A stretch of DNA of 49,033 bases, taken from a candidate division FCPU426 bacterium (lineage in GTDB: Bacteria; Oederibacteriota; Muellerivitia; Muellerivitales; Muellerivitaceae). Where the stretch lies: the NCBI GenBank assembly GCA_003152075.1, contig PLZG01000019.1:1-49033 (forward strand), given 5' to 3'. Positions 1 through 49,033 of this stretch are shown here, piece after piece. The notes beneath the pieces were generated by a model, which made no database searches, was not told where the DNA came from, and saw nothing but the letters and a program-made list of their open reading frames with translations. A program made the translations under genes and the position numbers. Within the stretch, counting starts at the first letter, position 1, and the number at the start of each line of letters is the position of its first letter.

Positions 1-194
1 GTAATTCGTTGGATTGGGAAGTCGAATTGTGAATTGGAAATGGCGCTCTTAACCCGGTCTTTGGATTCCTTGACGGCCGCGTCGGGCAGTCCTACTGTTT
101 GAAAGGTCGGAAGGCCTGGGCAAATATCGACTTCACACTCAACGGCGTAGGCATCTATACCCAAAAGGGCGGCGCTTTTAATATTGGCCAACAT
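1..194 (-). CDS. comM: YifB/ComM family Mg-chelatase-like ATPase, N-terminal part
   Basis: Only the first 64 codons are present; the gene runs off the left edge. The translation starts MLANIKSAALLGIDA and continues with CPGLPTFQTVGLPDAAVKES, the highly conserved N-terminus of the YifB/ComM family (Lon-like domain followed downstream by an AAA Mg-chelatase domain, outside the window). ComM is a hexameric helicase that promotes branch migration during integration of transforming DNA; this role is known for the family and not shown here. The ATG at 192-194 is chosen because it gives the family-typical start and is preceded by AAGGGAAG. It is too short for most ORF callers but the match is unambiguous. 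Confidence 0.85.
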   Translation of the reverse strand, partial: MLANIKSAALLGIDAYAVECEVDICPGLPTFQTVGLPDAAVKESKDRVKSAISNSQFDFPIQRI

Positions 195-351
195 TTGTGT
201 CTTCCCTTGAAGTTTTGTGGATAACTTCCCCGACCAGCTTCAGGATATAACCAAGAGGCTTGGTATATTCAAGAAAATAGGGGTTTACCCCACAATCTAT
301 TAGACGATCGAAGGGTAAAAAACGTTCAAGAAAAGACGGGTTATGGGTAAG

Positions 352-528
352 CAGGATGCTGAAAAAGTCCCTAAAACGGATTTTTTCACCTGACGACATT
401 TGTGGAAACCCCACGATTCAACGGCACTCATAGGGAAAATCCCCTATGTACCCGCAAAACCAAGGCCTGCGGAATCTTTGGGGTGACAGGCTGCTTTGTA
501 GCACTATCTTTACTTTCTCAGCAGCCTG
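352..528. repeat. MITE-like palindromic element, copy 1
   Basis: The ends are imperfect 16-bp inverted repeats: CAGGATGCTGAAAAAG at 352-367 and its near reverse complement at 513-528 (14 of 16). Just inside the left end is a hairpin, 361-370 against 378-387, with a 7-base loop. A second element with the same ends and the same hairpin geometry lies at 40981-41142. No coding capacity is seen. It occupies most of the gene-free stretch 195-620. The rest of that stretch holds an inner inverted repeat (ACAGGCTGCT at 486-495 and AGCAGCCTGT at 520-529) and nothing else recognised. Confidence 0.6.
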
Positions 529-620
529 TTAGACTTGCAAAAGACAAAAGGGGTGGGTAAGATACAGCCCGTTTCGCTTCCGGCTCAACCAATCAAAATT
601 CCAACGTTAAAGGTGGTAAA

Positions 621-902
621 ATGTCTCCATCAACCGAGAAAATCAAAATCAATATCCATGAGAAGGATTTTGAGGTTGAAATTTTCGAAAAACAGGGAAA
701 AACATTCGCCAAAAGCCATGTAAATAATTTTGGGGAAGTGGTGGTTCCGGATTTTGGGGGCGGCCGGGAAAGGGCCCTTAAGAATATCCAGGCTCGAATC
801 GGAAATATCGTAGTCGCGATGCAATCAGACGAGGCCAGGGAAACCCGAAAAAAACAATGGGAAGAGGAACAGGCCAAGAAGCAACCAAGCTCGAACAATT
901 AA
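621..902 (+). CDS. Small conserved-looking protein of unknown function
   Basis: 93 residues, soluble and highly charged, with no signal peptide or membrane segment. It begins MSPSTEKIKINIHEKDFEV. A beta-rich first half (IKINIHEKDFEVEIFEKQG, then VVVPDFGGG) is followed by an amphipathic helix ending in a Glu/Lys/Gln-rich tail. No family is recognised. Support as a real gene: AAAGGTGG lies 6 bases before the ATG, and a strong intrinsic terminator follows at 960-987. It stands alone, transcribed away from comM. Confidence 0.6.
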   Translation: MSPSTEKIKINIHEKDFEVEIFEKQGKTFAKSHVNNFGEVVVPDFGGGRERALKNIQARIGNIVVAMQSDEARETRKKQWEEEQAKKQPSSNN

Positions 903-959
903 CGATAACCGTGTTCCGGTCGAAAGGCTGGGCACTGAGGGGATCCCCCCCTCTTTGAA

Positions 960-987
960 GCCTCGGATCCCCATCCGGGGCTTTTTT
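960..987 (+). terminator. Rho-independent terminator after the 93-residue gene
   Basis: A 9-bp stem (960-968 with 973-981, one G-U pair), tetraloop CCCC, then six T residues at 982-987. It is 58 bases past the stop codon of the upstream gene. Confidence 0.85.
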
Positions 988-996
988 ATTTGAACC

Positions 997-1130
997 AGTC
1001 CACAGTTAGCTGTCGACAGCCAGTCAAATTTATTCAACAAACGAAAAAAGGCCAAAACCGAATGGTTTTGGCCTTTTTATTAAGGAAAGTCTTCAGTGAC
1101 TTTATGATTTTTGCTGTCGACTGTGGACTG
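997..1130. repeat. GTCGAC/GTCCACAG inverted-end element, copy 1
   Basis: The left end AGTCCACAGTTAGCTGTCGAC (997-1017) and the right end CTGTCGACTGTGGACT (1114-1129) are reverse complements apart from a short insertion. The pair encloses the bidirectional terminator at 1044-1079. The right end continues to GCTGGTGTTA, which contains the stop codon of the gene at 1148. A second element of the same build lies at 1676-1826. Confidence 0.6.
1044..1079. terminator. Bidirectional intrinsic terminator
   Basis: A perfect 15-bp stem, AAAAAGGCCAAAACC against GGTTTTGGCCTTTTT, with a GAAT loop. It has T-runs in both directions and can stop transcription from both the gene on the left (+) and the cyclic-nucleotide-binding gene on the right (-). 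Confidence 0.85.
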
Positions 1131-1147
1131 TCAACTGTGAGCTGGTG

Positions 1148-1603
1148 TTACTCGATCCAAAAACTAATGACCTCAAGGTTTTTATTGGCTTGGCGAAGCC
1201 GGTTGGAAAGTACCTTGATGATGATGTCCATCAGTTTTAGGGCGGTATGAGGTTTTTCCCGGCGTAATTGCTGGTAACCTTCCAGTGAAATCATGAAAAG
1301 CTCACTGTCACCGGTGGCTCGAACCGCCGCTGAGCGTGGGAGACCATCTAAGAGGGCCATCTCACCGAAAAACTCGCCAGGATTTAAAACCGCAATGGTG
1401 TTTTCCTGGTTTTTCACTTTTTTAAGGATTTTAACGGCTCCGGACTTGATGACATACATACTGTCGCCCTTGGAATCCTCGTCGAAAACTAACTCGTCCT
1501 TCTTGATCGCTTTTTCCACACCGGCAGAACCTATAGCTTCCAGGTCGGTACCATCAAAAGATTTAAAAGGGGGATATTTGGCCAGGTAACTCACATCGGG
1601 CAT
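1148..1603 (-). CDS. Stand-alone cyclic-nucleotide-binding domain protein
   Basis: 151 residues. A single cNMP-binding beta-barrel covers residues 10-120; the phosphate-binding cassette FGEMALLDGLPRSAAVRA is at residues 79-96 with the ligand-binding Glu81 and Arg90 both present. The chain ends in an alpha-helix (about 118-146) and has no helix-turn-helix, so it cannot be a Crp-type DNA binder on its own. It probably senses cAMP or a related nucleotide and acts through a partner. The ATG at 1601-1603 is preferred to one 12 codons upstream because AAGGAG sits 6-7 bases before it. It lies downstream of the TPR gene on the same strand, separated by the repeat at 1676-1826. Confidence 0.85.
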   Translation of the reverse strand: MPDVSYLAKYPPFKSFDGTDLEAIGSAGVEKAIKKDELVFDEDSKGDSMYVIKSGAVKILKKVKNQENTIAVLNPGEFFGEMALLDGLPRSAAVRATGDSELFMISLEGYQQLRREKPHTALKLMDIIIKVLSNRLRQANKNLEVISFWIE

Positions 1604-1675
1604 CGGGTTCTCCTTGGGTAATTGGGGTTGAGAACACAATTCTAAGGTTCTTTATAAAAGACGCAAGCCCAAAAT

Positions 1676-1826
1676 CAGTCGACAGTCGGCGGTCCACAGT
1701 TGGCGGGAAAGAGGTTGTCTATAACTAGGTCTTAGCTGCTTGGAAAGTTTTTTTTAAGGTTATTGCAATTCGGGGTTGATATTTTCTGTCGACCGTCGAC
1801 CGTCGACTGTGGACTGTTGGCTGGTG
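1676..1826. repeat. GTCGAC/GTCCACAG inverted-end element, copy 2
   Basis: The left end CAGTCGACAGTCGGCGGTCC (1676-1695, continuing to 1704) and the right end (1786-1826, with GTCGAC repeated three times and then TGTGGACTG) are inverted relative to each other. As in copy 1, the right end runs into GGCTGGTGTTAA, which holds the stop codon of the neighbouring gene. Confidence 0.6.
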
Positions 1827-3755
1827 TTAAAAGAAACCGTGTTTGATCGACGATTTTCCTGGGGCTGAGGGAGGGGCGGGTTGGGTTGTGCTGGCTGGGA
1901 CCACGGTTGGTACAACCGATCTGGGGGGGATGGATAGGGAAGGCATGGGAACAGGAGTGGGCGGAGCCTGGGGGCCGTCCTCCAGTAGTTCATCATCGGT
2001 CGCATGGGACATACTGATTGCCTCCACGGCTTCCAAAACCTGGGATTCCTGTTCCACGCTTCCGGTATCGACTTGGACAATAGCGTCAAGAACTTCCTGT
2101 TCGTCCAGGACGTAACCATCAAGGGCGGAGGCCGGTAGGGGTTGATCTGGAGTATAGAGAGGAATGGAAGAAGACGATTCATCCTCATAATGAGCCGCAA
2201 CTGTTTCCGAAATGGCGGGAGCGGAAGGTTCCTCATCGAAAGGGAGTTCTTCAATTGCGGCAGGCTCGGAGGTTGAAACCGGCTCAGGGGCGGAAGGAGC
2301 AACGACGGCCATTACTGGCGGCGCAGAAATTGTGGAAAAATCCGCAGGTTCAGATTTGGCCGCGGCTGGAGCGGAAGGCGCTGTCGTTTCAGCCTTAACC
2401 GGTTCGGTCATGATTTTTGCCGACTCGAGGGGTGATTCCTTTTTTTCGACTGGTGTGGTGGATGTCAGCGCGGATGCTTGTGGGGCCACAGGGGGTTTTG
2501 GAGCGGTGGCTGCGGGAGGGGGCACTGCTGGCGCAGGGGCGGCCGCCGCGGGTTGGGGATTCTTGGCCGCTTTGGCTTTCGCCAGAACTTGTTTTAGGTA
2601 TTCCTTGGGATCGGTAAGTTTTATACCGCCTGTTTCCGCTGGGGTCGCAGGTGCGGCGCTCGCGATTTGAGTCGAAGCCTCGCTTTTACTAGGCTCCCCA
2701 GCGGCCATGGGGGCGTCTTGTTTTTTCAGGTTGAGCAGGCGGTCGGCCTCCTCGACAGAAATGTTTTTTAACTTCGCCAAACGGGATTTGGCCTCGTCCA
2801 CCATACCGCCGGTTTCGTGAATCCGAACGTATTTCTCGTATTCGGCCACAGCTTTTTCGGTGATTCCCTTGTTCTCGTAAACCTGGCCCAGGATGAAATG
2901 AGCGTTGGCGTAACTGGGTTCCAATTTAATGGCGACCCGGTACTCGTTGATGGCTTGTTTGTAAAGGCGGAGCTTATCGTAAATCAACCCGACCGTGTTG
3001 TGGACCTTAGCGCTCTGGGGGTTTAAGGTGATGACCTGGCTGAAAGTTTCCAGGGCCTTCTGCAAATCACCCTTTCGCTCATAAGCGAAACCCAGGGCCA
3101 TGAAGGCCGCTTCATAACGCGGGTCGACCCGGGTGGCTTCCAGGAAGGCTTTAACAGCTTTGTCGTGGAGTTCCTGTTTAGCGTAAAGCGTTCCCATGTC
3201 ATAAGCGATTTTGGATTTGTTCTTGCCGGTTTTAGCCGATTCTTCCAATCGCTTGAGGGCGACTTCCATGTTGCCGGTAGTATCCTTGTCGATGCCCAAC
3301 CGGTGGTAAGACTCGGCGTAGGAGGGATCTAAATCAACGGCGGTTTGGAAAACTTGCATGGCCTGTTGGTATTGGCCTAATTCGTAGTAAACGTTCCCCA
3401 AGTTGTTGTAAAAGGTAGCCATCTTGGGGTTGCGGGAAATGGCGTCCTCGAAAGTCTTGATGGCTTCCTTGTATTTCTCGCATCGAGCCAAGGTTAGGCC
3501 TAGGTTGTTCCAGGCCTCGGGGGAATTGTTGTCGATCGAGATGACTTTTTTGAAAACCTGGATGGAATCGTCTTGTTGGCCGAGGTCGGAGTAGATAAAG
3601 CCCATAGCGGTGTGGGCTTCCTTATAATTGGGATCGATGTCGAGGGCTTTTTGGAGTTCTTTGAGGGCCTTGGCGGTATCACCCTGCTCGGCAAGCTTTT
3701 GGGCTGATTCGACCAGCTCTTTCTTTTTATCGTCTTTACTGCCGAAAAGTCCCAT
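1827..3755 (-). CDS. TPR-repeat protein with long Pro/Ala-rich C-terminal region
   Basis: 642 residues, no signal peptide. Starting at about residue 12, at least eight consecutive TPR units run to about residue 320; each shows the G-x-x-Y/F and ALE/DP pattern (for example DIDPNYKEAHTAMGFIYSDL). After residue 345 the sequence is low-complexity and rich in Pro, Ala, Ser and Glu up to a short basic end (KSSIKHGFF). TPR arrays are protein-binding scaffolds; the partner is unknown. It follows ffh on the same strand after 112 bases and precedes the cyclic-nucleotide-binding gene. Although the tail is disordered, it is acidic and proline-rich without the Thr/Pro repeat seen in the surface proteins, so a cytoplasmic location is likely. 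Confidence 0.85.
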   Translation of the reverse strand: MGLFGSKDDKKKELVESAQKLAEQGDTAKALKELQKALDIDPNYKEAHTAMGFIYSDLGQQDDSIQVFKKVISIDNNSPEAWNNLGLTLARCEKYKEAIKTFEDAISRNPKMATFYNNLGNVYYELGQYQQAMQVFQTAVDLDPSYAESYHRLGIDKDTTGNMEVALKRLEESAKTGKNKSKIAYDMGTLYAKQELHDKAVKAFLEATRVDPRYEAAFMALGFAYERKGDLQKALETFSQVITLNPQSAKVHNTVGLIYDKLRLYKQAINEYRVAIKLEPSYANAHFILGQVYENKGITEKAVAEYEKYVRIHETGGMVDEAKSRLAKLKNISVEEADRLLNLKKQDAPMAAGEPSKSEASTQIASAAPATPAETGGIKLTDPKEYLKQVLAKAKAAKNPQPAAAAPAPAVPPPAATAPKPPVAPQASALTSTTPVEKKESPLESAKIMTEPVKAETTAPSAPAAAKSEPADFSTISAPPVMAVVAPSAPEPVSTSEPAAIEELPFDEEPSAPAISETVAAHYEDESSSSIPLYTPDQPLPASALDGYVLDEQEVLDAIVQVDTGSVEQESQVLEAVEAISMSHATDDELLEDGPQAPPTPVPMPSLSIPPRSVVPTVVPASTTQPAPPSAPGKSSIKHGFF

Positions 3756-3867
3756 GGGTTTTGCCGTTTAACCTTCAAGAAATTTAGTGATCGGGTGAGT
3801 GGGCATTCATTGTATCCCTGATTCTTTTGAAACGTCAACGTGAACAGGGTATATCCAGAAATACCTA

Positions 3868-5250
3868 TTATCTCGGGAAACCGGGCGGCATTCCGGTTGG
3901 GAACCCCCCGGGCATACCGCCGCCACCCATCATGTTCATGGCCTTGCCCATCAGGCTTCCTTTTTTCATCATCTTGCGCATCATGTCGTATTGTTTCAAA
4001 AGGGTGTTGATCTCATCGGCGCGGGTGCCGCTTCCAGCCGCGATTCGGCGTTTACGGGACCCGTCCAACACCTGGGGGAAGCGCCTTTCCTTGGCGGTCA
4101 TGGATAGCAGGATGGCTTCCATGCGTTTGATCTTCTTTTCATCGGGGGCGTTGGCGGCCATTTGCTTTTTCTGGGTGTGGTCGCCGGGCAGCATGGAAAT
4201 CATTTCCTCCATCGAGCCCATTTTTTTGAGCTGGCGGATTTGGTCCAAGAGATCGTCCAAATTGAAGCCCGATTCCTTCGTCGTTCTTTGTCTCTCGACG
4301 GCTTGTTGGCGCGACATTTCCTCGGCCTTCTCAATGAGGGTCAGCATATCGCCCATGCCCAGGATTCGGGAGGCCATGCGGTCCGGGTAAAAGGGTTCCA
4401 GGCCCTCCATTTTTTCGCTTACGCCCATGAATTGGATAGGAACGCCTGTCACCGAAGTGATGGAGAAAATCGCCCCGCCCCGGGCGTCGCCATCGGCTTT
4501 GGTTAAGACCAGGCCGGTCAAGGGGAGGCGTGCGTGAAAAGCTTGAGCCACATTGACGGCGTTCTGGCCGGTCATGGCGTCTACCACCAGCATGATGTTA
4601 GTGGGTTTTAATTTTTGGTGGATTTCGGCGATCTCCTTCATCATATCCTCATCGATTTGCAGGCGGCCCGCGGTGTCGAGGATGAGAATATTGGCGTTGT
4701 TCTGGAGGCAGGTTTTTACCGCGCGAAGGCAAACATCCAATGCCTTTTCGCCGGGTTCGGGCTTGAAGATGGGCACATCGATCTCTTTGGCAAGGGTGGC
4801 CAACTGGTCGATAGCGGCGGGACGAACCAGGTCAGCCGCTACCAGGCCCGGTCTGCGTCCATCCTTCTTTAGCCACAGGGCCAGCTTGGCGGCGGTGGTG
4901 GTTTTTCCGGTCCCTTGGAGACCCGCTAGCAAAATCAAGGTGGGTGGCGCGGGGGCGAATTTGAGTTTATTGGCGTTCTTGTCCTTGGGGGTCAAAAGCT
5001 GAATGAGTTCGTCATGGACAATTTTCACCATGACCTGCCCTGGGGAAAGGCTCAGGGAAACTTCCTTGCCCAGAGCCTTGACCTTGACCCGTTCAAGGAA
5101 AAGCTTGGTGGTTTCCACATTGACGTCGGCTTCCAGCAAGGCCAGGCGGACCTGTTTTAGGGCTTCCTGGATATTTTCCTCAGTCAGTTTTCCCTGGCCC
5201 CGAAGGTTCTTAAAGACTTTTTGGATTTTCTCGGTTAATTGGTCGAACAT
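3868..5250 (-). CDS. ffh: Signal recognition particle protein Ffh
   Basis: 460 residues, the usual length for the GTPase subunit of the bacterial signal recognition particle, which targets membrane and secreted proteins to SecYEG through FtsY. The helical N domain is at 1-95. In the G domain, the P-loop GLQGTGKTTT is at 110-119, DTAGR at 192-196 and TKADG at 250-254. The methionine-rich M domain that binds 4.5S RNA and signal peptides is at 300-445, with GSGTRADEIN at 406-415. The tail is Gly/Met/Pro-rich. Small departures from the common form (GTGK for GSGK, DLVRPAA for DVYRPAA) are conservative. It is not followed by rpsP as in many bacteria but by a TPR gene. Confidence 0.97.
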   Translation of the reverse strand: MFDQLTEKIQKVFKNLRGQGKLTEENIQEALKQVRLALLEADVNVETTKLFLERVKVKALGKEVSLSLSPGQVMVKIVHDELIQLLTPKDKNANKLKFAPAPPTLILLAGLQGTGKTTTAAKLALWLKKDGRRPGLVAADLVRPAAIDQLATLAKEIDVPIFKPEPGEKALDVCLRAVKTCLQNNANILILDTAGRLQIDEDMMKEIAEIHQKLKPTNIMLVVDAMTGQNAVNVAQAFHARLPLTGLVLTKADGDARGGAIFSITSVTGVPIQFMGVSEKMEGLEPFYPDRMASRILGMGDMLTLIEKAEEMSRQQAVERQRTTKESGFNLDDLLDQIRQLKKMGSMEEMISMLPGDHTQKKQMAANAPDEKKIKRMEAILLSMTAKERRFPQVLDGSRKRRIAAGSGTRADEINTLLKQYDMMRKMMKKGSLMGKAMNMMGGGGMPGGFPTGMPPGFPR

Positions 5251-5395
5251 GTCATTCCTGGCATAAAAGGTTCGAAGATTGTAAGCAAGTCGGGCATATT
5301 TTTCACCCCTTTTGCCCTTTCATCGAAATTCCAATAGCTTCTATACTGTTTCCCTGATGGTCAATAAAGCAAAGTTAATAGTGTTAAATTTTTTT

Positions 5396-5521
5396 GTCAT
5401 TCCGAGGAGCAAAGCCGATAGGCTTGGTTTGCGACGTGGGAATCTCAGGTTTTCCTGTTAGTTTTTAACTGAGATTGCCACGGCCCAAATCGCCCCGATT
5501 GGGGCTGGGCCTCGCAATGAC
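5396..5521. repeat. Palindromic GTCATTGCGAGG element, copy 1
   Basis: 126 bp bounded by GTCATTCCGAGG and CTCGCAATGAC. The inner arms AATCTCAG and CTGAGATT (around 5442-5476) form a stem. Its reverse complement matches the element at 19349-19533 closely over its full length, and half of it recurs at 48942-48992. It ends 3 bases before the GGAG of the next gene, so that gene's promoter must lie in or beyond the repeat. Confidence 0.75.
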
Positions 5522-5538
5522 GACAACTGGAGATTCTT

Positions 5539-6207
5539 TTGAGTGTGAAGATATCCGATACCTTAAGCCAACTGGTGGAAGAATTGGTTGAGCGGTCCCC
5601 CTTTTTCCGTTCCTGGAAACCGGACATTGTTGACCTTGCCATTTCCCGGAAATTCCTTCTCTCGTTTGATTCGCTGGTCAAAAGCTTCCCGGCGTTAATC
5701 GCGGCCGGAGCCGCCCGCATGACGGACGAGGAAAGCCGGACCGTTCTGGCCGTTAATCTTTACCAGGAATGCGGGGAAGGGGATATCACCAGGACCCATC
5801 ACGCTATTTACCGGAAGTTCCTGGCCACCGCTGGTATCGATGTCTCGAGCATTCAGGAAAATGACTTCGCCCGGGATTGGCGGAATCGGCTTTCCGAGTA
5901 CATCAATAAAACAGCCAGTGTTGGAGAGGCCATCGGGGCCTTGGCGGCGGGGGAATTCCTGGCTCAACCCGCCCTAGGCCGAATTTATCCAATACTTAAA
6001 GCCCACTATCTCCAAGCCGACCAAGAATACTTCACGAAGCACCTGGAATTGGAAACCGAACATGTCAGGGAAATCACGGTCCTTATTTCCAGGCAAGATG
6101 ACAGGGAAGTTCTATCGGGGTTTAAGGTTGGATTGTCGGAATGGGAAACCTACTTCGACCAATTGGCTGAATTCATTTGTGAGAAGCAGTCCGTGGTGGG
6201 GAGTTAG
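5539..6207 (+). CDS. Haem-oxygenase-like (HDO/TENA-type) iron-containing enzyme
   Basis: 222 residues, cytoplasmic, all-helical. The spacing of putative metal ligands fits the haem-oxygenase-like di-iron oxidase/oxygenase superfamily: E77 and H87 in LYQECGEGDITRTHHAI, E139 in GALAAGEFL, and H168, E172 and H175 in FTKHLELETEHVREI, the H-x3-D/E-x2-H hallmark of its third core helix. Members oxidise small organic substrates or process thiamine and PQQ precursors; the substrate here cannot be read. The TTG start has GGAG 8 bases upstream. It is followed on the same strand by a sigma-54 activator with a small-molecule sensor, and a di-iron ferritin-like gene converges on both, suggesting one oxidative pathway (inference). 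Confidence 0.7.
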   Translation: MSVKISDTLSQLVEELVERSPFFRSWKPDIVDLAISRKFLLSFDSLVKSFPALIAAGAARMTDEESRTVLAVNLYQECGEGDITRTHHAIYRKFLATAGIDVSSIQENDFARDWRNRLSEYINKTASVGEAIGALAAGEFLAQPALGRIYPILKAHYLQADQEYFTKHLELETEHVREITVLISRQDDREVLSGFKVGLSEWETYFDQLAEFICEKQSVVGS

Positions 6208-6216
6208 TAAACATAA

Positions 6217-6249
6217 TGTCCGCAACAGGGACCCGTATTGGATAATGGA
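6217..6249. repeat. GTCC/GGAC dispersed repeat, copy A
   Basis: TGTCCGCAACAGGGACCCGT followed by ATTGGATAATGGA closely matches copy B at 8175-8208 in the same orientation. The two copies bracket the sigma-54 regulator gene. Confidence 0.5.
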
Positions 6250-6438
6250 TAAGTACAGAAAGTTAGTCCTACCCCAATATTCGAATTTCCTATCAAAATG
6301 AGAATATTTGGACGGAAAATTGAAAAAAAATAACTACCCCTTGTGTTTTGAAGTGCAGAAAGACGTACAATAATATTGATCAAACGGCCACCTTGCCGTC
6401 GATCCACGGCCTCGGAGAATGTCTTTAAGGAACCATTC

Positions 6439-8058
6439 GTGCGCGTTGATGATCTTGACTTAAAAGAACTTTTAGAATTGGATCCCAAGGGGGGACCCGT
6501 TCATTTCGCGGGCCAGAAGGCCTTGATCTGCGACACCCTATCCCATGGGATTCTGCGCAATGAACTCATCGATACTTATGGGAATAAAACGGCCTGGGGC
6601 ATCCTCAGCCGATTCGGTTACATTCACGGCCGAAACATGGCCATGGCCTTAAAATCAAAATTCAAATGGGAAAGTGATGAGGACTGGCGAAAGGCCGGAA
6701 CCCGAATTTTGGCGCTCCAAGGCCTTGTCATGGTGGATCCGGACAACCTCGATGTCTTTGGACCTAAGGGCGGAACTTGGCGCGACTCCTATGAGGCCGA
6801 GCAGCAACTTCTCCTGAAGGGGAGGTCCGACAAGCCCGTTTGCTGGAACCTTTGCGGTTTTATCAGCGGTTACCTGAGCTATTCCCTGGATAAGGAGATG
6901 TATGCCTTTGAGGATAAGTGCATCGGAAAGGGCGACACGGCCTGCCATGTGATGATCAGGTCCGAGGAAGAATGGGGCAAGGTGGCCGGAGGTGATTTGG
7001 CGGTTTTCAAGCGGGTGGGCATTGACGCCACCTTGAAGGAAGTTACGGCGAAACTGAAACGCGCGGAAGCCGAATTGGGTGAGAAAACCCGCAAGCTGGC
7101 GGCATTGGCGCAAGTGGATGATGATCCTGGGGAACTCATGGCGCGAAGCCCCGAGATGCGAAGGTTAATGGAATTGGCCAAAACCATCGCGGGAATCGAC
7201 TCGACAGTGCTCATTACGGGCGAGAGCGGCACGGGGAAGGAACGGGTGGCGCGATTTGTCCACGATTATTCCGCTAAAGCGACGGGCCCCTTTATCGCGG
7301 TGAATTGCGGGGCCATCACGGAGACCCTGCTGGAAAGCGAGCTGTTCGGCCATGCCCGAGGGGCCTTTACGGGAGCGACAGTGGACCGACCGGGACTTTT
7401 TGAGGCGGCCAACGGGGGGACGCTTTTTTTGGATGAGGTCGGCGAGATTCCCATTCCATTGCAGGTGAAGCTTCTGCGGGCGCTTCAGGAGAAAGAAGTG
7501 CGGCGTGTAGGCGAGAATAAAAACCGTTCCGTCAACGTCCGTATCCTGAGCGCCACCAACAAAAACCTGAAAACCGAGGTCGCGGAAAAAAGGTTCCGGG
7601 AGGACCTTTATTACCGCCTGAATGTCGTTGAGTTGGCTGTCCCGTCCCTGCGCAACCGGCGGGAAGATATCCTTCCCCTCGCGCGGCTCCTACTCGCTGA
7701 AGCCACAATGCAAATGAAACGTCCCATCAACGGATTGACCGCCAGCGCGGCTGACCAACTTGTTAGTTATGGTTGGCCAGGCAACGTGCGCGAGCTGGCC
7801 AACGCGATGGAGAGGGCGGTGGCGGTCGCGAAAGGGAATCGGGTTGATATCGAGGACCTTCCTCCCGAAGTCCGCCTAGTGTTACCGATTGTTTCCGAAA
7901 AGGGAGTGCCCCGGTTCTTAAAGGATGTGGAGAAGGATTGCATTCTTAGTGCCCTGGAAAAGACGGAAGGCAACAGGAGAAAAGCCGCCGAATTGATGGG
8001 AGTGGGTGTGGCAACGCTTTACCGAAAACTCAAGGCCTACAAATTGTTGGATAAGTAA
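6439..8058 (+). CDS. XylR/V4R-type sigma-54-dependent transcriptional activator
   Basis: 539 residues. The N-terminal XylR-type sensor (about 1-110: [15 protein letters not shown], then [10 protein letters not shown]) leads into a V4R ligand-binding domain with conserved Cys (about 115-195, including [10 protein letters not shown]), then a coiled linker. The AAA+ sigma-54 activation domain has Walker A GESGTGKE at 261, the sigma-54 contact loop GAFTGA at 308 and FLDEVGE at about 330. The Fis-type helix-turn-helix is the last 45 residues ([19 protein letters not shown]). In XylR and DmpR this sensor binds aromatic effectors. The GTG at 6439 is chosen over an upstream TTG (6376): AAGGA lies 7 bases before it and the product then begins at the family-typical position. 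All activation motifs are intact. Confidence 0.93.
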
Positions 8059-8174
8059 AAACCCGGAAGACATTTACCCACGGACCGTTTCCTCAATGCC
8101 TCAAGATATTTGGCGCGCTGTTTTTCACTTACCCCTATTGCCGATCAATCCAAGGTTGTTCCGGCTTCAAAGGG

Positions 8175-8208
8175 TTGTCCACGACCGGGACCCGGATTGG
8201 ACAATGGA
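8175..8208. repeat. GTCC/GGAC dispersed repeat, copy B
   Basis: TTGTCCACGACCGGGACCCG followed by GATTGGACAATGGA. The arms TTGTCCA and TGGACAA pair, as does the inner CCGGG/CCCGG. It lies between two convergent genes. The gap 8059-8248 holds nothing else recognised. Confidence 0.55.
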
Positions 8209-8248
8209 AAAGATCAAAAAGACCATTCGTCATCGGAGCCGGTAAACC

Positions 8249-9034
8249 TTATTCAAATACCGGCAGGGGCCGCATCCGGCGGCAGCCAAGCTTCACGATC
8301 TCGGTAACGTGAAGCTGCATCATAAATCCCAGGTATTTTTCCTGGGCCAGGGCCAGGCGGCGGCGCTGGTCGGCAGTTTCACACTCCAATAAGATCAAAT
8401 CTTTCCCGTTGGCGATATGGGGCGGTTCATCCTTCTCAATATCGTAGATGGCGTCCATGAGTTCCTTGTCGAACAACCGCTTGAAAATGCTAGTTTCCAA
8501 ATCCGTCATTGAGGAGAGAACGATCTCACCGGCGAATTGGTTGGCGGCGGCGATCTCCGACGCTGTTTTCGCCTCCGTTTGGACCTTTTGCATTTGAACC
8601 AGGATGGGGGGGAGCTCAAACTCGGCGATCCGGGGTTCCGAACCGAAGCGGCGTAACTGCTGGGTGAAAACATCATAGTGGCGCATTTCATCCTGGATCT
8701 GCCGTGCCAGCCTCAATTTCAAATTGACCTGGTTTTCAGGTAAAAGGGTGATCTCGCGGGCTTGGGCCACAGTGCCGAAATACCATTCGCTCCAGGCCCG
8801 GCGGCGCATGTATAGAACCAGGTTCTCTTGGTAAATTTCCGGGGCCAGGGTGAAGAACTCGTAGGTTCTGGAATCGTAAAGGTCGTCCCCGATATCTTTG
8901 GCCCGGTGGTAAAGCTTTTGCATAAAGTCGTTAGGGGTGCATTGGGAGAGTTCGGAGTCGCTCCATTTCGAGTAGGCGGGAACGGAAAGAGGTTTGTCCA
9001 TTACGAGTTGGGCTGTTTTTTCAGTGTTGGGCAT
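8249..9034 (-). CDS. Ferritin-like di-iron protein (PaaA/AurF-like oxygenase candidate)
   Basis: 261 residues, soluble and helical. Two E-x-x-H motifs (E116-H119 in QDEMRH, E203-H206 in DEPPH) plus E83 and E170 make the six-ligand carboxylate-bridged di-iron site of the ferritin-like superfamily. Length and layout resemble single-chain oxygenases or dehydrogenases more than storage ferritins, but I cannot assign PaaA, AurF or MiaE specifically. The ATG at 9032-9034 has GGAG 6 bases upstream and replaces a longer start 18 codons earlier. It is transcribed toward the sigma-54 activator. A dispersed Pro-codon-like repeat (CCCCTCACCC at 9083, then GGGGCGAGGGG) precedes the promoter region. Confidence 0.7.
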   Translation of the reverse strand: MPNTEKTAQLVMDKPLSVPAYSKWSDSELSQCTPNDFMQKLYHRAKDIGDDLYDSRTYEFFTLAPEIYQENLVLYMRRRAWSEWYFGTVAQAREITLLPENQVNLKLRLARQIQDEMRHYDVFTQQLRRFGSEPRIAEFELPPILVQMQKVQTEAKTASEIAAANQFAGEIVLSSMTDLETSIFKRLFDKELMDAIYDIEKDEPPHIANGKDLILLECETADQRRRLALAQEKYLGFMMQLHVTEIVKLGCRRMRPLPVFE

Positions 9035-9127
9035 TCGTTTCTCCACGACTATATTAAGTAAATCCCTGAAAATTACTATCCCCCTCACCCTACCCTCTCC
9101 CTCAAGGGGCGAGGGGATAAGTGGATA

Positions 9128-9799
9128 TTAAAAAATGCCTTCTTCCAGGTTGGTTCCATACCAAATGTCGATTTTCGTCACTCCCGTAGATTCCATAACT
9201 CCTTTCATGGCCGGGGAAGTCATGAAGGCAGGTGCCTTGGTTATGTTCGAAGCCTCGTGGACCACAATTGCCACTTCGGGCTTCCCCGGAAGGTGGTGGA
9301 TGCTGTAGTTACTGGGCACATAGCCCCGGTCAGCGTGATGATGTTGCCCCTCGGCGTCAAAGCAGGCTTTCCAAAAATCGTAGGATTTTACCTCGTTTCG
9401 AGCAATGACGATACCGCCGGGCATCGTCAACTTGTTCTCGTATTTCCTTCCTCGAACGTCCAAACCCGCCCAAATAACGGGGATCACAAGGCCTGCTCCT
9501 ACACACATGGTATGGAAATTGGAGGATTGGATATAGTCCAAGGCCTTTTTGAGGTTTGAGCATTTCAAGGCCAAGATATAAGTTTTGGGGTCCTTGAGGT
9601 CCCGGTGGATGCTATAGGCCAGGAAACCCTGGGCCTTGAGTTTATCCGGAGGATTGAAGAAATTCTTTTTGAAGTCATTGAGGTCGCAGATTTGCAGGCG
9701 GATAAAAAGGTTACCCGGAGCTTCCAGGGAAGGATGACGAGCGCAGGAAATAATCCCCAAAAGAAAGAATAAACTTGCGAACCAAAGGCTAGTTTTCAT
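9128..9799 (-). CDS. Lipoprotein with two ferredoxin-like (dimeric alpha/beta-barrel) repeats
   Basis: 223 residues. A type II signal peptide ends at the lipobox GIISC (residues 15-19). The mature part appears to hold two related alpha/beta units: about 29-95 (LFIRLQICDLNDFKKNFF to YIQSSNF) and about 125-210 (GGIVIARNEVKSYDFWKACF to MESTGV). This suggests the tandem dimeric alpha/beta-barrel fold of ABM-type proteins. The unusual cluster EGQHHHADRG (about 149-158) could bind metal. It is the last gene of a same-strand trio, 52 bases after the outer-membrane-protein gene. The function is unknown; the fold call is tentative. Confidence 0.6.
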   Translation of the reverse strand: MKTSLWFASLFFLLGIISCARHPSLEAPGNLFIRLQICDLNDFKKNFFNPPDKLKAQGFLAYSIHRDLKDPKTYILALKCSNLKKALDYIQSSNFHTMCVGAGLVIPVIWAGLDVRGRKYENKLTMPGGIVIARNEVKSYDFWKACFDAEGQHHHADRGYVPSNYSIHHLPGKPEVAIVVHEASNITKAPAFMTSPAMKGVMESTGVTKIDIWYGTNLEEGIF

Positions 9800-9851
9800 T
9801 TCTGATCCTCTTGGTGGTTTTTACCTAATTGATTTTGGTGTTAATCAAAAA

Positions 9852-10772
9852 TTAACGCAAGAGTAATTGGGTCCCGATGAGAACGGTGGTGCCCACCGTT
9901 TGGGTCCCAAATAGGTTTGTCAGAACGGGTAATTGAACCTTCCCATAAAGCCCCCAGTCCTGAACAGGGTTCCACCCAAGGCCAGGGGTCAAGTCGATCA
10001 CCGTTCCGCCTGTGTTGAGTTGGCTGTCCCCGTTGGATATGTCGTGATCCGAGGTACGGCCTTCGACAGACAGCGAAACCGCGAAGGGGTCATCCAAATG
10101 GACTTGAGCCTGGGCGCCCCAGGTGAAGGCTGTTCCAAATTGATACTGGTATGAATTCACCGTGTGGAAAAGGGTATTGAGATTCGCCGAAAGGGTGAAT
10201 CCATTGTTAATCCAGGTATAAAGCAATCCCGCATAAGGGCCCCAAGCGCCTGTTCCTAATTGGGCATGCTGGTCGAACCGGTTCCCATTGGAATCCACGG
10301 CGTTCTCATCCCCGGTGGGTAGGGTGGTTCCGGCGGAAACCGCGAAATTCTGGCTTCCCTTGTTCTTCATATCCATATCGACCACCAGGAAGTACCGGAG
10401 GCCCAAACTGATGTCACCTAGCCCGATCGGGCTGGCACTTGCCGGTTGGTCGTTTCCGGCGCTTAAGTTCCAATTCTTTTGAATAAAAGGAACGAGCGCG
10501 ACCAGAATAAGGTCGTTGTTGGGGCTGAAAGTAACAATCGTGTTGAGGGTTTTCTGAATGAGGGATTCGGTTTGGGTCGGGTTGTCATCGCTTTGGGCAC
10601 TGGCGGTCAAATAAAGCGTTTCGAGACCCAGGTGTATGTCCCCGGCCATGGAATGAACCGTGCCGGCCGCTTGCAAGGGATCGCCACAACCGCAAACCGA
10701 GCAGGCGTAGAGGGTTGAGACGGAACCTAATAGGACTAAGCCAATTAATAAAATACGAATTTTTTTAAGCAT
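9852..10772 (-). CDS. Outer-membrane beta-barrel protein with N-terminal CSVCGCGDP motif
   Basis: 306 residues. The signal peptide (about 1-23) is followed immediately by CSVCGCGDPL, whose four closely spaced Cys (C24, C27, C29 pattern) may bind metal; the first could alternatively be lipidated (LYAC is a weak lipobox). The rest is alternating amphipathic beta-strands with Gly/Asn/Asp-rich turns and typical barrel phrases (GLGDISLGLRYFL, GLYGKVQLPVLTNLFG), resembling the MetA/phenol-degradation type outer-membrane proteins. Proteins with this N-terminus are often found beside metal-efflux genes, which I recall only in general terms. It sits 36 bases after the Cys-rich gene, consistent with an operon. 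A porin or transporter role is inference. Confidence 0.7.
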   Translation of the reverse strand: MLKKIRILLIGLVLLGSVSTLYACSVCGCGDPLQAAGTVHSMAGDIHLGLETLYLTASAQSDDNPTQTESLIQKTLNTIVTFSPNNDLILVALVPFIQKNWNLSAGNDQPASASPIGLGDISLGLRYFLVVDMDMKNKGSQNFAVSAGTTLPTGDENAVDSNGNRFDQHAQLGTGAWGPYAGLLYTWINNGFTLSANLNTLFHTVNSYQYQFGTAFTWGAQAQVHLDDPFAVSLSVEGRTSDHDISNGDSQLNTGGTVIDLTPGLGWNPVQDWGLYGKVQLPVLTNLFGTQTVGTTVLIGTQLLLR

Positions 10773-10808
10773 GTCGTTTTTTCCTTTGGATTTAAAAGAT
10801 AAAAGCTT

Positions 10809-11192
10809 TTAAGAGAGAAAACCGACTTTGGGAGGGGGAGAAAGAATCTCGTTCTGGGGCACGGGAACAAAGGCGGAAACAAAAACGAAATGTTGCTTTG
10901 AAAAACCTGGAATCATTTCTTTGGCCAAACGGGAGAACCATTTCACCTGGTGTTGGGAAGAGAAAGTAGTTTGGGAGGAATGGGAACCGCATCCGCCGTC
11001 GTAAAGTCCGGGAAGGGAAGAACAAGGAATGGGTTTGGATTCCTCGCGCTTGCAACAGCAAGCCCCATGGCATGGAATCTTCATGTGGCATTTGGAAGCG
11101 GCAAAGGGCCTATTTGAAGGTAAAAGGCCCGAAAAGGGTTCTGAAACCCAGGTTAAGACTAATAAAAAAAGGAAAACCTTTCTTAAACTCAT
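10809..11192 (-). CDS. Secreted Cys-rich small protein, putative metal binder
   Basis: 127 residues. The signal peptide is about residues 1-32. A cluster of Cys and His follows in the mature part: KCHMKIPCHGACCCKREE, then PCSSLPG and GGCGSHSS (8 Cys, several His and Met). The C-terminal half is plain and ends in a Pro-rich stretch (SPPPKVGFLS). No family is recognised. The Cys/His/Met composition and the downstream CSVCGCGDP outer-membrane protein suggest copper or other soft-metal handling (inference). It is the first gene of a trio read leftward and is divergent from cardiolipin synthase, sharing a 134-base intergenic region. No strong Shine-Dalgarno sequence precedes the ATG. Confidence 0.6.
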   Translation of the reverse strand: MSLRKVFLFLLVLTWVSEPFSGLLPSNRPFAASKCHMKIPCHGACCCKREESKPIPCSSLPGLYDGGCGSHSSQTTFSSQHQVKWFSRLAKEMIPGFSKQHFVFVSAFVPVPQNEILSPPPKVGFLS

Positions 11193-11326
11193 GACGTTAA
11201 GGTAACTGGCCTCACTTTAAAATGCAACGCCTCTCTATATTAACTGGAAGCCGCGCGAAAGGTTACTTCCCGATTGAAAACCGGTTATGACGGGTATCAC
11301 AATGGAATACAGGACTAAAAACTAGT

Positions 11327-12577
11327 ATGGTGAATGGAATTTCAAAAAATACGACTAAGGGAATGATCGTGGAACTTCGACCTCAATTAAACCTTCTTTC
11401 CCCCGTGCGAGAGGAATCTTGGGATCGGGAAAAAGTCTATTTCCGGGGGGACGATTATTTTCGTGATTATTTAAAGAGCATCGATAGTGCCAAACGAAGT
11501 GTGGATCTTGAAACTTATATTTTCGAGAAGGGTTGGTTAGGGGACCGGGTTATTTCCACCCTCATTAAAGCTGTTCGCCGGGGGGTGAAGGTAAGGCTGT
11601 TGGTTGATGGCGTCGGCTCACCGGATTTTTTAGACCAATATGGACCGCAACTCCAAAAAGTTGGAATCCCATTTCATGTTTACCGTTCTTGGCCAACGTT
11701 TTTTTCTTCTATTTTCAGTCGGTTCCACTTTATCCAACCCATGAAATCAATCCAAGCAGCGCTCTCCATATTTAATGGCGGTAAACACCGGGATCACCGA
11801 AAGCAATGCATTGTGGACGGGACCAAGGTTTGGATCGGTAGTTTCAATGTGTCCGATTGGCACCTGGAGCGGATCAAGGGAAAGACGGTTTGGAGGGATA
11901 CGGGTATCAGCCTATCTGGAGTAAAAAGCCAGGTTTTCCGACTAGCCTTTCAAATTGCCTGGGAAGATGTCTGGCCTAGGCACAACGCCCGTTTATACCG
12001 GCACTCTCTCATCCAGTGGCTGTCCCATGATGTCCAAGGGGTGCCCATTCGAATGACCGTTGACCGTAAGTTAAGGCGTTTGTTCCGAAAAGAGTTACTG
12101 GAAAAGGGTAACAATGCCCAAAGCCGAATCTGGGTCCTCACCCCTTATTTCATTCCTACCGGCCCGCTTTTGCGGGCTTTGGGTAGGGCGGCCAAAAGGG
12201 GCTGCGATGTCCGTTTGATTCTCCCAGGTCAATCCGATGTTCCCATAGTTCGTTGGGCCTCGATGACCTTTTACCCGGCGCTTTTAAAAGCCGGGTGCAG
12301 GATTTTCGAATTTCAACAACGCGTGCTTCACGGCAAAACCACTTTGGTGGATTCCTGGTCTCTGGTGGGATCAAGCAATCTGGATTCCCGAAGTCTGCGA
12401 AAAGACCTGGAAGTGAATATTATTCCCCAGGAAAAAAAGTCCATTGAAAGCCTTGAAAAGCAGTTTCAAAAAGACTTGTCTGAAAGCCAGGAAGTTTATC
12501 TAGCCGATATCCGTAAAAGGCCCCTTGTGAGTCGGTTTCTTTCCTGGGTCTTCTTCCGATTCCGGTCTTGGTTTTAA
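11327..12577 (+). CDS. Cardiolipin synthase / phospholipase D-family protein
   Basis: 416 residues. Two HKD active-site motifs are complete: H-R-K-Q-C-I-V-D near residue 157, followed by IGSFN, and H-G-K-T-T-L-V-D near residue 335, followed by GSSNLDSRS. This arrangement marks bacterial cardiolipin synthases, which condense phosphatidylglycerol with another phospholipid at the inner membrane. No N-terminal membrane helices are present, so it resembles the short ClsB/ClsC type and not ClsA. The start could be the ATG at 11327 or the one at 11362, which is preceded by AAGGGA; the latter would drop 12 poorly conserved residues. It stands alone, divergent from the metal-type trio. Confidence 0.88.
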   Translation: MVNGISKNTTKGMIVELRPQLNLLSPVREESWDREKVYFRGDDYFRDYLKSIDSAKRSVDLETYIFEKGWLGDRVISTLIKAVRRGVKVRLLVDGVGSPDFLDQYGPQLQKVGIPFHVYRSWPTFFSSIFSRFHFIQPMKSIQAALSIFNGGKHRDHRKQCIVDGTKVWIGSFNVSDWHLERIKGKTVWRDTGISLSGVKSQVFRLAFQIAWEDVWPRHNARLYRHSLIQWLSHDVQGVPIRMTVDRKLRRLFRKELLEKGNNAQSRIWVLTPYFIPTGPLLRALGRAAKRGCDVRLILPGQSDVPIVRWASMTFYPALLKAGCRIFEFQQRVLHGKTTLVDSWSLVGSSNLDSRSLRKDLEVNIIPQEKKSIESLEKQFQKDLSESQEVYLADIRKRPLVSRFLSWVFFRFRSWF

Positions 12578-12587
12578 CCTTTTGTCA

Positions 12588-13379
12588 TCAATGAGTGAGG
12601 AGTCGAAACGGACCTCCTTGGGCCGGGGGATTGAATCCACCTTTGGGCGCGTGGCGGTGCAGGTAAAGTTTGGCTAATTGGGTGGGGCTCAAAAACCCGG
12701 GCAGGGTGGTACCCCAAAAGGCTTGTTCGACATGGTGCTCGTCCTCAATGATTGAAAAGATTGAAGTCAGGGTCATTTGGATGGGCCCGTCCCCCGCGTT
12801 GCTTTGAACCTGCTGAGCCAATTGCCCAAGGGACGATTCCTGGTTATCCCGGTCCGTCTTCATCTGGGTGTTCTTCGCCTGGTCCGCGGCTTTCAATTGG
12901 GTTTGCAAATCCTTGGTAAAACCAAAATAACCGTTCCAATCAAATTTGGGGGCTGGATTTGGCATTGGCATTTTGGGAGCGGCTGGAGGCGCTTGGGCAT
13001 TTTTGGGTTGGTGCCATTTCAGGAAAATCTTCGCGACTTGGGTTGGGGCAAGAAATCCGCTGATAGAACGCCAGAAAACCTCCTCGGCCCCGTCGATGGT
13101 TTTGATATCCCCTAGGATTTGACTCGTGGTCCCCAGGACTGAGGAATCACCCGCGTTAGCCAGCACTTGGCTCATTAGGGTTTGAGTGGCACCGTCCTTG
13201 TCTTGCTTAGCAGGGTCTATAGCACCTTTCCGGCTTTGTTCGGCTCCCTTATATTGGACTCTTTGACTAGGATTCAGGGCAAGGTATTGGTCCCAGGCCT
13301 TATCGGCGTGGGAAAGGGAAACGGTCAAAAGCAGGAAGGCGACTGAAGCCCAAAAGGCGTTTATAAAAGAGTTATTCAA
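12588..13379 (-). CDS. Secreted protein with internal duplication, unknown function
   Basis: 263 residues. The TTG at 13377-13379 is chosen because AAAGGAGA lies about 6 bases upstream and the product then opens with a good signal peptide (about 1-25, ending SLSHA). Two halves contain the same unit: EEVFWRSISGFLAPTQVAKI (about residue 106) and EQAFWGTTLPGFLSPTQLAK (about residue 222), each followed by a W/H-rich H-x-P-K tail, and each preceded by a NAGD..Q..L...I segment. A Pro/Ala/Met linker separates them. An intragenic duplication of a helical module is clear. It may be a Spy-like periplasmic helical protein, but this is only a guess. Confidence 0.6.
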   Translation of the reverse strand: MNNSFINAFWASVAFLLLTVSLSHADKAWDQYLALNPSQRVQYKGAEQSRKGAIDPAKQDKDGATQTLMSQVLANAGDSSVLGTTSQILGDIKTIDGAEEVFWRSISGFLAPTQVAKIFLKWHQPKNAQAPPAAPKMPMPNPAPKFDWNGYFGFTKDLQTQLKAADQAKNTQMKTDRDNQESSLGQLAQQVQSNAGDGPIQMTLTSIFSIIEDEHHVEQAFWGTTLPGFLSPTQLAKLYLHRHAPKGGFNPPAQGGPFRLLTH

Positions 13380-13568
13380 GATAATTCTCCTTTTAGAATT
13401 TGAAAGTCGACTTTGGACGATCAAGTTGGAACAAAAGTTCAACTTTGAATGGTAATCTTGGCGATTGAGAGACTCTCTTTTAAATTAAAACTAAAGGTTT
13501 CCATTTAAGCCCATTTCGGTTATGGTAATGCCGCTGTAACGGATGACATTTGGTAACCCTTCTTTTTA

Positions 13569-13619
13569 GACGTCACGGGGTGGCGGGAACCCTAAGTTCC
13601 CAGCAGAAATAGCGTGACG
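13569..13619. promoter_or_regulatory. Structured element upstream of the helicase gene
   Basis: Outer arms CGTCACG (13571-13577) and CGTGACG (13613-13619) enclose a perfect hairpin, GGGAAC (13585-13590) and GTTCCC (13596-13601), with a 5-base loop. It lies 140 bases before the helicase ATG in a 379-base gap without genes. It does not match any riboswitch I know. Confidence 0.4.
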
Positions 13620-13688
13620 GTCTTTAGCTTTCCCTTATTTCCCCTAATCCATACCGAATAAATTGTTTTAAAACTGTGATTGAGTGCG

Positions 13689-13728
13689 GTCATTGTTCCG
13701 CTTTTTTCGGAACAAACTTCACAATGAC
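13689..13728 (+). promoter_or_regulatory. Stem-loop in the helicase 5' untranslated region
   Basis: An 8-bp perfect hairpin TTGTTCCG (13693-13700) and CGGAACAA (13708-13715) has a C plus T6 loop. The outer arms GTCATTGT (13689-13696) and ACAATGAC (13721-13728) overlap the inner one, so the two pairings compete. It ends 30 bases before the ATG. Cold-shock helicase genes often carry structured leaders; a regulatory role is inference. Confidence 0.45.
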
Positions 13729-13758
13729 ATTTTTTAATTAAAAAGGAATTTTAATTTT

Positions 13759-15759
13759 ATGGAAAGTTTTCAAGAACTGGGCTTACCCGTGTTTTTAGGC
13801 GAGTCCCTCAAAAGAATGAATTTTAGCAAGCCCACGCCCGTCCAGGCTCAGGCTATACCGGCGGCTTTGCTGGGGAAGGATGTCATCGCTTCCGCCCAAA
13901 CCGGGACGGGAAAAACGGCGGCTTTCGGAATCCCCCTATTGAATTTCCTGGAAAACCATAAGGACCAGACGGCACTAATCCTCACGCCCACCCGTGAGCT
14001 GGCCATGCAGGTCCTAGAGGTATTACGAAAACTCACGGGAACTCATTTTATGGGTGGGTCCGTTCTATTAATCGGTGGGGCCAACATGGGCACCCAACTA
14101 TCGGCATTGTCCCGCAAGCCCCGTTTATTTATCGGGACTCCTGGCCGGGTGATTGACCATTTGCAACGAGGATCGCTTAACCTCGCTAGTACCGGTTTTC
14201 TGGTTCTGGACGAGGCTGACCGCATGTTGGACATGGGGTTCGCTCCACAGTTGGAAGAAATCCGTAAGCGCTTGGCGCCTAAACGACAGACCCTTCTTTT
14301 TTCAGCCACCATTCCCTCCAATATCCGAGACATGGGTTCCCGTTACCTGAAAGACCCGGTGCGAATTACGGTAGGGGAGACGACCCAACCTATTGCCAAA
14401 ATCAACCAAATGGTGATCCATACCAGTGAACCAAAAAAGCCTGAGGAGCTGGTCAATGAATTGAACGAGCGCCAGGGATCGGTTTTGCTTTTCGCCCGCA
14501 CCCAGAACCGGGTGGACCGAATCGCCGAGCGTCTTAAGGAGCAAGGATTCAAGGTCACCCGGATTCACGGTGGACGTAGCCAATCCCAACGCCGTCAGGC
14601 TATTGAACATTTCCGGGAAGGGCATTATCGAGTACTGGTGGCCACGGATATCGCGGCCAGGGGGTTGGACATTCACCATATCGCCCATGTGATCAATTAC
14701 GACTTGCCACGAAACCCGGAGGATTACATTCACCGGGTTGGCCGTACCGCACGGGCCGGGGCCGAGGGCGCGTCCCTTTGTTTCTTGACCCAAGAAGATA
14801 GGGATCTCTGGAACCGGATTTTAAAGTTGATGGGCGCTCCAAGGGATTCGATCCAGGTGAAAGCCTCAAAATTTGGAAACTTCACCCCGAGAACTCCTCA
14901 AGCTCCTCATACAGGACACAGGCCTGCTTCAAGTGGTTCGGCAAGGCCCACCACAAGCCACGGTGAAAGGCCCGCTCATCGGCCTGAACATCGTGGAGGC
15001 GGAGATCGTGGCCAACAACGCAGGCCCAAACCCTTCACCTCAAACCGGTCCTTCGAGGGCCAGTCGGGTCACGCCAAGTCTTCCGGTTTCGCGAAGCCTT
15101 TTGTAGCCGCCCCTGTTTCGGCGGAAAGGCCGGCCCACGGCCCAAGTCGGTCCTTTGATAACCCTCCGGCAAAACCTTTTGAAAACACCCGCAAAGACCA
15201 TGTCCGGTCTTCTCATGATAGGCCTCACCATGACACCGGGAGCAGACCCCCTTTTAAAAGAGAAGGCGGTTTTGAAAAAAGACGTCATCCGGAGGGCCGC
15301 CACCAAAAACGCTCCAACGATCACGCCCGCCGACAGGGTTTCAGCGGAGGCGAAAGGACGCCCTTTAATAGCCCTCCCCCTTTTGCCAAGCCTTCCCATG
15401 ACAAACCCGAAAGCCAGCCAACTACTTTTGAAGATGAGAAACAGCCGGCTGATAATCGGAGCGCTTGGGGAAGTCAATCATTGCAGGGCGCGCAGGACAG
15501 GCCTTTTGTACCAAGAACCAACCGGCCCCAGCGTCCCGGTTTCCGCCCAGGCGGGGATCGTCGGCCGCATCGTCCGGGGGTCATGACCTCCCATTCCGGT
15601 GAGCGTCCCTTCAGGCCGGAACACCGACCCGGCGGTGGAGACAGCAGGCCCCATCGTTCAGGTCCTGGAGGTGGCCCGGGCGGCAGACCGGGATTCAGCA
15701 AGGATTCACGTCCCGGGGGTCATTTCAAAAAGCGGGAATTTCGTCCACGGCCCCATTAA
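13759..15759 (+). CDS. DEAD-box RNA helicase, RhlE-like, with ~290-residue disordered tail
   Basis: 666 residues. The helicase core (1-375) is complete: Q motif around F21-Q29, AQTGTGKT at 46-53, PTRELA at 77-82, TPGR at 127-130, DEAD at 151-154, SAT at 182-184, ARGLDI, and HRVGRTARAG near 326. These are the motifs of RhlE/SrmB-type ATP-dependent RNA helicases that remodel ribosomal and messenger RNA. Residues 376-666 are low-complexity, rich in Gly, Arg, His, Pro and Phe, with repeated short units (GGGDRG, RPEHRPGGG, SGERPF). This RGG-like tail is far longer than in E. coli RhlE and probably mediates RNA binding or condensation. A structured leader precedes it. It is monocistronic. Confidence 0.92.
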   Translation: MESFQELGLPVFLGESLKRMNFSKPTPVQAQAIPAALLGKDVIASAQTGTGKTAAFGIPLLNFLENHKDQTALILTPTRELAMQVLEVLRKLTGTHFMGGSVLLIGGANMGTQLSALSRKPRLFIGTPGRVIDHLQRGSLNLASTGFLVLDEADRMLDMGFAPQLEEIRKRLAPKRQTLLFSATIPSNIRDMGSRYLKDPVRITVGETTQPIAKINQMVIHTSEPKKPEELVNELNERQGSVLLFARTQNRVDRIAERLKEQGFKVTRIHGGRSQSQRRQAIEHFREGHYRVLVATDIAARGLDIHHIAHVINYDLPRNPEDYIHRVGRTARAGAEGASLCFLTQEDRDLWNRILKLMGAPRDSIQVKASKFGNFTPRTPQAPHTGHRPASSGSARPTTSHGERPAHRPEHRGGGDRGQQRRPKPFTSNRSFEGQSGHAKSSGFAKPFVAAPVSAERPAHGPSRSFDNPPAKPFENTRKDHVRSSHDRPHHDTGSRPPFKREGGFEKRRHPEGRHQKRSNDHARRQGFSGGERTPFNSPPPFAKPSHDKPESQPTTFEDEKQPADNRSAWGSQSLQGAQDRPFVPRTNRPQRPGFRPGGDRRPHRPGVMTSHSGERPFRPEHRPGGGDSRPHRSGPGGGPGGRPGFSKDSRPGGHFKKREFRPRPH

Positions 15760-15784
15760 AAGCCAAAGATTGAACGAAATTTTT

Positions 15785-15859
15785 TACCACGAGGTACACG
15801 AAGTTAACAAAGCAAAACAAGAATTCATCGTTGAAATCAAATGTTTTACTTCGTGGTGA
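15785..15859. repeat. ACCACCAAG-type palindromic repeat, short copy
   Basis: TACCACGAGGTACACGAAGT at 15785-15804 is mirrored by ACTTCGTGGTGA at 15848-15859, with an AAAGCAAAA core. It is related to the 139-bp element at 18420-18558 and the single arm at 33328-33395. It sits between convergent genes. Confidence 0.5.
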
Positions 15860-15876
15860 GAGTTGTTTTTAAAATC

Positions 15877-16374
15877 TTATTTAATGTTGGTAGGCTGAGC
15901 GGATTGATCGCCCTTCCGTTGGGCCACGGAATAAATCAGCTCAGATCCCGGAAGTTTGGCGGTGTTCAAATATTGATAGGCGTCGTAACTTGGCTTGGCC
16001 GGTTTTTGGTTGTAGCATTGGATAACAATCCGGACGCCAGGAACATCCCCGTTCAGCTTATCCTTTGGGTCCCCCCAAACCTTTCCCTTTTTCGTCAAAT
16101 CGTACGCGTTTAGGGGGATAAAATAACGGAAGCCGGTTTCATAAGTTAACTCGGCGGCCCGGTAGTAAGCGGCGTATTTCGCGAAAGCCAGGGTCCGGCC
16201 CTCAGCCACGTAATCCACTTGAAATGATCCGGGAGTGTCCCCGGCTTTATCCGTATATCCCCCAAGTCCCTCTCCGCCTTGGTGATAGGGAGAAGTGCTG
16301 GCGCATCCGCCGGATAATAAAATCAATCCGATTAAAATCATTTTTATCATGGGGTTTAGAGTCAAACGATTCAT
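15877..16374 (-). CDS. CC0125/CC1285-type lipoprotein
   Basis: 165 residues. The ATG at 16372-16374 has GGAGG 6-8 bases upstream and gives a lipoprotein signal peptide (MNRLTLNPMIKMILIGLILL, then SGGC at 22-25). The mature part begins STSPYHQGGEGLGGYTDK and contains the recognisable pattern VDYVAEGRT.....YAAYYRAAELT.E.G..YF of the small CC0125/CC1285 lipoprotein family. The family function is not known; the protein should be anchored in the outer or inner membrane facing the periplasm. It follows the DUF3857 lipoprotein gene on the same strand after 76 bases. Confidence 0.7.
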   Translation of the reverse strand: MNRLTLNPMIKMILIGLILLSGGCASTSPYHQGGEGLGGYTDKAGDTPGSFQVDYVAEGRTLAFAKYAAYYRAAELTYETGFRYFIPLNAYDLTKKGKVWGDPKDKLNGDVPGVRIVIQCYNQKPAKPSYDAYQYLNTAKLPGSELIYSVAQRKGDQSAQPTNIK

Positions 16375-16450
16375 AATTAACTCCTCCAAGATATTATACA
16401 AATCCCAAGAATGGTTTTGCTCGGTTCGTTTTGAATACCACCATAAACCC

Positions 16451-18505
16451 TTATTTGCCCCTAATCACCTTAAAGGGTGTCCGATCCTGGTTGAGAACAT
16501 ACTGGTAAAAGGTTAAAAGTTGGCCATATTCCTTGCCGGGAGCAATGTTTCTTTGCTTAAACCCCAAGTGCCGTTCGTAGGTCAGTGTTCCGAATTGCAA
16601 TTTGAAGGCCGAGAAATATTCAGCGATAGCGTTTGAAATGGATCCATCCTTTGGCATGGCGTCCACCTTGAAACCGGGTGGTAATTTCACCATCACGCTG
16701 GTGTCCGAATTGAAGTTTTGAGGAATCAATACGGGGGTTTGGCGGGTATCCCTCATGTTGGCGAGAAAATCCTCCACGTCCTCGAAGACCAATGGGTAGA
16801 ACTGAAAGCCCCCCTGAACGGGTTGGGCGTAATCGGGAACCTCGAAGCTGTAATGGACATCCAGCGGCTTGTCCAAATTCAGGTAATCCCCGAAGCGGTA
16901 GTCGGTCAATAGGACCCCTGGAAACCTTTTGGTCAAACCCCTTAACACCAATTCCCTTCGTTTCTCGTCGGTGGTCGCCCGAAAAAACTGTCTCAAGGCC
17001 AGCTCGGAAGACCCGAAAGCCTGAAGGTCCACGTTGCATTTCAACCGCCCGTTGGGCAAGAACTCCATGGTGACGTTGCGTTCCTTGCGGTGGTCCTTGG
17101 CGCCGAAGGCCGGCGTGTTTTTCCAATTCAAGGGGGCCAAGACGGCCAAGGCCTGTTGACCCAGGGCGTTTAAGGGCAGGCTGCCAGGAACGGAAAGGGG
17201 TTCGGTGGGATCCATCCAAATCCAATCCTTGCCGGATTGAACCGCCACAAGTATCCCGTCCATCTGGGATAGGGCCGGCATGTCGGGCAGAAGGTCACCG
17301 CTGGTAGCCTGTCGATAGAGGTAGATTTGCGGGTTGATCTTGATGGATCTCAGGGCGGCCGCCAAAAGCACGGCCATGTCGTGGGAGGTACCCTTGCCGC
17401 TATCGATCACCTCGTCCAACGGGCGGTCGGGGTTCAAGTAAACCGGAAGACCCGTATCCACCCAGGCGACTTTTTGGTGGAGGGCGTTTTTGACTGTGAT
17501 AAGTTTTTGCATGACTGATGCCGTCGTATTTCCGTTGGCGTCCTCGACTAAAGCGCTTATTTTGCCCAAGTCACCATCAATGGCTTGTTTGACCCGTTTG
17601 CGATAAGTGCTAACGGCGTCCTCCCAGCTTTTATTGACGGTAAAGGCGGTCAGGGGCGCTAGGTCCTGCAAGGCAGGCTGAAAGTTTTCCAATGGAATTG
17701 GGTTGGTGGATGTATCCATCGAAAAAGTGACGCCCTTATCCTTGGCTAACTTATCCTCCGTGATGGAAAGGGTTTTTGGAATCCTCAAGCGGGTGGCGTA
17801 AAGGTTAAGGGCTTTGGGGACCTTCACGATGAGCTCTCGTTTCAACGAGGGAATGTAATCATTCCATCGGAAAGCGAAGCTTCCCTCCGCGGGAACGGGA
17901 TGGGGTTTCCCGGCTTCATTTTTATTTTCCTTGTCGGCCAGCAAGGTGGAGGTCTTTGTTTCCAGCGAATATTTCAATTCCAAGGCCTGGTCGGCGTTTA
18001 ATTCGGGTAAACGGGCGGAAGTGATTTTAGAGAGGGAAGTGGGAAGGTTCTCCTCCGGGGCCGACCATTTGATTTCGGCTTTTTCCGGGGATTTCGTGAA
18101 GTTGCCCTTCTCGTCGAGGTCATAAAGCTGAAGGGTCTGGATGTTGAGGGTTTGGCATTCTTGATTCAAGGTGGCGATCGGTGGAAGAGGATGTTCGGGC
18201 TTGACCCGGGCTGCCCAGACCTGATGAACGGTGATTTTCATGCTCTTGTCGGCGTGCCACTCAACCTCGGCCTCGTCGGTCATGTTCAGGGCTTTGGGGG
18301 CGTTAGGGGCCTGGAACTGGCTGGCGGCCTGGGAAAGGACGGCTTGGGTTTGGGCATCCTCGGAGGGAATTTCGTTGTGCGGCGCTGTCGCGCAGCCCGT
18401 AAAAACCAAAGGCACTATTAACCACCAAAACACCAAGGGCACCAAGGAAGGCAAAGGACAAAGCAAAATAAGTTTTTTAATTTTTGTTGTAATAGATTTT
18501 TTCAA
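16451..18505 (-). CDS. DUF3857/transglutaminase-fold lipoprotein lacking the catalytic Cys and His
   Basis: 684 residues. The signal peptide ends at the lipobox VFTGC (C38). A beta-rich N-terminal half (DUF3857-like, about 60-300) is followed by a transglutaminase-like core (about 330-455) and a C-terminal beta domain (about 480-684). In active relatives the core reads GxCxDxAxLL and later NHxxVxV..W..DPT. Here the first is GKGTSHDMAVLLAAAL, with Thr-Ser where Cys should be, and the second is MDGILVAV, with Asp for His; only DPT survives. The protein is therefore probably non-catalytic. The only usable start seen is the TTG at 18505, weakly supported. The signal-peptide region lies inside the palindromic repeat 18420-18558. 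Confidence 0.75.
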   Translation of the reverse strand: MKKSITTKIKKLILLCPLPSLVPLVFWWLIVPLVFTGCATAPHNEIPSEDAQTQAVLSQAASQFQAPNAPKALNMTDEAEVEWHADKSMKITVHQVWAARVKPEHPLPPIATLNQECQTLNIQTLQLYDLDEKGNFTKSPEKAEIKWSAPEENLPTSLSKITSARLPELNADQALELKYSLETKTSTLLADKENKNEAGKPHPVPAEGSFAFRWNDYIPSLKRELIVKVPKALNLYATRLRIPKTLSITEDKLAKDKGVTFSMDTSTNPIPLENFQPALQDLAPLTAFTVNKSWEDAVSTYRKRVKQAIDGDLGKISALVEDANGNTTASVMQKLITVKNALHQKVAWVDTGLPVYLNPDRPLDEVIDSGKGTSHDMAVLLAAALRSIKINPQIYLYRQATSGDLLPDMPALSQMDGILVAVQSGKDWIWMDPTEPLSVPGSLPLNALGQQALAVLAPLNWKNTPAFGAKDHRKERNVTMEFLPNGRLKCNVDLQAFGSSELALRQFFRATTDEKRRELVLRGLTKRFPGVLLTDYRFGDYLNLDKPLDVHYSFEVPDYAQPVQGGFQFYPLVFEDVEDFLANMRDTRQTPVLIPQNFNSDTSVMVKLPPGFKVDAMPKDGSISNAIAEYFSAFKLQFGTLTYERHLGFKQRNIAPGKEYGQLLTFYQYVLNQDRTPFKVIRGK

Positions 18506-18558
18506 AAGATTATCCGGGAATTTTTGTCGTTCTTGGTGCCCTTGGTGTCTTGGTGGTT
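18420..18558. repeat. 139-bp palindromic ACCACCAAG element overlapping a gene start
   Basis: The arms 18420-18447 and 18531-18558 are reverse complements at 26 of 28 positions (AACCACCAAAACACCAAGGG and on). The loop is 83 bases and AT-rich. The left arm encodes residues 20-29 of the neighbouring lipoprotein signal peptide; the right arm fills the space between its start and the stop codon of rpe. Confidence 0.8.
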
Positions 18559-18563
18559 CAAAA

Positions 18564-19229
18564 TTAGTTTTTGGTTCCCGTGTTTTTGAGGGATTGAACA
18601 GCTTCTTTCATGTTGGGCGCCTTAAAGATGGCGGTAGCAGCAACCAACAAGGTCGCTCCAGCTTCCACGACTTGGGGCGCGGTCTTGGGGGAGATGCCTC
18701 CGTCCACGGCGATTTCAGGGGAAATTCCTTGGTCCTTACACCATTTGGAAAAACGGGCGATCTTAGGGACTACATCGGGGATAAAAGATTGACCCGCGAA
18801 TCCGGGGTATACGGACATGAAGAGGACGTAGGCCAAATCCTTCGCGAATGGCTTCAATACTTCTTCGGATGTGTTGGGGTTGACGACCATACCCGGCTTA
18901 CAACCGTCCTGGCGGATGAGATGGATGGTGGCGGTTGGATTTTCGACGGCTTCGGCGTGAAAGAGAATATAGGAAGATCCAGCCTTGATGAAGTCGGGGA
19001 TGTACTTATCGGCGTTATCGATCATGAGGTGGGAATCAATTGGCACGTTCACCTTGCCTTTAAGTCCCGCAATGACGGGGGCCCCAAAGGTGATATTGGG
19101 GACGAAATGGCCGTCCATGACATCCATGTGTAACATGTCACAACCCGCCTCGATGGCCTTTTTACAATCGCCCAACAAGTCACCGAAATTGGCGGAAAGA
19201 ATGGAAGCGGATACTTTAATGGGGTTCAT
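18564..19229 (-). CDS. rpe: Ribulose-phosphate 3-epimerase
   Basis: 221 residues, full length for this TIM-barrel enzyme, which interconverts ribulose 5-phosphate and xylulose 5-phosphate in the pentose phosphate pathway. Visible motifs: SASILSANFGDL at 7-18, LHMDVMDGHFVPNITFG at 33-49 (metal-binding His and catalytic Asp), DSHLMI at about 65, MSVYPGFAGQSF at about 138 and the catalytic Asp in VDGGI at about 176. The Ala in PGFAGQ replaces the usual Gly, a mild change. Upstream on the same strand there is no gene; downstream is the DUF3857 lipoprotein, so the two may share a transcript. Confidence 0.95.
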   Translation of the reverse strand: MNPIKVSASILSANFGDLLGDCKKAIEAGCDMLHMDVMDGHFVPNITFGAPVIAGLKGKVNVPIDSHLMIDNADKYIPDFIKAGSSYILFHAEAVENPTATIHLIRQDGCKPGMVVNPNTSEEVLKPFAKDLAYVLFMSVYPGFAGQSFIPDVVPKIARFSKWCKDQGISPEIAVDGGISPKTAPQVVEAGATLLVAATAIFKAPNMKEAVQSLKNTGTKN

Positions 19230-19348
19230 AATGTTCCTTCGGTTTTATGTAGTTAAATGAGTCGGTATCCTACCAAAAACCTTTTTAATATCCTATCCAG
19301 TTGCCCTATTGGTGGCGACTCAGTTTGGAAGAAGTCATCCCTTGCGGT

Positions 19349-19533
19349 GTCATTGCGAGGTCCAACCCCAATCGGGGCGGTTTGGGCCACGTTTGTCGTA
19401 GTTGGGCTTTGGCCAACCACACTTGGCCCAAAGGGCCAACGTGCAATCTCAGTTAAATACCTTGAAATTAACGACACGGCCTGAGATTCCATCGTCGCAA
19501 ATCGAGCCTATCGGCTCTGCTTCCCGGAATGAC
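19349..19533. repeat. Palindromic GTCATTGCGAGG element, copy 2
   Basis: 185 bp bounded by GTCATTGCGAGG and CGGAATGAC. It aligns along its length with the reverse complement of copy 1 (5396-5521), apart from about 55 extra bases near 19393-19440 that form their own small inverted repeat (TTGGGC...GCCCAA type). It occupies much of the gene-free stretch 19230-19645; nothing else is recognised there. Confidence 0.75.
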
Positions 19534-19645
19534 ATCAAACCGGGACATTACCTAATGGACACATCCAAGGAGTTTTGTACCTTATAAAGATGTAAAATGA
19601 GTGCCTGATTTAACGGCTGTTAAGTCCTGAAAAAGAAAGAACCCC

Positions 19646-21685
19646 ATGGCGGAACAAGAACCACCGGTTAAAAAATCCTCACTCTTCATGAAGGTTCTTC
19701 TTTTTTTAACCGTTGCCCTTTTATTGGTCCTGGGTTGGGTGATGTACCAGCGCTGGCAAAAACAAAAAAATGAGACTCCCAGAACCACCCTTGAGCCCGT
19801 AGTCTTCCAGCCGCTACCTTTAGGAAGTATCAAGCCTACCGGATGGCTTTTAGAACAGCTAAAGCTTCAGGCTTCGGGGTTGTCAGGGCACCTGGATGAG
19901 TTTTGGCCCGATATTGAGGACAGCGGTTGGCGGGGTGGCAGGGCGGAAGGTTGGGAGCGGGCTCCTTACTGGCTGGATGGGGTAATCCCACTCGCTTATC
20001 TGACCGATGACGTCAAGATGAAGGCCAAGGTCAAACGTTGGATGGACTATATCCTTCAGCACCAAGCTCCCGACGGATGGCTGGGGCCCGAACAGGGCCA
20101 ACCCGCCACCGGTTCCAACGCCCCGGCCAATGCCCCGCGTGATCCCTGGCCGCAGTTCATTATCCTCAAGGCCATGGCCCAATACCAGGAAGCCTCGGGG
20201 GACAGCCAGGTTATTCCCGCCATGCAAAAATCCATGCGGAGCCTGTATTACCAATTAGACCAGCGGCCCCTTTTCAACTGGAACTTTTTCCGGTGGGAGG
20301 ACCTGTGGGTTAGTATTTTTTGGCTTTTTGACCGCACCAAAGAACCTTGGCTTTTGGACTTGGCCCGGAAGGCCGGCAACCAGGGATACAACTGGACCAA
20401 GCATTTTTCCGACTTGCCTGTCAAAGGCAGGTCCCCCAAATGGAATTGGGAAGGCCATGTGGTGAACAACGCCATGGGCCTTAAGACATCCGCGCTTCTC
20501 TATCGCTACACCGGGGAAAATCACTATAAGAAATCGGCCTCAACCGCCTTGGAAGAACTGGACAAGTACCACGGGGAGGCCAATGGTCTTTTCAGTGGCG
20601 ACGAGTGCTTGGCCGGAAGGGACCCTTCCCAAGGGACCGAACTTTGCGCCATCGTGGAAACCATGTTTTCCTTGGAGAACGACCTTTCGGTTTTGGGAAA
20701 GGTGGAATTTTCCGACCGGTTGGAAAAAATTGCCTTCAACGCCCTGCCAGCGGCTTTCACACCGGACTATTGGGGGCATCAATATGACGAGCTAACCAAC
20801 CAGGTCGCCTGTGGTTTTTTCAGGCAACCCGTTTACACCACCAATGGTCCCTCCGCCAATCTTTTCGGTTTGGAACCCCAATACGGATGCTGTACGGCCA
20901 ACATGCACCAGGGTTGGCCCAAGTTTGCTTCCCATTTATGGATGAAAACCGCCGATGAAGGGATTGCTGCTGTGGCCTACGCGCCTTCTAAAATGGAGAT
21001 GATGGTTTCTGGAAGTGCTGTGAAGATCGAATTGACTACGGACTATCCTTTCGGAGAAACCCTTACCTTCAAAGTTGAGGCCACAAAACCCGTGGATTTC
21101 CCCCTCTATCTGCGCGTGCCCGGATGGGCGAAAGACGCCACATTGAAGCTACCTGACGGCAAGGTTCAAAAGCTGGATGCCGGGACGTTCCAAAAAATCC
21201 AACGCCGGTGGAACGGGGAAGAGACGGTCGTTCTAAATCTCCCCATGACTTTTCGTGTCAGCCGATGGTTTCAGAATTCGGTTTGCGTGGAGCGCGGACC
21301 CTTGGTATACAGCTTGGCGATCAAGGAACAATGGAAGGACTTGGTTGCCTATGAGAACCAGCCAATTGGACAACACAAAAATTACCAGGCGGTATTGCCG
21401 ATGAGCCTTTGGAATTACGCCCTCGACTTGGATTTGAAGAATCCGGAAAAGTCCCTGGTGTTCCTTAGCAGGGGGATGAAGGGGAATCCCTTCACGTTGG
21501 AAGGCGCCCCGATGCAGGTGACGGTGAAAGGAAAGAAGCTCGCGGGCTGGGGTTTCGGCGAGGGAGCCGCCATGCCGCCACCGGAAAGCCCTGTTAAAAG
21601 CGCTGAGCCTCTTGAGGATTTGAACCTCATTCCTTACGGTTCCACTCGCCTAAGGGTGACCGAATTCCCATTGTTAGATCGATAG
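19646..21685 (+). CDS. Membrane-anchored GH127-family glycoside hydrolase (beta-L-arabinofuranosidase type)
   Basis: 679 residues. A short cytoplasmic N-terminus is followed by one membrane helix (about 14-34), so the enzyme is a type II membrane protein facing the periplasm. The catalytic part starts QPLPLGSIKPTGWLLEQL and has the GH127 (formerly DUF1680) zinc-thiolate signature: GTELC with E332 and C334, and GCC with C415 and C416, at the spacing known for HypBA1 (E338, C340, C417, C418), where one Cys of the pair is the nucleophile. A candidate acid/base is E320 in SGDECLAG. C-terminal beta-sandwich modules follow. The known substrates are arabinofuranosides; the actual glycan here is unknown. 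No sugar-transport genes are nearby. Confidence 0.88.
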   Translation: MAEQEPPVKKSSLFMKVLLFLTVALLLVLGWVMYQRWQKQKNETPRTTLEPVVFQPLPLGSIKPTGWLLEQLKLQASGLSGHLDEFWPDIEDSGWRGGRAEGWERAPYWLDGVIPLAYLTDDVKMKAKVKRWMDYILQHQAPDGWLGPEQGQPATGSNAPANAPRDPWPQFIILKAMAQYQEASGDSQVIPAMQKSMRSLYYQLDQRPLFNWNFFRWEDLWVSIFWLFDRTKEPWLLDLARKAGNQGYNWTKHFSDLPVKGRSPKWNWEGHVVNNAMGLKTSALLYRYTGENHYKKSASTALEELDKYHGEANGLFSGDECLAGRDPSQGTELCAIVETMFSLENDLSVLGKVEFSDRLEKIAFNALPAAFTPDYWGHQYDELTNQVACGFFRQPVYTTNGPSANLFGLEPQYGCCTANMHQGWPKFASHLWMKTADEGIAAVAYAPSKMEMMVSGSAVKIELTTDYPFGETLTFKVEATKPVDFPLYLRVPGWAKDATLKLPDGKVQKLDAGTFQKIQRRWNGEETVVLNLPMTFRVSRWFQNSVCVERGPLVYSLAIKEQWKDLVAYENQPIGQHKNYQAVLPMSLWNYALDLDLKNPEKSLVFLSRGMKGNPFTLEGAPMQVTVKGKKLAGWGFGEGAAMPPPESPVKSAEPLEDLNLIPYGSTRLRVTEFPLLDR

Positions 21686-21693
21686 GATTATCG

Positions 21694-21921
21694 ATGGTTG
21701 AATCAGTTTGCCTGAAATGCGGGGGAGAGATGGAGCAAGATTGGGCCCCTTGCCCGAATTGCGGTTGGCGGGTTCCCGGGACTTGGGAAGAATCCGCAGA
21801 AGAACCTGAAGAGGGTAGCCCTGCTTCCCGTCATGCCGTTTTAGCCCGGCCACGTTCATGGGTCTACTGGACGGCCTTGGGGCTTCTGGTGGTGGGCCTG
21901 CTTTTATGGTTGTTAAAGTGA
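21694..21921 (+). CDS. Zinc-ribbon protein with C-terminal membrane helix
   Basis: 75 residues. Two C-x-x-C knuckles (CLKC at 6-9 and CPNC at 20-23) make a classic zinc ribbon, followed by an acidic linker and a single hydrophobic helix (about 55-74: YWTALGLLVVGLLLWLLK) at the extreme C-terminus. It starts 8 bases after the GH127 stop codon and is therefore probably cotranscribed. Zinc-ribbon tail-anchored proteins of this kind are common and mostly uncharacterised. Confidence 0.7.
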   Translation: MVESVCLKCGGEMEQDWAPCPNCGWRVPGTWEESAEEPEEGSPASRHAVLARPRSWVYWTALGLLVVGLLLWLLK

Positions 21922-22148
21922 GGATTGTTGCCGGCGTACTGACTTCAAATCTGCTGATTCCCCCCAAAAAATACTTTCAATTAATAAGACTTCATTTAAG
22001 AAGCTGACCAGCCTCATATCACTGTAAGTTTAAGTTTGATTACAGTGTTTTATGTGATTTCTTTCTCTTTTTTTGAGGACAAATTATTGGATTTTTATGG
22101 ATTTAATTACCTCTTTACCGTCTAGAGCCTAAAGGAGCTGACACCCTA

Positions 22149-25100
22149 ATGAAAAAAGCCGTTATCACCATGTGCTTTTTTTCCTTTGTTTGTGGACACC
22201 TCTATGCCCAAACGAGCCCCACGGTTATAGCGACTCCTACTGCCTGCAGTACGACCACCTGGACTGCGACAAATTCCCGGACCCCAACTTCTACCTGGAC
22301 CCCTACTTGGTCCAATACTTCCACATTTACCAATACCCCTACCCTGACCTCAACGCCAACAGGCACTTGGTTTACTTCCACCCCCACTAATACAGGGACT
22401 TTCACTTATAGCTTTACCCCATCCTTCACCCCCACGAACACTTTGACTCCCACCATTACTTCCACTCCCACCTTGACCTCGACGAATTGCCCCGGGGGAA
22501 ACGGGCCCAACCTTACTTGGAGCACCAAAGCCCCCATGCCCACCGCCCGGGCCTATTTTGGAGTTGGCGTGGTGAATGGAATCCTTTACGCAGTGGGGGG
22601 ATATAACAATAGCGGAGACCTAAATACGGTTGAGGCATATGATTCCTCGACAAATACTTGGAGCACGAAAGCACCCATGCCAACGGCGCGGCAGGATTTG
22701 GCGGTCGGCGTTGTGAATGGAATTTTATATGCCGTGGGGGGGGACTACTATATTGGCCCGTCTGCGTATACGGTCGGTACGGTGGAAGCCTACAATCCTT
22801 CCACCAACACCTGGAGCACCATGTCGCCGATGCCGGACCCCAAAGCTGGTTTGGGGGTGGCCGTGGTAAACGGAATATTGTACGCCGTTGGTGGGGGAAG
22901 CGTGACCACGATGGAAGCCTATGATCCCTTGAAGGATACCTGGACCCCAAAAGCTCCGATGTTTTATAGCCAAATGGAATTTTCGGTGGGTGTTGTTAAT
23001 GGGATCCTGTATGCCGTGGGTGGCAATTCTCATTATATGAATCAAGCTTATGATCCTCCGACCAATACCTGGAGTTTTAAATCACCTAATCTGCAAGATG
23101 GTTGGATGTCGGCGGGTGGGGTAATCAATGGAATTTTTTATGCCGTTGGCGGGTTCAACTCGATGTATAGCGCAGTGGAAGGTTATGATCCCTTAACGGA
23201 TAGTTGGAGTATCAAAACTCCCCTGCCGACAGGCCGTGAAAATTTATGTGTCGGCGTGGTCAATGGAACTCTTTATGCTTTGGGTGGCACGACGGGGGTG
23301 TCGAGCTACTTAAATACGAATGAAGCGGCCAGCGTTGTTTGTGCCCCCTTTACCGCCACGCCGACCGTTACTTTGACGCCCACCAATTCTTATTCCCCTA
23401 CCATTACTTTTACCCCAAGCAATACAGGGACTCCGACTTCAACCTTTACCTTTACCCCCACTTTTACCGGAACCTGGTACAGCCCCACTCCCACCAACAC
23501 TTTGACAGCAACCTCCACCACAACTTCCACTGCAACCCTCATTTCAACTTCAACCCTAATACCCACCGCAACGGCCACTTCTACCGCCTGCGCGACATCC
23601 ACATGGACTCCTACCTCAACCTTTACCCCTGCCCAGACCTTCACGCCCACCCCGACTCCCACCGGCACCCTCCCTACGGCGACGCCTACCAACACACCCA
23701 CCAACAGCTTTACCTGGACCAATAGCCCGACCATCACCAACACCACCACCATCACGGGGACACCCACCTCCACGCCGACCAGTTGCGGGCCGGGGACAGG
23801 ATTGAACCTGACTTGGAACACCATGGCCCCGATGTCCATCCATCGCGCGGGTTTTGGAACGGGCGTGATCAATGGAATTATCTACGCTGTGGGAGGGGAT
23901 GGGGCAGGTACCGTGGAAGCTTATGACCCTTCAACGAATACTTGGACACCGCGGGCCTCGATGCCCACCCCTCGTTCCTATTTGGGCGTGGGGGTGGTGA
24001 ACAACATTTTGTACGCCGTGGGTGGCTTTACGACAGATGCCGTGAATACGGTAGAAGCCTATGACCCCTGGACGAATACCTGGTCAACCAAAGCTCCCCT
24101 GCTGATGGCCCACGCCTACTTTGGTTTGGACGTCATTAATGGGGTGATCTATGTCGTGGGGGGGGATAGGTCGGGCGGGGGATTCACCAATGACGTTGAA
24201 GCTTACGACCCCTCCACGAACACATGGATTTCCAAAAGCCCCTTGCCTTATTACTCCACTCAACTTTCGGCGGGGTCGGCCAACGGAATTTTATATGCCA
24301 TCGGAGGCCTTTATTCGGGGGATTTACATAATGTGGAAGCCTTCAATCCCTCAACCAATAGCTGGACCGCAATGGCCCCTATGCCGACAGGTCGGGAGTA
24401 TCTTTCAGTCGCCAATCTCAATGGACTTTTATACGCCGTAGGGGGTCAAAACGGCATGGGCAATTTAAATACGGTTGAAGTTTACAATCCCGCCTCGAAT
24501 AGCTGGTCCACCATGAATTCCATGCCTACAGCCCGGGCCGGGTTGTCGCTGGCGGCCGACAATGGGGCCTTATACGCCTTGGGCGGCTATACGGGATACC
24601 CCTTTACTTTTTTAGGACTGAATGAAAGCACGATACCAGCTTGCTCCGCTTTCACCTTCACCCCAACCAATACTTTTTCACCCACTATTACCCTTACGCC
24701 CACCAACACCTTTACGATTACCGCTACCCCCACGGGTACCCTTCCCACCGCAACCATTACCTCTACACTAACTAATACCTCCACCTCAACATTTTCCTCG
24801 ACGTCGACGGGAACCCCAACAAGCACATGGACTACCACCCGTACCGGAACTTTTACCCCTTCACCCACAAAAACCAATACTTCCACGGGGACTCCAACAA
24901 GTACCAATACCTATACCTCAACAATGACTTCAACGAATACCCCGACCGGTACTTGGTTTACCTCCACTCCGACATTCACCTGGACGCTTACCAACACCAA
25001 TACCTTTACCAATATACCTACCTTTACGCCCACCGGATCTGCGACTCCAACTCCCACCAATACTCCCACCTGGACCTATACTCCGGCATGGACCAATACC

Positions 25101-27035
25101 CCGACTTCCACTTGGACTTACACACCTACATGGACATTTACACCTACGGGTTCACCAACTATAACGCCAACTGTCACTAGCACCCCCACCATTACTTCAT
25201 CGTTCACGCCCACCTTGTCACTTACTTTTACCAACACCTTTATTCCAACCTCTACTTTCACGCCGACGATTACCTCCACTGGAACTTTGCCCACTCTTAC
25301 TTTTACCCTCACCTTTACTAATACCCTTTCGCCCACCATTACCGGAACTCCCACATCTGTTCCCACCAACTGCGGCCCGGGAACAGGACTAGATTTCAAT
25401 TGGAGCACAATGGCGCCCATGCCAACGGCACGGGGGACTTTCGCCTCAGGAGTGATTAATGACTTGTTCTACGCGGCGGGGGGCATGTACCAGAGCAGCG
25501 CTTTAAACACCGTGGAAGTTTATGATCCATCGGCCAATAGCTGGGGCACCGTGGCTCCCATGTTGACGAATCGGGGGGAATTCGCGGGCGGTGTCATCAA
25601 TGGAATTTTTTACACTGTGGGCGGTTTTGGGCCTAAGGGGGCTGGAAGTTACGGACCGGTTGGCATTGTGGAAGCTTATGACCCGTCCACCAACAGTTGG
25701 ACCACCAAAGCCCCCATGCCGACCCCCCGAATTGTATTAGCGGTGGGTGTTGTCAACGGCATTCTTTACGCCGTGGGGGGGGAAGGTTACGGAATTAATG
25801 CTTTTAATACGGTTGAGGCTTACAACCCTTCCACTAATTCTTGGAGCAGTGTCGCATCCATGCCAACCGCCCGGGCCAGTTTGGCTGTGGGCGTGATCAA
25901 CGGCATTTTGTACGCCTTAGGTGGATACGATTACACCAACACTTATGCCACGTTGGAGGCTTACGACCCTTCCTTGAATATCTGGACTACAAAGGCCCCC
26001 ATGCCCACCCCCCTTCAGGGTCTATCAGTTGGTGTCCTGAATGGAATACTCTACGCGGTAGGTGGCATAGGACCTACCAACTCGGTTGAGGCTTATGACC
26101 CCTCTGCCAATAGCTGGTCAACCAAGACCCCTATGCTGACGGCTAGAATGGATCTATCGGTGGGAGTCCTTAAAGGGAATCTCTACGCCGTGGGAGGCTA
26201 TGATTTAAGAGTCAACGAGGTCGCTGTTCCTGCTTGCGTCCCCTATACTTCCACGCCGACCATCACTTTCACCCCGACTTTTAGTTATTCGCCAACCTTT
26301 ACCCAGAGCCCAACGAATACTTTTTCTCCGACCATTACTTTAACCCCGACCAATAGTCTTACTATGACCCCAACCAATACACTTTCTCCAACACCCACCG
26401 GCACTTGGTTTACCTCAACTCCTACTTCGACATCTACAAAAACCTATACAGGGACCTCCACTAGTACGTCCACCGGAAGCCCGACCAAGACAGTGACACC
26501 CCCGGCCACTGCCACCAGCACTTTTACCAAAACCAACACCTCAACTTTTACCTGGACACCCGGTACGCCGACCTTCACTTGGACTCCGGCTATCACCCCC
26601 ACCTGGACATTCACCCCTCAAAATACTCCGACGGCTGATGGAACGCCGACATTGTCTTGGACCGTAACCAAGACACCTACCAATACGCCTACAAATACTC
26701 CGACCAACACACCCGTCATTACTTTCACATTTACCCCCACTTTGACCCCGACAGCCACGGCTGGTTCCAAACCGGTCATTTCACCTAATCCCGCCACTGG
26801 GCCAACGGTCCGGCTTTATCCAAACCTTACTTCCGTTTCGAATGTAGAGGTAATGATATTGACCTCCGCCTACCGTAAAGTCAGGGATCAAGTTTTCACG
26901 CAAGTCCAGGTGGGGGCGGCCATCACCCTCGCGCTCACCGACAATTGGGGGCGTTCCCTGGCTAACGGTCTTTATTATGTCGTGGTGAAAGATTCCAATG
27001 GGCAGTTCATTCTCAAGTTGTTGATACTTCGCTAA
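22149..27035 (+). CDS. Giant secreted protein: three kelch propellers on Thr/Pro linkers, C-terminal sorting-type domain
   Basis: 1628 residues. A signal peptide (1-21, ending LYAQ) is followed by alternating Thr/Pro/Ser linkers (about 22-115, 400-545, 832-1072, 1366-1535; unit T-x-T-P-T) and three globular blocks (about 116-398, 546-831, 1073-1364). Each block has six kelch repeats, recognisable by NGILYAVGG and VEAYDPSTNTW, 18 in all. Each block opens with a Cys and a lone beta-strand (NLTWSTKAP, NLTWNTMAP, DFNWSTMAP) and ends with a Cys, which fits a six-bladed propeller closed by its own N-terminal strand and a disulfide. The last 90 residues (ISPNPATGPTVRLYPNLT to ILKLLILR) resemble C-terminal secretion or sorting domains of type 9/FlgD-like kind. 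AAGGAG precedes the ATG by 12 bases. Probably surface-exposed; ligand unknown. Confidence 0.9.
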   Translation: MKKAVITMCFFSFVCGHLYAQTSPTVIATPTACSTTTWTATNSRTPTSTWTPTWSNTSTFTNTPTLTSTPTGTWFTSTPTNTGTFTYSFTPSFTPTNTLTPTITSTPTLTSTNCPGGNGPNLTWSTKAPMPTARAYFGVGVVNGILYAVGGYNNSGDLNTVEAYDSSTNTWSTKAPMPTARQDLAVGVVNGILYAVGGDYYIGPSAYTVGTVEAYNPSTNTWSTMSPMPDPKAGLGVAVVNGILYAVGGGSVTTMEAYDPLKDTWTPKAPMFYSQMEFSVGVVNGILYAVGGNSHYMNQAYDPPTNTWSFKSPNLQDGWMSAGGVINGIFYAVGGFNSMYSAVEGYDPLTDSWSIKTPLPTGRENLCVGVVNGTLYALGGTTGVSSYLNTNEAASVVCAPFTATPTVTLTPTNSYSPTITFTPSNTGTPTSTFTFTPTFTGTWYSPTPTNTLTATSTTTSTATLISTSTLIPTATATSTACATSTWTPTSTFTPAQTFTPTPTPTGTLPTATPTNTPTNSFTWTNSPTITNTTTITGTPTSTPTSCGPGTGLNLTWNTMAPMSIHRAGFGTGVINGIIYAVGGDGAGTVEAYDPSTNTWTPRASMPTPRSYLGVGVVNNILYAVGGFTTDAVNTVEAYDPWTNTWSTKAPLLMAHAYFGLDVINGVIYVVGGDRSGGGFTNDVEAYDPSTNTWISKSPLPYYSTQLSAGSANGILYAIGGLYSGDLHNVEAFNPSTNSWTAMAPMPTGREYLSVANLNGLLYAVGGQNGMGNLNTVEVYNPASNSWSTMNSMPTARAGLSLAADNGALYALGGYTGYPFTFLGLNESTIPACSAFTFTPTNTFSPTITLTPTNTFTITATPTGTLPTATITSTLTNTSTSTFSSTSTGTPTSTWTTTRTGTFTPSPTKTNTSTGTPTSTNTYTSTMTSTNTPTGTWFTSTPTFTWTLTNTNTFTNIPTFTPTGSATPTPTNTPTWTYTPAWTNTPTSTWTYTPTWTFTPTGSPTITPTVTSTPTITSSFTPTLSLTFTNTFIPTSTFTPTITSTGTLPTLTFTLTFTNTLSPTITGTPTSVPTNCGPGTGLDFNWSTMAPMPTARGTFASGVINDLFYAAGGMYQSSALNTVEVYDPSANSWGTVAPMLTNRGEFAGGVINGIFYTVGGFGPKGAGSYGPVGIVEAYDPSTNSWTTKAPMPTPRIVLAVGVVNGILYAVGGEGYGINAFNTVEAYNPSTNSWSSVASMPTARASLAVGVINGILYALGGYDYTNTYATLEAYDPSLNIWTTKAPMPTPLQGLSVGVLNGILYAVGGIGPTNSVEAYDPSANSWSTKTPMLTARMDLSVGVLKGNLYAVGGYDLRVNEVAVPACVPYTSTPTITFTPTFSYSPTFTQSPTNTFSPTITLTPTNSLTMTPTNTLSPTPTGTWFTSTPTSTSTKTYTGTSTSTSTGSPTKTVTPPATATSTFTKTNTSTFTWTPGTPTFTWTPAITPTWTFTPQNTPTADGTPTLSWTVTKTPTNTPTNTPTNTPVITFTFTPTLTPTATAGSKPVISPNPATGPTVRLYPNLTSVSNVEVMILTSAYRKVRDQVFTQVQVGAAITLALTDNWGRSLANGLYYVVVKDSNGQFILKLLILR

Positions 27036-27043
27036 AATTCGGC

Positions 27044-27886
27044 CTAGCGCAGAAACCAAACCACCACCGAGAAGGCCAAGCAATAAATCCCAAACCATTT
27101 CCATCGGCCTTGCTCTAGCCAGCTGGAAAGCCACTTCAATGCCACTAGCCCCGCGATAAAACTCAAAGTCATTCCTAGCAAGCCGGGAGTGAAAAGATGG
27201 GCTAGGCTTTCGCCTGAAGTAGCCGCTTGGGCTTTCAAAAGCCGGTGGATTTCCCTGGCCAAAACCGCAGGTGTTAAAACCACGGCCAGGGCGAAACTAA
27301 ATTCTTCAGACTTGGACTTGGCTAATCCCAGGATAAGCCCGACCGAAATGGTGGCGCCGGAGCGGGAAAAGCCCCGGAAGGGAAGGCAGAGGCCCTGAAC
27401 CAGGCCGATCCAGACGGACTCCCTCGATCCAAGCCCCAAGTCCCTCCGGTTACTTCTTTTGGTGGAAGCGTAAAGAATCAAAAGTCCTGCCACCGCGAGG
27501 GCCGCCGAGATCATCCCGAGGTTTCCGAATAACATTTCCACTTCGGCCTTTGGCGTCTCCCTTAAAAGAACTTTTTCAATAAGCTCTTTTAACACTAGTC
27601 CCACCGCGCCAGTCATAACGGTAGCGAGGAACAATTGTTTGGCGAAAGTTGCCGCCCTGTCAGAGGATTGAAAATAATTTTTTTTCCAATCGCCCCAAAA
27701 ATAAAAGATCACGGCGAACATGGTGCCCGTGTGGAGCATGACCAGGAGCAGGGTCATGGGGGGGCTGGTGGGGTCCAATCCCATGAGTTTTTCGGCCAGG
27801 ATGACGTGGGCGGAACTGGAAACAGGGAGAAGCTCGGCCAAGCCTTGGATGATGGCCAGGAGGGTAATTTGAAGGATAGAAGGCAT
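27044..27886 (-). CDS. uppP: Undecaprenyl-diphosphatase UppP (BacA)
   Basis: 280 residues, polytopic. It removes one phosphate from undecaprenyl diphosphate to regenerate the lipid carrier for peptidoglycan and other envelope polymers. The two family motifs are visible: QGLAELLPVSSSAH at 14-27 (catalytic Glu and Ser cluster) and GFSRSGATISVGL at about 170-182. About eight hydrophobic helices are present. It is convergent with the kelch gene, the two stop codons being only a few bases apart, and is divergent from dgkA, which handles the same lipid. AAGGA lies about 10 bases before the ATG. Confidence 0.95.
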   Translation of the reverse strand: MPSILQITLLAIIQGLAELLPVSSSAHVILAEKLMGLDPTSPPMTLLLVMLHTGTMFAVIFYFWGDWKKNYFQSSDRAATFAKQLFLATVMTGAVGLVLKELIEKVLLRETPKAEVEMLFGNLGMISAALAVAGLLILYASTKRSNRRDLGLGSRESVWIGLVQGLCLPFRGFSRSGATISVGLILGLAKSKSEEFSFALAVVLTPAVLAREIHRLLKAQAATSGESLAHLFTPGLLGMTLSFIAGLVALKWLSSWLEQGRWKWFGIYCLAFSVVVWFLR

Positions 27887-27989
27887 ATCAAATAGTCCTT
27901 TGCTTAAGGTTTGAGGAAATTGCGACTAAGATAACCCAAAAAACCGGGAGATCATATAATTTGGTTGGCATCTGTGCTAAAAGGAAGAC

Positions 27990-28349
27990 ATGAAAAACAA
28001 ACCGTTCTTTCAGCGCTTAAAGTTCGCCTTGAGCGGGATTGGCAGCGCCTGGCAAACCGAATCGAGTTTCCGGACCCAAATCGTCTTGGGGGCGGGAATG
28101 CTTATTTTGATGGGCTTCCTTCGCCCAGCCCTGGTTTGGTGGGCTTTGATCATCCTCACTATGGCAGGGGTATTGGCGGCGGAACTGATCAATACGGCGT
28201 TGGAACATATCGTCGATCGGCTTCACCCCAAACAACATCCCCTTATCGCCAAAGCCAAGGATTGCGCAGCCGGGGCGGTTTTGGCCTTAAGTCTGGTTTC
28301 CATTGTTATTTTCATACTGTTGCTCATCGCTTGTTTTTTCCCCAAATAA
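27990..28349 (+). CDS. dgkA: Diacylglycerol/undecaprenol kinase DgkA
   Basis: 119 residues, three membrane helices. Conserved features are SAWQTESSFRTQ near residue 19 and AAELINTALEHIVDRL near 62, followed by AKDCAAGAVLAL, the catalytic and metal-binding region of the DgkA family. Gram-negative members phosphorylate diacylglycerol, Gram-positive ones undecaprenol; the adjacent, divergently transcribed uppP favours undecaprenol recycling or at least a shared role in lipid-carrier supply (inference). AAGGAAG precedes the ATG. Confidence 0.93.
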   Translation: MKNKPFFQRLKFALSGIGSAWQTESSFRTQIVLGAGMLILMGFLRPALVWWALIILTMAGVLAAELINTALEHIVDRLHPKQHPLIAKAKDCAAGAVLALSLVSIVIFILLLIACFFPK

Positions 28350-28471
28350 GGCTTTTTATAATCGCGATTTTACAAAATAATTTGTGTCCTCGGGCATTCT
28401 TAAGAAGCGATATAATACGACATCTCCTGAAGCTGGCTTCGAAACAGTAAGTATTGAAAGAGGTATAAGAC

Positions 28472-29398
28472 ATGAAAATATTGAAGAGGTTGATTTATTT
28501 CGCTCCCTTTTTGATTTTGGGGATATTGCCCTTGGCTTGTTCGAGTACCTTCACCATTGGCCCTTCCAGTTCAACGACTTCGATGGCTACCTCAACGCCC
28601 ACTTTCACCCCCATTCCCGCCTGTGCCATTGGAACGTCACCCACTTGTACACCTACCTATACCCTGACGGCCACTTTTACCGGGACTTCAACCAATACCT
28701 CCACGGCCACCGCGACTCCCACTTATACCAATACCCTCACCAATACTCCCAACGTCCCACCCACGGCAACGGTGACTCCCAATGGAACGACGATTCCCAT
28801 GGGGCCGGTTGTCGTGGGGGCTTTTGACGGGAGTATTATCAATGTGGCTGGTTACACGGTGACGGTTTCGGGAAGTGAGGTTGGTCTTTCCTATAACCGC
28901 CTGGCGGATACGACCGCCTCGGTTACCCTGATCACCCCATCCAACGGATCCATCCCCCTGACATGGACTCAAGACATCAACATGGGCACCTACACCCTTT
29001 CCCAATATTCCTCGGGTACGCAATTTATCTATACCCCGAACGCGGTTTATTCCATCGCGGTTTATGATACCTGGGGCAACGCTTTTTCCACCATGAACGC
29101 TCCCGGGCAGATAACCTTCAACGCCAACGGAAGCTCGGTCACCGCCCTGTATCCGGGGAACGACGACCAGGCCCAAGTTCAGGAATCAGCCCCCGTCCCC
29201 CAGACTATTTTTGTTTCACCCGCGGGGGTCAACGTGGGGTCACCTTACAACTACCCTGTCACCGCCTATCCTAATTCTCCCGCCAGCTATACCACCACCT
29301 ACAGTGCCGGCTTGACGATCACAACTTTCACCGGAAGCCCCGGGGCATGGGGATACTTCGTCGGTAATCAGTCTTTGTCGCTTTCTTTTACTCGTTGA
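28472..29398 (+). CDS. Thr/Pro-linker lipoprotein with beta-sandwich C-terminal domain
   Basis: 308 residues. A lipoprotein signal peptide ends at LPLAC (C23). Residues 24-110 are a Thr/Ser/Pro linker with Cys pairs (PACAIGTSPTCTPT). Residues 111-308 are a beta-rich globular part of Ser/Thr/Gly/Tyr-rich composition (VVVGAFDGSIINVAGYTVTV to QSLSLSF). The layout copies the surface proteins at 22149 and 44939, though without kelch repeats or the C-terminal sorting domain. AGAGGT lies 7 bases before the ATG and a strong terminator follows. Likely exposed on the cell surface; function unknown. Confidence 0.75.
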   Translation: MKILKRLIYFAPFLILGILPLACSSTFTIGPSSSTTSMATSTPTFTPIPACAIGTSPTCTPTYTLTATFTGTSTNTSTATATPTYTNTLTNTPNVPPTATVTPNGTTIPMGPVVVGAFDGSIINVAGYTVTVSGSEVGLSYNRLADTTASVTLITPSNGSIPLTWTQDINMGTYTLSQYSSGTQFIYTPNAVYSIAVYDTWGNAFSTMNAPGQITFNANGSSVTALYPGNDDQAQVQESAPVPQTIFVSPAGVNVGSPYNYPVTAYPNSPASYTTTYSAGLTITTFTGSPGAWGYFVGNQSLSLSFTR

Positions 29399-29459
29399 AT
29401 TGGGATTGGGGTTTAATTCCAAGGTTTTACTTTTCTGAATAGGTTCTAAAAGTCATCAA

Positions 29460-29487
29460 GCCGGGTCATCCTTGACCCGGCTTTTTT
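29460..29487 (+). terminator. Intrinsic terminator after the Thr/Pro lipoprotein gene
   Basis: A perfect 9-bp stem, GCCGGGTCA (29460-29468) and TGACCCGGC (29473-29481), loop TCCT, then six T residues. Confidence 0.92.
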
Positions 29488-29587
29488 ATTTTCTCCAAGA
29501 ATATCCACTGACTAAAAGCTGGTCGAACCGTTCAGGTTCTGGTCAGTCTCGCCGTAGTCGCCATGCATAACCTCCAAAAATAAACCC

Positions 29588-29734
29588 GTGATTGTCTTGT
29601 CCTCATCGATAACGGCCCAACTGAGGACGGATTTGAAGGATTATGAGAGTGTCCGGCTCCTGGCCAAGCCTTCCTCGGCGGAGGAGATTTCCGAAACGGT
29701 ACGGACCCTCATGAAAACGAAGGCGGCCGTTTAA
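29588..29734 (+). pseudogene. Remnant of a response-regulator receiver domain (C-terminal part)
   Basis: An open stretch of 48 codons without a start codon reads VIVLSSSITAQLRTDLKDYE, then SVRLLAKPSSAEEISETV and so on to a TAA stop at 29732-29734. PVIVLSS is the beta-4 strand with its conserved Ser/Thr, and LLAKP is beta-5 with the invariant Lys-Pro of CheY-like receivers, followed by the expected alpha-5 helix. The upstream Asp-bearing part is absent or frame-disrupted (a stop lies about 15 codons upstream in the same frame). A decayed receiver gene is the simplest reading. The gene-free gap 29399-29848 holds this, the terminator and nothing else recognised. Confidence 0.6.
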
Positions 29735-29848
29735 ATGTGAGGCGATTAGGCCTTAAGGACAAGCGGTTAAGCACATTGCCGGTCCACGGATTTTGAAGTA
29801 ATTCCAAAAGGTAAAATGAACCGATTCCTCTATGTCACGAGCCGGTCT

Positions 29849-30628
29849 TTACCGGGCTTCGGCGGTCTGCAATTTACCCTTTGAAGCCACTTTTTCTTGA
29901 ACTTTAGATTCGCAAAGATCGAACAAAAGAATTTCAGTGGGACCTTTCGACGTAAATGACACGGAGCTTTCCTCGGTGAAACCCACCCCATCCCCCGTTT
30001 GAAGTTGGAGGTCATTGAGCGAGATTTGACCCTTTACCACATGGAGCCACGCGGTCCTGCTGGGCTTGAGCTCGTAAGCGATATGATTGCCCTTACCGGC
30101 GAATGAGGAATAGATTTGAACGTCCTGTTTCAAGGACAGCGAGGATAGCCTTCCGTCCGAGGAGGCGATCAGCCTTAAAACCCCCTGCCGCTCCGCGTGG
30201 GTAAAAAGTTGTTTGACGACCTTTTGTTTTGGCCCGTCATCCTCGCAAGCGCCACTGCACTCATCCATTTTAAATCCGGCTTGGAAGACGTGCGCCTCCT
30301 CGGATTCGGAGGTGTTAAAAGCGTATTGGTTCGTGTCTTCAGCGGAGTTGTTCCGCCCGAAATCTTTTGTCTCGAGTTTGATGGGTTCTTCCCCATAGGA
30401 TTTATAGACGATCACGCCCTCGCGAACATAAGTCACGACGACCAAGTCTTTTTTCGTGTGGAGGATGAATCCGCCGCCCGGGGAAAGAATTTCCTCGTTT
30501 AATACTTTGAGAATCCCAAAGCTGTTTTTGAGTGGATCGGTGGTGTTTTCGTCGTCAAAGGTTTTCCAGGTTAATTGGTCCTTCGCGTCCAGGTACTGTC
30601 GCTCGTCCGACTTTATCACTTTAATCAA
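29849..30628 (-). CDS. Pirin-like bicupin lacking the usual metal ligands
   Basis: 259 residues from the TTG at 30626-30628, which has GGGGGAG 6 bases upstream and gives the family-like start IKVIKSDERQYLD; a longer reading from an ATG 10 codons earlier adds MACHGPGEIK without support. Two cupin halves are apparent, the first around LHTKKDLVVVTYVREGVIVY (about 56-75) and the second around TAWLHVVKGQISLNDLQL (about 195-212). Active pirins/YhhW carry H-x-H near TYV and a later His and Glu; here the first is H-T-K-K and the others are not seen. A Cys-rich insertion MDECSGACEDD sits mid-protein. Probably a non-enzymatic or differently liganded member. Confidence 0.75.
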   Translation of the reverse strand: MIKVIKSDERQYLDAKDQLTWKTFDDENTTDPLKNSFGILKVLNEEILSPGGGFILHTKKDLVVVTYVREGVIVYKSYGEEPIKLETKDFGRNNSAEDTNQYAFNTSESEEAHVFQAGFKMDECSGACEDDGPKQKVVKQLFTHAERQGVLRLIASSDGRLSSLSLKQDVQIYSSFAGKGNHIAYELKPSRTAWLHVVKGQISLNDLQLQTGDGVGFTEESSVSFTSKGPTEILLFDLCESKVQEKVASKGKLQTAEAR

Positions 30629-30828
30629 TTTAATCTCCCCCGGCCCATGACAGGCCATGAACCATAGAATTTTGCTGTTATTGAGCCTTTAAGTAGAGCA
30701 AGGAACGAGCCATGTAATTCGCAGAATTAACGCACTTATTGGGGGATAATTCGTCGAAACACATCGTATTGGTAAGAACAGTATCGTTTTGATCTGGGGG
30801 CACAAGGAAAACGGGAGCTTCTATTGGC

Positions 30829-32427
30829 TTACTCCATAACCACCATTTCCTTCTTCAACAATTGATTGGTGTGCACATTTTTGGCGGGCAACAGCAAGGC
30901 CGGGATCATGGATAACAAAACGATGGCCCCGCCGGCCAAAAAGGAATCCTGGTAGGCAGCCTCGGTGGCCATCTTGTAAAGATGTCCCCCCAGGGCGCCC
31001 TGGGCTACCTGGGAAGCCTGGGCGTGGCTCAAGCCCAGCTCGTGGGCCCGCTCGGCCAGGCGCGAAAAGCTTTCCATCACCGGCGCTGAGGAAGGCCTCA
31101 GGGAAGACCCAATCACACCCAAATGAAAAACGGTCCGGTGGCTCAGGATGGCCCCCAAAAGGGCGATGCCCACCGAACCGGCAACCTGTCCCACCAGGTT
31201 CAAAAGGGAAGAGACCATGCTGGTTTTTTCCTTGGGGATCACGTTCATGGCGGTGGCCATCACGGGCGCGATGAGAAAAGCGATGGCCGCCCCCCGCAAC
31301 AGGGTGGGCGCAACCACCCCCCAAAGGCTGGTGTTCACGTCCAGGTCCTGGTAATCGAACATGAACAAGGCGATTCCCGCCAGGCCCCCCAGGGAAAGCC
31401 AAAGGGGTCCCATGTAATCGGCGATTTTCGCCGCCACGGGCATCATGAAGGCGATCAGGAGGGAACCGGGCAAAAGGATCAGCCCGGTTTTTATCTCATC
31501 GAAGCCCATGATGTTCTGCAAGAAAAGCGGAAGAAGGAAAACGCCCCCAAAGAGCGCCAACGACCGGGCCGAAACCACCAACATGCAGGCGGAGAAGACG
31601 GGAATCTTGAAAAGCCGGATGTCGATGATGCCCTGTTCAGGGGTCAGGTATTCCACCACGAAAAAACCTACGAAGCCCAGGGCCGCGGCGGCCCAGCAGG
31701 AAAGGATAAAGGGCGAGTACCATCCCTTTTGCTCCCCCTCGGTGAGCCCCAAGAGAATCCCGATTAGGAAAGAGGAAAGGAAGAGGAATCCCCAAAGGTC
31801 AAAGGAGGGCTTATGACCCTCGGCGGGCTTATCCTCCCTCAACATGAAGAGCGCCATCAAAACTCCCGCAATCCCCACGGGAAGATTCACGGTGAAAATG
31901 GAACGCCATCCGAACACGTGGGTCAGGTAGCCGCCCAAGGTGGGGCCGAAGGAGGGGCCTACAATCACGCCGACGCCCCAATAGCCAATGGCCTTGGCCC
32001 TTTCCTTGGGTTCGAATGCCTCGGAAATCATGGCCATGGCGGTGGGGGTTATTCCGCCGCCGCCCAAGGCCTGAATGACGCGGGCGAAAACCAGGGAAGG
32101 CAGGTTCCAGGCCATGGCGCAAAGAAGGGAACCGATGGTGAAGAGCACCAGGCTGCCCAGGTAAAGCCTCTTATAGCCGATGCGGCTCCGCAGCCAGGCG
32201 GTCAGGGGCAGGGAAACGGCGAAGCTCAACATGTAGCCGGTCACGACCCATTCGATGTCGTCCACCGAGCTTCCGAAGTCGGCCATGATGTCGTGGAGCG
32301 ACACGTTCACAATGCTTTGGTCCAGGGCCGCCATGAGGGTGCCCACCATGACCACCCAAAGCACTTCCCATTTATAGGTTTGGTTGGCGGGTGATTGGGC
32401 GGCGGCCGGAGCGGCTTTGGCCGCCAT
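30829..32427 (-). CDS. emrB: EmrB/QacA (DHA2) family drug efflux transporter
   Basis: 532 residues, about 14 membrane helices, major facilitator superfamily. Family features: an N-terminal TLMAALDQSIVNVSLHDI with the membrane Asp, motif A region LRSRIGYKRLYLGSL, and motif C-like GVGVIVGPSFGPTLGGYL. DHA2 transporters exchange protons for amphipathic drugs; with an EmrA-type adaptor they pump across both membranes. The ATG shares one base with the stop codon of the preceding adaptor gene (TAATG), so translation is coupled. No TolC-type channel gene is in the window. No dedicated regulator gene is adjacent either. Confidence 0.95.
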   Translation of the reverse strand: MAAKAAPAAAQSPANQTYKWEVLWVVMVGTLMAALDQSIVNVSLHDIMADFGSSVDDIEWVVTGYMLSFAVSLPLTAWLRSRIGYKRLYLGSLVLFTIGSLLCAMAWNLPSLVFARVIQALGGGGITPTAMAMISEAFEPKERAKAIGYWGVGVIVGPSFGPTLGGYLTHVFGWRSIFTVNLPVGIAGVLMALFMLREDKPAEGHKPSFDLWGFLFLSSFLIGILLGLTEGEQKGWYSPFILSCWAAAALGFVGFFVVEYLTPEQGIIDIRLFKIPVFSACMLVVSARSLALFGGVFLLPLFLQNIMGFDEIKTGLILLPGSLLIAFMMPVAAKIADYMGPLWLSLGGLAGIALFMFDYQDLDVNTSLWGVVAPTLLRGAAIAFLIAPVMATAMNVIPKEKTSMVSSLLNLVGQVAGSVGIALLGAILSHRTVFHLGVIGSSLRPSSAPVMESFSRLAERAHELGLSHAQASQVAQGALGGHLYKMATEAAYQDSFLAGGAIVLLSMIPALLLPAKNVHTNQLLKKEMVVME

Positions 32428-33290
32428 TACCGCACCCGGATATTAATTTCCACCGATTGCCCGGCCCTTAAGATCCGGTCTGGGTGGCTGTCCAGGGTGA
32501 TCTTAATGGGAATGCGCTGGACCAGCTTGATGTAATTGCCAGACGCGTTTTCCGCCGGGATCAGGGCGAACTGGGAAGCGGAAGCGTTGGTAATCTCCGA
32601 AACTTTTCCCGTCAGGGCCCCGCCTTCATCCACCTTGATATCTACGGTCTGGTCCACCCGCAATTTGCCAACGCTGGTTTCCTCGATATTTGCCGAGACC
32701 CAGGCATGGTCGATATCCGCCACCACCAGGGCCACCTGCCCGGGCTCCAGGATATTTCCCGCCACGGCGATTTTCTGGACCACTAGGCCCGCCACCGGGC
32801 TCTTTAAGAAAGTATGTTCCAGGTTGGTCTGGGCCATCTCCAGGTCGGCCTGGGCTTCCTGGTTGTTGGCCTCTGCCGTCTGAAGCTCCTGCTCGGTCGT
32901 GGCGCTTTCCCGGTAGAGGTTTTGCGCGCGTTTCACTTTGGTCAGGGTCAAATTGGCCTGGGCCATGGCACGGGTCAAACGGTCCTGGGCCATCGTGTGG
33001 TTAAGCTCGGCCAGCACCTGGCCCTGGGCCACCCGGTCCCCCTCCACCACGTTCACTTGAAGCAGTTTGCCCCCCACGCCGTCGGGCGCCACGCGCACCA
33101 AGTCCGCCGAAACCCTAGCGTCATCGGTGCCAACGAAGGGGCGCAGGTCGAACCACCAAAATAGGACGAGGGCCAAAACCACGGCCAGCGAGATGAGGCC
33201 AACTTTTTGAGCCAGGGGTGTCACCCACCAACTTTGTTTTGGAGGGTGGTGGCCTTCTGCCGACGCATGCCGGTGGGATGTGGGCGTCAT
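32427..33290 (-). CDS. emrA: EmrA/HlyD-type membrane-fusion (adaptor) protein
   Basis: 287 residues. One membrane helix (about 29-48) precedes a periplasmic part. The lipoyl halves flank a coiled-coil hairpin (about 90-165), and a beta-barrel domain follows (VVADIDHAWVSANIEETSVG). This is the adaptor that links EmrB to an outer-membrane channel. The ATG at 33290 is preferred to the one two codons upstream because AAGGAG is then at correct distance (8 bases). The leader contains one arm of the ACCACCAAG repeat (33328-33395). Confidence 0.93.
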   Translation of the reverse strand: MTPTSHRHASAEGHHPPKQSWWVTPLAQKVGLISLAVVLALVLFWWFDLRPFVGTDDARVSADLVRVAPDGVGGKLLQVNVVEGDRVAQGQVLAELNHTMAQDRLTRAMAQANLTLTKVKRAQNLYRESATTEQELQTAEANNQEAQADLEMAQTNLEHTFLKSPVAGLVVQKIAVAGNILEPGQVALVVADIDHAWVSANIEETSVGKLRVDQTVDIKVDEGGALTGKVSEITNASASQFALIPAENASGNYIKLVQRIPIKITLDSHPDRILRAGQSVEINIRVR

Positions 33291-33327
33291 AATCATTTCT
33301 CCTTAAAAATTTCTAATAAAAGTTTTC

Positions 33328-33395
33328 AACCACCAAGGTCACTAAGTTCACCAAGAAAAGCGAAGAACACAATAAAGCAAAGAGAATGTTGTTAA
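33328..33395. repeat. Single arm of the ACCACCAAG repeat
   Basis: AACCACCAAGGTCACTAAGT, then CACCAAGAAAAGCG and AAAGCAAAGAG, aligns with the left arm and core of the element at 18420-18558. No matching right arm is seen. It lies in the leader region of emrA. Confidence 0.5.
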
Positions 33396-33418
33396 ACCAA
33401 TGGGTGTTAAGCCCCGTT

Positions 33419-33787
33419 CTATCCCATGCATCTTGTCATTCCTGCCGATAAGGTGAAGGCGGTTTCCTGGCCCTGGAGCCTTTGTTTGGTCTCGCTCGCC
33501 ATATTCCCCTCCGCGACGGCCCTTCCAATGAGGTCGAACAGGAACTGGGCACCATTCGCATCGCTACCCCCCTGGGTCTCGGCGAAACATATATTGGTCT
33601 TGCCCAGGGAATAGACGCCAGGCGCCCAATCGCCCTCAGGGGCATTTTTATTCGTGATCCCGATCTTGTAGCTGTCGTCCATTCCGGGAAAGGGATGGGA
33701 CATCATAGTCGTACAGCCCCCGCTGAACAAAGAGGTCACCAACAGGAACAAGGTCACTGCGGCCTTCTTTATGAGATCGGTCCTCAT
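33419..33787 (-). CDS. Small lipoprotein of unknown function
   Basis: 122 residues from the ATG at 33785-33787, which has GGGAG 7-8 bases upstream; a reading 19 codons longer would add a basic, unlikely N-terminus. The lipobox is FSGGC near residue 25. The mature part includes DSYKIGITNKNAPEGDWAPG and a C-terminal Cys (TRCMG). No family is recognised. It is not a TolC-like channel. It lies upstream of emrA on the same strand, 128 bases away across a repeat, so cotranscription is uncertain. Confidence 0.6.
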   Translation of the reverse strand: MRTDLIKKAAVTLFLLVTSLFSGGCTTMMSHPFPGMDDSYKIGITNKNAPEGDWAPGVYSLGKTNICFAETQGGSDANGAQFLFDLIGRAVAEGNMASETKQRLQGQETAFTLSAGMTRCMG

Positions 33788-33807
33788 GATTTTCTCCCTC
33801 TTTCTTC

Positions 33808-33834
33808 GTCCACTCCGAGTCCCCGTCGTGGACA
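33808..33834. repeat. GTCC/GGAC dispersed repeat, copy C
   Basis: Read on the minus strand it is TTGTCCACGACGGGGACTCG followed by GAGTGGAC, nearly identical to copy B (8175). The arms GTCCAC and GTGGAC pair perfectly. It is 20 bases upstream of the start codon of the lipoprotein gene. Confidence 0.55.
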
Positions 33835-33887
33835 ATAATTTCACTCGATTTTACCCGCTTCACGATTGATTCCGTCGTTGAAAAGCG

Positions 33888-33919
33888 ATCAAAACGAGGC
33901 TCGTCAAAATCACTTTGAT
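33888..33919. promoter_or_regulatory. ATCAAAA inverted half-sites upstream of a sigma-54-like promoter
   Basis: ATCAAAACGA at 33888-33897 and ACTTTGAT at 33912-33919 form an imperfect inverted pair with a smaller palindrome ACGAGGCTCGT between. The half-site resembles the perfect palindrome at 39167-39200. It lies about 55-85 bases before the promoter-like site at 33971. Confidence 0.3.
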
Positions 33920-33970
33920 AGATTTACGCCCCCAACTTACTTAAAAACGGCCTTTTTTTCCTTTCGGGAT

Positions 33971-33985
33971 GAGTACGTATCTTGC
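33971..33985 (+). promoter_or_regulatory. Weak sigma-54-like promoter
   Basis: GAGTACG-TATC-TTGC matches the -24/-12 layout TGGCACG-N4-TTGC except at the first G of the -24 pair and the base before it. It continues with CTTTAATGGG, similar to the strong site at 39302. The gene for the Cys-rich mini-protein starts 42 bases downstream. Confidence 0.35.
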
Positions 33986-34027
33986 CTTTAATGGGCTGTT
34001 GATCCATCAAACTTAAAGGAATTAAAA

Positions 34028-34288
34028 ATGGAAAATTCACAAGAAGAAGCCTCGAAAAAATGCCAGTCCGGTTGCGGCTGCCAATGCCATAACAAATGCG
34101 GTATGGGTAGGATGGGCGGCTGTGGTTGTGGCGGATTTATGAAGGGGTTGTTCGTGGGCGTGGTGCTCTTCGGCCTTTTCATCTGCCTATCGGATCATTT
34201 TTGCAAGCATCGGATGGATTATTGCAATATGAACGGTTCGTCCATGATGCATAACATGCAACCCGAATCCCAAATGACGAATAAATAA
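34028..34288 (+). CDS. Cys/Met/His-rich single-span membrane mini-protein
   Basis: 86 residues. The N-terminal soluble part has seven Cys packed as C12, C16, C18, C20, C24, C32 and C34 plus His21. One membrane helix is at 37-55. The C-terminal part has C59, C66, two His and eight Met (MNGSSMMHNMQ). Such a composition suggests binding of soft metals such as copper on both sides of the membrane, but no named family is recognised. AAAGGA precedes the ATG by 7 bases. It stands alone between a sigma-54-like promoter and a short gap without a clear terminator. Confidence 0.7.
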   Translation: MENSQEEASKKCQSGCGCQCHNKCGMGRMGGCGCGGFMKGLFVGVVLFGLFICLSDHFCKHRMDYCNMNGSSMMHNMQPESQMTNK

Positions 34289-34469
34289 TTTTGTCTCAGT
34301 CGCGGGTTTCCATGGAGGAAGCTGAATAGGCAACGGCCCTTTGGTCCGGCGTTTATTTTACCCTCGGCGGCGGGGTGCGGTTTAAAAATAAAAAAACTTT
34401 TTTAAATCCGGCTTTTTCACCTATTCATCACATTTAGTTCGAAGCCAATATCGTGAGAAAAGAGCGAAC

Positions 34470-34949
34470 ATGAAAAAATTATTTTTTATTTTGATTTCAA
34501 TTCTTCTGTCGGTTCCCGTTTGGGCGGATGACCTGCACCCTGAGACATCGGACCAAGCCATCAAGGAATATCAGGATTTTTGGAAAATCGCCGACCCGGC
34601 CCAGCTGGGAAACCATGTGGTTTGGAAACTTTATGTTTTCCGTGCAGTGCCGCAAAACTCCTCGCCCGGCGCGGCCATGGAATTCATCATTGCCGGATTG
34701 ACCCCAATCCCCAAGGACGGCTATTTGGTCCGGTTAAGAATCAACCAGTTGTACAACTTCCTGCGGCCCATGCCTAAAAGGGGAGATGTGGTGGTGGTGG
34801 GAGGCCGAATCCTCAATCACCGCGAATACAAGACAATCCTCCCCAAGAAAGACGTCGAACTTAAAATACTGACCATGGATTTGGATGGGGCGGTTAGCCT
34901 GCCTCAAGAGCATATTGACCTAAAGGCCATCCCCACCGCCCGCCCTTGA
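34470..34949 (+). CDS. Periplasmic protein of unknown function
   Basis: 159 residues. A clear Sec signal peptide (1-19, ending VPVWA) precedes DDLHPETSDQAIKEY. The mature part looks like a small beta-barrel: VVWKLYVFRAV, MEFIIAGLTPI, YLVRLRI, GDVVVVGGRILNHREYKTI. The last phrase is reminiscent of OB-fold proteins, but I do not recognise a family. It is monocistronic. Downstream lies a nest of dispersed repeats. Confidence 0.65.
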   Translation: MKKLFFILISILLSVPVWADDLHPETSDQAIKEYQDFWKIADPAQLGNHVVWKLYVFRAVPQNSSPGAAMEFIIAGLTPIPKDGYLVRLRINQLYNFLRPMPKRGDVVVVGGRILNHREYKTILPKKDVELKILTMDLDGAVSLPQEHIDLKAIPTARP

Positions 34950-34983
34950 AAAAAGGATCAATCATTTCAATTTGCCCGATCGA

Positions 34984-35028
34984 GGGGGATTTAGGGGTCG
35001 AGAAAACCATCGAAAGACTAAATCCCCC
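34984..35028. repeat. GGGGGATTTA inverted repeat
   Basis: GGGGGATTTA (34984-34993) and TAAATCCCCC (35019-35028) are perfect inverted copies, followed by CTCCCTTTTTCAAAGTGGGG. This is the common class of C-run/T-run dispersed intergenic repeats. Confidence 0.6.
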
Positions 35029-35137
35029 CTGTCCTCCCTTTTTCAAAGTGGGGGAATTATTTAAAAATGCGCCGCAAAAAACACCATCTTTTTTGACAGG
35101 GGACTTAAAAGCATCTAACAAAAATCTTCGGAACAAT

Positions 35138-35205
35138 GATAAACGCTGATGAACGCCGATGAAAAAAGCTTTAATTCCTTTATTTTCTTCAAATCTGCGT
35201 TTATC
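35138..35205. repeat. GATAAACGCTGAT inverted repeat
   Basis: GATAAACGCTGAT (35138-35150) and ATCTGCGTTTATC (35193-35205) pair at 12 of 13 positions. With the repeat at 34984 it fills most of the gene-free stretch 34950-35367; the last part (35280-35350) is a further GC-rich repeat-like tract. Confidence 0.6.
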
Positions 35206-35367
35206 TGCGCCCATCCCTGTTTCAATGCCGTTGAATTTTGTTAGAAGTTCTAAGTATATAAATCCCAAAAAAGAGGCCCCTGCAGCAGATCCGCTTTGCG
35301 ATTCCTTCGCACCGCGGCGAAGGGCAGGTCTCCAGGGCAGGCAGGCCAACCGTTAACCTAGTTTTGA

Positions 35368-36471
35368 TCATTTTTTAATAAAAGGACCCACCCTGTTTCG
35401 TCCCGCGGTTTTGGCCTCGTAAAGGCTTTCGTCCGCCCTCTTGATGAGCGTCAAGGCGCTGTCGGCGTTTTCCGGGAAAGTGGCGACGCCGATACTGAGG
35501 GTGACTCTTTCCCGGTCCCTGGCCAAAGCTTCCACAGGGGGATATTCCTCCGCTATTTTTTGATTCAGCCGTTGGGCCACCACGAAGGCGCCCAGCGACG
35601 GGCTTTCGGGCAGTATGGCGGCGAATTCATCCCCGCCCATCCGGGCCACCAGGTCGATGTTGCGCAGGTCGGCGCGCAAAAAAAGCGCCAGGTACTTCAA
35701 CACTTCATCGCCCACGGGGTGGCCATGGCGGTCGTTCACCTGCTTAAAATGGTCGATATCCAGGTAAAGCAGGCTGCAGGAGCGTTTGTACCTCCTGCTC
35801 CGGGCGATCTCATCCTCCAGGTACTTCTCAAAGTGCCTTCGATTGTAAACCCGGGTCAAATGATCGGTGATGGAAAGCTGGCGGACCTGCTCGTGAAGGA
35901 GAATGGTTTCAATGGCCATCCCCGCCTGGGTCGCGAAATTCACCAAGGAACTGATGTCCTTGCGGGTCAGGTGGCGCTGGGTGAAAAGGTTGTCGACGGC
36001 CAGGACGCCGATGATTTTCTTTTTCCCCACCCGGATCGGGACGTTGGCGTTGCAGGTCACGCCCTGGTCGACGCCCGCGGCGTCCGGGAACAGCTTAAGG
36101 AGGTTGCTGGTGTAAAAATACTTCCGGTGCCCCTTCACCAGGTCGGAGAAAGTGCTGAACCCTTTCTTATCAGAGAGGGGGTCCAGGTGGTCGTACCCGA
36201 CCTCGAACCGGCCCTTGGCATCCATTCCAATGGCCCGGGCGATGTTTTTTCGGTCCGGTTCCACCAGGAATAGGCCCGCCCGGTCGTATCCCAGCCCCTT
36301 GCACACGCAGGTGACGGTGAGCTTCAGGAGATCCACGTAGGAAAGCTCGTCCCGCATGCCTTCGATTATCCGGTTGAACATCTCCAATTCTTTTCGCAGT
36401 ATCTTTTTTTCGAAGGCTTTGTCCCCCGAAGGGGCTTTCTTTTTAAGCTGCCGGGTGACGGGACGTTTCAT
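35368..36471 (-). CDS. GAF-GGDEF diguanylate cyclase
   Basis: 367 residues, soluble. A charged N-terminus is followed by a GAF-type sensor domain (about 45-195; YDRAGLFLVEPDRK, then GVLAVDN) and a GGDEF domain (about 205-365). The active site is intact: MGGDEFAAILPE near residue 278, with the product-inhibition I-site R-N-I-D exactly five residues before it, and NDRHGHPVGDEVL for substrate and metal binding. It should make cyclic di-GMP in response to a small ligand or redox signal and be feedback-inhibited. GAGGT precedes the ATG by 7 bases. Monocistronic. Confidence 0.95.
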   Translation of the reverse strand: MKRPVTRQLKKKAPSGDKAFEKKILRKELEMFNRIIEGMRDELSYVDLLKLTVTCVCKGLGYDRAGLFLVEPDRKNIARAIGMDAKGRFEVGYDHLDPLSDKKGFSTFSDLVKGHRKYFYTSNLLKLFPDAAGVDQGVTCNANVPIRVGKKKIIGVLAVDNLFTQRHLTRKDISSLVNFATQAGMAIETILLHEQVRQLSITDHLTRVYNRRHFEKYLEDEIARSRRYKRSCSLLYLDIDHFKQVNDRHGHPVGDEVLKYLALFLRADLRNIDLVARMGGDEFAAILPESPSLGAFVVAQRLNQKIAEEYPPVEALARDRERVTLSIGVATFPENADSALTLIKRADESLYEAKTAGRNRVGPFIKK

Positions 36472-36956
36472 GGGTAAACCTCATTTGAAAATAGAAGTAC
36501 GTTTATAATTTAAGGCCTATATCAAAACCCCTGAGCCGGAATTCATCTTAAAGGCGGCGCGGGTACAAGCAACGAAACAAAGGTTAAGCGGTTCGAGACG
36601 ATAAACACTTGCCAACATTGTACACTTTTAGGTTGCCCCATTAACTGCCTTTTGTTTGCCCAGGAACCCCGTCCGCGCCGAGGGGGCGGGCCTACCTCCC
36701 GTAAAAAGGATTAGCCTCAAATTTGAACGGATAATCCCTGATTTAAAATTTAAAAAATTCTGATGTCCAGCCTGAAGGTAATTCCTTAGCCTTAGGGTTT
36801 GGAACAAAGGGCCCAGTTTGACCGCCTTTTTCATGTGGCTAGCCGGCCTCCTCCCCGCATCATTCCATAGTCTTGCCATACGACGGGCTTTGATTTATCT
36901 TGCCCCTGGTTGATTCGGCTGAAATATCCGTTATTTCATTTCTAAGGAGAAGACAA
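36472..36956. other. Intergenic stretch without recognised features
   Basis: 485 bases between divergent genes. It must contain the promoters of the cyclase and cyclophilin genes. I see AT-rich patches (TTTAAAATTTAAAAAATTC near 36741) but no convincing promoter pair, RNA gene or repeat shared with the rest of the window. Confidence 0.4.
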
Positions 36957-37550
36957 ATGAGACGAGTTCTGGTGATCACGGCATTGCTGGTGTTTTGCCT
37001 GGCGGGTTCAAGGCTTTTCGCGAAGGGACCCGACTCGTCGGTCCGGGCCATCATCAAGCTGGCCAAGGGCGGCGAGATTGTCATCAAGTTTTACCCCACG
37101 GACGCCCCCCTGAGTGTGGCCAATTTCATCAAGCTGGCGAAGAAGGGTTTTTACAACGGGCTCGCTTTTCACCGGGTCGTTCCGGGTTTCGTGGCCCAGG
37201 GCGGTGACCCGAACGGGGACGGCAGCGGCGGTCCCGGATACACCATCAAGGGTGAGTTTACGGAAAACGGGGTCAACAATCCCCAGACGCACGTGAAGTA
37301 CGCGGTGGCGATGGCCCGCACGAACGTTCCCGATTCGGCGGGAAGCCAGTTCTACATCTGCCTGGAGGCCCAACCCAGCCTGGACGGCAAGTACGCGGTG
37401 TTCGGCCAGGTGGTGAAGGGAATGGAATACGTGGATCAGATCCAATTGGGGGATAAGATGGAAAAGGTGAGCATCGTGGGAGGGGCCAAGAAAAAGGCCG
37501 AAGCCACGACTGCCGCCACACCAGCGGTAGCAACCACACCGGGTAATTGA
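36957..37550 (+). CDS. Secreted cyclophilin-type peptidyl-prolyl isomerase
   Basis: 197 residues. The ATG at 36957 has AAGGAGA 7 bases upstream and gives a Sec signal peptide (1-22, ending SRLFA); a longer reading adds 19 unsupported residues. The cyclophilin domain has the catalytic block FHRVVPGFVAQGGDPNG near residue 73 and SQFYICLEAQPSLDGKYAVF near 131, with GQVVKGMEYVDQI after it. It catalyses cis-trans isomerisation of prolyl bonds and, being exported, should assist folding in the periplasm; the proline-rich exported proteins of this genome are plausible clients (inference). The C-terminus is a short Ala/Thr-rich tail. Confidence 0.95.
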   Translation: MRRVLVITALLVFCLAGSRLFAKGPDSSVRAIIKLAKGGEIVIKFYPTDAPLSVANFIKLAKKGFYNGLAFHRVVPGFVAQGGDPNGDGSGGPGYTIKGEFTENGVNNPQTHVKYAVAMARTNVPDSAGSQFYICLEAQPSLDGKYAVFGQVVKGMEYVDQIQLGDKMEKVSIVGGAKKKAEATTAATPAVATTPGN

Positions 37551-37581
37551 GTATAAAGGGACCCTGGGTGGAAAGGTTCCC

Positions 37582-38070
37582 ATGACAGATCAAAAAGAAA
37601 AAATCAAAAAAAAGGGCTCCAATATCCTTGGAGTCCTTTTTTGCGCCGGGTTGGCGCTGGGCTGGGGGGGCTGCGCCGTGGGCCTTTACCAATATCCGGC
37701 GGTGGCCCAAATGGCCGATCCCCAAGCCTCCTATCCCGCGCTACAACCCAGCGAGGTCTATTTTTTTATCTCAAAGGACGCTTTTCCCAAGGAGCTTCAA
37801 TCGGGTTTCGTGGGAACCCTCATGTCGCCCTCCAACACCCAATGGACCCGTAAGGATCTCATCCGGGAGTTTCAAAAGAAAGCCGCTGAAATCGGCGCCA
37901 ACGCCATTATTTTCGACCGAGTTCAACCGTCCAACGAGGGTTTTGGTTTCCAGATTTACCAGGCCGGTGCCAGCGCTTACCGCCTCTTCAAACAAAGCCC
38001 GTCCGAGGATGTGGATTTAAGCTCCGCCAAGTATGGAACCCAAGACCCTGACCTGAGTTTGATAAAATAA
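37582..38070 (+). CDS. Lipoprotein of unknown function
   Basis: 162 residues. A basic N-terminus (TDQKEKIKKKGS) leads into a hydrophobic stretch and lipobox LGWGGC at about 26-31. The mature part has a compact alpha/beta pattern, EVYFFIS, then IREFQKKAAEIGANAIIFDRV, reminiscent of small envelope lipoproteins in which a helix is followed by GANAII. No family is assigned. It begins 31 bases after the cyclophilin stop and may be cotranscribed with it. Confidence 0.65.
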   Translation: MTDQKEKIKKKGSNILGVLFCAGLALGWGGCAVGLYQYPAVAQMADPQASYPALQPSEVYFFISKDAFPKELQSGFVGTLMSPSNTQWTRKDLIREFQKKAAEIGANAIIFDRVQPSNEGFGFQIYQAGASAYRLFKQSPSEDVDLSSAKYGTQDPDLSLIK

Positions 38071-38147
38071 AAGCAGTCGATATTAAAAATTGAACCCCGT
38101 GAGCACCTAAGGATCGAAACAATGAATAAAGATGGCGGTATAAGGAA

Positions 38148-38909
38148 TTGATCCTCGGTTACATCTATTATCTGGTTCCTCTTATTCAAATTCTGATCGC
38201 GGTTCACGTCATCAAGACCGGCCGAAGCTGGTATTGGTTATGGATCGTCTTTGGGTTTCCCATGATTGGGGCGGCGGTTTACTTTTTCGTGGAAATTCTC
38301 CCGGACATGAGGGGACAGGGCATTGGCGGAAGCTGGGATAACTTGCTCAATGACTTTGTGCCGGGGCGGGAATTTCGGCATCTTCAAACGGCCTTTGAGG
38401 AATCCGATACGGTGACCAACCGGAAAGCCCTGGCTGGTTATTACCTTGCCCATGAGGAAGCCAACAAAGCAGTCGAATTGATCCGGGGTTGTTTAACCGG
38501 GGTATTCAAGGACGATCCCGACGTCAATTTGCGTTATGCCGCCGCCCTGGTGGAAACCGGGCAATTCGCGGAGGCCCAAAAAATCCTGGGGGAATTGGCC
38601 AAAAAACATCCAACCTACTATCTTTCCAAAAGGGAACTGTTGACGGCAAAATGCCTGGAAAACCTTGGCCAAGAATCCCAGGCCCTGGCTGCTTACGAGG
38701 ATTACGCGGGAAAGAACACTGCCGACATGGAAGGATGGTGGCTCTATGGGCGGCTTTTGGAAAAAAGCGGCCAGAAAGAAAAGGCCCGCTCCATTTATTT
38801 GGAATTGCTGAAAAAGGCAAAAACCGTCGGTTCCCACCACCGCAGGTCCCAGCGTGTTTGGGTCAAGGCCGCGAAAACCAGCCTGAAGGAACTTTTGAAA
38901 GCGGGATGA
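38148..38909 (+). CDS. PLDc_N-type membrane module fused to TPR repeats
   Basis: 253 residues. Two N-terminal membrane helices (about 2-20 and 27-49) resemble the N-terminal domain of cardiolipin synthases (PLDc_N: W-I-V-F-G-F-P-M-I-G, then YFFVE). Instead of phospholipase D domains, the remainder (about 75-253) is a TPR-like solenoid (ALAGYYLAHEEANKAVELI; AAALVETGQFAEAQKIL; WWLYGRLLEKSGQKEKARSI). It is probably a membrane-anchored scaffold. The start is TTG at 38148, the only start before the first membrane helix; an in-frame stop lies just upstream. The ribosome-binding site is poor. Confidence 0.7.
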   Translation: MILGYIYYLVPLIQILIAVHVIKTGRSWYWLWIVFGFPMIGAAVYFFVEILPDMRGQGIGGSWDNLLNDFVPGREFRHLQTAFEESDTVTNRKALAGYYLAHEEANKAVELIRGCLTGVFKDDPDVNLRYAAALVETGQFAEAQKILGELAKKHPTYYLSKRELLTAKCLENLGQESQALAAYEDYAGKNTADMEGWWLYGRLLEKSGQKEKARSIYLELLKKAKTVGSHHRRSQRVWVKAAKTSLKELLKAG

Positions 38910-39028
38910 AAAAGGCGGGGCCGATTCCCCTAAGGTATCAGCACACCAAAACCGTGGACCTCGGTTTGAAACCTCGACCCATGGAGATGTGGTGGGCGAT
39001 GTCGCCAAAAGGCCTTTTTGGTTTTAGC

Positions 39029-39057
39029 TGTCCACAGAGGGTCCCCGTCGCGGACAC
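39029..39057. repeat. GTCC/GGAC dispersed repeat, copy D
   Basis: TGTCCACAGAGGGTCCCCGT followed by CGCGGACACC. On the minus strand it reads TGTCCGCGACGGGGACCCTC, matching copies A-C and E. The outer arms TGTCC and GGACA pair, and T-runs follow on the plus strand. Confidence 0.5.
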
Positions 39058-39166
39058 CTTTTTAATCATCCTTGAAATCACAAAGCACCAAGGCGGTGCT
39101 GGTTTTATGAAAGAAGCCGGTTCACTTGCCGGATGCCCGCCCTGAACATTCCTTCCAATCGGCAGT

Positions 39167-39200
39167 GATCAAAATGATAAAACTTTTAATCATTTTGATC
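39167..39200. promoter_or_regulatory. 34-bp palindrome, candidate enhancer for a sigma-54 activator
   Basis: GATCAAAATGAT (39167-39178) and ATCATTTTGATC (39189-39200) are perfect 12-bp inverted arms around a 10-base AT spacer. It ends about 100 bases before the sigma-54 promoter at 39302, the usual enhancer position. It is too AT-rich and T-poor at the end to be a terminator. The binding protein is unknown. Confidence 0.5.
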
Positions 39201-39301
39201 GGGGTCGCGGTTCATCAAACTCATTAAATTTTAAGATCCCCGGATTAGGCCTTTTCCATTCACGAAAAGATGGTTTATGTTCCCATTTCCCTTTTTTCGC
39301 C

Positions 39302-39316
39302 AGGCACGGTCCTTGC
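39302..39316 (+). promoter_or_regulatory. Near-consensus sigma-54 promoter
   Basis: AGGCACG-GTCC-TTGC matches the -24/-12 consensus TGGCACG-N4-TTGC at every position but the first. A start near 39328 would give a leader of about 37 bases ending in AGGAGGT before the CsbD-like gene. A T-run lies just upstream and the palindrome at 39167 is a plausible activator site. Confidence 0.75.
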
Positions 39317-39364
39317 CTTATATAAGCGGGATTGTTTACGCGCAAACTTCTTCAGGAGGTAGTT

Positions 39365-39607
39365 ATGTATATTAGCGGCGGAATAGGCTTGTTAGTACTG
39401 GTAGTTGTTGTTGTTTTGATCCTTCGTTGGATGAACTCAAATAATGACAAGTTGAAAGGGTCGATCAATAGCGCCGTTGGAAGTTTAAAGAAAGGCGCTG
39501 GGAGTGTCACTGGTAACAATCACCTGGAGGCCGAAGGTTCGATCCAAAAAACAAAGGGCCGGGTCCAGAAATTAAGTGGAGCTGTTAAGGACCTATTTAA
39601 ATCATAA
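39365..39607 (+). CDS. Membrane-anchored CsbD-like stress protein
   Basis: 80 residues. An N-terminal membrane helix (about 4-23: GGIGLLVLVVVVVLILRW) is followed by a hydrophilic helical part (28-80) that resembles CsbD: DKLKGSINSAVGSLKKGAGS, then a second KGRVQKLSGAVKDL unit. CsbD proteins are small and stress-induced, with no known activity. The ATG at 39365 has AGGAGGT 5 bases upstream, so a reading 11 codons longer is rejected. Transcription is probably by sigma-54 RNA polymerase, unusual for a CsbD gene, which is classically sigma-B dependent in Bacillus. Confidence 0.75.
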   Translation: MYISGGIGLLVLVVVVVLILRWMNSNNDKLKGSINSAVGSLKKGAGSVTGNNHLEAEGSIQKTKGRVQKLSGAVKDLFKS

Positions 39608-39749
39608 GTCCGTCTGTGGGTGCCGGTCCCTTTATAGAACCCTTTTTTGTAAACCCTTTTAACAAGGATTTTCTTCCAACGAAAAATAGATAAATAGTCT
39701 TTACGATCTTATTGTAAATTCCTTTTACGATTGGTGAAATACTCAAGGC

Positions 39750-40940
39750 ATGACCAGATTCCAACGGATTCGCGGGTGGTGGAAACGCCTTCCACTGGGG
39801 CTCAGACTCACCTTTATGATCGTCCTCAGCGTCCTCATCCTGGCCCGCCTGGCCCTTCCCTACGTCCTCCAGCGCTACGTTAACGACAAGCTTTCCCACC
39901 TCGACGGATACGGAGGGAGTGTTGGAAGCATCACGGTTCACCTTTGGCGAGGCGCCTACCGCATCCATAACGCCGACATTCACAAAACCTCCGGGAAAGT
40001 CGCCGAACCGCTGTTTAAAGCCGCCTATGTGGACTTATCGATTGAATGGTTGCAGCTCTTCCATGGCTCGATAGTGGGTAAGGTATTTTTGGGGGAGCCG
40101 ACGGTCAACTTTGTGGCCGGGCCAACCGAAGCCGAAAGCCAGTTGGGCGAAAAAGCCGGATGGAATGAACTGCTGGTTAGCCTTTTCCCCTTCCGGTTGA
40201 ACCGTTTGGAAACCCGCGACGGCGCCGTGCATTTCCATGACCACTATCACAAACCCCCGGTGGATATCTTTATGAACGAATTGAAACTGCTGGCCTCAAA
40301 CCTTACCAACGCGCAAAGGAAGAATGAAGAGCTACCGACCCGCGTCGAAGCCACCTCCAAAACCATCGGCGGCGGGGCATTTGAAGTTCAAATCAAGCTC
40401 AACCTCCTGGACAAAGAACCCACATTTGAGCTGGAGGGGAATATCAAGGGAATGGACCTGACGGCCATTAATGACTTTTTACTGGCTTACGGCGGATTTG
40501 ACGTAGCCAAGGGTAATTTAACCTTATACGCCTCCGTGGCGTCCAAGGCGGGCACCTATGACGGCTATTTGAAAATCCTCTTCAAAAATATGCGAGTGTT
40601 CGTTTGGAAAAAAGAACGCAAGAAAGACATCCTGCATATTTTCTGGGATGCCGTCGTGGGGACGGTGACGACCCTTTTAAAAAATCCCAACGGAACCTTT
40701 GCCGCCAAGGTGCCTATTTCGGGTTCCTTCGGCAAGAGCCAGGTGGGTACCTGGCGGGCAATTGGGTCGATGCTGGAGAATGCCTTTGTCCGGGCGATGC
40801 TGCCAAAGATTGACGAGAAAATCACCGTCAAAATCATAAAAAAGAAAATAAAGGAAAAAAACGCGAAAAGGAATGAGGGAAAAGCGACACCAACGGAAAC
40901 CCCATCCCCTTCCCACAAGGTCAAGGCAAAGGCACCCTAA
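39750..40940 (+). CDS. AsmA-like/DUF748 envelope protein
   Basis: 396 residues. A basic N-terminus and one membrane helix (about 20-40: FMIVLSVLILARLALPYVL) are followed by long amphipathic beta-structure with the DUF748 patterns ARLALPYVLQRYVNDKL, SITVHLWRGAYRIHNADI, FLGEPTVNFV and GGAFEVQIKLNL. AsmA-type proteins span from the inner toward the outer membrane and are implicated in phospholipid traffic. This one is short compared with YhdP or TamB. The C-terminus is a basic helix and a Lys/Pro/Thr tail. Monocistronic. Confidence 0.8.
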   Translation: MTRFQRIRGWWKRLPLGLRLTFMIVLSVLILARLALPYVLQRYVNDKLSHLDGYGGSVGSITVHLWRGAYRIHNADIHKTSGKVAEPLFKAAYVDLSIEWLQLFHGSIVGKVFLGEPTVNFVAGPTEAESQLGEKAGWNELLVSLFPFRLNRLETRDGAVHFHDHYHKPPVDIFMNELKLLASNLTNAQRKNEELPTRVEATSKTIGGGAFEVQIKLNLLDKEPTFELEGNIKGMDLTAINDFLLAYGGFDVAKGNLTLYASVASKAGTYDGYLKILFKNMRVFVWKKERKKDILHIFWDAVVGTVTTLLKNPNGTFAAKVPISGSFGKSQVGTWRAIGSMLENAFVRAMLPKIDEKITVKIIKKKIKEKNAKRNEGKATPTETPSPSHKVKAKAP

Positions 40941-40980
40941 CCAAAATGGGCAAGGAAGGGAATTTCCAATATCCCTTTAA

Positions 40981-41142
40981 CAGGATGATGAAAAAGTCTA
41001 AAAGGCAGACTTTTTCGTATTTAAGTCGCAAACCACCCCTTCAAAACAAGGGGATAAATGCGATTCGCTCCAAGCCCGTGGCTGTAGACAGGGTGCCTTT
41101 GAGACTTTTGTGCAGATTCAGCACGGCTTCGTCAGCACCCTG
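40981..41142. repeat. MITE-like palindromic element, copy 2
   Basis: It starts CAGGATGATGAAAAAG and ends CGTCAGCACCCTG, imperfect inverted termini (9 of the first 11). A perfect 10-bp hairpin, 40990-40999 against 41007-41016, has a 7-base loop at the same offset as in copy 1 (352-528). The hairpin with its A- and T-runs could act as a bidirectional terminator between the convergent genes on either side. Confidence 0.65.
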
Positions 41143-41164
41143 ATAATGATTAATGCTTATTGGG

Positions 41165-42088
41165 TTATTTTTTCCTGGGATGTTGGGGAAGCTTTATCCT
41201 GACTTGGGTGACCCTTCGTGAACCTTTGGCCGGCTGTTCGCCATTGGCAAACAAAGCCGCGTAAGCACCAGTGGCTTCGGCGCCAAAAAACAGAATTTGC
41301 GAAGAATAATAAACCCACAGAAGAACCACCATCAGCGAACCGGGTGCCCCATACAGGGTCGCGATATCGCTGTGGGTAAGATAAAAGCCGAGCAAAAATT
41401 TGCCCGCGTTAAAAAGTACCGCGGCGATAAATCCACCAACCGCAACAGCCCGCCATTGCACCACGACATCCGGCAGAATTTTATATATGAGCGCGAATAA
41501 AATCGTGACCATTCCCAGGGACAATAAAAAGTTGACGATATTCAAAAACAATTCCTGGCCGGCAAACAAACCACCTAAAAGGTTCCCCAGGGCGGCGATA
41601 GCTACGCTGGCGAGCAGCGATACCAGCAGCAAAAAACCAATGCCCAATACCATGGCGAAAGACAAAAGCCGAGTTTTAAGAAAAGCCATGACACCCCACT
41701 CTTCGACGCGTTTCACGTTCGATACCGAATTAAGGGAAGTTTGAAGCTCGATAAAAAGACCCGAAGCGCCGATGAGGAGAGTGCTTGCGGCGACGATGGT
41801 CGCCAGGGTGCCGCTGGACGGATGCTGTGCCGCGATGGTGACCATGGATTCGACGCTTTTAGCCGCGGATTCGCCGATGAGGCTGGCGAGCCTGCTAAAA
41901 AGCTCGTGACCCGCCGCGTCAGCCCCGAAAAAAAAACCAGCGATAGCCAGGGCAATCATAAAAAGCGGCACCATGGAAAAAATGGTATAAAACGAAATGG
42001 CCGCCGCCATTTTTTGGGCTGACCCGTTTATCCACGCGAAAAAACTTTTCTTTAACAGCTGAAAGACGTTCTTCAATAAACCGATCAT
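41165..42088 (-). CDS. YihY/BrkB family inner-membrane protein
   Basis: 307 residues from the ATG at 42086-42088, preceded by AAAGGA; a longer reading adds 70 unrelated residues. Six or more membrane helices. The family signature is clear: MAAAISFYTIFSMVPLFMIA at 30-49, GTLATIVAASTLLIGASGLF, and near the C-terminus the WRAVAVGGFIAAVLF, YGAPGSLMVVLLWVYYSSQI and FFGAEAT blocks. YihY proteins were once thought to be RNase BN; their true role is uncertain and may concern lipid or small-molecule transport. Convergent with the AsmA-like gene across the MITE-like element. Confidence 0.93.
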   Translation of the reverse strand: MIGLLKNVFQLLKKSFFAWINGSAQKMAAAISFYTIFSMVPLFMIALAIAGFFFGADAAGHELFSRLASLIGESAAKSVESMVTIAAQHPSSGTLATIVAASTLLIGASGLFIELQTSLNSVSNVKRVEEWGVMAFLKTRLLSFAMVLGIGFLLLVSLLASVAIAALGNLLGGLFAGQELFLNIVNFLLSLGMVTILFALIYKILPDVVVQWRAVAVGGFIAAVLFNAGKFLLGFYLTHSDIATLYGAPGSLMVVLLWVYYSSQILFFGAEATGAYAALFANGEQPAKGSRRVTQVRIKLPQHPRKK

Positions 42089-42270
42089 GGAAAGCCATCC
42101 TTTGCTTGAATCTGGTTTTTCCTTCCACTTAGCATGATGGTTTTTGAAGCTAATAAAAAGGGGTAGGTGATTTTTGCATTTGATATTTCGCTTTTTTGAA
42201 ATTTCCAAGCTATCAGAATGATAATTTAAAAATAGAGAAAGCCGGTCAATGCCTTCTGCGTTTTCCCTTT

Positions 42271-42298
42271 GTCCGCGATGGGTCCTCGTCGTGGACAC
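42271..42298. repeat. GTCC/GGAC dispersed repeat, copy E
   Basis: On the minus strand TGTCCACGACGAGGACCCAT then CGCGGACA. The arms TGTCCGCGA and TCGTGGACA form a 9-bp stem with one G-U pair. It lies 183 bases upstream of the YihY start. Confidence 0.55.
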
Positions 42299-42429
42299 CT
42301 AAGTGTCTTTGATTCCGGTAACCCGCGCATTTTATCTCTGATGTTTTGAGGTCTGGTCTAGAATTCGGCGGTATGAATGAATGCCTTGCCCAAACCCCTG
42401 TTTTAAAGACCATAACTCACTAGCCCATA

Positions 42430-42522
42430 TTATCTTTTGGAAGGGGTCACCAGAACGTAGGTCAAATCCAGTATCTTGAGGATGAGGCTATCAGGAAGGG
42501 AGCAGTTCAAGGTGACGGTATG
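42430..42522 (-). pseudogene. Truncated second copy of the yjbR-like gene (3' end)
   Basis: Read on the minus strand this encodes HTVTLNCSLPDSLILKILDL then TYVLVTPSKR and a TAA stop. It matches the C-terminus of the intact MmcQ/YjbR-like protein at 44293-44664 (NTVTLDGSLPDSLIRKMVEL, SYVLVTPAKS) with about two thirds of residues identical and obvious similarity at the DNA level. Nothing homologous remains upstream; two stem-loops (42538-42560 and 42569-42595) take its place. It is a decayed paralogue. With repeat E it accounts for most of the gene-free stretch 42089-42637. Confidence 0.75.
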
Positions 42523-42637
42523 GCAAAACCGTTGGGGGCCGATTTCCCTTTGGAATCGGCACAGCCTAACCGAGACCTCGGCATAAAGCCTCGGTCCAGG
42601 GGGCTTTTAACCAAGAGGAATTAATTGGAAAAAATAG

Positions 42638-43666
42638 TCACCGATATTTCCACAAAATACCCCATTCAATCAAGTGCTTTAGAAGCCCCGCGAGAATACC
42701 GGTGAACGAAAAATTCCTATAGGTAATAACACCATTATATTTGCCTAAACTCGTGACCATCACTCTCTCTCCTGGAAGATAGGGCATTAGTGATTTTTTA
42801 CACTCGAGGGAAATAATATTTTTTACAACAATCTTTACCTGTTCGCGCGCGTTCTGCGCCGTTTTTTCCTCACGAATATTGTTCACGTCGCCTGCCGCGA
42901 AAATAGTCCTGAACCCTTTGACTTGCAGGTATTTATTAACCAGCACGTGCCCGCGCCCATCCAGCGAGGAAGGCATGGTCTTCGCGACAAATTCCGAATT
43001 TGGTTCAATCCCGGTGCATAAAAAGGCGCGGTCGGCGGTTATGGCCCCACCCTTTTTTGTGGAAAATGATTTCCCCTTTTGGCCGGTTACCTCGGTGTTC
43101 AAAAGAACCTTAACCCCTTTTTGGCTCAAATAGTCATAAAAATACTTACTCGCCCCCTCGACCATCCGCTCTCCCAAACGATCATGGGAATGGGCGAGAA
43201 TAACTTTCTTCGAGGGATAGGCGTTACAAATCTCACCCGCGAGTTCAACGCCGACCAATCCACCGCCAATAATCAAGACCGTACCGGCCTTTTCAAGATC
43301 GAGATGATATTTTTCAATCGTGAATAGGCGCGAGGGGTTGAGGGCCTGAATCTTGATCGGTGGTTCGTAACGGGAGCCGGAACAAATGACACAGTAATCA
43401 AAAATTATTTTTGTTCCATTCACCCTGACGATGTTTTTGGATATGCGTTCGGCTTTTCCGAGGATAACTTTGGCTTGTTTGAGGTAGACACTATGAAGAA
43501 TTCGTATTGAGGCAAGATGTTGGGGCTCGACAATGGCGCGAGGCACTCCGGGGGTAAATTCAAAATAGCGTTTTGTGTCAATCAACGTAACATCAAATTT
43601 TTCTTCAAGGATTTTCGTGGCTGAAGCCCCCGCGAAACCTCCGCCAATCACGATGATTTTTTTCAT
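42638..43666 (-). CDS. FSP1/NDH-2-like FAD-dependent NAD(P)H:quinone oxidoreductase
   Basis: 342 residues. Two Rossmann dinucleotide sites are seen: IIVIGGGFAGASATKIL at 4-20 for FAD and VLIIGGGLVGVELAGEI at about 130-146 for NAD(P)H. FAAGDVNN near residue 257 completes the FAD site. Sequence character is closest to the AIFM2/FSP1 branch of type II NADH dehydrogenases (compact, TPGVPRAIVEP after the FAD motif), which pass electrons from NAD(P)H to quinones. The amphipathic C-terminal end (LLKHLIEWGILWKYR) could bind the membrane. Divergent from a cupredoxin lipoprotein gene, another redox protein. Confidence 0.85.
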   Translation of the reverse strand: MKKIIVIGGGFAGASATKILEEKFDVTLIDTKRYFEFTPGVPRAIVEPQHLASIRILHSVYLKQAKVILGKAERISKNIVRVNGTKIIFDYCVICSGSRYEPPIKIQALNPSRLFTIEKYHLDLEKAGTVLIIGGGLVGVELAGEICNAYPSKKVILAHSHDRLGERMVEGASKYFYDYLSQKGVKVLLNTEVTGQKGKSFSTKKGGAITADRAFLCTGIEPNSEFVAKTMPSSLDGRGHVLVNKYLQVKGFRTIFAAGDVNNIREEKTAQNAREQVKIVVKNIISLECKKSLMPYLPGERVMVTSLGKYNGVITYRNFSFTGILAGLLKHLIEWGILWKYR

Positions 43667-43855
43667 GTCACTCTTTAAATCACTATCGCCGACTTGGTCG
43701 CGAACTTCAATGCATTGAGGAGAATTTATTTGAACTTTTTTATCCCTATCATTTTGAGAAAAATTTTAATTTACAAAAATGATTCAGTAACTTAATTAGA
43801 TCAAGAATAGTATTTAATTTACGACCATTGAAATAATGATTTTAAATGAGGCGAC

Positions 43856-44242
43856 ATGAATAAAATTTTAACAGTGTTGTTTTACTTTGCCTGCGGCCTT
43901 TTGGCTTTGTTGCCATTGGCCTGTACCAGCTCACCCTCGGCGCCAGCCACCATGACAAGCACCGCGAGAACGGTGACCGCCACTGGAAGCAGTACTTTTA
44001 GCCCCGGGTCCGTGACGATCATGCACGGTCAAGCGGTAACCTTTGTCTTAGGCTCTGGCACCCATTCGCTTTACATCGATAACGGAAGCGGAGCCTGCGC
44101 CCAGAATTACTCCACCTGGCCCCAAACCATCACTTTTTCCACGGCCGGGACCTTCAGTTTCCATTGCCAGTACCATTCGCCTTGCAGCACAACCTCTTGC
44201 TCTGCCTGCACAGGGATGGTTGGCCAGGTGATTGTTCAATAA
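43856..44242 (+). CDS. Cupredoxin-like copper lipoprotein
   Basis: 128 residues. A lipoprotein signal peptide ends at LPLAC (C23). After a short Thr/Ser linker comes a plastocyanin-type domain with a full type 1 copper site: H70 (GTHSLYID), C104 and H107 (FHCQYH) and M121 (GMVGQVIV). Four additional Cys (81, 110, 115, 118) are unusual; the loop between H107 and M121 is long and Cys-rich (SPCSTTSCSACTG), suggesting disulfides or a second metal. Such proteins carry single electrons in the periplasm or at the cell surface. GAGG precedes the ATG. It is divergent from the FSP1/NDH-2-like gene. Confidence 0.85.
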   Translation: MNKILTVLFYFACGLLALLPLACTSSPSAPATMTSTARTVTATGSSTFSPGSVTIMHGQAVTFVLGSGTHSLYIDNGSGACAQNYSTWPQTITFSTAGTFSFHCQYHSPCSTTSCSACTGMVGQVIVQ

Positions 44243-44292
44243 GGCGGGATTTTCCAAAACTCTTATTTTAAGACCATGCTCGCCAGTCGATT

Positions 44293-44664
44293 TTAACTTT
44301 TGGCAGGGGTCACCAGGACGTAGGACAATTCCACCATCTTACGGATGAGGCTATCGGGTAGGGAACCGTCCAGGGTGACGGTGTTCCAATGCCTCTTATT
44401 CATATGGTAACCAGGTTGGACGGCGGGGTATTGCTTGCGAAGGGATTGGACCCAGATGGGATCGCACTTTAAATTGGCGTACCAGACGCCTTCATCCAGG
44501 CTCAGGGTAGCGAACATTTTTCCACTGGTTTTATAAACCGCCACTTGCGGCCCGAAAGGGAAGGTTTCAACCGTACCAGGCTTACCCAGAAACAGTTTGC
44601 GGTATTTTTGGTAAGTCCTTCCCGTGAAGAGGAGAGCTGTCTTGGTTTGCGTTTGTTTTATCAT
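44293..44664 (-). CDS. MmcQ/YjbR family protein
   Basis: 123 residues. The YjbR/DUF419 pattern is plain: GTVETFPFGPQVAVYKTSGKM, FATLSLD, ANLKCDP, and PGYHMNKRHWNTVTLDGSLP followed by a final helix (DSLIRKMVELSYVLV). The fold resembles a CyaY-like or double-wing DNA-binding protein, but the function is not established. AGGGAGGA lies about 13 bases before the ATG. A truncated second copy exists at 42430-42522, on the same strand, about 1.8 kb away. Confidence 0.92.
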   Translation of the reverse strand: MIKQTQTKTALLFTGRTYQKYRKLFLGKPGTVETFPFGPQVAVYKTSGKMFATLSLDEGVWYANLKCDPIWVQSLRKQYPAVQPGYHMNKRHWNTVTLDGSLPDSLIRKMVELSYVLVTPAKS

Positions 44665-44938
44665 TTGGACCTATTATTCCTCCCTGAAGGTGATCCTAAT
44701 TTAAAGGTATTTCTTTAACCAATTCCTGATTTGAGTAAATGCGGGCTGGAACCACAGACTAGATGTTCTTTTACCTCAAAAACCCTTTTAAATAGCCCAT
44801 TTATTTAAATCTGGGTTTATTTTGAACTAAATCCCCAATTTACCGTCTAAAGCAGAACAGGGGGAGCCTTGCCAAGACAACCATTGCTGTCCATATCGAA
44901 AAAATCTTCCTAGTTTATTTCCGCTATTAATATTAATT

Positions 44939-46621
44939 TTGATGAATTTTAATTGTTCCAGGTCTTTTAACACACCCGCAAGTCCAGCACTTCAATTTAC
45001 CGCAACCAAAACTCCCCCTGCGATCCAAACTTCAACCAACTCTCCCACCCAAACCCCCTCTCTTACTGCTACACAGACCATGACCAAGACCAACACTGCC
45101 ACCACTACACAATCCCCAACAAACTCACCCACCAATACCCCGACATTAGTTTTTACCAATACTTTTACAGGAACCTTAACTTTACAACCAACCAGCACTC
45201 CTTCGAATTCACCAACTGATTCACCGACCTTAACTTTTTCCGTGACTCCGACCCCTACCAATGCGAATTCCGCCACGCCCACCAATTCATCCACGGATTC
45301 ACCGACGCTTTCTCCTACCATTACCCCCACTCCCACTTGTGGAAATCTCGCGAGTTTTGGAAACACCGACAATGGCACTCAAATTAATTGGTCGACGAAT
45401 ATGGGCGTGAACAGTGAACAATTGTCCCTGCCGGCAATCCTTCAAAGTATTTCGGTGCGGAGCGCGAACGCGGGAACGCTTCAATTGGGAATTTATCAAG
45501 ATAATGGCTCTAATTATCCCGGTAATCTGTTGGTACAGACCGGCCCTATGAGCGTGGTCGCGGGTTGGAATACGCTGCCTATTCCTAATACCGTTGTTAG
45601 CCCGGGGACCTATTGGTTGGCCTATTCTGGTTGTTCTGCTTCGAACCCGGCGACGATTTATTACGACGTCCCAGGGACTAGTTATGGGACCTTTACTTGC
45701 GCGATGCAAGATCCTTTTCCTTCCAGTTCGGTGATAGCCGGTAGTGTGCGATTTTGTATGCACGCAAATTATTGTCTCGGTCCCGGTGTTTTAACCTACA
45801 CCCCCACTGGAACATTTACCCAAACGCCCACTTGGACATTGACCCCAACCCCAACAGGCCTCAATACGCCACCTCCCACTGATACACCTCTTTGTGGAAG
45901 TCCCAACCAATACGGTAACAGCGCATCATTCACCTATTACAATTATCCATTTAGTCTCAGTTTTACCCGTATGGTTGCTTCAGGGCCTGGAACTGTCATG
46001 AATCTTAATGCTTATGTTTTATACCCCAATAATGGTTATCTGCAATCGGGTCTTTACGCGGATAACGCGGGCCAGCCTTCCACGCTTCTAGCCGCTTCCG
46101 TTCCCATGACGGTTACAAGCGCGGGCTGGTGGAGCATGGATATCCCTGACACGCCCATCTCAGGCCCGGCTACTTATTGGATCGCCATTCAATGCAGTAA
46201 TGCCAGATATGTGGGAATTACTTACGACAGTTTTCACAACTCCAACGATCAATTTCAATCAACCAGCAATCCTTTTGGTTCCATGCCGGCATCGGTCCCC
46301 GCCCTTGCCGCCACGAACCTCAATTGGTCTGTTTTCGCGAAAGTTTGCCAGGCTGCAAGCGTTCCCATCGACACGCCAACGATTACGATTTCTCCGACTC
46401 CAACACCAGTTCCGTGTGGTTACCCTGGTTTAACCTGCACTCCCACTTGGACCTATACGCCATGTCCTTATCCGGGTTGCTGGGTCACTTGTATCGCAAG
46501 CATGACTCTGACTCCAACGTCGACTCCAACAGGTACCCTCAGTCCTTCTCCCACACCCTGCGCTTGCACGCCCACTCCAACCATCGCGCCATGCTATGGT
46601 TTTATCAGTGGTAGTTGTTGA
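44939..46621 (+). CDS. Thr/Pro-linker surface protein with two Cys-bracketed beta domains; 5' end disrupted
   Basis: 560 residues from the first usable codons (TTG-ATG at 44939-44944). Linkers of T-x-T-P-T type (about 20-130, 285-315, 470-545) separate two related beta-sandwich modules. Module 1 runs from CGNLASFGN to FCMHANYC and module 2 from LCGSPNQYGNSAS to VFAKVC; both contain SGLY/LGIYQDN and GPATYWIA/PGTYWLAY phrases and are bracketed by Cys. No export signal is encoded after the ATG, but upstream in the same frame lies a hydrophobic stretch (SLFPLLILIL) without a start codon. A TTG at 44869 with GGGGGAG just before it would join that stretch if the A6 run at 44899-44904 were A5. A frameshift, phase-variable tract or sequence error is likely. 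Confidence 0.75.
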   Translation: MMNFNCSRSFNTPASPALQFTATKTPPAIQTSTNSPTQTPSLTATQTMTKTNTATTTQSPTNSPTNTPTLVFTNTFTGTLTLQPTSTPSNSPTDSPTLTFSVTPTPTNANSATPTNSSTDSPTLSPTITPTPTCGNLASFGNTDNGTQINWSTNMGVNSEQLSLPAILQSISVRSANAGTLQLGIYQDNGSNYPGNLLVQTGPMSVVAGWNTLPIPNTVVSPGTYWLAYSGCSASNPATIYYDVPGTSYGTFTCAMQDPFPSSSVIAGSVRFCMHANYCLGPGVLTYTPTGTFTQTPTWTLTPTPTGLNTPPPTDTPLCGSPNQYGNSASFTYYNYPFSLSFTRMVASGPGTVMNLNAYVLYPNNGYLQSGLYADNAGQPSTLLAASVPMTVTSAGWWSMDIPDTPISGPATYWIAIQCSNARYVGITYDSFHNSNDQFQSTSNPFGSMPASVPALAATNLNWSVFAKVCQAASVPIDTPTITISPTPTPVPCGYPGLTCTPTWTYTPCPYPGCWVTCIASMTLTPTSTPTGTLSPSPTPCACTPTPTIAPCYGFISGSC

Positions 46622-46664
46622 ACGATTTGGGGATTCTTTGAAAATGTTCCGGAGAGAACTTCTG

Positions 46665-47642
46665 TTAATCGATGGGGATTTCTTTAACGAATTCCTGATT
46701 TAAGTAGATTTGCGCGGAAGCCTTGCCGGTCACCGATACTCCTACCTCAATATGATCCTTGGGTGATTCCATCTTGTTGTGAATTGTCTTCGTACCCGTA
46801 CTGTCCAAGACATCAATTTGTAGGCGGCGAGGGTTTCCTTCCGGCATGTCAAACTGGATCTTGGCGTAACGAGCCGCTTTACCTTCCCCCGATTTATCGG
46901 AAACCACAAAGGATACGCTGTCTTTCTTCTGGATCTTGGTTCCGGCAGGCGGTACTTGGGAAATAACCGTTTCAGAATCCAGGTCGTCATGGGTTTCGTT
47001 CTTGATCTTATCAATCGTAATGCCGGCGGGCCGCAGGGATTTGAAAGCCAACTCGAGAGGTTTGTTCCTCAATTCGGGCATGACGAAAGCCGGGTCGGTT
47101 GGGCCGTTGGAAACTAACAGGTTCACGTCTGTGAAGGAATCCACCAGTTCGTCGGTTTCGGGCACTTGGGCGATAACCGTATCCTTTGGATCGATTGTGG
47201 AAGTGACGAGGGATTCTTTTCCGATCCGCAGGTGCGCCCCGGCCAGGGCCATTTGAGCCTGGGGGAGGGACAGGTGCAGGACCGTGGGAACTTTGACCTT
47301 CGGGTTTCCCTTGCTTAAAACAACCTCAATGGTTTGCCCGTGTTTGACGTAATTGTTGGCCTTGGGCAATTGGTCGCTGATAAGTCCCAAGGGAACATGC
47401 TCGTCAAAAACCGAACGGGCGACCTTGAGGAGTAGATTTTTGGAGGACAGCAGTTTTTCGGCCTGGGATTGGTCCATTCCAATAATTTTAGGAACCACCA
47501 TTGGCTGATGGCGTTGGGTGAATAGCATGGCACCAAAGCCGGTAATGGCCATGATTCCGGTAAAGGTTCCCAGGATTTTTACTGCCCGGTTCACGAGCGT
47601 TTTTTCCTTAGGGGTCATTTTTATTTTTACAATCGAATCCAT
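46665..47642 (-). CDS. Membrane-anchored triple-PASTA protein
   Basis: 325 residues from the ATG at 47640-47642, with AAAGG upstream. A basic cytoplasmic N-terminus (IVKIKMTPKEKTLVNRAVK), one membrane helix (about 24-43) and three consecutive PASTA domains: VVPKIIGMDQSQAEKLLSSK at about 49, KVPTVLHLSLPQAQMALAGA at about 118, and VMPELRNKPLELAFKSLRPA at about 187. A C-terminal beta domain (about 255-325) follows. PASTA domains bind peptidoglycan fragments or act as spacers, usually on Ser/Thr kinases or penicillin-binding proteins; here no kinase or transpeptidase domain is attached. Downstream of rlmN on the same strand, 59 bases apart. Confidence 0.9.
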   Translation of the reverse strand: MDSIVKIKMTPKEKTLVNRAVKILGTFTGIMAITGFGAMLFTQRHQPMVVPKIIGMDQSQAEKLLSSKNLLLKVARSVFDEHVPLGLISDQLPKANNYVKHGQTIEVVLSKGNPKVKVPTVLHLSLPQAQMALAGAHLRIGKESLVTSTIDPKDTVIAQVPETDELVDSFTDVNLLVSNGPTDPAFVMPELRNKPLELAFKSLRPAGITIDKIKNETHDDLDSETVISQVPPAGTKIQKKDSVSFVVSDKSGEGKAARYAKIQFDMPEGNPRRLQIDVLDSTGTKTIHNKMESPKDHIEVGVSVTGKASAQIYLNQEFVKEIPID

Positions 47643-47662
47643 TGCAACCTTTCTCAATAAAT

Positions 47663-47705
47663 GTAGGGGCAGCTTCCCATGGCGGGCGCGGGGGCCCGCC
47701 CTTAC
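47663..47705. repeat. GTAGGGGC palindromic repeat touching the rlmN stop codon
   Basis: The outer arms GTAGGGGC and GCCCTTAC and a perfect inner hairpin (GGCGGGC 47681-47687, GCCCGCC 47694-47700). The TAA of rlmN (47702-47704) lies in the right end of the repeat. It fills the gap before the PASTA gene. Confidence 0.65.
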
Positions 47706-48784
47706 GAAGTAACCCGGTCGACCTGGTTTTCAAAGCCCAACTGCCCGCAAGCCGCTGCGATATCCACGCCCTTTCGCTCCCTCAAGAAAACCCTCATGCC
47801 CCTTTTTTTCAAGTCTTCCCGGAAGGCATCCACCCTTTCCTCGGAGGGGGCGTTGAAGGGAAGGGTGGGAACGGGGTTGTAACGGATCAGGTTGACCTTG
47901 CAGAGCAGATCTTTGCAGTAAGAGTAGAGCTTTTGGGCGTCCTCGGGGCGGTCATTGACGTCTTTTAATAGGATGTATTCCAGCGTGACCGGCAGGCGCC
48001 GCTTGCGGGTGAAATCGATCATGACCTTTTTGAGCTTATCCAAGGGATTGGAACGGTTGATGGGCATGAGTTTGCTTCGGATTTCAGGGTCGGCGCTATG
48101 AAGAGAAACGGCCAGGGATACAGGCCAATCATCCTTGATGAAACGGGTCATATGGTCGATAAGCCCTGAGGTGGAGACTGTGATCCGGCGGCGGCCTAGC
48201 CCTAAGCCTTCGGGATCGTTCAGGATGCGCATGGCTTTCTGGGTGTGTTCGTAATTATCCATGGGCTCGCCCATGCCCATCACCACAACATTATTAAAGC
48301 TGGTGGAGGAGTCCTGTTCCATCCCCAGGATTTGGCCGATAATTTCGGCTGTCGAGAGATTGCGGCCGAACTTGGGGACCCCGGTTGCGCAGAAGGTACA
48401 TTTCATCCGGCACCCGGCCTGGGTGGAGAGGCAGGCTGTGAAGCGGCCCGGCTGGCCTTCTTCGTCGCGGGCCATGGGGATGAGGACACTTTCCACCGTG
48501 GCGCCTGGGCCCATCGCGTCGGTAGGCAACTGCCAAAGATATTTGATGGTTCCGTCCTGGGAAACCTGTTTGGTATGGAGTCTCAAACCTGAAAGGGCGG
48601 CTTTCGAGGATAAGTCCTCCCGAAGGGCCTTGGGTAAGTCGGTCATGTCCCCAAACCCCTTGGCCTTTTTCTTATAGAGCCATTGATAGACCTGGGCGCC
48701 GGTGTGGCGGGGCGAACCCCATTCCGTCAGAAGATTGGTCATTTCCTCCCGGTTGAAATCGTAAAAGTTAATTGGCGTGGTCAT
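47702..48784 (-). CDS. rlmN: 23S rRNA (adenine2503-C2)-methyltransferase RlmN
   Basis: 360 residues. Radical SAM enzyme that methylates A2503 of 23S rRNA and A37 of some tRNAs, improving decoding accuracy. The iron-sulfur motif C-x3-C-x2-C is at C125, C129 and C132; the two catalytic Cys of the ping-pong mechanism are C118 (FTACLSTQAGC) and C346 (AAACGQLG). VVVMGMGEPMDNYE is also diagnostic. The ATG at 48782-48784 gives the standard start (MTTPINFYDF); a reading 18 codons longer lacks support. AGAGG lies about 9 bases upstream. The PASTA gene follows. Confidence 0.97.
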   Translation of the reverse strand: MTTPINFYDFNREEMTNLLTEWGSPRHTGAQVYQWLYKKKAKGFGDMTDLPKALREDLSSKAALSGLRLHTKQVSQDGTIKYLWQLPTDAMGPGATVESVLIPMARDEEGQPGRFTACLSTQAGCRMKCTFCATGVPKFGRNLSTAEIIGQILGMEQDSSTSFNNVVVMGMGEPMDNYEHTQKAMRILNDPEGLGLGRRRITVSTSGLIDHMTRFIKDDWPVSLAVSLHSADPEIRSKLMPINRSNPLDKLKKVMIDFTRKRRLPVTLEYILLKDVNDRPEDAQKLYSYCKDLLCKVNLIRYNPVPTLPFNAPSEERVDAFREDLKKRGMRVFLRERKGVDIAAACGQLGFENQVDRVTS

Positions 48785-48941
48785 TTTTCTTAAACCTCTG
48801 GGGGTGAAAACAAAGCATGATTTTATTCTGTGCGACATTAAATAGAAAGGCTTATGAGGTCAAACAATACTTGCCAAACATGTTAGCAGGCAGTTAAATA
48901 TGATGAATTTCGAAGGATAAGTGTAAGTTTTTAAAACTTGG

Positions 48942-48992
48942 GTTGCCGCATCGTAACCAGCCCGCTATTCGCGGGCCACTCCTCGCAATGAC
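48942..48992. repeat. Palindromic GTCATTGCGAGG element, half copy
   Basis: GTTGCCGCATCG followed by an inner hairpin (CAGCCCGC...GCGGGC type) and ending CTCCTCGCAATGAC. The terminal 12 bases match the ends of the elements at 5396 and 19349. It lies 160 bases upstream of rlmN. Confidence 0.6.
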
Positions 48993-49033
48993 AGTTTAAA
49001 TACGTTTTAATCAAGGATCTTTCAATGCCCAAT

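Follow-up and report, generated by a model that had tools for sequence, protein, structure and literature searches.

The window, by which is meant the whole 49,033-nucleotide stretch of DNA that was analysed, contains a csbD-type gene preceded by a -24/-12 promoter sequence and, further upstream, by a palindrome (Table 1). An initial annotation had placed all three elements here, and all three are present where it placed them. The csbD gene has an AGGAGG ribosome-binding site directly 5' of its ATG (39365), and its product scores above the Pfam cut-off for CsbD (E=5.4e-14; 52.2 bits against a cut-off of 40). The -24/-12 element has boxes of the TGGCAC/TTGC type that are typical of sigma-54 promoters, with the GG at 39303-39304, the GC at 39315-39316 and the correct GG-N10-GC spacing. 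The arms of the palindrome are 12 bp each, and 102 bp separate the palindrome from the -24/-12 site. Only one other perfect inverted repeat of this kind (arms 12 bp or longer, loop 20 or shorter) exists in the 49-kb window. Sequences matching the -24/-12 element with up to two mismatches number 8 in the window as compared with 6.2 expected, which alone is not significant; the csbD element is significant because of its genome-wide recurrence, and not because of the promoter match in the window. A sigma-70 promoter was also considered for csbD and none plausible was called; the csbD paralogue on contig C12 lacks the TATATAA that follows the -12 box here.

Table 1. Position of the regulatory elements and genes in the window
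Feature	Position	Strand	Remarks
XylR_N-V4R-AAA+-Fis HTH enhancer-binding protein, candidate activator	6376..8058	+	likely start GTG 6439
Pirin/quercetinase-like gene (Pirin_C_2)	29849..30658	-	paralogues at C5 and C75 with paired enhancer
Sigma-54 -24/-12 site TGGCTCGTTCCTTGCT	30697..30712	-	
Single half-site ATCGTTTTGAT upstream of the pirin-like gene	30783..30793	.	
Second paired enhancer, ATCAAAACGAG-N10-ATCACTTTGAT	33888..33919	.	
Weak -24/-12-like site GAGTACGTATCTTGCC, without GG, tentative	33971..33986	+	score 9.1
Gene for small Cys-rich membrane protein, 86 aa, downstream of second enhancer	34028..34288	+	
Enhancer (UAS), inverted half-sites GATCAAAATGAT / ATCATTTTGATC, 10-bp gap	39167..39200	.	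same pair in C12 csbD paralogue
Sigma-54 -24/-12 promoter AGGCACGGTCCTTGCC	39302..39317	+	predicted start near 39328
csbD-type gene, 80 aa, N-terminal membrane helix fused to CsbD domain	39365..39607	+	alignment with C12

The 4.1-Mb assembly, which belongs to the candidate phylum FCPU426, was searched for the palindrome with the reversed sequence as a control. The half-site GATCAAAATGAT is present in 13 copies in the genome and in 0 in the control, and half-site pairs of the form TCAAAANGA-N8-18-TCNTTTTGA occur 15 times as compared with 0. Allowing up to two mismatches gave about 25 pairs in the genome, and allowing up to three with the gap fixed at 12 gave 36 pairs against 3 in the control. 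The aligned half-sites have the consensus RATCAAAAYGAK. Positions 0-8 are conserved partly through the selection made by the search; 31 of 34 half-sites have an A at position -1, which was not selected, and almost no information is carried by the sequence further out. This combination of conserved half-sites and random flanks argues that the palindrome is a protein-binding site rather than a copied repeat. The annotation had described a 34-bp palindromic enhancer; the palindrome itself was confirmed, whereas the fixed length was not, as the conserved unit is a pair of half-sites whose cores lie 10-15 bp apart, the gap being variable. It had also anticipated further palindrome-promoter pairs, and the search for these bore it out, with at least 11 more pairs in the genome and 2 in a related genus. 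The csbD gene is thus one member of a predicted regulon with roughly 20-25 sites.

Sigma-54 sites were scored 30-130 bp outward from each palindrome, and those with a score of at least 10 were counted. Such a site lies 41-107 bp away from 12 of the 15 pairs, as compared with 4.3% of random positions. In two more pairs the -24/-12 site is a weaker one with CTTGCT, 88 and 105 bp away, and none was found near the remaining pair, on contig C111. Sigma-54 sites also accompany pairs that have one or two mismatches, at the second sodB gene (C81:9876), the third pirin gene (C75:29153), a rhodanese gene (C99:44453) and two genes for surface-type proteins (C75:20605 and C75:2650). The genome encodes rpoN (C21:8351-8485; E=2.7e-17), and the same palindrome-promoter layout, with spacings of 102 and 60 bp, is found in the same-family genome G005. 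The putative enhancer is recurrently coupled to predicted sigma-54 promoters.

Among the probable targets are genes for pirins, ice-binding-like proteins, a rhodanese, a YHS protein and a Transgly_assoc protein, together with two csbD genes and two for Fe/Mn superoxide dismutases (SODs). Pfam searches at the targets identified an Fe/Mn SOD behind a DUF2934 gene, pirin/quercetinase proteins and CheW proteins; a gene for a PAS-rich kinase lies on the divergent side of the C75:25606 site. The C12:16554 site has a gene for a Cys-rich membrane protein together with one for a response regulator, and the Cu/Zn SOD gene that is divergent at this site lacks a clear sigma-54 site. Judged from a subset, since many targets are without known function, the collection looks like a set of stress and envelope genes. 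The 55-kb contig C75 of this genome (G000:C75) carries eight enhancer pairs, a V4R activator gene and runs of genes for ice-binding-like and T/P-rich surface proteins, and is possibly a stress or surface island. In the window, large secreted proteins with Thr/Pro-rich repeats of the TPTNTPT type, one of them with Kelch-like motifs, are encoded at 22149-27035, 28472-29398 and 44939-46621.

Besides a broken copy and weaker relatives, the genome encodes ten proteins in which the sigma-54 interaction domain is strong. The V4R family comprises six genes or remnants: the window gene (C37:6439), one each on C75 and C5, and C81:18200, C81:3267 and C37:94234. The activator type found in the window has an XylR_N domain above the cut-off (E=1.6e-23), a V4R domain at 30.1 bits against a cut-off of 31 (E=5.2e-7), and Sigma54_activat and HTH_8 domains, and it aligns with MopR (phmmer E=4.7e-16). 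The only named relative of its sensor domain is from an FCPU426 bacterium, G005. The V4R activators have the Walker A and GAFTGA motifs in the AAA+ domain and the Fis HTH, with the exception of the paralogue at C81:18200-19396 (L043), in which Walker A is degraded (GERGMGEE) and the second motif reads GAFPGA. This copy can probably neither hydrolyse ATP nor contact sigma-54, and it could act as a negative regulator. The C81:3267 gene (L040) encodes a V4R activator without the sensor domain, and C37:94234 (L041) is the broken copy, with a stop codon. All five readable V4R C-termini share one recognition helix, ending in (A/S)YK, which is unlike that of all other activators. In the window, a Haem_oxygenas_2 gene (iron-containing redox enzyme; 5539-6207) lies directly before the V4R activator gene and a gene for an unclassified protein (8249-9088) lies after it. 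Autoregulation of the V4R genes was considered and rejected, as no clear case of an enhancer with a promoter was found before them; single half-sites only, such as that at 6292-6302, are located upstream.

The distribution of activators and palindromes was compared with that in eight relatives of the same order. V4R activators are present only in the genome itself, G003 and G005, and palindromes only in the genome itself and G005, where the V4R activator gene runs off its contig. No paired site was found in G003, which has a V4R activator and is 65% complete; the nearest relative has no palindrome, and the other families of the phylum gave one weak match to the motif, in G028. Of 25 sites, 14 are located on the four contigs with V4R activators. 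These contigs make up 6.2% of the genome, a clustering with a binomial p of about 3e-11, or about 1e-4 when C75 is excluded. In addition, the rhodanese gene is a target in this genome, and its homologue adjoins the V4R activator in G005. The regulon could be sigma-54-dependent with its palindrome bound by another activator, namely the GAF-type protein C62, the TPR-type protein C10 or the response regulators C74, C106 and C6. All five are canonical activators that the genome encodes, and the C62 gene has an exact half-site upstream. However, each of the five has orthologues in relatives that lack the palindrome, and the sites cluster with V4R genes instead, so that we consider their involvement unlikely. 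Among the eight relatives, the V4R proteins are the only canonical activators whose distribution fits that of the palindrome. The matching distribution, the clustering and the elimination of the other activators indicate that V4R proteins are the likely binders. Ligand-type activator control, as previously suggested for csbD, agrees with this result, the best candidates being the XylR_N/V4R one-component activators, while nitrogen-type control found no support.

It is considerably less probable that the palindrome is the operator of an unrelated regulator, either a repressor or a sigma-70 activator, with the -24/-12 sites being incidental. The half-site is A+T-rich and itself near-palindromic, as for many dimeric repressors, but the frequency of good sigma-54 sites at 41-107 bp and the lack of a plausible sigma-70 call before csbD both speak against an operator of this kind. 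The notion that the palindromes are dispersed REP or MITE-like repeats or transcription terminators is very unlikely, since, although there are numerous copies in one genome and none in its nearest relative, their flanks have no common sequence, their gap is variable, no T-run follows the palindrome and no terminator or Rfam family was called there.

The sensor domain of the V4R activator aligns with those of MopR, PoxR and DmpR, and the zinc-holding Cys3-Glu and the pocket Trp are kept. The phenol-anchoring residue, His106 of MopR (PMC10715001), belongs to a His-Trp dyad that defines the phenol sensors and not the whole XylR/DmpR subfamily; here the Trp is kept and the His is replaced by Leu. 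This replacement makes phenol improbable as the signal and the protein a putative relative of MopR rather than a phenol sensor of the MopR kind, and the signal is probably a different one. In G005, the activator gene is near genes for nitrite/sulfite reductase, RIC-type repair and rhodanese proteins, as read by eye from the sequence, and this neighbourhood hints at redox or nitrosative stress.

Our preferred interpretation, to which we assign a probability of roughly three in four, is that the csbD element belongs to a stress-type sigma-54 regulon whose enhancers are bound by DmpR/MopR-type V4R activators that respond to an intracellular signal and act through DNA looping. The inverted RATCAAAAYGAK half-sites located 41-107 bp upstream of -24/-12 promoters would be the targets of the XylR_N-V4R proteins. 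An intracellular signal, probably not phenol, would trigger these proteins, and their AAA+ domains would then remodel the sigma-54 RNA polymerase by looping of the DNA, such that the csbD, SOD, pirin, ice-binding-like, envelope and rhodanese genes would be switched on together. This interpretation is built on the recurrence of the motif, the predicted promoters next to it, the domains of the activators, the match in distribution and the clustering of the sites, from which we infer the identity of the binder, the signal, the DNA looping and a function in stress. Points against it are the V4R activator of G003 with no paired site found in that genome, the lack of a clear enhancer and promoter before the V4R genes, the two csbD genes that do not have the element, and the three of 15 pairs with a weak -24/-12 site or none. 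A more tentative and rather doubtful extension is that the V4R proteins with the common recognition helix, including the sensor-less C81:3267 and the probably ATPase-dead C81:18200, form a mixed-oligomer network on shared enhancers. Such a network would be a sigma-54 general stress response that fills the role of SigB, RpoS or EcfG in other bacteria and operates through several ligand sensors.

V4R-sensor sigma-54 activators are known from pollutant catabolism. The proposed system is nearest to the DmpR/MopR activators by descent and to the SigB/RpoS/EcfG regulons by target set. Like DmpR/CapR, MopR, PoxR and XylR, it has activators with an XylR_N + V4R sensor, an AAA+ domain with GAFTGA and a Fis-type HTH, and a palindromic UAS upstream of a sigma-54 promoter (PMC7264223). 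It differs from the DmpR/MopR group in having several paralogues with one common recognition helix, a Leu in place of the phenol His, and many unlinked stress-type targets, where the known members have one catabolic operon. As in the SigB, RpoS and EcfG regulons, csbD appears to be co-regulated with other protective genes, and in B. subtilis it belongs to the SigB set (PMC7824861); those regulons depend on an alternative sigma-70-type factor, whereas sigma-54 and an ATP-dependent activator are predicted here. Envelope or stress genes are also under sigma-54 in the case of PspF and further stress activators of this type (PMC3162934; D. vulgaris regulome, PMC4641369), but with other sensors and targets; neither csbD nor V4R is mentioned in the paper on the D. 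vulgaris regulome. The literature searched, from which subscription papers are mostly absent, gave no published case of sigma-54 control of csbD or of a stress regulon governed by V4R proteins. The V4R activators of this uncultured phylum thus probably govern dispersed protective genes, which would be a new use of a regulator type from pollutant degradation and illustrates how a ligand-gated activator may expand into a regulon. The analysis provides a family of candidate regulators, a defined DNA code and a list of targets, which are testable in a surrogate host.

The csbD paralogues differ in gene layout. The 16-bp -24/-12 sequence on C12 is identical to that in the window, with different flanks, and the C12 palindrome is that of the window with one half-site change. 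On C12, the promoter is followed by a membrane mini-ORF of 21 codons, approximately 130 bp and then csbD (C12:33583-33738, L008). The alignment indicates that this stretch of approximately 130 bp is missing from the window, where the mini-ORF and CsbD are joined in frame. The fusion in the window is probably the derived state, because the mini-ORF and csbD are also separate ORFs in the C37:97678 copy. Two of the four csbD genes in the genome have no paired element; a single half-site, TATCAAWATGATTCG, is conserved in two genomes upstream of csbD genes that lack the paired enhancer (L004, C54:92053, and L064, G003:C113).
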